Assembly (NCBI GenBank): GCA_938045815.1
Contig: CALIBI010000016.1
Location: 1-37,632, forward strand
Direction of reading: 5' to 3'
Length of the DNA stretch: 37,632 nt
DNA from: an uncultured Sulfolobales archaeon
GTDB taxonomy: Archaea; Thermoproteota; Thermoprotei_A; Sulfolobales; NBVN01
A model generated the notes under the pieces. The model was not told the origin of the DNA, made no database searches, and was given only the letters and a program-made list of their open reading frames with translations. This document shows positions 1 through 37,632 of the stretch, piece by piece. Within the stretch, counting starts at the first letter, position 1. Every line of letters begins with the position of its first letter. The position numbers and the translations under genes were made by a program.

Positions 1-1
1 C

Positions 2-1231
2 GGATACGGAGTCGTGATTGAGGATTTTGACGGCAACTTATTCGTTGATCTTAATTCCGGTATTGCTGTCATGAATGTCGGGCACAGCCACCCTAGGATA
101 GTTAAGGTCGTTGAGGAGCAGGTCAAGAAATTAATGCATTATTCTCTCACGGACTTCTACTACGAGGAGGTAGTTGAGTATTCTGAGAACCTGTCTAGGG
201 TAATCCCTATCCCAGGCAAGAAGAAATTCTTCTTCGGTAATAGCGGTGCTGAAGCTATTGAGGCAGCGATGAAGATTAGTAAGGGTAGTGCTGGGGGTAA
301 GAGACCCTACATAATAGCGTTCATAGGCGCGTTCCACGGGAGAACACATGGAGCTATGTCACTAACAGCCAGCAAACCAGCACAGAGAAAAGGCTTCCAG
401 CCACTACTCCCCGGAATCATCCATATACCCTACCCATACCCGTACAGGTGTCCATTCCACGTAGATCCTGAGGAGTGTGGTGACGCGGTAATAGGGTTTA
501 TGGAGGAGTGGATATTCAGGAGAATGGTAGACCCTACAGAGATTGCGGCAGTGTTTGTGGAGCCTATACAGGGTGAGGGAGGCTACGTAGTACCGCCTGA
601 TGATTTCTTCCCCAAGCTTAGGAAGCTAACGAGAGATAATGGGATACTGCTAGTTGCTGACGAGGTTCAGAGCGGGTTTGGGAGAAGTGGTAAGTGGTTC
701 GCGATAGAGAATTGGGGTGTGGACCCAGACCTAATAACTATGGCTAAGGCAGTAGCTTCAGGTATACCGTTAGGTGTGGTTGGCGGGAGAGAAGAAGTAA
801 TGAATCTACCTCCAGGATCTCACGCAAGCACTTTCGGAGGCAACCCCATAGCCCTGAAAGCCGCGACAGAAGTCATAAAGATAATTGAGAGCGAGAAGCT
901 TCTTGAGAACACTAAGAAGGTTGGTGACTACGTTATGAGAAGAGCGAAGGAATGGATGGATCAGTACGAGATAGTTGGTGATGTTAGGGGGAAAGGATTA
1001 ATGATAGGTATAGAGTTAGTTAGGAACAAAGAAACTAAAGAGTACGCTAAGAAAGAACTGGAGTCTTTCCTGATCAAGTGTTTCAAGAGAGGTGTTGCGG
1101 TAATAGGTGCCGGGTTCTCAGCTATAAGGATAGCTCCACCCCTAGTCATATCGCAGGAAATAATGGAGAGATCTATGAACATAATGGAGGAAGTCCTTAA
1201 GGAGGTTATGAGGGAACACAGTATTGCTTGA
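2..1231 (+). CDS. Class III (acetylornithine/4-aminobutyrate family) aminotransferase, 5' end cut by window
   Basis: PLP-dependent class III aminotransferase, or one of the related archaeal amino-acid racemases or ornithine aminotransferases. The reading frame is open to the first base, and the residues before the first possible start (GYGV then VIEDFDGN) match the conserved family N-terminus, so the gene begins upstream of the window. Visible family marks are the GNSGAEAIEAA phosphate-binding loop, AFHGRTHGAMSLT, FVEPIQGEGGY, the cofactor aspartate in LLVADEVQSGFGR, the PLP lysine in LITMAKAVASGIPLG, and HASTFGGNP. The C-terminal domain is complete and ends at 1231. Its last 8 bp overlap the next gene. 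Substrate cannot be read from the sequence: acetylornithine, GABA, ornithine and racemase activities all occur in this family. Confidence 0.9.
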   Translation, partial: GYGVVIEDFDGNLFVDLNSGIAVMNVGHSHPRIVKVVEEQVKKLMHYSLTDFYYEEVVEYSENLSRVIPIPGKKKFFFGNSGAEAIEAAMKISKGSAGGKRPYIIAFIGAFHGRTHGAMSLTASKPAQRKGFQPLLPGIIHIPYPYPYRCPFHVDPEECGDAVIGFMEEWIFRRMVDPTEIAAVFVEPIQGEGGYVVPPDDFFPKLRKLTRDNGILLVADEVQSGFGRSGKWFAIENWGVDPDLITMAKAVASGIPLGVVGGREEVMNLPPGSHASTFGGNPIALKAATEVIKIIESEKLLENTKKVGDYVMRRAKEWMDQYEIVGDVRGKGLMIGIELVRNKETKEYAKKELESFLIKCFKRGVAVIGAGFSAIRIAPPLVISQEIMERSMNIMEEVLKEVMREHSIA

Positions 1232-1433
1232 GGAAACAGTAATTGACGCGTTGAAGAATCTTAAGTCAGCTACTTTTGAGGAGCTACGTAAGTATCTGCG
1301 TGAGGAAAAGAAAGAAGAATTTCTGGACTTAGAGTTAAGAAGAATCTTAGCAAGACTTGTTAAGGAGGGTAAAGTAGAGAAAATACCTGACCCAAGAAAA
1401 AACAAGTTTCTATTTAGTGTTAGGTCTTACTAA
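1224..1433 (+). CDS. Small winged-helix protein, function unknown
   Basis: A 69-residue protein with the predicted shape of a minimal winged helix. Helix 1 is LEETVIDALKNL, followed by the SATFEELRKYL turn-helix, a recognition-type helix LELRRILARLVKEGKVEKI, and a short basic C-terminal strand. There is no extra ligand or metal domain. The start is TTG at 1224, 8 bp inside the aminotransferase gene, so the two are probably cotranslated. It could be a DNA-binding regulator or a protein-protein wHTH module; I do not recognise a named family. A T-rich stretch after the stop may end the transcript. Confidence 0.6.
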   Translation: MLEETVIDALKNLKSATFEELRKYLREEKKEEFLDLELRRILARLVKEGKVEKIPDPRKNKFLFSVRSY

Positions 1434-1448
1434 ATTTATTATTTTTCC
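1434..1448 (+). terminator. Possible T-rich transcription end
   Basis: A run of T-rich sequence (TTTATTATTTTT) follows the stop codon of the winged-helix gene directly and precedes the convergent tRNA-Pro. Archaeal RNA polymerase terminates at such tracts without a hairpin. This is inferred from composition and position only. Confidence 0.35.
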
Positions 1449-1510
1449 TGCTACAAACTAGCAATCCTTAGGAGGAAGCTCTCTAGATGATGACTACGCA
1501 GCCAACTGTT

Positions 1511-1615
1511 TGGTGGGGCCGCGGGGATTTGAACCCCGGACCACCAGCGATCCGGAGGTATTCCTCGGGGAGACTTCCCCAGGCTGGCATCCTATCCAAG
1601 CTAGACGACGGCCCC
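1511..1615 (-). tRNA. tRNA-Pro (GGG) with 27-nt intron
   Basis: The acceptor arms GGGGCCG/CGGCCCC, the T arm CGGGG-TTCAAAT-CCCCG and the anticodon stem CCAGC/GCTGG all pair. With the intron removed the anticodon loop is CTGGGGC, giving anticodon GGG (proline). The intron is 1550-1576, at the canonical site after position 37. A bulge-helix-bulge can be drawn with exon CTGG pairing intron CCGG and 3-nt bulges on each side, although the inner intron helix is weak. The discriminator is A and CCA is encoded in the DNA (1511-1513). Transcription is towards lower coordinates, convergent with the aminotransferase transcript. Confidence 0.9.
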
Positions 1616-1640
1616 CACCAAAGAATTTGTTTAAGTTATC

Positions 1641-1647
1641 TTTTAAA
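1641..1647 (-). promoter_or_regulatory. TATA box of tRNA-Pro
   Basis: TTTAAAA on the minus strand lies 26-32 bp upstream of the tRNA 5' end, the usual archaeal box A distance. Confidence 0.5.
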
Positions 1648-1683
1648 TGTTTAATCTTGATTAAAAATTGGTTGAGAAGCTTG

Positions 1684-2250
1684 GTGAGGCTTTTCGTGGC
1701 TGTCGAGATAGAAAACAGCGATGTTTTGAGGGACATAATTAAGTTTAGAGATGCTGTAGTGTCTTGCTCCAGAGGGAAAGGGATTAAAGGCGTTGAAGAC
1801 GAGAACATACACCTAACCCTAAGATTTATTGGTGAGGTTCACGAGAACTACGTTCCTCAAATAAGTGAGTGCGTAGCACGTGCTAGCGAATTCACTAAAT
1901 TCCAGATAAGGATCGAGGGTGTGGGTGCGTTCCCTTCCGTGAGCAGGCCTAGAGTGTTGTGGGTCGGGATCACTGAAGGCTTCGATAAGTTGAGGTCTAT
2001 CAGGAGTAAGCTAGAAGAATGTTTAAGAAGATTCACGGAGCCCGACAGAGAGGAATTCGTACCACACATAACTGTTGGTAGGGTGAAGGGTTCCTACGAC
2101 CCAGCATGCCTCAGGAACGTGGTCTCGACGTACGAAAGCACCATATTCGGATTCACGCAAGTAAGTAAAGTGAAACTAAAGAGGAGTATTTTAAGACCTG
2201 AAGGTCCTGTATACATGGACGTCGCCGTAATTGATTTAAAGGATGGTTGA
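1684..2250 (+). CDS. thpR: RNA 2',3'-cyclic phosphodiesterase (2'-5' RNA ligase family)
   Basis: 2H phosphoesterase of the LigT/ThpR family, acting on 2',3'-cyclic phosphate ends of RNA, probably tRNA fragments. The two catalytic HxTx motifs are clear: HLTLRFIG about one third into the protein, and HITVGRVK near the C-terminal third. Length from GTG 1684 is 188 residues, normal for the family, and MRLFVAVEI is the typical N-terminus. TTG at 1681 is an equal alternative. A much longer open frame to the left runs through the tRNA-Pro gene on the other strand and is not coding. The last 8 bp overlap cca, a coupling that makes sense because both proteins work on RNA 3' ends. Confidence 0.9.
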   Translation: MRLFVAVEIENSDVLRDIIKFRDAVVSCSRGKGIKGVEDENIHLTLRFIGEVHENYVPQISECVARASEFTKFQIRIEGVGAFPSVSRPRVLWVGITEGFDKLRSIRSKLEECLRRFTEPDREEFVPHITVGRVKGSYDPACLRNVVSTYESTIFGFTQVSKVKLKRSILRPEGPVYMDVAVIDLKDG

Positions 2251-3676
2251 GTTGAGTGAGGATCTACATAAGCTGCTTGAGGATGTTAAGAAAGAATTAA
2301 GACCAACAGAGGAAGAAGTAAGGAGAGGTTCCGAACTATTCAAGGAAATAAAAGAGTTGGTAGAGTCTTCTCTGAACATAAGCTACGACTTCATAGTTTC
2401 TTTAGAGGGTTCGTTCGCCAAGGGAACCTCAATCAGGGGGGATATAGATCTTGACGTCTTCATACTAGTGAGAAAGAAAGACTTAAGTAATGAGTGGATC
2501 GAGGAGCATATCATAAAACCCTTACTAGAGAGTGAGTTGAGTAAGTATCAGCTCCAGCTTAAGTACGCCTCACACCCATACATAACACTACGAACAGAAG
2601 GCTTCGAGATAGACGTAGTGCCAGCTTACTGGGCTGAAGACCCTGAAGAAATAATGACTGCTGTTGATAGAACCCCTTTCCACACTAGGTACGTGAATTC
2701 CAGACTGAGTAATTACATGAGAGACGAAGTAAGACTACTGAAGAAATTTCTGAAGAGTATAGGTATTTACGGAGCAGAAGTAAGAGTTGAGGGCTTTTCA
2801 GGGTACCTCACCGAACTAATCATAATAAAGTACGGCTCGTTCATCGAGGCTCTTAAAGCTATGAGTGGGTGGCGTGAGGGCGAGGTAGTAATAATCGATG
2901 AAGAAACGACACGCGAGCTTCTAACACCCAGAGAACTTAGGAAGATATTTAGAGATAATGCCCTGATAGTGCCAGACCCTGTTGACCCGAGAAGAAACGC
3001 TGCTTCCGCAGTCTCTGAGAGAGCTTTAAAAATAGCCGTAATAGCTTCCAACACATTCATCACCAAGCCATCGAGAAAACTGTTCTTCTACGAACCGCAA
3101 GTAAAGCCTCTTGACGAGTTGACTAGGTTTCTTGACGAGAGTGGGAGAACGGTTCTCTTACTCAGGTACTCAGTCCCTAAAAACTTGCCTCCAGACGTTT
3201 TATGGGGGGAGCTCAAGAGAGTTGGTAGGAGAGTAGCTAGTTTGTTAGGAAATTACGGATTTTATGTAGTGGATTACGACTTCTGGAGTAACGAGCTAGA
3301 CCATGCCATCATAGCTTTAGACTTAGCTCACAGAGGTTACTTACCTCCCTACGAGGTTAGAGCAGGACCTCCAAAAATATGTAGGGGGCTCCTGAACTTT
3401 GTAGCTAAACATAGTTCTTCAGAAAAAACACTAGCTGTTTGGGTAGCGAGAGACAACTTACCTAAAGCAATAATTAGGAGGAAATACAAACACGCTCAAG
3501 AACTACTAAACTTCCTCGGTAGTAAGGAACTCTCAGCTAAAGACTTGACCTTCTTAAGCGTCATTAACGAATTCGTAGGTATTCCTGAAGACCTCAAGAA
3601 AAACAAGGATTTCATGACCTGGCTCACTTCCTTCGTTACGAAGAAATACCCATACGTAGAGCTTCAATGCACTTAA
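2243..3676 (+). CDS. cca: CCA-adding enzyme (archaeal class I tRNA nucleotidyltransferase)
   Basis: Adds or repairs the 3' CCA of tRNA using CTP and ATP. The nucleotidyltransferase signature GSFAKGTSIRGDIDLDVFIL is at about residues 50-70, with the paired catalytic aspartates (DIDLD) and a third acidic residue in FEIDVVPAYW near residue 118. The central and C-terminal domains follow, and the total of 477 residues is close to the usual archaeal length. ATG at 2243 overlaps thpR by 8 bp, so the two are likely one operon. Of the three tRNA genes here, Pro and Arg encode CCA while Leu does not, so the enzyme is required for at least tRNA-Leu. Confidence 0.96.
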   Translation: MVELSEDLHKLLEDVKKELRPTEEEVRRGSELFKEIKELVESSLNISYDFIVSLEGSFAKGTSIRGDIDLDVFILVRKKDLSNEWIEEHIIKPLLESELSKYQLQLKYASHPYITLRTEGFEIDVVPAYWAEDPEEIMTAVDRTPFHTRYVNSRLSNYMRDEVRLLKKFLKSIGIYGAEVRVEGFSGYLTELIIIKYGSFIEALKAMSGWREGEVVIIDEETTRELLTPRELRKIFRDNALIVPDPVDPRRNAASAVSERALKIAVIASNTFITKPSRKLFFYEPQVKPLDELTRFLDESGRTVLLLRYSVPKNLPPDVLWGELKRVGRRVASLLGNYGFYVVDYDFWSNELDHAIIALDLAHRGYLPPYEVRAGPPKICRGLLNFVAKHSSSEKTLAVWVARDNLPKAIIRRKYKHAQELLNFLGSKELSAKDLTFLSVINEFVGIPEDLKKNKDFMTWLTSFVTKKYPYVELQCT

Positions 3677-3711
3677 AAACCTTGCTACGAATAAATCCTC
3701 AAGGTGTTTAG

Positions 3712-4128
3712 ATGCCGCTAAGAGAGAACATAATTGACGCAAGATTTAATGGGAGAGAAGTAGAGTTCAGAGTTCTTGGAGCCTCAGAACCTATTAGGGG
3801 AATTATTGACGAGGTTTCTAGGTACGAGATAGGTGTAGTATCGAAAGATAAGGTATACGTCCTCTTCAGACACGCTATCTTAACAGCTACTGTAGAGCCT
3901 TCAGACCTCCACGGCTTTAGTACTGAACAACTAAATGATACGGTAATTAATGCCGAGCTAATAGGTGTTGAGCTAGAACTTCACTTAATTGACGGGTCCG
4001 TTGTTTCGGGAACACTATCTAAGATATCTAGGTATGAGATAGGTATTAGGGCAGGCGATAGAGGATTAGTAATACCTAAGTCCTCAATAACGTATGCTGT
4101 GGTAAAATCCCAGCAAGCGAAGGGATAA
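3712..4128 (+). CDS. Tandem Sm/Hfq-like RNA-binding protein
   Basis: A 138-residue protein built from two copies of a domain of about 58 residues (roughly 5-62 and 72-130). Both copies contain SRYEIGV/I, and the underlying DNA is also similar (tctaggtacgagataggt versus tctaggtatgagataggt). The pattern of a strand, G-x-I/L turn, EVSRYEIGV strand and then a hydrophobic strand ending FRHAIL resembles the Sm1-Sm2 fold of bacterial Hfq, where the equivalent motif is YKHAI. Copy 2 has lost that motif (IPKSSIT). It would act in RNA binding, but partner RNAs are unknown. The gene follows cca by 35 bp. Family assignment rests on motif reading and is moderately secure. Confidence 0.65.
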   Translation: MPLRENIIDARFNGREVEFRVLGASEPIRGIIDEVSRYEIGVVSKDKVYVLFRHAILTATVEPSDLHGFSTEQLNDTVINAELIGVELELHLIDGSVVSGTLSKISRYEIGIRAGDRGLVIPKSSITYAVVKSQQAKG

Positions 4129-4161
4129 ATCCGGTACTGACTCCCTCCCTAGGTTGATTAA

Positions 4162-4599
4162 CTAAATTTCCTCGTAGTCTCTAACTTCCTTCAGTACCTC
4201 AGGACTAACAACATACTGAATCAAGGTTCCTATTTTTCTCCTCAACTCTGCTAGCTGGACTGGGTAAACGTAGAGAGGGGTAGCGTGATCAATTCCTAAG
4301 AGAGCGGAAATTAACTTCGTAGCTAATTCCTCCCTCACAACACCTGTAGTGATTGTTTGAGCCGGGATTAACTCCACATATATCGGCAACATGAGTTTCT
4401 CAGCATCCTCCCCCACTACCTCCTTCGCAAGCATCAACTCAGATTTACGAAACATGTGTATGTCACCACTTAAAGTGAGGACATGCGGGTAGTCTTCTTT
4501 CAGGAGCTCAGTGAGTGTTTTTCTTTTTGCCGCCACATAACTATTCACGACTCTTAATTCTCTCTCCAGCAGGTACTCAAGAGTCCTGTCCTCACTCAT
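4162..4599 (-). CDS. UPF0216 (DUF61) family protein
   Basis: Conserved archaeal protein of unknown function. Recognisable family features are the N-terminal LERELRVVNSYVAAKRKTL stretch, the central GDIHMFRKSEL segment and LPIYVELIP. I start it at ATG 4599 (MSEDRTLEYLL); an in-frame GTG at 4614 would add five residues. It lies downstream of the last ATP synthase gene on the same strand but 61 bp away, with its own TATA-like box in the gap, so it need not be part of that operon. Its stop faces the convergent Sm-like gene 33 bp away. Confidence 0.8.
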   Translation of the reverse strand: MSEDRTLEYLLERELRVVNSYVAAKRKTLTELLKEDYPHVLTLSGDIHMFRKSELMLAKEVVGEDAEKLMLPIYVELIPAQTITTGVVREELATKLISALLGIDHATPLYVYPVQLAELRRKIGTLIQYVVSPEVLKEVRDYEEI

Positions 4600-4623
4600 G
4601 TGTGCAGACCTCACAAAACCTTA

Positions 4624-4635
4624 TGAGAGCTCTCA
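4624..4635. promoter_or_regulatory. 12-bp perfect palindrome in UPF0216 leader
   Basis: TGAGAGCTCTCA is a perfect palindrome just downstream of where transcription should begin for the UPF0216 gene. It could be an operator or simply chance; no second copy was noticed. Confidence 0.3.
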
Positions 4636-4659
4636 CCGAACGTCTACATCGCAACAAAA

Positions 4660-4667
4660 CTTATATA
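4660..4667 (-). promoter_or_regulatory. TATA box of UPF0216 gene
   Basis: Minus-strand TATATAAG lies about 60 bp upstream of the chosen ATG and predicts a start near 4637, giving a short leader. It overlaps the 3' end of the ATP synthase D gene. Confidence 0.5.
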
Positions 4668-5296
4668 CGTGCTTTACGCGATAAGATCTGCTTAATGCGT
4701 TTCCTCCTAATCTTATCCTCCCTCTCCCTCTCCTCAAACTTCATCCTCAGGTACTTTATGGTGGCTCTAAGTCTAGGTATTATGAGGTTTTCTAGAGCGT
4801 TGACTTTCCTCTTGACTTTCTGAACCTCCCTACCAACCTCAAGTAAAGATATCTCTGTTTCAGCTAGCCTAATTATTCTTTTCACTAAGTCCTCATAACA
4901 CTCACTCACTTCCTTGAGCGTGATCGGGTATGCCGTAGGGTCGTAACGACCCTCAATAACTTCATGTTCAAGTAAAGGTAATTTAACGCCCGCAACTATC
5001 CTCGAACCAACGACAACACTGAAAGACTTCACTCTGATATTCGAGAATTCCTCGAATGTCCAGGGTGCTACGTATGAGGAAACCCTTATCAATTCCCTCT
5101 CGCACTTCACGATCTCTTCATGAATCCTCAACCTATGCTCTACTACCTCCCTGTACAGAGCTACTAGTTCTTGCGTTAAGATTAGTAACCTATCTCTGAG
5201 TACTCGGTGAAGCCTCCTAGCAGTCGCTAACCTACGCCTTAATCGTATAAACTCTATCTTAGTAGGCCTAGCTAGTCTGAGCATCTGCTGCGACAC
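4661..5296 (-). CDS. atpD: A-type ATP synthase subunit D
   Basis: Central rotor shaft of the A1 sector, which turns inside the A3B3 ring. The 211-residue protein shows the usual N-terminal motif [18 protein letters not shown], a long N-terminal helix, a central globular part, and a long C-terminal helix rich in charged residues ([25 protein letters not shown]), the two helices forming the coiled coil. The start is probably GTG 5296, which has a GGTGGGG ribosome-binding sequence at the right distance; ATG 5284 is an alternative. It overlaps the 3' end of atpB by 29 bp, and is the last gene of the ATP synthase cluster. Confidence 0.95.
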
Positions 5297-6701
5297 TAAT
5301 CCCCACCGAAGACCTGTACTTCGGGTGGTATTTCTGTATGTTCTCGATACTTATTAACTTCAGCTCCTCCTCAGGCAAGACTGAAAGAACTTCCCAACCT
5401 AGGTCGAGAGTAGTCTCAATATCTCTTCGTTCGTTCTCCCCCTGATTTACGAACTTCCTCTCAAATAAGTCAGCGAAGTTTAGGTATTTTCTGTCTCTCT
5501 CGCTAAGAGACTCAGCGCCTATTATGGCTGAGAGTTCTCTTAAGTACTGACCTTCAGTGTAGGCAGCTATCATCTGCATGAAGACCTGATAATGATCTTC
5601 CCTAGTCTTCCCCGGACCTATACCGTCTTTCATTAGTCTGGAGAGGGATAGCAGAACATCAACAGGTGGGTATATACCCTTCCTAAACATATCTCTCGAG
5701 AGAACTATCTGACCCTCAGTTATGTAGCCAGTTAAGTCAGGTATTGGGTGCGTTATGTCGTCATCAGGCATCGTCAGTATAGGCATTTGAGTAACAGATC
5801 CTTTCTTGCCTGCCACCTTACCTGCTCTCTCGTATATGGTTGCTAAGTCCGTGTACATGTAGCCAGGATAACCCCTCCTACCAGGAACTTCCTCTCTAGC
5901 TGCTGAGAGCTCGCGTAACGCTTCAGCGTAATTCGTCATGTCACTCATTATCACTAAGACATGTACGTCGTGCTTCCAGGCAAGAAACTCTGCCGTCGTT
6001 AGAGCTACTCGAGGAACAGCTATCCTCTCTATCACTGGGGAGGAGGCTGTGTTAATGAATGAGATCACGTTCTCCACGTTCTTAGCTTTCTTGAGTGATT
6101 CTATGAAGAAGTAGGCTTCCTCGTAAGTCACCCCTATAGCCGCGAAAACTACAGCAAACCTTTCCTCCTTACCTCTCACGGTGGCTTGCCTAACTATCTG
6201 AGCAGCTATCCTGTTATGCGGTAACCCAGCCCCACTAAATATCGGTAGTTTCTGCCCCCTCACTATAGAGAAGAGAGCATCTATAGCGGAAACCCCTGTC
6301 TCTATAAATTCTGACGGCGGCTCCCTCATAGCAGGATTTAGCGGGGCTCCGTTAACGTCTAACCAGTCCTCAGGGATTATTCTAGGACCGTTATCGATCG
6401 GGTTTCCTAAGCCGTCGAAGATCCTCCCAAACATGTCTAGAGATACTGGGATCTTCAGAGTCTCCCCCTTAAACCTAACCCTTATTGAGTCCACGTTTAT
6501 CTCGCTGACACCGCCGAAGACCTGAATAATGCTTACGTCCTTACCTACATCTATGACTTGACCTACTCTAGAATCACCGTTAGGTAAGACTACCTCAACT
6601 ACCTCACCGTACTTAATCCCCTCAACAGATCTAACGAGTAGTAGAGACCCTCTAGCACTCAACGCCCTCCTAACTTCCTTAACACTTAAGCTAAGAACCA
6701 C
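5268..6701 (-). CDS. atpB: A-type ATP synthase subunit B (non-catalytic)
   Basis: Regulatory nucleotide-binding subunit of the A3B3 head. Typical features are the beta-barrel N-terminus, [33 protein letters not shown], the degenerate P-loop [14 protein letters not shown], and the conserved segment [27 protein letters not shown] (here beginning AAREE). I prefer GTG 6701 ([14 protein letters not shown]), which has GGTGG about five bases upstream and overlaps atpA by 11 bp. A longer frame to 6737 lacks family resemblance in its extra residues. Length with this start is 477 residues. Confidence 0.95.
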
Positions 6702-8472
6702 CTGACCCACCCGCTCGCAACTTCCTGAAATAATCATCTATGTTCTTAACTATGTCTTCGTAAACCTTCCTGAATTCTTCGTTACGTACTTCCTTCATCC
6801 TAGCTATGCGTGAGATCACAGGAGCTTCCCTAATCTTAGCGAGAGGCACGCCCTCACTTAAAGTTCTTGAGGCTTCCTCGTAGAACTTAATTATGATGTC
6901 CAGCATGAGGACTGTCTTCTCTGGAGAGCTGTAAGCATCTATTGGGTGGTAAGCACTTTGTTGCAGGAAGTCCTCCCTAATCATCTTGGCTACGTCTAGG
7001 AGTAGCTTATCAGGGTCTGGAAGAGCTTCAGGACCTACCAACCTAACTAATTCCATCAACTCAGACTCTCTCTGAAGGATTCTCAGAGCTTCGTAACGTA
7101 GTTTCAGCCAGTTCTTGAAGTCACGCTCCCACCATCTAGCTACGGTCTCCACGTATCGAGAATAGCTAAGTAACCAGTTAATCGCGGGAAAGTGCCTCCT
7201 GTTAGCTAGCGACACGTCAAGAGCTAGTAGGGCTCCGATGTATCTGAGCGTGTTGGTGGTGACCGGCTCGCTGAAGTCTGCTCCTGGAGGGGATACAGCT
7301 CCTAGGATAGTTAGTGATCCCACCCTCTCTGGATTACCTAAAGTAACTACCCTACCAGACCTCTCATAGAATTCCGCAAGTCTTGAACCTAGGTAAGCAG
7401 GGAAGCCCTCATCACCGGGCATCTCCTCAAGCCTAGCACTTATCTCCCTCATTGCTTCAGCCCACCTAGAGGTTGAGTCAGCAACCATGAGAACGTCATA
7501 CCCCATATCCCTGAAATACTCACCTATGGTTACCCCCAGAAAGACGCTAGTCTCCCTAGCGGCCACAGGCATGTTAGACGTGTTAGCTATGAATATAGCT
7601 TTTTCTGAGAGAGGCCTGCCTGAAGCAGGATCAGTGAGTTTTCTGAAACTATGTAGTGCGTCAGCCATCTCATTACCTCTCTCACCACACCCAACGAATA
7701 TGTTGACTTGAGTTCTGCTCCACTTAGTTAAGGTATGCATAAGTACTGTCTTACCGCTCCCGAAACCTCCCGGTACTGCAGCCTTACCACCCCTCGCTAT
7801 CGGGAACATCATATCCAGCACCCTAGTTCCGGTTATGAGTGGCTCAACAGGTTCTAGTCTAGTCTTGTAAGGTCTTGGCTTACGTATAGGCCACTTACTC
7901 GCTAGCCTTACTTCCTCCCTCCTCCCCCCACCAACATCAATCACAGCTATAGTTTCCTCGATAGTATAGTCGCCGTCGGGAGCTAACTCCTTCAACACGC
8001 CTGAGATTCCCGGAGGCACCATGATTTTGTGTAGTAGTATGGGGGTTTCTTGCACGTATCCTAAGATACTGCCGCCCTCTATCTTATCACCCGCCTTAAC
8101 ACCCGATCTAACGAAGAACCACTTAGCGTCTCTCGATAAAGCAGGTAATTTAACTCCCCTACCCACGAAAGCTCCGTAAAGCTCACCAATAACTGACAGA
8201 GGTCTCTGGAGCCCGTCATACACTCTCCCCACAAGACCTGGACCTAATTCTGCCGAGAGCAAGCCTCCAGTACCTTCAACAGGCTCCCCAACACGCAGTC
8301 CTGAAGTATCCTCATACACCTGTATGAACGCTCTATCACCTTGCAGCCCGATAACCTCACCTATGAGTCTCTCCTCACCCACCAAGACTACCTCGTAAAC
8401 CATCGAACCCTCCATACCCTCAGCTACTATTAAGGGGCCTGAGATCCTCAATATCTTGCCTCTAACCAACAC
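6691..8472 (-). CDS. atpA: A-type ATP synthase subunit A (catalytic)
   Basis: Catalytic subunit that makes or hydrolyses ATP. The Walker A motif [14 protein letters not shown] is near residue 237, followed by GCGERGNEM, the Walker B-like [44 protein letters not shown] and [15 protein letters not shown]. The extra non-homologous region of A/V-type catalytic subunits is present around residues 110-200. Its 593 residues are normal for the family, and no intein is seen at the P-loop. The start is GTG 8472 (TTG 8469 possible). The gene directly abuts atpF. Confidence 0.97.
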
Positions 8473-8826
8473 TCACACCTCAATGCTAATACCTAAATAA
8501 GACTTAATCATACGTAAGTAATAATCCCTCACATCTATTCCAGAAACTTCCTTAGAGCTAGGAACGAACACTACTAGGGGTTCCCTCCCAACCTTCTGCA
8601 CCTTATCAGCTACCAAATCTCTAAACCTGTACTGTATTATTACGAGACCGACGGAAGGATCTTCATAAAGTTTCGCTAGAGACTCACCCAACCTCTTCTT
8701 AAGCTCAGCAATGTCTTCAGTCTCAGAAACCTCGATGAACCTCTTAACACCGACTAGCTTGAAGCCATTAATGAATCCTAAATCACCAATCACTACTATG
8801 TCTTTCTTACTTGGTAATCGACTCAT
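8473..8826 (-). CDS. atpF: A-type ATP synthase subunit F
   Basis: Small central-stalk subunit attached to the rotor shaft. The protein has 117 residues with the Rossmann-like pattern of the family: DIVVIGDLGFINGFKLVGV at the N-terminus, a helix EDIAELKKRLGESLAKL, the strand VGLVIIQYR, and EPLVVFVPSSKE near the end. ATG 8826 overlaps atpC by 20 bp and its stop is immediately followed by the atpA start. Confidence 0.93.
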   Translation of the reverse strand: MSRLPSKKDIVVIGDLGFINGFKLVGVKRFIEVSETEDIAELKKRLGESLAKLYEDPSVGLVIIQYRFRDLVADKVQKVGREPLVVFVPSSKEVSGIDVRDYYLRMIKSYLGISIEV

Positions 8827-9805
8827 AAAGTCCTAACCACCTCCCCACTTCCTCCCTAATTAGGTCTGGTGAGTACCCAGAATTAATTAAGTGTACTACG
8901 TAAGAAAGAAGAGAAAACTCAAAATCCTTAAGGAGTAGGTAATCAAGTAACGTGTCAGCAGAGACCGGGAGTGACTTAAGTATGTTGTGGCAAAAATGTG
9001 TTGGCAAGACAGACAACACGTACTCGAAGTCATGCGTGCTCCTAGAAGTCCTAAGTATGACTTCTCTTTGTTTCTGCGTTAGCGTAGTGACAACAGCTCT
9101 TAAGTCTCCTCCCTCCAGCAAAGTCTTCCTTAGAGATGGCTTAGCCTCCTCGAACTCTTTAAGAAACTCCACACATCTAAGTCCGTAAGAAGAAACGTTC
9201 AGTTTCCTTAAAGTATTCTCAAGGCTCCTGAAGTAAAAAGCACTTAATTTTCTAGAGAACACACCAACATCTAACTCACTAATCTTCATCCTCCTATATT
9301 CCCCGAGAATCGCGGATATTACCTCACTCATAAATCCTTTCTTACTCATTATCGAAATAACCTCACTCACTTCCTTAGCTGTCTTAAGAGATTCCGCTAT
9401 GGGTGTGTCTAAATACGTGGTTTCTCTCAGTCCAGCACTCATGATGCCTGTTAAGTCACTAATTACGTACTTACTTATGTAGAGATCTATTAAGTTCACC
9501 ACATCCTCAGAAGGCTTAATTAAGCGTATCACGTTCCTCAAATCACTTTCCCAGCACTTCAGCAGCTTAGAGTATATTAGTGTGCGAGATAGTGGTAAAT
9601 CACTCCTCAGTTCCCTACCAACACATGAGCTAATCTCAAAACCCTGCAAAGCAGATAGTAGGCCAGTGAATGTGTAGGTCACTAACTCATTAATTCTCCT
9701 CATGTTTTCCGGGTGTAAGGTTCTGTGGGTGCGTATCTTGATGTAATTAAAGAATATCTCGTCATTCACTGAAACAACCACCAAGCTAACCTCCAAAAAC
9801 TTCAT
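8807..9805 (-). CDS. atpC: A-type ATP synthase subunit C (V-type d homologue)
   Basis: Funnel-shaped subunit that seats the central stalk on the membrane c-ring. The protein is 332 residues, almost entirely helical, and repetitive in the way of this family (three related three-helix units). Motifs are less conserved than in A or B, so the call rests on size, all-helical content and the invariant position between E and F. ATG 9805 overlaps atpE by 20 bp, and the stop overlaps atpF. Confidence 0.85.
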   Translation of the reverse strand: MKFLEVSLVVVSVNDEIFFNYIKIRTHRTLHPENMRRINELVTYTFTGLLSALQGFEISSCVGRELRSDLPLSRTLIYSKLLKCWESDLRNVIRLIKPSEDVVNLIDLYISKYVISDLTGIMSAGLRETTYLDTPIAESLKTAKEVSEVISIMSKKGFMSEVISAILGEYRRMKISELDVGVFSRKLSAFYFRSLENTLRKLNVSSYGLRCVEFLKEFEEAKPSLRKTLLEGGDLRAVVTTLTQKQREVILRTSRSTHDFEYVLSVLPTHFCHNILKSLPVSADTLLDYLLLKDFEFSLLSYVVHLINSGYSPDLIREEVGRWLGLYESITK

Positions 9806-10382
9806 TGTTTAGTTTTTTGTATATAATGGAAAGCAGTCTCTCAAGTCTGGTAGTGTAGGTATTATCTAAACCTAAAGACCCATCTTCTAATTCCACTAAT
9901 ACACCACCCACGCTCTCCGGAGGGAGTATCTTTATTTCCTTGACTCTACCCTCAATACCCAGCTCCCTCAACACATCCTTAATTAAGGGGACATCCCTCT
10001 CAACAACACCTACGTTTATCTTCTGTTCAGTGTGTAGCTCGTTAAGGCATTCAGTAATTAACTTTTTAAGAGAGTTTCTTCTTTCTGCATTACCTACTTC
10101 TTTAATCTTGCTTAAGATTTCTTCCCTTAATTCCTTGACTATTTCGTTTTTTAGGTTGAGGAGTCTCATGCTTACTTCTAAGTTCTTCTCACTTAATTTC
10201 TTCGATAGTTCGTCTCTCAACTCTCTTAACTCAGCTTCCTTCACTAACTCATATCTTCTTGAATACTCCCTCATAGCCTCATCTAGTATCTTCTTAGCTT
10301 CCTCCTCAGCACTCTTTATTATGGCGTCTGCTTTAGCTCTCGCTTTCTTCAGAATCTCAGCACGTAACGCCTCTAGGCTCAT
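9786..10382 (-). CDS. atpE: A-type ATP synthase subunit E
   Basis: Peripheral stalk subunit that pairs with subunit H. The N-terminal half (about residues 1-105) is a long charged coiled coil with alanine/lysine/glutamate heptads (KKARAKADAIIKSAEEEAKK). The C-terminal half is the globular domain that binds the A3B3 head, recognisable by ESVGGVLVELEDGSLGLDNTYTTRLERL. Its 198 residues are typical. ATG 10382 lies 26 bp after atpK, and a long frame on the opposite strand is only a shadow of its biased codons. Confidence 0.93.
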   Translation of the reverse strand: MSLEALRAEILKKARAKADAIIKSAEEEAKKILDEAMREYSRRYELVKEAELRELRDELSKKLSEKNLEVSMRLLNLKNEIVKELREEILSKIKEVGNAERRNSLKKLITECLNELHTEQKINVGVVERDVPLIKDVLRELGIEGRVKEIKILPPESVGGVLVELEDGSLGLDNTYTTRLERLLSIIYKKLNNEVFGG

Positions 10383-10408
10383 GTCTCCATCCTCTGCAGG
10401 CTTAAGAC

Positions 10409-10888
10409 CTAGATTGGTAAGCCAGCAACTAACGTTGTTAGCAGATACCCGAGAACCATCCCCAGTATACCGAGCATCTCGACGTAAGCAGCAAGTATTA
10501 GTGAGGGGACCAGCATTCTCCCCCCAGCTTTAGGTAACTCAACTATGCCAGACATACATATGACTCCCTGATACCAGGCAGAGAATAACTCAGCAACCAT
10601 TACGAAAGCACCTATACCTAAGAACGCGGCCGCTTTAAGCCAAGTTACTTCAGGAATTCCCGGCAGAACGGACGTAAGACCTAGCAGTGTGAATATGAAT
10701 CCATAGAATGTTTGAGTCATCGGCAGAGAAGAGAGTATGAGGACCTGCTTAAAACTACCTGGATCTTCAGATATGACGGAAAGACCTGCTGACGCAGCCT
10801 TACCCATACCTAGTGAAGACCCTATGACACCACCAACAACCCCTAAAGCAAGACCGAAAGATGCTATTGCCTGAGGACTTAAGGACAC
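10409..10888 (-). CDS. atpK: A-type ATP synthase subunit K (c-ring proteolipid)
   Basis: Membrane rotor proteolipid with four predicted transmembrane helices, that is, two fused hairpins. The ion-binding glutamate is in helix 4 (AAYVEMLGILG). Helix 2 has LPMTQTFYG instead of a second carboxylate and helix 3 has LFSAWYQG, matching the Na+-ligand positions of Enterococcus hirae NtpK (T64, Q65, Y68, Q110, E139). GTG 10888 has GAGGTG six bases upstream. GTG 10897 is also possible and would make a nearly leaderless message from the TATA box at 10918. Having its own promoter inside the cluster would allow extra synthesis of a subunit needed in many copies. Confidence 0.93.
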   Translation of the reverse strand: MSLSPQAIASFGLALGVVGGVIGSSLGMGKAASAGLSVISEDPGSFKQVLILSSLPMTQTFYGFIFTLLGLTSVLPGIPEVTWLKAAAFLGIGAFVMVAELFSAWYQGVICMSGIVELPKAGGRMLVPSLILAAYVEMLGILGMVLGYLLTTLVAGLPI

Positions 10889-10917
10889 CTCACACACCTC
10901 GTTAAATTTTTAGAAAA

Positions 10918-10926
10918 GTTTTTAAG
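10918..10926 (-). promoter_or_regulatory. TATA box upstream of atpK
   Basis: Minus-strand CTTAAAAAC in an AT-rich 70-bp gap between atpI and atpK predicts a transcript start near 10896, right at the atpK start codon. It would be an internal promoter of the ATP synthase cluster. Confidence 0.5.
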
Positions 10927-10966
10927 TTTAATCACAAAAATTCAGCCAACAACTCAGCAGAGGAAG

Positions 10967-12997
10967 CTATACCGACTTACCCAAGGTAACGTGTTTCTCT
11001 ATCTTTAAAGCAAACGGCGTGAATTCTCTGCCGTTCCCATCATACCACTTAGGAAGGAACTCAACAAAACATAACCTCATAGAGTGAACAAACCCTCCTA
11101 TAGCTCCGAAAACCAGGTTGAACATATTCATAAATACAGCGATAACGATCATTATTACTAACCCCAAGACAGCGCCCGCAAGAGGTGCTAAACCTGAGAA
11201 ATACTCGTAAACACTGAAAGACAATTTATTGAAGTTGACAGCCATCACGTAAGTAGCTATGCCTAACCCAGCTATCCTGGAGTACGAGAGAACATCGCCT
11301 AGCAAGCCAGTAATGTTGAATATCCACATAAAGAGACCGATACCACCTAAAGACTTAACAGTACCTATAATCATTACTAGTACTCCAATAAGTGACGCGT
11401 ATAACATGTAGGTGTATGCTTCATTACTTAGAGGTAGTAAGTCGTAGCGAAGGAATTCGTGCAACACGTACGGTATGCCGAAAATCTCAGAGATTATTAA
11501 GCCGGCACCACTCAAGACCCTGCCTAAATCCCTAGCCTTGACACCTATAATCACTGAGAGAACGTACCCTAAGTTTATGTGTACGAGACCGATAACTAGT
11601 GCTAGAACCAGGAAGAACATAGGGTCTGATAAGTTGATTAGGGATGGTATGTTGATTAAGCCGCTACTTACCTCACTAGCAATGACCAGCATCACGCGCC
11701 CACCCTCAAAACATACTGAGTATCCCGCGAAGGTATTCGATAAAACACCGAAAATAGTGGAGGAAAGACCCAGCATCAGCAACATCTTCTTTAGTGAGAT
11801 ATAGTTGGGTGAGTAAGGATTATCTATAAACCCACTCCTATCCAAGACATACTTAACTATCAGGAGGAGTATTAGGCCGTAGACAGCGTCAGCCATTATA
11901 AAACCGAAAAACGCTAGGAAGGAGTAGGTGAGGATTGGGGTAGGGTCCCACTCGCCGGGTGAGGGCAAACCGTAAAACCTTGTTAGGAGTTCAAATGGTT
12001 TGAGCGGTCTCGGGTTCTTTAGTTTTGAGGGTGGTTTCTTGTCTGTTGAGACCTTAACTATTAAGTAGGTACTTATCTCGCTACTTAATCTATTCTCTAG
12101 AGTTTTGAGGGATTCTTCAGGAATCCATCCCTCCACAGCTAGTAAGTACTCTCCGCTAGCAGCACTGAGGAGGAAATCAAGTCTAGACTTGATTAAGTCG
12201 CTGATCACCTTAGCTAGAGCAAGCAACTCTAAGTTATCTCTCAAGATTTTTTCTAGTTCATTATCTGTTTTCTCTAGAGCGGCTCTAAGCTCCTCAATAT
12301 GCTTACTCAAGTAATTCAAGTACTCAGATATTGGGGAGTCCTGCTTAGGGAACTCAATAATTTCTGCTCTAGCCTTACTAAGTAGTTCCTGAACCTCTTT
12401 CCAGGCACTCGAAACACCAACCATAAAAACTATCGTTTCGTCCCCTACAAAACCCCACTTAACTACCACGTCTCTAGGTATTGACGTAATGAGTGGTTCA
12501 ATATCTTGCGACTTACCTAAAGCCACCACAGAGAAGAGAGCCTCACCAGCAAATGAGAGCTCAAAAACCCTCAGATTTTCACTGACTTCACGCTTAATTA
12601 CCTCAAGCGCTTTAACTTGCTTTAAACACTTACTAATTTCGTCTGACAGTTTTTTCTTGTTACTAACTAGATTCTCGATTTCTTGACGCACCTTACTTAG
12701 CTTGAGGTGGAGTTCATTCACGACTCTATCTAGGTCCTCAAGACTTACTTCTCTCTTAAGATCTACTACGGTGAACTTATAGTAACTCTCAATAATGTCT
12801 ACCAGGTTTGAGAAAGCTCGCACTTTTTCTGCGTAGTTCTTAAGCTTCTCCTTATCTTCCTCACTCAGCTCTCCTGAAGTTTCTACGTGCATGACGCCCA
12901 GGCTTTGAAGCGTGTTAGTAGTCTTACTACTTAAGTCTTTAGGAACCAGCAACCTAACGTAGTAGAGTCTTTCAGGAACCGATACTATGAGCTTCAT
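10967..12997 (-). CDS. atpI: A-type ATP synthase subunit I (V-type a homologue)
   Basis: Membrane stator subunit forming the ion half-channels against the K ring. The N-terminal half (about 1-350) is soluble with coiled-coil segments that hold the peripheral stalks. The C-terminal half has seven to eight hydrophobic helices, including FLAFFGFIMADAVYGLILLL, NITGLLGDVLSYSRIAGLGIAT (with the conserved arginine) and GAIGGFVHSMRLCFVEFLPKWY. Its 676 residues are normal. The start is ATG 12997 in a TGATG overlap with atpH, or GTG 13000. Confidence 0.96.
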   Translation of the reverse strand: MKLIVSVPERLYYVRLLVPKDLSSKTTNTLQSLGVMHVETSGELSEEDKEKLKNYAEKVRAFSNLVDIIESYYKFTVVDLKREVSLEDLDRVVNELHLKLSKVRQEIENLVSNKKKLSDEISKCLKQVKALEVIKREVSENLRVFELSFAGEALFSVVALGKSQDIEPLITSIPRDVVVKWGFVGDETIVFMVGVSSAWKEVQELLSKARAEIIEFPKQDSPISEYLNYLSKHIEELRAALEKTDNELEKILRDNLELLALAKVISDLIKSRLDFLLSAASGEYLLAVEGWIPEESLKTLENRLSSEISTYLIVKVSTDKKPPSKLKNPRPLKPFELLTRFYGLPSPGEWDPTPILTYSFLAFFGFIMADAVYGLILLLIVKYVLDRSGFIDNPYSPNYISLKKMLLMLGLSSTIFGVLSNTFAGYSVCFEGGRVMLVIASEVSSGLINIPSLINLSDPMFFLVLALVIGLVHINLGYVLSVIIGVKARDLGRVLSGAGLIISEIFGIPYVLHEFLRYDLLPLSNEAYTYMLYASLIGVLVMIIGTVKSLGGIGLFMWIFNITGLLGDVLSYSRIAGLGIATYVMAVNFNKLSFSVYEYFSGLAPLAGAVLGLVIMIVIAVFMNMFNLVFGAIGGFVHSMRLCFVEFLPKWYDGNGREFTPFALKIEKHVTLGKSV

Positions 12998-13296
12998 CAC
13001 AGCTCCCTTAAACCCATAACTACATCCACTATCTTTCTAACTAGGTCTTCCTTCTTCTCAGCAAAAGACTTAAGAATTGATTGCCTCCGCTCTTCCGCTC
13101 TAGACTCAATTTCCTTAATCCTTAACTCAAACTCTCTAATTATTTTCTCCCTCTCCTCAGGTCCTAGGAGATTTACTAGAGGTTTTGACTTAAGTTCTGC
13201 AGCATCCTTCCTAGCTCTACTCAAGATCTCCTCCGCTTTCTTTCCAGCTTCCTCAACAATCTTCCTAGCTTCCTCCTCTATCTCACTGATTGACAT
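12997..13296 (-). CDS. atpH: A-type ATP synthase subunit H (peripheral stalk)
   Basis: A 99-residue, almost wholly coiled-coil protein, the partner of subunit E in the peripheral stalk. Alanine/glutamate/lysine heptads (EEEARKIVEEAGKKAEEILSRARK) run through the protein with a proline-containing break at LLGPEEREK. It is the first gene of the cluster and is followed by atpI in a TGATG overlap. Sequence conservation in this family is low, and the call leans on composition and position. Confidence 0.85.
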   Translation of the reverse strand: MSISEIEEEARKIVEEAGKKAEEILSRARKDAAELKSKPLVNLLGPEEREKIIREFELRIKEIESRAEERRQSILKSFAEKKEDLVRKIVDVVMGLREL

Positions 13297-13499
13297 TCAA
13301 ACCCCTAAAAAACACTACATAATCCCTTATTAATCATGTCACCAAGTTCTGAAGACATCCCCAACTACGTTACCGTGATGAGACATACTAGGAGCTGCGT
13401 GTTTGACTCTTCACGCACTAGAGAACAGTGTTCTCAACCTTTAATACGATGTTGGTGAGACTAGTTATAATTGTTTTAGCCCTAAATACTTAGGAATAG
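13297..13499. promoter_or_regulatory. Divergent intergenic region with two hairpins
   Basis: This 203-bp gap separates the ATP synthase cluster (leftward) from the PIN ATPase gene (rightward). It contains TGCGTG/CACGCA arms (13396-13401 and 13412-13417) and the interrupted palindrome GAGAACA-G-TGTTCTC (13421-13435). TTATAATT near 13465 is a suitable TATA box for the PIN ATPase gene. For the ATP synthase side, the T-rich TTTTTTAGG about 10-20 bp before atpH is the only weak candidate. Confidence 0.45.
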
Positions 13500-15038
13500 G
13501 TGTGTGGAGTGAGAGAGATTGGAGTAGAGACCTACGTGCCTGACGCTAGCGTGATAACTAACGGAGTACTTAAAATGATTGTTGTTGAGGGCAGGATTAA
13601 AGGCACTTTAATTATTTTAAGAGAACTCATAGATTATTTTGAGTCCCTAGCTAAGAGTAATAGGTCGCTAGGTATACTAGGACTTGATGAGATGAGGTTT
13701 GTTAGGACTGCTTGCAGTTCTAGGGGGGTGCCTGTCGAGGTTGTTTCTGCTGGCAGGAGAGCTGAAGACATAGACGCTTTAGTTAGGTGGTATGCTTTAG
13801 ACACCGGCGCAACACTAATAACTTCCTCGAAGACTCAGCAACTAGCTAGTGAGGCTCTCGGGGTGAAGGTTCTCTACGTGGAGCCTCCTAGAAGCCGCTT
13901 AACAACTCTTGAGAGGTTTTTCAACGATAAAACCATGTCTATACACTTGAAGGAGGGAGCACCCCCCTACGCTAAGCAGGGGAGACCTGGTAAGTGGAGA
14001 CTAGTACAACTCTCCGAGAACCCCTTAAGTAGGGAGGAGATAGAAGCAATAGCTGACGAAATTCTTGAGGTAGCTCGCACAGACCCTGAAGCTGTTATAG
14101 AAATCGAGAGACCCAACTCAATAATAATACAGCTAAACCTCTACAGAATAATAATAGCAAGACCCCCCATGAGTGATGGTTGGGAAATAACTGCAGTGAA
14201 GCCTCTCGTTAGACCTAAGCTTGAGGATTATGTTCTCCCGGAGAAGCTGATGAAGAGACTTGAAGAGAGAGCTGAAGGTATACTGATAGCTGGTGCTCCA
14301 GGGATGGGTAAAACCACCTTCGCTCAAGCTCTTGCAGACTACTACAAGAGGAAGAATAAGGTAGTTAAGACTATCGAGTCTCCTAGAGACATGCACCTAC
14401 CTCCTGAAATCACACAGTACTCTAAAACATACGCCACGTCCGACGAACTACACGACATACTCCTCCTATCGAGACCTGATTACACAGTCTTTGATGAGCT
14501 GCGGACAGACAACGACTTCAAGTTATATGTTGACTTGAGGCTTGCTGGAATAGGCATGATCGGGGTGATTCACGCGACGTCACCTATTGACGCGTTACAG
14601 AGATTTATTGGGAGGATAGACCTAGGTATGATACCTTCAGTTATTGATACTGTGCTTTTCTTGGAGGAGGGTGAGGTGCGTAAGGTTTATGACGTCAGCA
14701 TGAGTGTTAAGTTACCTACAGGTCTTAAGGAAGCAGACCTTGCTAGACCCGTCGTTGAGGTTAGAGACTTTCTGAGCGGGCAACTCGAGTATGAGATGTA
14801 CACTTTCGGTGAGCAAACAGTGGTGGTTCCGGTTAAGCAAGCGGTAGGGGGTGATTTCGAAGCTATGGTTAGGAAAGCGATACTATCGCTTCTCCCATCA
14901 GCTGAGGTAACGTTTGACGGCAGCATAGTCACGGTAGTAGTGCCTAAGGAGGAAGCCAGATCAACGAGGAAGCTGAAGAGGAGACTAGCAAATATTGAGA
15001 GGAAGTATGGAGTGATAATCTCTCTCAGAATGATTTAA
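13500..15038 (+). CDS. PIN domain / P-loop ATPase / KH domain protein
   Basis: Archaeal PINc-VapC-type ATPase. An N-terminal PIN nuclease-like domain occupies about residues 10-130, with acidic residues in TYVPDASVIT, GLDEMRF, RRAEDIDALV and YALDTGATLIT. A PilT/VirB11-like ATPase follows with Walker A GAPGMGKTTFAQ at about 265-276, TVFDELRTDNDF as the Walker B region, and VIHATSPIDALQR. A C-terminal KH-like RNA-binding segment lies at about 430-512 (LPSAEVTFDGSIVTVVVPK). Likely cytoplasmic and RNA-linked, but no precise substrate is known to me. The start is GTG 13500, or GTG 13509 three codons later. Confidence 0.9.
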   Translation: MCGVREIGVETYVPDASVITNGVLKMIVVEGRIKGTLIILRELIDYFESLAKSNRSLGILGLDEMRFVRTACSSRGVPVEVVSAGRRAEDIDALVRWYALDTGATLITSSKTQQLASEALGVKVLYVEPPRSRLTTLERFFNDKTMSIHLKEGAPPYAKQGRPGKWRLVQLSENPLSREEIEAIADEILEVARTDPEAVIEIERPNSIIIQLNLYRIIIARPPMSDGWEITAVKPLVRPKLEDYVLPEKLMKRLEERAEGILIAGAPGMGKTTFAQALADYYKRKNKVVKTIESPRDMHLPPEITQYSKTYATSDELHDILLLSRPDYTVFDELRTDNDFKLYVDLRLAGIGMIGVIHATSPIDALQRFIGRIDLGMIPSVIDTVLFLEEGEVRKVYDVSMSVKLPTGLKEADLARPVVEVRDFLSGQLEYEMYTFGEQTVVVPVKQAVGGDFEAMVRKAILSLLPSAEVTFDGSIVTVVVPKEEARSTRKLKRRLANIERKYGVIISLRMI

Positions 15039-15047
15039 CACAGGAAA

Positions 15048-15800
15048 CTATTTCTTCTTGATAGCTCTTATGATTTCTCTAGCTTTCTCCGTGTTCTCCT
15101 CAACCACAGTACCAGTCACTACTATGTCAGCGCCTGAGTTAATCACTTCTTTAGCTTGTTCGTATGTTCTTATCCCGCCACCAACTATCAACACAGAGTC
15201 CCCCTTAACAGTTGAAGCTTTCTTAATGAATTTTGGTGGTATAGGTTCTGGAGCTCCTGAGCCCGCCTCAAGATACACGTACCTCATACCTAGAAACCTA
15301 GCTGCTAGAACGTATGCTGCACCCAATTCCGGCTTGTCGTAGGGGACTGGTCTTGCTCTCCCTACGTAACCTGCCGCACCACCGTACCCAACTATCACGT
15401 ACCCTGTGGGAAGAGCCTCCAGCCCGTACTTAGCTACGATCGGTGCTCCAAGAACTTGAGCTCCTATTATGAAGTACGGGTCGTCCGAGTTCAGAAGCGA
15501 CATGAAGAGTATGGCGTCAGCGTATTTCGAGATTCCTGACACGTTGCCTGGAAACAGTATTATCGGCAAACCCCACTTCTTTAAACTCACTACTAACTCA
15601 TCCACGTCTTTTTCAGAGACCCCTATCGAGCCACCCACTAAGAAAGCGTCAGTACCTTCCGAAACCGTTAACTCAGCTACTTTATCAACCTTGCTTAAAT
15701 CGCTTATTTTGTCAGGATCTAGCAAAGTAAAGTGTATCTTCTCTCCCGAACTAAGCTTACTTCTGAGGTATGAGTCAACCCAGAACTTACGTTCACTCAA
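15048..15800 (-). CDS. Geranylgeranylglyceryl phosphate synthase
   Basis: Makes the first ether bond of archaeal membrane lipids by joining sn-glycerol-1-phosphate to geranylgeranyl diphosphate. The TIM-barrel signature residues are present: FTLLDPDK near the N-terminus, FLVGGSIGV, PIILFPGNVSGISKYADAI, the YLEAGSGAPEPIP phosphate and glycerol site, VGGGIRTYEQA, and IVVTGTVVEEN. I choose TTG 15800 (MSERKFWVDSYL), which is preceded by AAGGGGGAA and overlaps Elf1 by 8 bp. TTG 15818 would add six residues. It converges on the PIN ATPase gene with a 9-bp gap. Confidence 0.96.
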   Translation of the reverse strand: MSERKFWVDSYLRSKLSSGEKIHFTLLDPDKISDLSKVDKVAELTVSEGTDAFLVGGSIGVSEKDVDELVVSLKKWGLPIILFPGNVSGISKYADAILFMSLLNSDDPYFIIGAQVLGAPIVAKYGLEALPTGYVIVGYGGAAGYVGRARPVPYDKPELGAAYVLAARFLGMRYVYLEAGSGAPEPIPPKFIKKASTVKGDSVLIVGGGIRTYEQAKEVINSGADIVVTGTVVEENTEKAREIIRAIKKK

Positions 15801-16101
15801 TAGCTTCCCCCTTCTCAAACCAGGTCTTCATCTTGTCACTACCGAAGAATTCTAGAAACCTAGAATACGCGTCAACAGCTTCAAAAATGGAAGGCAACTC
15901 TACTAACTCAGCTCTCAACCCACACTTGGGATTCATGCACTTAATCAGAGCTTTCTTCTTCTCCTCACCAGCGTCGTTAACGTACGTCTCAACATCTATT
16001 ATTATGGTTATGGAGCCGCACGCAGGACACTGAAAAACCCTCGGCAGGGTTTTCTGCGGAGGTCTAAACACCTTATACTTTTTCCTACTCCTCCTCCCCA
16101 C
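15793..16101 (-). CDS. Elf1-like transcription elongation factor (zinc ribbon)
   Basis: A 102-residue archaeal homologue of eukaryotic Elf1 (COG4888), which acts with elongating RNA polymerase. The protein begins with the typical basic tail MGRRSRKKYKVFRPP, followed by a four-cysteine zinc ribbon: CPAC at about residues 25-28 and CMNPKC at about 55-60. A helical end then carries a short acidic segment. The start is GTG 16101, nearly leaderless relative to the TATA box at 16131. It is cotranscribed with GGGP synthase, whose start overlaps its end. Confidence 0.9.
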   Translation of the reverse strand: MGRRSRKKYKVFRPPQKTLPRVFQCPACGSITIIIDVETYVNDAGEEKKKALIKCMNPKCGLRAELVELPSIFEAVDAYSRFLEFFGSDKMKTWFEKGEAIE

Positions 16102-16401
16102 ACAACCACCAATACACTAAGAACACAAATCTTATAAGTAATTCTGAATAAATCACCCAATAAACCAAGTCTAGAGGAAGCAAGCCCTGTTTAAGTGTTA
16201 GAAAGTATTAGAAGCTTAGTCTTAAGTAGCACGTAGACACTACACTACCACCTCTCATCGCACTGAAAGAGTCTTCCAGCTCTTAACACACCAACCCCGT
16301 ATTCAGGGATTCAAAGATTGAGGTATCGAAGCACAAGCATACCTACATTAAGGTCAGGAGAATAGAGGGAGAGCTCGTGCTAAGCTCACGTTACCTATTC
16401 T
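16102..16401. other. 300-bp intergenic region, mostly without recognised content
   Basis: Apart from a minus-strand TATA box (CTTATAAG, 16131-16138) serving the Elf1 gene, I see no RNA gene, no repeat shared with the rest of the window and no convincing ORF. A short + strand open stretch of about 40 codons up to the stop near 16415 (starting around TNPVFRDSKIEVSKHKHTYI) has no start codon or recognised family. It may be a decayed gene end or chance. Confidence 0.4.
16131..16138 (-). promoter_or_regulatory. TATA box of Elf1-GGGP synthase operon
   Basis: CTTATAAG lies about 30 bp upstream of the GTG start of the Elf1 gene, predicting a near-leaderless transcript. Confidence 0.55.
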
Positions 16402-17769
16402 TCATTTACGCTTAATCATCAACTCTACTATCGTTACTAATACTAGTACGTTCCTAATCATTGCTAGCCACTGAGTTGGTGAGTCTATTGTCCACGGGTT
16501 GAACCCGGTCCCTATCGGTATTATCTTCGATACTACAGACCTGAGTGTTGTGTCTTCGAAGAACGCTATTATTAGGAAGAAATTTGCTGTGTCTGCAATC
16601 ACGTATTTCTTTAGTTCTTTCTTATTGAGTGCTAAGATAGCGATCGGGGATATCAACAGAATCATTTGGGGTGTGAATACGTAGTTTAGTGTTACTGTAA
16701 ACCCTACTGAAGCGTAAGCTAGTGAGATCATATCTTTCGGGTTTCTGAGTGTTTGTATAGCTACTATCGTGAGCGCTGTTAATCCGAAGAACACGTAGAA
16801 GTACCTATGTAGTGGGTTGAAGATATCTGGGATTAGCAACGCGTAAATACAGTTCTCACAATACCAGCTCGCGTGATGGTTTATGAACGCGAAAAAACCC
16901 TCAACAGACATAACGTACATTAGGATGAAGGGAGTTAGCCCCCCTACTAGGAAGGAGACTACGTATAGTATTAAGTTTCTTAGGGACTGCTTACCCCTCA
17001 CCACGTCCCTCAGTAAGTATGTTATCTGAGGTATTAGGAGTCCGCCAGTCAGTATCTTACCGGCTACGGAGAGTCCTAGTAAGAGTCCGGAGGCTCTGTA
17101 GTTCTTTTTCATGAAGTAATATAAGGAACTCACTGCGAGACCTGAAGCTATTAGGTCCCAGTTGTAAGTAGTGTATAGTATTGTTGAGGGGAGAACTAGA
17201 AAGAAAAGGGCTCTCCACGCATCTAGGCCCTGAAACAAGACGATTCTCTTTACATAATATAAACACAAAACCATGAAGAAGAACAGTATCAGCGACTGAA
17301 ACACGTAGTTCAGGGACGACGAAACACTGAAGAATTGTTCGGTAGTTGTGGCTAACTTATCTGAAATACTAAAAGATACGCAGGTAGTTATGAACCAGAA
17401 GAAACCTACTAGTGGCGGGTACTCAAACTTGTAATCCAAGTAAGGAACAGGACATAGTTTAGTTCTGCTTACTAAGTCCTCGAAAGACTTAGGACTGAAC
17501 CAGTACTCGAGCAATCTTCCCCTATTACTTACTAAACTCGTGGAGAATCTTACGGAGAACACGCCGTGAACTATGTCGTTGTATTTTAGTCCAGTCAGCC
17601 CTAAAGGAGTTTGCGTAAATGGCGCGTGAAGTATGAAGGAAATCATGAAGACCGTGTAGAGAGCTAGGAAGGTACTGGTTAGGGGTCTGAGCCTCCTGAA
17701 AGTATGTAGTACCAGGATAACAGTCAGAGTAGTAAGGAAGAGAGCAAACAGAGTTAATGCTTCACTCAA
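16402..17769 (-). CDS. Polytopic membrane protein, GT87/DUF2029-like glycosyltransferase
   Basis: A 455-residue integral membrane protein with about ten to twelve hydrophobic helices. The first extracytoplasmic loop holds KYNDIVHGVF, and after it comes YKFEYPPLVGFFWF, the YPP motif seen in GT-C sugar transferases. YNWDLIASGLAVSSLYYFMKKNYRASGLLLGLSVAGKI matches the helix-loop-helix of GT87 (polyprenol-phosphate mannose-dependent mannosyltransferase) proteins. It may therefore transfer sugars outside the membrane in glycolipid or glycoprotein synthesis; donor and acceptor are unknown. It lies alone between two larger gaps. Confidence 0.65.
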   Translation of the reverse strand: MSEALTLFALFLTTLTVILVLHTFRRLRPLTSTFLALYTVFMISFILHAPFTQTPLGLTGLKYNDIVHGVFSVRFSTSLVSNRGRLLEYWFSPKSFEDLVSRTKLCPVPYLDYKFEYPPLVGFFWFITTCVSFSISDKLATTTEQFFSVSSSLNYVFQSLILFFFMVLCLYYVKRIVLFQGLDAWRALFFLVLPSTILYTTYNWDLIASGLAVSSLYYFMKKNYRASGLLLGLSVAGKILTGGLLIPQITYLLRDVVRGKQSLRNLILYVVSFLVGGLTPFILMYVMSVEGFFAFINHHASWYCENCIYALLIPDIFNPLHRYFYVFFGLTALTIVAIQTLRNPKDMISLAYASVGFTVTLNYVFTPQMILLISPIAILALNKKELKKYVIADTANFFLIIAFFEDTTLRSVVSKIIPIGTGFNPWTIDSPTQWLAMIRNVLVLVTIVELMIKRK

Positions 17770-17923
17770 TTAATACTCAACCCCCTAGAAAACTATGTGA
17801 GAGCCCTCATAAATAGGCACTTGAAGTATTTCGTGATGCTTGATTGCTCCAGAAACACTTACTACCCTATTAATAGTCGGGTTTACGTTTTAGCGTAGCT
17901 TAATTAGTTCTTGAGATTCTGTT

Positions 17924-18256
17924 TTAACCCTGAATTCTCACTATCTTGAATGCTGGTGGTTTTATTTTCTCAGACCTGCATTTCGGACACTTGCTGGGTT
18001 TTTTAGGTTTCTCAAGGTCTTTAAACACGTACCCGCAGGACCTGCATTCAGGCGGCACCATAACTAGAATACGTGTGTTATTGTAGATTCTCCTAACGCT
18101 TTTCGCTATATGTTCTAGGTGCTCGTATACCTCCTTAGGAGTTGTTCTAAGACCTAACGCACTTATTATTTCCTCTACTGTTAGGGGTGTTTCTGCATTG
18201 ATCAATAACTCCATTATTTTTTCTCTAGTAGTCTGGTACGTCGAGCACTCACCCAC
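17924..18256 (-). CDS. Predicted transcriptional regulator: HTH plus zinc ribbon
   Basis: A 110-residue protein of the COG3357 type. Residues 1-60 form a winged helix (TREKIMELLINAETPLTVEEIISALG, then TPKEVYEHLEHIAKSVRR), and residues 65-100 form a rubredoxin-like zinc ribbon with CRSCGYVF and CPKCRSEK. The start is GTG 18256, three bases after the MscS stop, so it probably belongs to the DUF432-mscS transcript. Whether it regulates those genes is not visible. Confidence 0.8.
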   Translation of the reverse strand: MGECSTYQTTREKIMELLINAETPLTVEEIISALGLRTTPKEVYEHLEHIAKSVRRIYNNTRILVMVPPECRSCGYVFKDLEKPKKPSKCPKCRSEKIKPPAFKIVRIQG

Positions 18257-18259
18257 TAA

Positions 18260-19093
18260 TTACTTAACCTCATTAGTGTCTTGATTCTTTAGTTTTAGGT
18301 TATTAGCGAACCAGATTACTCTTTGCGGGAACGGTATGCTTATACCGTTTTCCTCAAGCTTTCTTTTTATTTCCCATAGTAAGTCCATTTTTACTGAGTA
18401 CCATTCTTGTGATGGAGCCCACACGCGAACCACTATGTTGACTGAGTTCTCGCCTAAGTTATCAACGAAGACTTGAGGTTCTGGTTTCTTGAGTGCTAGT
18501 GGGTGGTCCTCAATCACTTTCTTAATTACTTCTATCGCTTTCTGCGCGTCATCGCTGTAACTTATGCCTACGACGTACTCGAACCTTCTGGCAACGTGAG
18601 CAGTATAGTTAGTTATGTTTGATGTGAAGATTGTTGAGTTAGGTATTCTGACAAACAATCCGTCGTAGGTTCTTATTATGGTGGAGAAGATATTCACGTC
18701 CTCAACAATCCCTACTACGTTACTTACCGAGATGCCGTCACCTATTTTCACGGGTCTCTCTATGGCTAGGAAGATGCCTGAGACTAGATTAGCTACTATG
18801 TTTTGGAGAGCAAACCCTATTATTATTCCGGTGATGCCTCCCGCTAGGAGAAGTCCAGACAAATTGATACCTAGTAGGGGTGTTAATCCTATGAAGACAG
18901 CAATTATTATGGTGTAGTAGATAATCTTCAATATCACATCAAGTAAATTCTTCTTTAGCTTGTCTATGAGTGCTCTCTTAAGAGTTAACGTAATTAACTT
19001 AGCTATAACGACAGTCACAGACATTGAGATTAGGAATACCAGGATGCTGCGTAGGGTTACTTCCCCGTAGATAGTAGTGTCTATGAAGCTCAT
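18260..19093 (-). CDS. Small-conductance mechanosensitive channel (MscS family)
   Basis: Membrane tension-gated channel. Three N-terminal transmembrane helices are followed by the pore-lining helix with glycine/alanine packing (GLLLAGGITGIIIGFALQNIVANLVSGIFLAIERP), which is the MscS signature, then the beta domain (IGDGISVSNVVGIVEDVNIFSTII) and the C-terminal vestibule. Its length of 277 residues is typical of the minimal channel. ATG 19093 overlaps the DUF432 stop as TGATG; GTG 19105 is less likely. It is followed by the HTH/zinc-ribbon gene. Confidence 0.93.
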   Translation of the reverse strand: MSFIDTTIYGEVTLRSILVFLISMSVTVVIAKLITLTLKRALIDKLKKNLLDVILKIIYYTIIIAVFIGLTPLLGINLSGLLLAGGITGIIIGFALQNIVANLVSGIFLAIERPVKIGDGISVSNVVGIVEDVNIFSTIIRTYDGLFVRIPNSTIFTSNITNYTAHVARRFEYVVGISYSDDAQKAIEVIKKVIEDHPLALKKPEPQVFVDNLGENSVNIVVRVWAPSQEWYSVKMDLLWEIKRKLEENGISIPFPQRVIWFANNLKLKNQDTNEVK

Positions 19094-19848
19094 CAGAGAC
19101 CCCACTCCATAACAAACTTCTCCTTAATTACCGGTAAGCGATTTTGTGCTCTCGTGGTTAAGGATTTACTCATCCCTTCTCTTAAGGGTTCGTCCACGAA
19201 GGATGTCTCAGCAAACGTTTGTGAGTAGATGTGTGCTTGAGCTGATGTTGAGACGTACTTATCATCATAGTATATGATCATGTTGCTCGTGTTTAGGACT
19301 AGATTGCTTACAGTCACCCAATACTCAGAATTATTAGCTATTTTTAGCTTCACTACCCCCTCCCTCAACATGTCTACCTCAGGCAATCCTGTGGTGATTC
19401 TGGTTCGCCAATACCTACACACGACACCGCTTCTCGGTGTCCCGTACAACGTGTACTTCTGACTAACTAAGCTGAAAACATCTAAGAGTTCTGTGTTCTT
19501 TCTATCAACTACGAAAACCCCTATCTCGATAGGGAATGTCGAGTACGTTATTATTGTCGTTGAGGGTGCTATGATGATTGGTTCAGTAAACTCTAACAAG
19601 ATAAAGTCGGTTAGAGGTTTAGGGAGGTTGATCGGCTCCACAGGATTTATTAGTATGTGTGTGTCTGGTGAGTACGCTACATATTTTTCTGTACGAGACT
19701 TCCCCTCACGCAGGTACTTAAGCAAACCACTATGCTCGTGCAGTATTATCTTGACATCCTCGAATTCCAGATAATTGCTCCCTATATCAACTCTACCGTA
19801 GAAAAACCTCTTACCAAGTTTTGCGACTCCTTCGTAGGTATTACTCAT
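19093..19848 (-). CDS. DUF432 family protein
   Basis: A 251-residue archaeal protein of the DUF432 family, mostly predicted beta strand, with no transmembrane helix or signal peptide. Recognisable segments are the N-terminal YGRVDIGSNYLEFEDVKIIL, the centre LEFTEPIIIAPSTTIITYSTFPIEIGVFV and LYGTPRSGVVCRYWRT. DUF432 genes are often placed next to mscS in archaea, as here (TGATG overlap), which suggests a partner or modulator of the channel. That role is inference from context only. Confidence 0.8.
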   Translation of the reverse strand: MSNTYEGVAKLGKRFFYGRVDIGSNYLEFEDVKIILHEHSGLLKYLREGKSRTEKYVAYSPDTHILINPVEPINLPKPLTDFILLEFTEPIIIAPSTTIITYSTFPIEIGVFVVDRKNTELLDVFSLVSQKYTLYGTPRSGVVCRYWRTRITTGLPEVDMLREGVVKLKIANNSEYWVTVSNLVLNTSNMIIYYDDKYVSTSAQAHIYSQTFAETSFVDEPLREGMSKSLTTRAQNRLPVIKEKFVMEWGL

Positions 19849-19988
19849 TCATCATCACGCAGTTCATGATAATATTGGTGAGAGGTTTTATAGTATTTCC
19901 GGTGAAGCAGTCTCGCGTAACCCCACCGTTTCCTTTCCATCCCACTTTTTCCCACTCTAAAACAACCAAACATCAAACCAGTAATCTC

Positions 19989-20165
19989 TTAAGGAACCAG
20001 GATTGGCGCTAAGTAACCAAGCACTAGAACAGCTACAGCAAAAAATATAGCAATAAAGATTAACTGATAAGGAGAAATATTCACTTTAGCCTCAACCTCC
20101 TCAAAAAACCTAACTAACCCAGCACCAGACATCATCGAAGTCCTCTTCTTTTTCTTGCTCGACAC
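19989..20165 (-). CDS. Protein translocase subunit Sec61 beta (SecG-like)
   Basis: Small tail-anchored subunit of the SecYE-beta channel. A basic serine/lysine N-terminus (SSKKKKRTS) is followed by the family core SGAGLVRFFEEVEAKVNISP and one C-terminal transmembrane helix (IFIAIFFAVAVLVLGYLAP). GTG 20165 gives the usual length of 58 residues. ATG 20180 would add MLVLE and could be the start of a leaderless message. The gene faces away from the MazG gene across a 58-73 bp AT-rich promoter region. Confidence 0.92.
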   Translation of the reverse strand: MSSKKKKRTSMMSGAGLVRFFEEVEAKVNISPYQLIFIAIFFAVAVLVLGYLAPILVP

Positions 20166-20238
20166 CTCCAACACCAACATAAGTAATACTAAACTAAATA
20201 ATAAACCTTAAACAAAAAACACATGAAGATGAACGAAA

Positions 20239-20508
20239 ATGCACCAAGAAATAACCCTAAGAAAAGTACAGGAAATAATGAGTAAATACTACCTACAAAG
20301 AGATCTTGAAAGAGGACTATACGCAACATTCACGTGGCTCATAGAAGAAATAGGCGAACTAGCAGAATCAATACTAAACCAAAACAAAAAAGCACAAGAA
20401 GAAGAAATAGCAGACGTCCTAGCATGGCTAGCATCACTAGCCAACCTACTCTCAATAGACCTCGAAAAAGCTTTCAAACAAAAATACCTAAACCCACAAC
20501 CACCATAA
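20239..20508 (+). CDS. MazG-like nucleotide pyrophosphohydrolase
   Basis: An 89-residue single-domain all-alpha NTP pyrophosphatase. The metal-binding pattern of the family is present: EEIGELAE at about residues 36-43 and EEEIADVLAW at about 54-62, the latter giving the ExxD motif. It likely hydrolyses (d)NTPs or modified nucleotides. Its + strand is remarkably rich in A and C, unlike the + strand gene 380 bp to the right, because the replication origin lies between them. The start is ATG 20239; earlier ATGs at 20223 and 20229 are out of frame. Confidence 0.85.
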   Translation: MHQEITLRKVQEIMSKYYLQRDLERGLYATFTWLIEEIGELAESILNQNKKAQEEEIADVLAWLASLANLLSIDLEKAFKQKYLNPQPP

Positions 20509-20530
20509 CAATCAGAAATCACTACAAAGA

Positions 20531-20560
20531 CCCCCCCACCCCTCTGTTTCCACTGGAAAC
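20531..20560 (-). promoter_or_regulatory. Origin recognition box, left copy
   Basis: Read on the minus strand it is GTTTCCAGTGGAAAC then AGAGGGGTGGGGGGG. The first part is itself a palindrome-like element and the second is the G-rich tail, pointing away from the AT-rich core. It matches the right copy at 29 of 30 positions. Confidence 0.85.
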
Positions 20561-20752
20561 GAAATATATAGAAATAAACTTAATTTCTAATTAAATTCTA
20601 TATAAATAGAAAATAATACAAAATTAGTATCAAATATGATATAAATCATAAGCTTAAGCTCTCATTTATTGCATATCTATAGAAAATTTTGTATAATGAT
20701 CTATATATAGAGATTATGATTTTAATGAATTTTCTTTCTTATTATTAATTTG
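20561..20752. other. AT-rich duplex unwinding element
   Basis: 192 bp between the two origin boxes, with 31 G or C bases by hand count (about 16%). It contains several small inverted repeats: TTCTAT-ATAA-ATAGAA (20596-20611), ATGAT-ATAA-ATCAT (20636-20649), AGCTTAAGCT (20651-20660) and CTATATATAG (20701-20710). No ORF or tRNA is present. Confidence 0.8.
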
Positions 20753-20782
20753 TTTTCCAGTGGAAACAGAGGGGTGGGGGGG
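20753..20782 (+). promoter_or_regulatory. Origin recognition box, right copy
   Basis: TTTTCCAGTGGAAAC then AGAGGGGTGGGGGGG on the + strand, with the G-rich tail again pointing away from the AT-rich core. It is inverted relative to the left copy. Confidence 0.85.
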
Positions 20783-20889
20783 TAGTTGTGGTGTGTTGTT
20801 AGATGTTGTGTTAGAGTAGATGTTTGGTTGTTGGTTGTTTCTTTATTAACCTTGGATTTAATTTAGTGAGTGGTTGATAGGTAGTGAGG

Positions 20890-21156
20890 ATGTCGGTGAA
20901 GATTTTTAGGGATAAGGGGGAGATAGTGATTGCTGGGATCCCTACTCAGTGGGTTGCTGAGAGGATAATTAAGGATGTTAATGACTTGGTTCATATGAAG
21001 GGTAGTGATTTAGTGTATTTCTTTGAGGGTAGTCCGGGGATTTATGGTGATGGTTTAGTGATTAGGGTAATGCTTAGTAGGTTCTTAAATGAAAACGAGG
21101 TTGGTGTTCTGGTAAAGTATTTTGAGTTAAGGAATGCACGTATAGATGTTTACTAG
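20890..21156 (+). CDS. Small protein of unknown function next to the origin
   Basis: An 88-89 residue soluble alpha/beta protein that I do not recognise. It starts MSVKIFRDKGEIVIAGIP from ATG 20890; GTG 20884 would add two residues. There are no cysteines, no transmembrane helix and no obvious catalytic motif. A hydrophobic strand is followed by an amphipathic helix (TQWVAERIIKDVNDLVHM), a loop rich in glycine (EGSPGIYGDG), then VIRVMLSRFLNENEVGVLVKYF. The + strand is strongly rich in G and T. Biased codon use and the absence of stops in a clean frame support it as real. Its position directly beside the origin may or may not be meaningful. Confidence 0.65.
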   Translation: MSVKIFRDKGEIVIAGIPTQWVAERIIKDVNDLVHMKGSDLVYFFEGSPGIYGDGLVIRVMLSRFLNENEVGVLVKYFELRNARIDVY

Positions 21157-21214
21157 AGTGATTTTTCGTTGTTAGTACTCAGCTAATGCGGTAATGTGTT
21201 ACTGTACAGAAAAA

Positions 21215-21222
21215 CATTTATA
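21215..21222 (+). promoter_or_regulatory. TATA box of tRNA-Arg
   Basis: CATTTATAG-type sequence centred about 27 bp upstream of the tRNA 5' end, within AT-rich DNA. Confidence 0.5.
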
Positions 21223-21245
21223 GCCGCTAAGCATATCACATGTGG

Positions 21246-21323
21246 GGGCCCGTAGCTCAGCTAGGACAGAGCGCCGGCCTTCTAAGCCGGAGGTCCCGGG
21301 TTCAAATCCCGGCGGGCCCGCCA
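21246..21323 (+). tRNA. tRNA-Arg (TCT)
   Basis: A complete cloverleaf without intron. The acceptor is GGGCCCG/CGGGCCC, the anticodon stem CCGGC/GCCGG has loop CTTCTAA (anticodon TCT), and the T arm is CCGGG-TTCAAAT-CCCGG. The discriminator is G, with CCA encoded (21321-21323). Confidence 0.95.
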
Positions 21324-21441
21324 CACACGGCCGGGTCCCCTTAACAAACCTTCTCAACGAGAATTTGGGTGAGTAAATCAAAACTTATGGGTCTTACCTA
21401 GAAATTTTGGTAGGGAGAAAATACCTGACTTAAGTAGAGTA

Positions 21442-22128
21442 TCACTCTAAAGCTTTCAAGATTGACTCGCTCATTTCCTTAATTACTTTTCCAGGTTCTT
21501 GAGCTTTCATGATCGCTGAAGCTACTAGAACACCCATCGTTCCCAGTTTTATTGCTGCTGTGACGTCGTCCCCGGTCGTTATGCCTGCTCCAGTAAGTAT
21601 GGTAACTTCTTTATTTAGTTCCCTAACCCTAGCAACAGTTCCTGTCACAACCTCCGGCTTAGCTTTAGAGACAGGTATTCCAGTACCTATTAATTCAGGA
21701 GGCTCTATAGCGAGCATGTATGGACTTAAGACAGATATAGCTGCCGCTACCTCAGGAGTATCAGCACACACGAGCGTCTCTAAACCTAACTTGCGTGCTT
21801 TACCCAAAATAAAGCTTATCTCATCTAGCCTAAGCCTCCTCTCACTATGATTAATCATGACCCCAGTAGCTCCGGCTTCCTTAACCATCTCAACCGTTAC
21901 GTGACCTGTGTACGCGCCCTCCTCAACAGGGTCTACGTGCTGAGCAAAAACACTGCTATGCGATACCGCGTTAGCTATCCTCAGTATCTCCGTAGCTGGC
22001 GGCAACAAAATCACTCTTACTAAGCCGCTATACTCTCTAGCTACTGAGTCTGCCTCCTTAGCTATGCTTAGAGCTCTCGACCCGTATGAAGTCTTGTAAG
22101 TCTTAAAATTTATAGCTAAAACATACAT
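21442..22128 (-). CDS. tpiA: Triosephosphate isomerase
   Basis: Interconverts dihydroxyacetone phosphate and glyceraldehyde 3-phosphate. The short archaeal form (228 residues) is tetrameric in studied relatives. Catalytic residues are visible: N7 and K9 in AINFKTYK, H94 in INHSERR, and E142 in AIEPPELIGTG, the last also containing the flexible loop. TGAGITTGDDV and GVLVASAIMKA supply the phosphate site. ATG 22128 is 63 bp from the FBP aldolase/phosphatase stop on the same strand. The product of TIM is a substrate of that enzyme, so the pair forms a gluconeogenic module. Confidence 0.97.
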   Translation of the reverse strand: MYVLAINFKTYKTSYGSRALSIAKEADSVAREYSGLVRVILLPPATEILRIANAVSHSSVFAQHVDPVEEGAYTGHVTVEMVKEAGATGVMINHSERRLRLDEISFILGKARKLGLETLVCADTPEVAAAISVLSPYMLAIEPPELIGTGIPVSKAKPEVVTGTVARVRELNKEVTILTGAGITTGDDVTAAIKLGTMGVLVASAIMKAQEPGKVIKEMSESILKALE

Positions 22129-22191
22129 CTGCTTCTCACACTCCCTAACCAGACCCCCTCAACTCTAACGCACTACACCGAAGCTACACAC

Positions 22192-23361
22192 TTAATCTCC
22201 TTCCTCCTTCCCAGACAGGAGTGACGTAGTTACTTTAGGCTTCTTTACCTCATAGACCTTCTCTACGAAGAACCTCCCCTTAAGCTTCTCAAGCACTGAA
22301 GGCAACGTAGTGTACTCCATCTCTTCAGGACCTAGCCTGTGAGGCATGAAGGGTCCGTGCCTCCTCATATAGTCAGCTATTTGCTGCGCGATCCTGCGCG
22401 ACTCATCGAAAGCTACATCATCAAACAAATCTGCAGGACCTACCAGCTTTCCGTTCTTGACCTGGAAACCAAGCGCCAGAACACGTGGAGGACCGTCAAA
22501 TCTCGTACACTTAGCATGTCTTTGCGAGACAGGCATTAATGGGCCGTGATGAGAACCCCTCATCCACCCAGCAACTAAGTGCGGGAACGCGAAAGGCTCA
22601 AGCACCTCACCAACCGCTGGGAATCCTGACTGAGCCCTAACTACGGCTACCGGGTCATCCTTACCAACATACCTACCAGCCATTAAACTCAACCTCTCCA
22701 CACTGACTACGGCTGCGATCTCGTTGTCAGGCTTCCTGTAAACTCTTCTCACTATAAACCTGCCTGGAGTACCTATGAGCGCTAAGATATCGTAAGATTC
22801 TTCAGGAGCCGACAGAAGCACAGCCTTATTCTCGAAAACGTCGAATATCTCGAACTTAAAACCTTCATGTATCTTAGGATCAATAACCAAGCCCGCAGTA
22901 TTGAAGGGGTCGGCAAAAATCCTGTACATAGGTAGGTTGAAGGCACCCGGCTCCGTCTTATCAGCCATAAACACAACCACAGGCTCGGAAGGTCTCTCAA
23001 CAAACTCCATCTCAGCAACTCCCGGTCCTAACCCCCTCACATTACCTGAGAAAGCCTCACTAAGTAGGTCTTGACCAGCAGCGTAGAGCCCTAAATCCTT
23101 AGCAACATTAGCAGCTTCTTTGAACGCGTTCCAAGCCAACTCATGTATTTCCGGCGCGTCAACCCCCCTCTTATGAGTCATTATTAACTGGAGATCGTCA
23201 CCAACGTTAGTCACGTAGAAATCAATTATTAATCCCTTAAACTTCGCCTCCGCCAAAACCTTAGTCGCTGCAGCTAAGGTCTCCGGATGAACTATGTGGT
23301 GGCCGGCTAGAGAACCTATGTCTGCCTTAATAACGGAAATAGTGGTTTTCTCTTGCGACAT
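22192..23361 (-). CDS. fbp: Bifunctional fructose-1,6-bisphosphate aldolase/phosphatase
   Basis: One-active-site gluconeogenic enzyme of archaea that condenses triose phosphates and then removes phosphate to give fructose 6-phosphate. Family residues include KADIGSLAGHHIVHP at the N-terminus (metal-binding D14, H21), YVTNVGDDLQLIMTHKRG, MADKTEPGAFNLP, and the Schiff-base pair Y231/K234 in GRYVGKDDPVAV, which corresponds to the Tyr/Lys of the Thermoproteus enzyme. Also seen are FPHLVAGWMRGSHHGPLMP and FDGPPRVLALGFQ. Its 389 residues are typical. ATG 23361 has GAGGTG eight bases upstream and a TATA box at about 23396. Confidence 0.97.
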   Translation of the reverse strand: MSQEKTTISVIKADIGSLAGHHIVHPETLAAATKVLAEAKFKGLIIDFYVTNVGDDLQLIMTHKRGVDAPEIHELAWNAFKEAANVAKDLGLYAAGQDLLSEAFSGNVRGLGPGVAEMEFVERPSEPVVVFMADKTEPGAFNLPMYRIFADPFNTAGLVIDPKIHEGFKFEIFDVFENKAVLLSAPEESYDILALIGTPGRFIVRRVYRKPDNEIAAVVSVERLSLMAGRYVGKDDPVAVVRAQSGFPAVGEVLEPFAFPHLVAGWMRGSHHGPLMPVSQRHAKCTRFDGPPRVLALGFQVKNGKLVGPADLFDDVAFDESRRIAQQIADYMRRHGPFMPHRLGPEEMEYTTLPSVLEKLKGRFFVEKVYEVKKPKVTTSLLSGKEEGD

Positions 23362-23395
23362 ATACGTGGCACCTCAATAATATCACATAAACAGA

Positions 23396-23403
23396 GTTAT
23401 AAA
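23396..23403 (-). promoter_or_regulatory. TATA box of FBP aldolase/phosphatase
   Basis: Minus-strand TTTATAAC about 38 bp upstream of the ATG predicts a start near 23373 and a short leader containing GAGGTG. Confidence 0.55.
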
Positions 23404-23527
23404 TTTATTCATCATCGCTTAGGCACCTTATGTAATACCGCCTCAGTAAGCTTCTATCGCTAGAGAGTAGTTGAGAGCTAGTTTTCTTGATACTTGATGA
23501 GTTAAATAGTAAAACTTAAATCACGCT

Positions 23528-23635
23528 TGTAGAAATCCTGCAGGAAAGTGATTAGTGATAAAGCACTCATCGAGAGTAAGTCCACACCCTGGCTAGAGAG
23601 TTCAAACCCACGCAGACCCCCACACGTGAACTACG
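23528..23635 (-). repeat. Dispersed inverted repeat, copy 1
   Basis: Read on the minus strand it starts CGTAGTTCACGTGTGGGGG and ends TTTCTACA. It matches 33372-33479 on the + strand. The first 94 bases differ at one position (C for T); the last 14 bases differ at four and then end in the shared TTTCTACA. No ORF, terminal target duplication or known element is recognised. Confidence 0.9.
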
Positions 23636-23745
23636 AAACAGCTATAACGTAGTTGAGGTAGGGAAAGTTCACGCGAGAATTCTAGTACTAACTAGTCCAG
23701 TCAAGCTGACTTAAGTGAGAGGTTAACTTCAGGTGCTTAGTGGGT

Positions 23746-26700
23746 CTAGGCGGATATTTCACCATACTCTGTGTAAGTCTTGAGAGTTTCTCGAGCGGTC
23801 CTGAGAACTATGACGTCACTCAGTAAATATGTTAACGCGGCGTTTAGGGGTATCCTGCCTGACTTAACACCCTCCACAAGCGTCTCTAAGCGTCTAGTAA
23901 ACTCTACGTTAGATAAGACATCAAATCTATCTCGAATATACTTGAGAACCTCAGCACCGGTTTTAGTAGGTATCAAATATTGTTTCTTCTTCGAGAGTAT
24001 GAGGTAGCCGTGCCTCAAATTATTCTCTACAGCTTTAGCGTAGGTACTTGGTCTACCTATCCTGTACTCCTTCATCATTCTTATGATATCTGCTGACGTA
24101 AGTAACGGGACTCTAGAAGCACTAATAACTTCCACCTTAGTTGGGATATATTTCTCAATCCCGGACAGGTCCCCGTAAGTTCGTATCGGGTAAACCTTAG
24201 TAAATCCTTCTCTGAGAATCTTGAGAGGGATCTCAAGCTCCACCTGCTTACTACCTAAGCACACACTAATCTTACCGTACAATACCCTAGAATGTTTTAG
24301 CTGACTAGCTATGAAACGTCTGAATATCATTTGGTATAACTTCTTATGAATATAAGTTAATCTACTCGTGAGAATCTCTTCCTCCTCAATATTCTCAGCA
24401 GGTTTTGTAGGTCTTATACACTCGTGAGTTCCTTCAGCACCCCAAGTTCTCGGAGCAAACAATTCTGAGAGACCTGACCTTTCCACGTATTCTCTCGCAA
24501 TCTCCACACCTAAACTAGAAACGTGCGTGCTGTCAGTCCTGTGGTATGTTATGTAGCCGGATTCGAAAAGATCTTGAGCTACCCTCATAGCGTGTGTTGG
24601 CGGGAGCCTCAACTCCCTAACAACGTCGGTTAGTAGAGTGTCCGTGCTGTAAGGTGGTGGGGGACTTACTTCCTTCTCGAAAGACTCTAAAACACGAACT
24701 ACTACACCAGACCTGCTGACCTCATCACGGAGTTCCTCAGCTTCTCTACGATCCTCCAAGAAGTAATCTATTCTGAGGTTGTTAGGTAAGTAAATTCTGA
24801 GTAGGTAGCCCTTACTATTCTCGTGTTCTACAAACCTCTCAACGACCCACCTTAGAACAGGTGTCTGAACTCTCCCGCCACCCAACCACTTCTTACCAAG
24901 GTCTTCCTGAAGTATCTTGCTTAACTCGAAACCTACTAACCGGTCATCAACCCTCCTAACAATCTGAGCACCAACTTTAAGTAAATCAATGTTCCTAGGG
25001 TTGTTCAAAGCGTTAAGAACTGCATTCTTAGTGATCTCGTGGAACTCTATCCTGTAAATCCGCGGGTTCACGGGATTCAACACCACGTGCAGGTCGTAAG
25101 CGATTTTCTCGCCCTCGTCATCAGGGTCTGTAGCTATGTAGACCTCATCAACTTCCCTAGCTATCTTCTTAAGTGCTTCTATGATTTTCCTGCTATCCCT
25201 GAGTCTGATGGATCCGCACCTAGGACATGCTTGGAGTTCTTCAGTAAACTGGTAGCTGCAGCTAGCACACCTCTTTATTGTGGTGTATACTGGTGATACG
25301 CTAGAGCCTGATATAGAGATTCCGTGAAGACCCTCATCATTAACTAAATCGAGGACATGCCCCATGCTAGGCGCTATAGTAGCTAGGAAGACCTCACCAT
25401 CATAAGTTATGACGGTCTCGTAAGCTACGTAATTCCCTATAAACCTCTTGCCAGGCACTCCAAACATCCTAGCTATTGTTCTAGCCTTAGTAGGAGACTC
25501 AACAACAATCAACACGGACTTAATCTTGTCCAGGACAGACTCACCAGCAGAACTAGACCTACTGAGTTGTTGCTTCTCAACAACTCCTGCTAAGTCAACC
25601 TCACTTAATTTAAGTGGTGCGTAACTAGGTAGTACGTAACGCAGTTTTCTCTGGAAGATCTTGAGGAGATCCTCGTCATCGTAGAGAATTACAGATAAGC
25701 CTAAAGTCATGTGACCGCCATAAAGCCTACTACTACGACCTGAAGCTTGAAGATAAGTCATGACGTCAGGTATTAAAACAACAACTTTTCCTTTCTCATC
25801 AACTCTAATAACGAAGGAACTCAAAACTAACTTACCGGAATTCTTGGTCAGAGCCTCGTCGATAGCTTCCCTCAGCCTTTCTCGAGCTTTAAGTACCTCT
25901 ACACTTAAGTCTCTTAAGAAACCTTCTAACTGTATGACACCCCGTAAACCTTGAGTGAGTACTTTAAGAGCTCCAGGCCTTAGTGACGATACCTTATTCA
26001 TTAGCTGCTTATCCTCTTCTCGCTGGACATACCCATAAACAGGTAACTCCTTAATCAACTTAATCAGTGTTAGTGGGTTAAGCAGGGTTGAGTCTAGATC
26101 CAGCTTAAACTTAGGTATCCCGTAAAAAATAGTGTTGTATACGTGGAGCGGCTCATCAAGACCTCTAGTCAGTATACCGTAATAACTAGAAACACCTACT
26201 AAGACGTCGACTTTATTCTCTCTTAACTTGTCTATTGCTCTCCTACTGCCAGCTACTAAGACCCTCACACCAGAGTCAGCAAGATACGTAGCAATTTCTT
26301 TCGCTTTCTCCGCACCCATGTCTTTACTAACGAATAGTAGAGTTCCTCTATGTAGCTTCTTAACTAGTTCTTCCAGCCTAATACTACCTAGAGGCTCAAC
26401 TACCTCCACGATATTCCTCAAATAATCAGTTATGGAACCTACCTCGAAACCTAGCAACTCACGCAAAACCTTTACTCTCTCCCCCTTACCCCTCCCGGTA
26501 GCACTAGCTATTAGTATCTGACCTACACTCACGTAATTAAGACTCTTACCGAGACTCAACTCCAGCTCGTTAATATTCTTGAGTATCTCCTCAATTTTTT
26601 CTGGGTTCCCGCTATACTTACAGTAAAGTAGTTCTTTCTTAGCTAGAACAAGCTTCTGAGCTATCTTGATAGATTCCTCTGAAATCCCTACTAGGTTCAG

Positions 26701-27246
26701 TATGGTATTCATTAATGATGAGGACTTAAGCAACGCGTCGAAATCGTCAATCACTGCTAGATAATACCTGAAACTCTCGAACAGCTTCTTGTTCCTGTGT
26801 AGGAGTGCGTGCGTGATTACGTCAATCCTCCTATCCGAAGGAGATTCATTAAGCTTAATAGCTTCGGAATCACGTACCTGAATATTTCCTGGGTTAAGGT
26901 CCTTAAGGACTCTCAAGACTTGATTAGCTAGGTACTTAGTAGGTACTACGTATATCACTGGCTTGTTCCTGGAAGCTACGTATAGAGAGTATATCTGAAG
27001 TAGTGTAGACTTACCTACCCCCGTAGGTGCTATTAGAGCGAAAGACTCTCCTGATAAGATTCTCTTAGCCCAAGTCTTCTGAATACTCCACAGGACTTTC
27101 CCGCCAGTAATCGTCGAGAAAAACTCAGTAAACCTACTCAGTTCTTCTCTCAAGAGCTCTGCGTGTATTGAGTCATGACCCGAGTTAATTCTTGAAAACA
27201 TTAAAGACCTCATCAACATTAACTCAGACGAGCTAGCACTCAACAT
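23746..27246 (-). CDS. rgy: Reverse gyrase
   Basis: ATP-dependent positive supercoiling enzyme, a marker of hyperthermophiles. The N-terminal helicase-like part has Walker A APTGVGKS (about 74-81 counting from 27249), Walker B IDDFD (about 167-171) and the ASATGRGKG motif. The type IA topoisomerase part has VVESPTKARTIARMFG (about 582-597), a zinc ribbon CASC...CPRC (661-678), ATDPDDEGEK (706-715) and the active-site tyrosine Y902 in GYITYHRTDSTHVS. The usual N-terminal zinc finger (CxxCGG...CxxC) is absent: the protein begins with a cysteine-free leader before WSIQKTWAKR. The start is ATG 27246 or GTG 27249; later ATGs are possible. Total length is about 1166 residues. Confidence 0.97.
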   Translation of the reverse strand: MLSASSSELMLMRSLMFSRINSGHDSIHAELLREELSRFTEFFSTITGGKVLWSIQKTWAKRILSGESFALIAPTGVGKSTLLQIYSLYVASRNKPVIYVVPTKYLANQVLRVLKDLNPGNIQVRDSEAIKLNESPSDRRIDVITHALLHRNKKLFESFRYYLAVIDDFDALLKSSSLMNTILNLVGISEESIKIAQKLVLAKKELLYCKYSGNPEKIEEILKNINELELSLGKSLNYVSVGQILIASATGRGKGERVKVLRELLGFEVGSITDYLRNIVEVVEPLGSIRLEELVKKLHRGTLLFVSKDMGAEKAKEIATYLADSGVRVLVAGSRRAIDKLRENKVDVLVGVSSYYGILTRGLDEPLHVYNTIFYGIPKFKLDLDSTLLNPLTLIKLIKELPVYGYVQREEDKQLMNKVSSLRPGALKVLTQGLRGVIQLEGFLRDLSVEVLKARERLREAIDEALTKNSGKLVLSSFVIRVDEKGKVVVLIPDVMTYLQASGRSSRLYGGHMTLGLSVILYDDEDLLKIFQRKLRYVLPSYAPLKLSEVDLAGVVEKQQLSRSSSAGESVLDKIKSVLIVVESPTKARTIARMFGVPGKRFIGNYVAYETVITYDGEVFLATIAPSMGHVLDLVNDEGLHGISISGSSVSPVYTTIKRCASCSYQFTEELQACPRCGSIRLRDSRKIIEALKKIAREVDEVYIATDPDDEGEKIAYDLHVVLNPVNPRIYRIEFHEITKNAVLNALNNPRNIDLLKVGAQIVRRVDDRLVGFELSKILQEDLGKKWLGGGRVQTPVLRWVVERFVEHENSKGYLLRIYLPNNLRIDYFLEDRREAEELRDEVSRSGVVVRVLESFEKEVSPPPPYSTDTLLTDVVRELRLPPTHAMRVAQDLFESGYITYHRTDSTHVSSLGVEIAREYVERSGLSELFAPRTWGAEGTHECIRPTKPAENIEEEEILTSRLTYIHKKLYQMIFRRFIASQLKHSRVLYGKISVCLGSKQVELEIPLKILREGFTKVYPIRTYGDLSGIEKYIPTKVEVISASRVPLLTSADIIRMMKEYRIGRPSTYAKAVENNLRHGYLILSKKKQYLIPTKTGAEVLKYIRDRFDVLSNVEFTRRLETLVEGVKSGRIPLNAALTYLLSDVIVLRTARETLKTYTEYGEISA

Positions 27247-27283
27247 CACTTAGCCTGTTATTATTCTTCATATCTTGGATAAC

Positions 27284-27292
27284 CTTAAAAAC
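27284..27292 (+). promoter_or_regulatory. TATA box of nnrDE-pyrG
   Basis: CTTAAAAAC lies about 34 bp upstream of the TTG start, in the 72-bp divergent gap shared with reverse gyrase. GGTAGGGCGAG just before the TTG may serve as ribosome-binding site. Confidence 0.5.
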
Positions 27293-27321
27293 ATGGAGTC
27301 ATAATAATTAGGTAGGGCGAG

Positions 27322-28857
27322 TTGAGAACAATCAGCAGTGATGAAGTGAGGGCCGCAGACATAAACTCAGTCTTCTGGGGCGTCAGCACGAGACTCCTCA
27401 TGGAGAACGCGGGAGCGGGCGTCGCTAGAGTGATTAAAGACTTAACTAGTGGTGAGCCATGCAGGGTAGCCGTAATTGCTGGTAGTGGTGGTAAGGCGGG
27501 AGACTCATTCGTTGCTGCTAGACACCTAGCTACAGAGGATTATGAGGTGTACGTCTACCTAGTCTCGAAGATCATAAGACATGAAGACGCAAGAGAGAAT
27601 CTCAAGATCCTCGAGAATCAACATAACGTCGTAATTCACGAGTACGAAGCCGGAACGTCATTAGACCATGACGTAGTAGTTGATGGGCTTTTAGGAATAG
27701 GTGTGAAGGGAGCGCCTAAAGGCATCTACGCTGACGCTATAAAAGCAATAAACAGTTCTAGAGGGATTAAGGTAGCTATAGATGTCCCGTCAGGACTCAA
27801 CCCAGACACGGGAGAAGCACCTGGAGATGTGGTTAGGGCAGACGTTACAGTTACTTTAGTAGCTCCTAAGCCCGGTCTTCTTAAGGCGCCTGACGTGGTC
27901 GGCAAGCTAATAACAGTAAATATAGGTTTACCACCCAACACTTTAAGGGTCGTTGGACCGGGTGACGTGGAGGTCTGGTTTAGGAAGAAGGATTTAAAAG
28001 CGAAGAAGGGTGATGGTGGAAGGATTCTAGTTGTAACGGGTTCTAAGGAGTTCGTTGGTGCTCCGTGGTTAACTGCGTTAGGCGCGTGGGCTGCTGGTGC
28101 CGACTTAGTTTATCTAGCTGCGCCGGAATACGTGCTTAAGTCGAGATTCTCTCCCGAGGTAATAGGTCTGCCTTTAGAGGGTGATTACCTAACTGAAGAC
28201 TCTCTTAAGGAGGTTACGGGAGTAATGAAGAAGGTTGATGTGGTGGTCTCGGGTCCCGGTCTAGGTGTCAGGGAAGAAACTAGAGGTTTTGTTAAGGCTC
28301 TATTGAGTAAGATCCGTGAAATTAGGAAGCCTCTAGTCTTGGATGCTGACGCGCTGAAACTAGCTAGCAGGGAAGACTTCACAGGAATTGATGTTATTAT
28401 GACACCACATCTGGGTGAGGCCGCTATACTCGCGGGGATTGAACCAAGCCTCCTCATTTCTGAAGACACTGTAGAAACCAGGATCAATATAGCTAAGAAT
28501 ATAGTAGAGCGTTATAAGGCGACCCTAATTTTGAAGGGCTACGTAGATGTTATAATGTCGCCTGACGGTAATTTCAAGATACGTACTGGTGTAGGCCACC
28601 AGGACATGAGTTGCGGGGGGACGGGTGACGTGCTGACAGGTCTTGTAGCCACGTCACTCGCGAGAGCTAAAAACCCGTTTAGAGCAGCGTCTATAGCCGC
28701 GTTCGTTAACGCTGTCGCTGGTGAGCTAGCTTACTTAATTGATGGCAGGTCCTCACCCACGAACATACTTAAGTACATACCTCAAGTTCTTAAAGAACCA
28801 CTCAAGACTGCTTTAAAGGTGAAGGAATTAAGAGGTGACTTAAGTAGTGTGGGGTGA
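27322..28857 (+). CDS. nnr: Bifunctional NAD(P)HX epimerase/dehydratase
   Basis: Repairs hydrated NADH and NADPH. The N-terminal epimerase domain (about 1-215) includes LLMENAGAGVARVI, VAVIAGSGGKAGDSFVAARHL, DVVVDGLLGIGVKG and VAIDVPSGLNPDTGE. The C-terminal ADP-dependent dehydratase domain (about 220-500) includes LVVTGSKEFVGAPWLTALGA, VVSGPGLG, LVLDADALK, TPHLGEAAIL and the catalytic CGGTGDVLTG. Heat favours NAD(P)H hydration, so the gene suits a hyperthermophile. The start is TTG 27322 and the stop lies six bases before pyrG, so the two are likely one operon. Confidence 0.95.
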   Translation: MRTISSDEVRAADINSVFWGVSTRLLMENAGAGVARVIKDLTSGEPCRVAVIAGSGGKAGDSFVAARHLATEDYEVYVYLVSKIIRHEDARENLKILENQHNVVIHEYEAGTSLDHDVVVDGLLGIGVKGAPKGIYADAIKAINSSRGIKVAIDVPSGLNPDTGEAPGDVVRADVTVTLVAPKPGLLKAPDVVGKLITVNIGLPPNTLRVVGPGDVEVWFRKKDLKAKKGDGGRILVVTGSKEFVGAPWLTALGAWAAGADLVYLAAPEYVLKSRFSPEVIGLPLEGDYLTEDSLKEVTGVMKKVDVVVSGPGLGVREETRGFVKALLSKIREIRKPLVLDADALKLASREDFTGIDVIMTPHLGEAAILAGIEPSLLISEDTVETRINIAKNIVERYKATLILKGYVDVIMSPDGNFKIRTGVGHQDMSCGGTGDVLTGLVATSLARAKNPFRAASIAAFVNAVAGELAYLIDGRSSPTNILKYIPQVLKEPLKTALKVKELRGDLSSVG

Positions 28858-30474
<1,617 letters not shown>

Positions 30475-30561
30475 GCGTTCAGAACTACTACCTCCCGTTC
30501 TAATTTGTTTTGTGTTTCATGCAAGACTTTATCGAGAACTCTAGCATAAACTTATTAAAGT

Positions 30562-30570
30562 GTTTTAAAC
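30562..30570 (+). promoter_or_regulatory. TATA box of iorAB
   Basis: GTTTTAAAC lies about 54 bp upstream of the iorA ATG and predicts a start near 30592. GGAGGG at 30606-30611 is a clear ribosome-binding site eight bases before the ATG. Confidence 0.6.
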
Positions 30571-30619
30571 ATACTAGCACTTATTTTTTCTGAGTACCTC
30601 TGTATGGAGGGTTAAATCA

Positions 30620-32515
30620 ATGAGTTTTAGGTCTCTTGTGGGTGTAAGTAGCGGTAGGTACTTGTTGTTAGGTAATGAGGCGATAGCTCGTGGGGCTCTG
30701 GAAGGTGGTTTAGGGTTTGCTGCCGCGTACCCTGGCACACCATCATCAGAAATTCTGGAGTCTCTGATTTCAGTGAAGGATGCTGTCGGTATTTATGCTG
30801 AGTGGAGTGTGAATGAGAAAGTAGCTTTCGAGGCAGCTTACGGTGCTTCTTTAGCAGGTGTTAACGCGTTAACTGCTATGAAGCATGTAGGCATGAATGT
30901 TGCTGCAGACCCCTTAATGAGTTCTGCATACACTGGTGTTGAGGGAGCTCTAGTCATCGTCACAGCTGATGACCCCAGCATGCATAGTAGTCAAAACGAA
31001 CAAGACAATAGGTGGTATGGGGTTCACGCATACATACCTGTTTTTGAGCCTTTCGACGCTGACGAAGCGAAAAAGATGACTAAGTATGTTTTCGAGTTCA
31101 GTAGGAGGTTTAAGCACCCCGTAATACTTCGTACTACTACCCGAGTGAGTCATAGTAGGGGGGTTGTGGAGTTAGGACCTATACCGGAAGTAAGGATTAA
31201 GGGAAAGTTCAATAAAGAGGATAGGTATGTCGTCATACCTGCTAATGCTAGGAAAAACAAGATTAAATTACTTGAGAAGTGGGACGCAATCTCCGAAGTA
31301 GTGAATGAGCTCCCGTTTAATAAGGTTGAGGGTGACGGGAAGAAATTAATTATAGCTTCAGGTAGCGCGTACGGCTACGTGATAGAAGCACTCGACTACT
31401 TTAAGATTAGGGACAAAGTTAGGGTTCTTAAGATAGGGACTCCAGTACCGCTACCTAAGAAGATACTCATAGAAGCTGCTGAGGAAGTCGATAAGATACT
31501 TGTTGTTGAGGAGCTTGACTCACTAGTAGAGACTAACGTTAAGTCAGTACTCCATGATTCCAGAATTGAGGCGGAAGTTAGGGGTAAGGATCTAGTAGGT
31601 TACGAGTTTGAGTTAAATCACTCGAGAGTTAGGAAAGCGATAGCTAAATTCCTAGATCTTGATTACTCAGTCCCTCAAACACCTAATCAACCAGTGGTTA
31701 GTGTGCCTACCAGAATACCTACGCTCTGCCCAGGATGCCCGTACAGACCACTATTCTTCGAGTTGAGGAGACTAGTTAATCAAGAAAAGATACCCTACAT
31801 CGCTTCAGGAGACATAGGGTGTTACTCACTAGGTTACAACCCACCATACAGGATGCAGGACATAATAATTGAGATGGGGAGTAGTATAGGGGTTGGGTAC
31901 GGTCTCAGCATAACAACAGACGATAACGTTATAGCCATAATAGGTGACTCAACATTCTATCACGCGGGCTTACCACCGCTCGTGAATGCAGTATGGCATA
32001 AGAAACCACTAATCGTTATAGTGCTAGATAATGAGGTAATCGCTATGACGGGTCATCAGCCAGCTCCATCAAGTAAGGACGGTAAGGAAACACGCTACAT
32101 ACCTATAGAGAACGTGGTTACGGGGTTTGGTGTCAGGTTCGTTGAAGTCATAGATCCCTACGATATTAAGACTGTTAGAGAAGTCGTTAAGAAGGCACTA
32201 AGTTACGTTAGGGAGGTTAAGGAACCGGCAGTCATAATTGCTAGGAGGAAGTGCGCGCTAGAAGTCGTCAGAGATCTCAGAAGAGCTGGTGTCGAGATAG
32301 TTCCTTATGTTGTTTTGGAGGATAAATGCATTGGTTGCGGCATCTGCTATGACTGGTTTGTCTGCCCGGCAATAATACCTGGAAGTAATAAGAAGGCGTG
32401 GATAGACCCGGAACTATGCATTGGTTGTAGTGCGTGTGCTCAAGTATGCCCCACAAAAGCCATAGTTCCCCAGAAAGAATACAATAAGGAGGAAGTTGAG
32501 AAGTTCTGGAGGTGA
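30620..32515 (+). CDS. iorA: Indolepyruvate:ferredoxin oxidoreductase, alpha subunit
   Basis: Oxidatively decarboxylates aryl pyruvates from aromatic amino acids to acyl-CoA, reducing ferredoxin. The 631-residue protein shows the pyrimidine domain (GNEAIARGALEGGLGFAAAYPGTPSSEI), the pairing segment MKHVGMNVAADPLM, TPP-binding GDSTFYHAGLPPLVNA and LDNEVIAMTGHQPAPS, and a C-terminal two-cluster ferredoxin domain with CIGCGICYDWFVCP and CIGCSACAQVCP. CPGCPYR starts the TPP-domain region. It overlaps iorB by 4 bp, and has a good ribosome-binding site. Confidence 0.97.
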   Translation: MSFRSLVGVSSGRYLLLGNEAIARGALEGGLGFAAAYPGTPSSEILESLISVKDAVGIYAEWSVNEKVAFEAAYGASLAGVNALTAMKHVGMNVAADPLMSSAYTGVEGALVIVTADDPSMHSSQNEQDNRWYGVHAYIPVFEPFDADEAKKMTKYVFEFSRRFKHPVILRTTTRVSHSRGVVELGPIPEVRIKGKFNKEDRYVVIPANARKNKIKLLEKWDAISEVVNELPFNKVEGDGKKLIIASGSAYGYVIEALDYFKIRDKVRVLKIGTPVPLPKKILIEAAEEVDKILVVEELDSLVETNVKSVLHDSRIEAEVRGKDLVGYEFELNHSRVRKAIAKFLDLDYSVPQTPNQPVVSVPTRIPTLCPGCPYRPLFFELRRLVNQEKIPYIASGDIGCYSLGYNPPYRMQDIIIEMGSSIGVGYGLSITTDDNVIAIIGDSTFYHAGLPPLVNAVWHKKPLIVIVLDNEVIAMTGHQPAPSSKDGKETRYIPIENVVTGFGVRFVEVIDPYDIKTVREVVKKALSYVREVKEPAVIIARRKCALEVVRDLRRAGVEIVPYVVLEDKCIGCGICYDWFVCPAIIPGSNKKAWIDPELCIGCSACAQVCPTKAIVPQKEYNKEEVEKFWR

Positions 32516-33141
32516 ACAGGATGCTCAACACCTTGATCTCAGGAGTCGGTGGCCAGGGATTACTAACTCTCTCTAGAGTATTGGGTCAGGCAGCACTCAA
32601 CGAGGGCTTAAAAACAGTAATATCAGAAACTCACGGAATGAGTCAGAGAGGAGGTTCGGTAACTGTCTTCTTGAGGATAGGGGATTCCGTCATGGCGCCC
32701 CTACCACCGGAAGACGACATACACCTACATATATCGATGGAGCTTATTGAGGCAGCCAGATACTCCTACCTCCACAACACAAAAACAGTGGCAGTAGTTA
32801 ATGACAAGATCATCAGACCCTCAGTACCTGGTGTGAAGATTCCTCCCAGAGAAGAATTAATCGGTAACATAAAGAAAACAACCCCTCACTTCTACCTAAT
32901 TAGTGCTTCCGACATATCATTAAGGCTTGGTAGCACTATAGGAGCTAACTTAGTTATGTTAGGGTTTGTGACCTACATCCTAGAGAAAGCAACGATAATA
33001 AGTAGTAAGAACACAGTACTGAACGAGGTCCTCAAGCTAGGAGCTAGAGAAATCAATACTAGACTCTTCGAAACAGGATACCAAGAAGCATCAACTAGTG
33101 TGAGTAAAGAAACTATAGAGTCATTAAGAGCAAACAAGTAA
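32512..33141 (+). CDS. iorB: Indolepyruvate:ferredoxin oxidoreductase, beta subunit
   Basis: Gamma-domain partner of IorA, 209 residues. The N-terminal glycine-rich motif ISGVGGQGLLTLSRVLGQAA and SETHGMSQRGGSVTVFLRIG are diagnostic of the pyruvate:ferredoxin gamma/beta family, and GANLVMLGF is near the C-terminal third. It starts at GTG 32512 overlapping the iorA stop by 4 bp; ATG 32521 is a second possibility. Nothing follows it on the strand before the sRNA, so iorAB is a two-gene unit. Confidence 0.95.
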   Translation: MNRMLNTLISGVGGQGLLTLSRVLGQAALNEGLKTVISETHGMSQRGGSVTVFLRIGDSVMAPLPPEDDIHLHISMELIEAARYSYLHNTKTVAVVNDKIIRPSVPGVKIPPREELIGNIKKTTPHFYLISASDISLRLGSTIGANLVMLGFVTYILEKATIISSKNTVLNEVLKLGAREINTRLFETGYQEASTSVSKETIESLRANK

Positions 33142-33204
33142 ATAGCATACATCAAATAATAATATTACCTAAATCAGATGCTTTGAGCAATTTAAGGAAC
33201 CTAA

Positions 33205-33263
33205 TCACGAATGATGAACCTTGTAAGGCCTGAGTAAATGATGTAGACCAGGCTTCTGAACCC
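33205..33263 (+). ncRNA. C/D box sRNA
   Basis: The box order and spacing fit an archaeal 2'-O-methylation guide: C box ATGATGA (33211-33217), a 12-nt guide ACCTTGTAAGGC (33218-33229), D' box CTGA (33230-33233), a 4-nt spacer, C' box ATGATGT (33238-33244), an 11-nt guide AGACCAGGCTT (33245-33255) and D box CTGA (33256-33259). Ends are approximate. The second guide is complementary to AGCCTGGTC, a sequence that occurs in the D loop of some archaeal tRNA-Leu genes, but the target is not established. The sRNA lies 64 bp after iorB, possibly transcribed with it. Confidence 0.8.
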
Positions 33264-33320
33264 ACACGTAAGAATTCCTGTATAATCATACCATAGATTA
33301 AAATGATGTGTTCTTGTGTT

Positions 33321-33370
33321 GTTAGCTAGGAACTAGAGTTCATTTCATTGAACTCTAGGAGTTAGCTAGA
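33321..33370 (+). repeat. Hairpin and imperfect direct repeats beside the dispersed repeat
   Basis: GTTAGCTAGG (33321-33330) recurs as GTTAGCTAGA 40 bp later (33361-33370). Between them CTAGAGTTCA-tttcat-TGAACTCTAG (33333-33358) is a perfect 10-bp-arm hairpin. The motif TTGAACTCTAG is echoed as TTTGAACTCTCTAG inside the adjacent repeat. Confidence 0.65.
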
Positions 33371-33371
33371 A

Positions 33372-33479
33372 CGTAGTTCACGTGTGGGGGTCTGCGTGGG
33401 TTTGAACTCTCTAGCCAGGGTGTGGACTTATTCTCGATGAGTGCTTTATCACTAATCACTTTCCTACAAAGTTTCTACA
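33372..33479 (+). repeat. Dispersed inverted repeat, copy 2
   Basis: Inverted partner of 23528-23635: 94 bases with one mismatch, then a variable six-base stretch and the common end TTTCTACA. Its right end runs directly into the decayed glutamine synthetase gene. Confidence 0.9.
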
Positions 33480-33777
33480 TTAGCTTTCGTTTGTCTTTTA
33501 ATGGCTGAGCTTGATGGAATAAAAAGAAAATAGATCCTGGAGACTCTGTTGATGAGAACGTCTGTAAGATGTTTCCTCAAAGACGCAGAGCTCTCAGAAT
33601 AAGGGAATCATCAATAACTCTTAAAGAAGCTCTTGAGAAAATGAGGATTGATGAAATTATTCGTCAGACAATAGGGAACCATGTATACGACACGTTCATA
33701 GAGTATAAACAAATGAGTAGAATAGGTACTGCCTCTACGTAACACTATGGGAGTTTATGCGGCACCTCAACTACTAA
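33471..33777 (+). pseudogene. glnA: Decayed C-terminal end of glutamine synthetase
   Basis: About 100 codons resembling the last part of type I glutamine synthetase are spread over three frames. First is LAFVCLLMAELDGIKRK (frame of 33480), ending at TAG 33531. A shift near 33528 restores IDPGDSVDENVCKMFPQRRR through RIDEIIRQTIGNHVYDTFIEYKQM. A second shift near 33714, with TAG at 33718 where a tryptophan would sit, restores NRYCLYVTLWEFMRHLNY and a stop at 33775-33777. The catalytic N-terminal two thirds are absent; the sequence upstream is the dispersed repeat. An intact glnA elsewhere is expected but cannot be seen. Confidence 0.8.
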
Positions 33778-33804
33778 GTAAAGGAATAAGGAAGAGTAGA
33801 TTAG

Positions 33805-33906
33805 TGCGGGGGGTGGGATTTGAACCCACGCAGGCCTACGCCATCGGGGCTCCCACCATGTTTGGACCTGAGCCCGACCCCTTTGACCTGGCTCGGGCAC
33901 CCCCGC
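33805..33906 (-). tRNA. tRNA-Leu (CAG) with 17-nt intron
   Basis: The acceptor is GCGGGGG/CCCCCGC, the anticodon stem TCGGG/CCCGA, and the T arm GTGGG-TTCAAAT-CCCAC, with a long leucine-type variable arm. The spliced anticodon loop is CTCAGGC (anticodon CAG). The intron 33850-33866 sits after position 37 in a textbook bulge-helix-bulge: exon CTCA pairs TGGG, the intron stem is CCA-AACA-TGG, and the bulges are three bases. The discriminator is A, and the following bases are CTA, so CCA must be added by the cca product. Confidence 0.95.
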
Positions 33907-33930
33907 ACCAATAATGATATTCAATTAGTG

Positions 33931-33939
33931 CTTTATAAG
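33931..33939 (-). promoter_or_regulatory. TATA box of tRNA-Leu
   Basis: CTTATAAAG on the minus strand lies about 25-33 bp upstream of the tRNA 5' end. Confidence 0.65.
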
Positions 33940-34099
33940 TTGGGTTTTTCTCAGCTATGATTGAAAACTCTTAGTCTTCAGGGTAGGGTTAGTAAAAGCT
34001 GAACCCCTAATGCTTGTTTTCTTGGAATGATAATATTTAGTTGTATGGCGTAGTTCGCTAATGAGGGAGGAGCTTTGAGGTTGTTGAAGCTAAGAGCCG

Positions 34100-34126
34100 A
34101 GTGGTTAGTATCAAATACTAACCGCT
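34100..34126 (-). other. Stable hairpin at the gatE stop codon
   Basis: Twelve-base arms (AGTGGTTAGTAT and ATACTAACCGCT, one G-T pair) with a three-base loop CAA overlap the end of gatE. It may be a transcript-end or processing structure. There is no T run directly after it on the minus strand, so a bacterial-type terminator is not supported. Confidence 0.55.
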
Positions 34127-36047
34127 ATGAAACCTGTATCCCAAGCACTTCTTTGAGTTTGTTCTTCACTGTTTCAGCTACTATTTTCCCGTCAACTTTG
34201 CCTCTTACTTTCTTCATTATTTCGCTCATCACTATGTTGAAAGCTTTCTCCTTTTTTATTAGTAGTGTTTCTTTTAGGTTTGCTATGACTTCATTAATTA
34301 GTTCTTCCAGCTCCTTGATTCCTATTCCTGTGTATTTCTTTATGAGTTCTTCTAAACTAGTTTCTCCTCTTCTGATGGAATATTCTCTCAGTATTTCTGG
34401 TATTGCATCCTTACTTAACACGTTTTCACCAACCTTACTAAGAATAGTTTTCAGGACTTGATCATCCACCACACTCACGTCAAGTCCTTCTGACTTAAGA
34501 CTCTTTAGGTGTATCATTAACGTCGTGGCTATTATGTGTGGCTGAATTTTATCACCTAACTCCTCAACGAGATTCAAGTATGTGTGGATGAGTGGGTCTC
34601 TGATTAGTTGTTCAGCGAGAGTTTTCGTGAGTTTGTGTTCTCTTACTAGCTTTGTTAGCAGTTCTTCTGGTGTGGGTGGCTTAAGTCGCTCAGCTTCTCT
34701 AAGTAGTTCTTGAGTGATCGGGATTGGTCTAATATCTGTTTCTGGATACATCCTCATCGCTCCTGGTTGTGGTCTCATATACTTGGTGGTGCCGTCAGGG
34801 TTCGCGGCACGTGTTTCTTTAGGTATACCGATTAAGGAGTGTCGAGCTCGATCCACAACTGCTTTAAGAGCTCTTTCAGCTGATTCAGCGTCGCTAATTA
34901 CTAAGACGTACGCATCCCTCTCCTTATCTAGCGATAAGGAACTAAAGATAGCGTTCTTCTCTTCTTCTGAAATCCCGTAAGACGGTAACTCGTCACTATG
35001 TATTATACCGCCCACACCACCCCAGGCTTTCGCGTAATCAGAAAGCTCTGTACCGAATCTCCTACCAGGCATTAATTCTTTCTTTAGTAACCCGCTAAAA
35101 CCTTTTAGAGGGGTTGCGTAAATTTTGAGACCTTTACTCAGTGATGAAGAAATCAACTTGCTCTTACTATTTAAGAAAACATTAGTTACGTCAATTATCA
35201 GGTACGGTAAGTCGTCATCACGAACTCCTCTCTTAATCAGTTCATCTCTTATCTCAAGAAGTTTTAGTTGCCTTGAAACCTCGTATTCTATGACTTTAGG
35301 TATTAGCTCGAGCTTCCCAACACCCTTCACCTCAGTCCTAGTACCTCCCTCTATAGATATGTTGAGGTCTTGCCTGATAGTGCCTATCCCTCTCTTGACC
35401 TTGCCGCTCAGCCTCAGCAACAACCCTATCTTGAAAGCAACTCTCATCGCTTGTTCAGGACTCTTTATATCGGGCCCCGTAGCTATCTCGATGAGAGGTA
35501 TGCCGAGCCTATCTAAATTATACTTAACGTAACCTCTCCCCTCATCAACTTTCCTGGCAGCGTCTTCCTCTAAACACACGGTTTGTATTCTTATTAGTCC
35601 ATCCTCGTCTGTTAGGTAGCCTCCCACAGCAACTATAGCTGTTCTTTGAAATCCCGTAGTGTTTGATCCGTCAACAACGATCTTCCTCATAACTTCTATC
35701 TCGTCAACTGGTGTGGAATTCAGAGCTTTAGCTATAGCTAAGGTTATTAAGACTGCCTCCCTATTCAGCTCGTGAGGAGGCTCCTCATCCAGTTCTACCA
35801 AGCATACGTGATCTTCAGGTACCTCATAAATTATGCTCCTCCCCTTCATGACCTCATACTGAGCTGCAGGATCTACTTCTCCAACTTCACTCTTAGTAAC
35901 TCTTAAGAACCTCCTAACTTCTCTTCTCGGAATCTCATCACTAGCTAGCTCGGTAGGACATGAACAGAAAAGCTTCTCTCTAGTAGCTAGCTGCTGATGT
36001 ATCTCAATACCTACCCTCAGACCTACTGATGAGTAATCAATGCTCAT
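34125..36047 (-). CDS. gatE: Glutamyl-tRNA(Gln) amidotransferase subunit E
   Basis: Archaea-specific tRNA-binding and kinase subunit that, with GatD, turns Glu-tRNA(Gln) into Gln-tRNA(Gln). The GatB-like cradle begins VGLRVGIEIHQQL and includes FCSCPTEL, VMRKIVVDGSNTTGFQRT, CLEEDAAR, YNLDRLGIPLIEIATGPDI, and the TIRQDLNISIEGG/RTEVKGVGKL segment. An AspRS-type insertion follows near the middle, then AANPDGTTKYMRPQPGAMRMYPETDI. The C-terminal YqeY-like tail runs to the stop (VMSEIMKKVRGKVDGK). ATG 36047 (MSIDYSSVGL) overlaps gatD by 11 bp; the longer frame to 36095 is unlikely to be used. About 640 residues. Confidence 0.97.
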   Translation of the reverse strand: MSIDYSSVGLRVGIEIHQQLATREKLFCSCPTELASDEIPRREVRRFLRVTKSEVGEVDPAAQYEVMKGRSIIYEVPEDHVCLVELDEEPPHELNREAVLITLAIAKALNSTPVDEIEVMRKIVVDGSNTTGFQRTAIVAVGGYLTDEDGLIRIQTVCLEEDAARKVDEGRGYVKYNLDRLGIPLIEIATGPDIKSPEQAMRVAFKIGLLLRLSGKVKRGIGTIRQDLNISIEGGTRTEVKGVGKLELIPKVIEYEVSRQLKLLEIRDELIKRGVRDDDLPYLIIDVTNVFLNSKSKLISSSLSKGLKIYATPLKGFSGLLKKELMPGRRFGTELSDYAKAWGGVGGIIHSDELPSYGISEEEKNAIFSSLSLDKERDAYVLVISDAESAERALKAVVDRARHSLIGIPKETRAANPDGTTKYMRPQPGAMRMYPETDIRPIPITQELLREAERLKPPTPEELLTKLVREHKLTKTLAEQLIRDPLIHTYLNLVEELGDKIQPHIIATTLMIHLKSLKSEGLDVSVVDDQVLKTILSKVGENVLSKDAIPEILREYSIRRGETSLEELIKKYTGIGIKELEELINEVIANLKETLLIKKEKAFNIVMSEIMKKVRGKVDGKIVAETVKNKLKEVLGIQVS

Positions 36048-37353
36048 GAGACCACACCGGGAATAGTGAGTCTTTATGCACTGGATTATACTCATACGCT
36101 AAATTCTCGTGGAAGAGTTCAACATATTCTTTCCTATCAAGACCGGGGTAATTACCGAGTATCCAAGACAGCTTCACGTAAGCAACCTCACTCAAGATGT
36201 CGTGCCCCGGTATAGCTCCTGCTTTAAGAAGCTTCCTACCAGTACTATAGACACTCATATTAACCCTACCGAATATGGTTTGTGTTGTTATGACTGTGAT
36301 TACTCCTTCCTCAGTAGCTCTAGCAATACTGTCTACGCATGCGTTCCTCACATGACCTAATCCAGTCCCCTCAATAACTATAGCACCATACCTCCTATCA
36401 ACGAAGAAATCAATAATCCCGCAATCCATGCCCGGATAAAACTTCAGTAACGCTACCTTATCACTAAACCTACTCAAAACACTAAAGTCTTCTCTCTTGC
36501 TCCTCGCAATGAATCTCTGGTTGAGTAATCTGAACTTCATTTCTGGGAAGTCTATCCTAGCTAGTGGTGCATCATTTATTGATTGAAACGCGTCCCTCCT
36601 ACTCGAATGCATTTTCCTGACTTTAACCCCCCTATGAGCTAAGACATAGTTATCTGAGATTGTACCATGCATACATACTACCACCTCACCAAACGGAGCT
36701 TCCTTAAAGATCGCTAAGGAAGCTTTCATATTTAGAGCTGAGTCTGAGCTAGGTCTATCACTACTCCTCTGAGAACCTACTAAAACGACCGGCCCAGGCA
36801 GATTCCTTAAAGCAAAAGCTAGTGCTGAAGCTGTGTAAGTCATCGTGTCAGTTCCGTGAGCCACGAGAACGCCGTCAGCACCCGACTTAATCAGCTTCCC
36901 GACCTCACTACTCAGCTCAGCCCAGTATGCAGGCGTTAAGTCCTCACTAAATAATCTACTATACTCTACTACAGCAAGTTCCGATGCGTAATCAATAAAC
37001 TCAGGAACCGCCTCAAGAAGCTCAGTAGCAGTTATTGCTGGTCTGACCGCGCCAGTCTCATAATCAACCCTACTCACGATAGTCCCGCCAGTACTCAAGA
37101 ACGTGAGTTTGAGGTTACCGTTACCCTTAACAATACTGCTGGAGAGTTCAGACTCGTGAAACCTCACAACACCCTCACTCAAGACCTCTACCTCAGCATC
37201 ACTCACATCAACACCGATGTTGTATCCATTATCTAGCTTAATCACTAAGATCTTATCAGAACTAAACTCACTCTTAGGTAGAACCACACCCTCATAAACT
37301 AGAGAGCCCTTCTTAATCCTTACCCTATCTCCTACACTCACACGTGAAGCCAA
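36037..37353 (-). CDS. gatD: Glutamyl-tRNA(Gln) amidotransferase subunit D
   Basis: L-asparaginase-like subunit that releases ammonia from glutamine or asparagine and passes it to GatE. An N-terminal beta-barrel domain (VGDRVRIKKGSLVYEGVVLPKS) precedes the asparaginase fold at about residue 80. The two catalytic threonine sites are FLSTGGTIVSRVDY and VLVAHGTDTMTYTASALAFAL, with the lysine region VRKMHSSRRDAFQS and VIEGTGLGHV downstream. Start TTG 37353 has GAGGTG five bases upstream. A TATA-like sequence near 37395-37403 could start the gatDE transcript. Length is 438 residues, normal. Confidence 0.97.
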   Translation of the reverse strand: MASRVSVGDRVRIKKGSLVYEGVVLPKSEFSSDKILVIKLDNGYNIGVDVSDAEVEVLSEGVVRFHESELSSSIVKGNGNLKLTFLSTGGTIVSRVDYETGAVRPAITATELLEAVPEFIDYASELAVVEYSRLFSEDLTPAYWAELSSEVGKLIKSGADGVLVAHGTDTMTYTASALAFALRNLPGPVVLVGSQRSSDRPSSDSALNMKASLAIFKEAPFGEVVVCMHGTISDNYVLAHRGVKVRKMHSSRRDAFQSINDAPLARIDFPEMKFRLLNQRFIARSKREDFSVLSRFSDKVALLKFYPGMDCGIIDFFVDRRYGAIVIEGTGLGHVRNACVDSIARATEEGVITVITTQTIFGRVNMSVYSTGRKLLKAGAIPGHDILSEVAYVKLSWILGNYPGLDRKEYVELFHENLAYEYNPVHKDSLFPVWSHEH

Positions 37354-37394
37354 ACCAGCACCTCAATTAAGGAGCTTTAAAGAAGTAATTATTT

Positions 37395-37403
37395 CTTTAT
37401 ACC
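37395..37403 (-). promoter_or_regulatory. Possible TATA box of gatDE
   Basis: Minus-strand GGTATAAAG between rps30e and gatD predicts a start near 37373, with the GAGGTG site inside a short leader. CTTTAAAGC at 37375-37383 is an alternative. Confidence 0.4.
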
Positions 37404-37410
37404 TCAAAAA

Positions 37411-37614
37411 CTAAGCAGAAACCTTCCCCTTCCTAGGTACTGAAGAAGGAGGTACTACGGTAGGTACTGGGAGACCGGCCTCCTTCCTCTTCCTAATCCA
37501 GTACTCACGCCTATTCCTCTGTTTCGGCGGGAGATTCCTCTTAGGTTTCTTCTCTATTTTCGGTGTCTGACTCCTAACCTTACCAGCCTTGGTCATCGAA
37601 CCGTGTGTAGGCAT
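37411..37614 (-). CDS. rps30e: 30S ribosomal protein S30e
   Basis: Small basic ribosomal protein of archaea and eukaryotes, without the eukaryotic ubiquitin-like fusion. The N-terminus [20 protein letters not shown] is diagnostic and is followed by lysine/arginine-rich sequence with [20 protein letters not shown] 37614 gives 67 residues; a frame extending to 37629 adds MWVEG and is not needed. It lies 57 bp upstream of gatD on the same strand, but whether they share a transcript is unclear because a TATA-like box lies between them. Confidence 0.95.
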
Positions 37615-37632
37615 GCCCTCAACCCACATTAA

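Follow-up and report, generated by a model that had tools for sequence, protein, structure and literature searches.

The window, by which we mean the whole stretch of DNA analysed (37,632 nucleotides), carries an intergenic element flanked by a mazG-like pyrophosphohydrolase gene and a gene for a 90-aa protein (Table 1), the MazG gene and the unrecognised gene between which the earlier note had placed it. For the 90-aa protein no Pfam match and no solved structural relative were found. Direct reading and reverse complementing bore out that the two 30-bp ends of the element are inverted copies of each other, identical at 29 of 30 positions. Each arm is a canonical Orc1/Cdc6 origin recognition box (ORB), TTTCCAGTGGAAAC followed by AGAGGGGTGGGGGGG, and its G-string does point outwards as had been noticed from the letters; the value of about 16% GC given for the 192 bp between the arms was likewise reproduced. 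Around the ORBs the inverted repeat reaches 66-nt arms at 80% identity. Our analysis adds to the earlier description two ucm motifs within the AT-rich region, the sec61beta gene that diverges from mazG, and a degenerate ORB-like element beyond sec61beta. GC skew in the window mostly tracks gene strand. Elsewhere in the window, Rfam finds a tRNA gene at 33805-33906 (minus strand) that ARAGORN missed, and its length of 102 nt suggests an intron.

Table 1. Features of the ORB-pair element and its neighbours, in window positions
Feature	Position	Strand	Remarks
Degenerate third ORB-like element	19919..19945	-	GTGGGATGGAAAGGAAACGGTGGGGTT; between the DUF432 and sec61beta genes
sec61beta (Sec61_beta, PF03911)	19998..20180	-	Divergent partner of mazG; conserved neighbour of the putative origin
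mazG-like pyrophosphohydrolase gene (PF03819)	20239..20508	+	Conserved neighbour of the putative origin
ORB, mazG-proximal arm	20531..20560	-	G-string outward, towards mazG; CCCCCCCACCCCTCTGTTTCCACTGGAAAC
Probable duplex unwinding element, AT-rich	20561..20752	.	Between the ORBs
ucm, proximal inverted copy	20612..20622	+	One mismatch (AATAATACAAA)
ucm, distal copy	20688..20698	-	Exact ATTATACAAA; extended element TTTTGTATAATGATCTATATATAGAGAT
ORB, distal arm	20753..20782	+	G-string outward; TTTTCCAGTGGAAACAGAGGGGTGGGGGGG
Gene for 90-aa protein	20884..21156	+	Distal neighbour in G000 (this genome), G002 and G004; replaced in G001 and G003

The 21-base ORB sequence TTTCCAGTGGAAACAGAGGGG occurs exactly twice in the window when up to three mismatches are allowed, against an expectation of zero from 100 shuffles, and inverted 30-mer pairs matching at 29 of 30 positions within 300 bp are expected about 1e-9 times in 37.6 kb of uniform random sequence. 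Across the 1.52-Mb genome, searches for the ORB core with at most two mismatches returned only the two arms, each read on the reverse strand as well, and a single further site with two mismatches. When the G-string was added to the core, the only perfect matches were again the two arms, and matches with two or three mismatches occurred at the same frequency as for the reversed control. The arms are thus the only clear ORBs in the genome, and no second ORB pair was found elsewhere in it by either search. The earlier note had predicted few other paired sites and had named scattering of the 30-bp sequence as an ordinary repeat as the finding that would count against an origin; the genome search agrees with the prediction and revealed no such scattering. 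Given the chance expectation and this uniqueness, the pair is neither a coincidence nor a dispersed repeat.

The AT-rich region also holds two copies of ucm, a motif to which the ucm-binding protein (UBP) binds; when the ucm is mutated, replication from oriC1 of S. islandicus is no longer detectable (PMC12141716). Searching for the ucm core ATTATACAAA (the ucm probe sequence is given in PMC12141716), we found only two matches with at most one mismatch in the window, at 20613 and 20688, and they are inverted relative to one another. An AT-rich motif of 10 bases is no rarity, about three such matches being expected per shuffled window, so the weight of the ucm lies in its position and its conservation. 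Among 35 loci with a divergent ORB pair near mazG, which are not independent (Zestosphaera is counted twice, as L071 and L150, and many are relatives), 15 enclose an exact ucm where shuffles give an expectation of 0.19, and 31 enclose one with at most one mismatch. As a separate observation, two genomes of another genus have two exact inverted ucm between their ORBs (L098, at 5731 and 5879; L079, at 10406 and 10433), with spacing different from that seen here. Paired ucm may thus have evolved on more than one occasion. In the whole of G000 the sequence AATTATACAAA has no exact copy, and its 1-mismatch copies number 19 as against 74 for the reversed control, unlike the situation in Sulfolobus, where 300-plus UBP sites have been reported (PMC12141716).

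The element adjoins mazG in four congeners (G001, G002, G003 and G004, the last being Desulfurococcaceae archaeon Bin S26). In the congener alignment the ORBs (CCCCCACCCCTCTGTTTCCACTGGA) and the distal ucm are near-invariant; the proximal ucm is exact in G001 and G004, and G003 has no clear proximal copy. The distances from ucm to ORB on the two sides are matched, at 69/66 bp in G000, 60/61 in G001, 70/67 in G002 and 69/68 in G004. Across species the ORBs, the ucm and their spacing persist, whereas the adjoining intergenic DNA and the distal genes vary: beyond the distal ORB, G000 and G004 have the 90-aa gene and then TPI, whereas G001 and G003 have an oxidoreductase cluster. The ORB-pair element has stayed put while its far-flank genes were exchanged. 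The degenerate ORB-like element beyond sec61beta is also conserved in all five of these genomes. The G003 assembly breaks inside the element, between the ucm and the distal ORB (end of C25, L030/L068; start of C22, L031). Concerted evolution of the two arms was considered and not supported, either for the ORBs (likeness 0.87 within an origin and 0.86 between species) or for the ucm (0.82 and 0.86).

Two Orc1/Cdc6 proteins score above the curated cut-off in this genome, one encoded on contig C55 (447 bits, TIGR02928) and one on C45 (236 bits). The window itself contains no orc1/cdc6 gene, so the earlier note was right that no initiator gene is nearby. The C55 protein is an Orc1-1 that aligns almost from end to end, through the winged helix, with S. 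solfataricus Cdc6-1 (2qby_A, 464 bits) and A. pernix Cdc6 (2v1u, 422 bits). Its gene lies about 4.9 kb from the end of C55 and the ORB pair at 20.6 kb of a 37.6-kb contig, which puts them at least about 22 kb apart. The minimum separation is larger in the best-assembled congener, G001: there the element sits close to one end of a 560-kb contig, and orc1-1 is on a 757-kb contig with 250 kb or more on each side of it, which puts at least 250 kb between gene and element. ORBs with at most two mismatches were found neither near the two orc1 genes of this genome nor near those orc1-1 genes of family members that were examined. A member of the same family, G010, has orc1-1 about 3-4 kb from mazG (L144, G010:C1:118001-138000, at 8150-9367 and 12478-12819), and no ORBs were found around either gene; the linkage there could be an ancestral state or a later reacquisition, or else this origin may be a diverged one.

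Outside the genus, many Desulfurococcales records, some of them labelled Pyrodictiaceae or Acidilobaceae, have an ORB cluster close to sec61beta-mazG, the distance ranging from a few tens of bases up to about 10 kb. In G025, G029, G039, G048, G050, G057 and G059 no ORB cluster turned up at distances of up to about 10 kb from mazG, and the linkage is therefore widespread in the order but not universal. In G054, which we take to be A. pernix K1 (1,669,696 bp), a single ORB cluster exists, at 444.9-445.2 kb; its distance is about 6 kb to sec61beta, about 19 kb to mazG and 112 kb to orc1-1, which lies at 331.5 kb. Both origins of A. pernix are active by marker frequency (PMC10769869). The same search pattern places ORBs beside orc1-1 in G050 and G059 (both taken as Sulfolobaceae), as is known for Sulfolobus oriC1, and this serves as a positive control for the pattern. 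We found no published description of a sec61beta-mazG linkage of the origin in the part of the literature covered.

Judged by what characterizes an oriC1, the element has two inverted ORBs at 20531-20782 (TTCCANNGGAAAC with a G-string; at least two are looked for), an AT-rich unwinding region between them and, as in Sulfolobales and Aeropyrum, an internal ucm, here one exact and one 1-mismatch copy, and the genome encodes an Orc1-1 initiator on C55. An initiator gene adjoining the origin is absent here, the orc1 genes being on C55 and C45. Such adjacency is common but not defining, as it is seen in Sulfolobus and is lacking in A. pernix, where neither cdc6 gene adjoins the origins (PMC5333045). 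An origin without a linked initiator gene was thus already known, and the present putative origin, which shares this trait with A. pernix, is of a known kind and its isolation is not exceptional. Because the ORBs are unique in the genome and kept in congeners, enclose ucm, and share their sec61beta-mazG placement with the G054 cluster, we consider the element very probably to be the Orc1-1-dependent oriC1 of this archaeon's chromosome. The same four lines of sequence evidence favor the note's reading of a chromosomal origin defined by paired ORBs.

Comparison with described origins shows both shared and distinct features. The A. pernix oriC1 (taken to be the G054 cluster) resembles the present element in having Orc1-type ORBs that flank an AT-rich core, in its sec61beta-mazG neighborhood and in the absence of an adjoining orc1/cdc6 gene (PMC5333045). 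It differs in having four tightly clustered ORBs rather than two near-perfect and one distant degenerate copy, and in its looser gene neighborhood, sec61beta-mazG being immediately adjacent here. The oriC1 of S. islandicus and Saccharolobus solfataricus (ORB3-DUE-ORB2 with a central ucm) likewise combines inverted ORBs, an AT-rich core and ucm (PMC12141716) with a closely similar Orc1-1 initiator; in contrast to our element, it adjoins orc1-1 and has a single ucm midway instead of two inverted copies. Closer to hand, the mazG-linked cluster of Zestosphaera tikiterensis (G005), of the same family, also has an ORB pair and an exact ucm beside sec61beta-mazG, but with a larger gap (289 bp), one ucm and a third canonical ORB. 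What most sets the element apart is its duplicated, inverted ucm with matched spacing.

Among the alternatives, the one that survives best, though we regard it as improbable, is a dormant or relic origin that is an oriC1 in structure while replication now starts elsewhere, e.g. at a WhiP-type origin. Activity is not readable from sequence, and A. pernix has a second origin that is of the WhiP type (PMC10769869). Against a relic, the ORBs, ucm and spacing are held across species while the DNA around them changes, and the genome has no other ORB pair. A miniature inverted-repeat transposable element, in which 30-bp terminal inverted repeats would enclose an AT-rich interior without coding sequence, would account for the 252-bp length and the near-perfect ends, yet we reject it as scarcely credible on copy number and shared placement: the element is single-copy in the assembled genome rather than dispersed, occupies the same location in five species with similar placement in other genera, and has ORBs for ends and ucm inside. 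An Orc1-family regulatory operator for mazG or the 90-aa gene, equally hard to credit, fits the intergenic position and the role of Orc1-2 as a transcription regulator in Sulfolobus (PMC9738581), but two inverted ORBs around an AT-rich core with ucm form an origin layout and not a promoter layout, mazG is transcribed in the direction of the element, and congeners that share the element differ in their distal gene.

For the oriC1 reading, a possible course of initiation can be outlined, with the MCM and UBP steps borrowed from the Sulfolobus model (PMC12141716). An Orc1-1 monomer, supplied by a gene elsewhere in the genome, would bind each inverted ORB through its winged helix and AAA+ domain, and each bound Orc1-1 would then guide one MCM hexamer to the AT-rich stretch that the boxes enclose, with N-terminal faces inward. 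UBP on the ucm motifs may separate or tether the two hexamers until activation, after which replication would depart in both directions. Protein binding, MCM loading, the involvement of UBP and firing in vivo are all predictions of this scheme. Tentatively, and with somewhat more doubt than trust, we suggest that oriC1 in this genus consists of two half-origins that mirror each other, an ORB and a ucm making up each of them, with spacing matched in four species, and that the MCM hexamers would have two UBP between them instead of one. Such an origin would represent a symmetric version of the Sulfolobus arrangement, in a neighborhood that much of the order has retained regardless of where the initiator gene lies.

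The analysis predicts the precise position of an origin in an uncultured group. It also indicates that many Desulfurococcales retain oriC1 in the sec61beta-mazG neighborhood with the initiator gene at another place, a separation at odds with the common view that the two move as a unit. Finally, the paired inverted ucm bears on the question raised in 2025 of whether a single UBP contacts both MCM hexamers or makes activation asymmetric (PMC12141716), for which naturally symmetric origins would offer a direct comparison.
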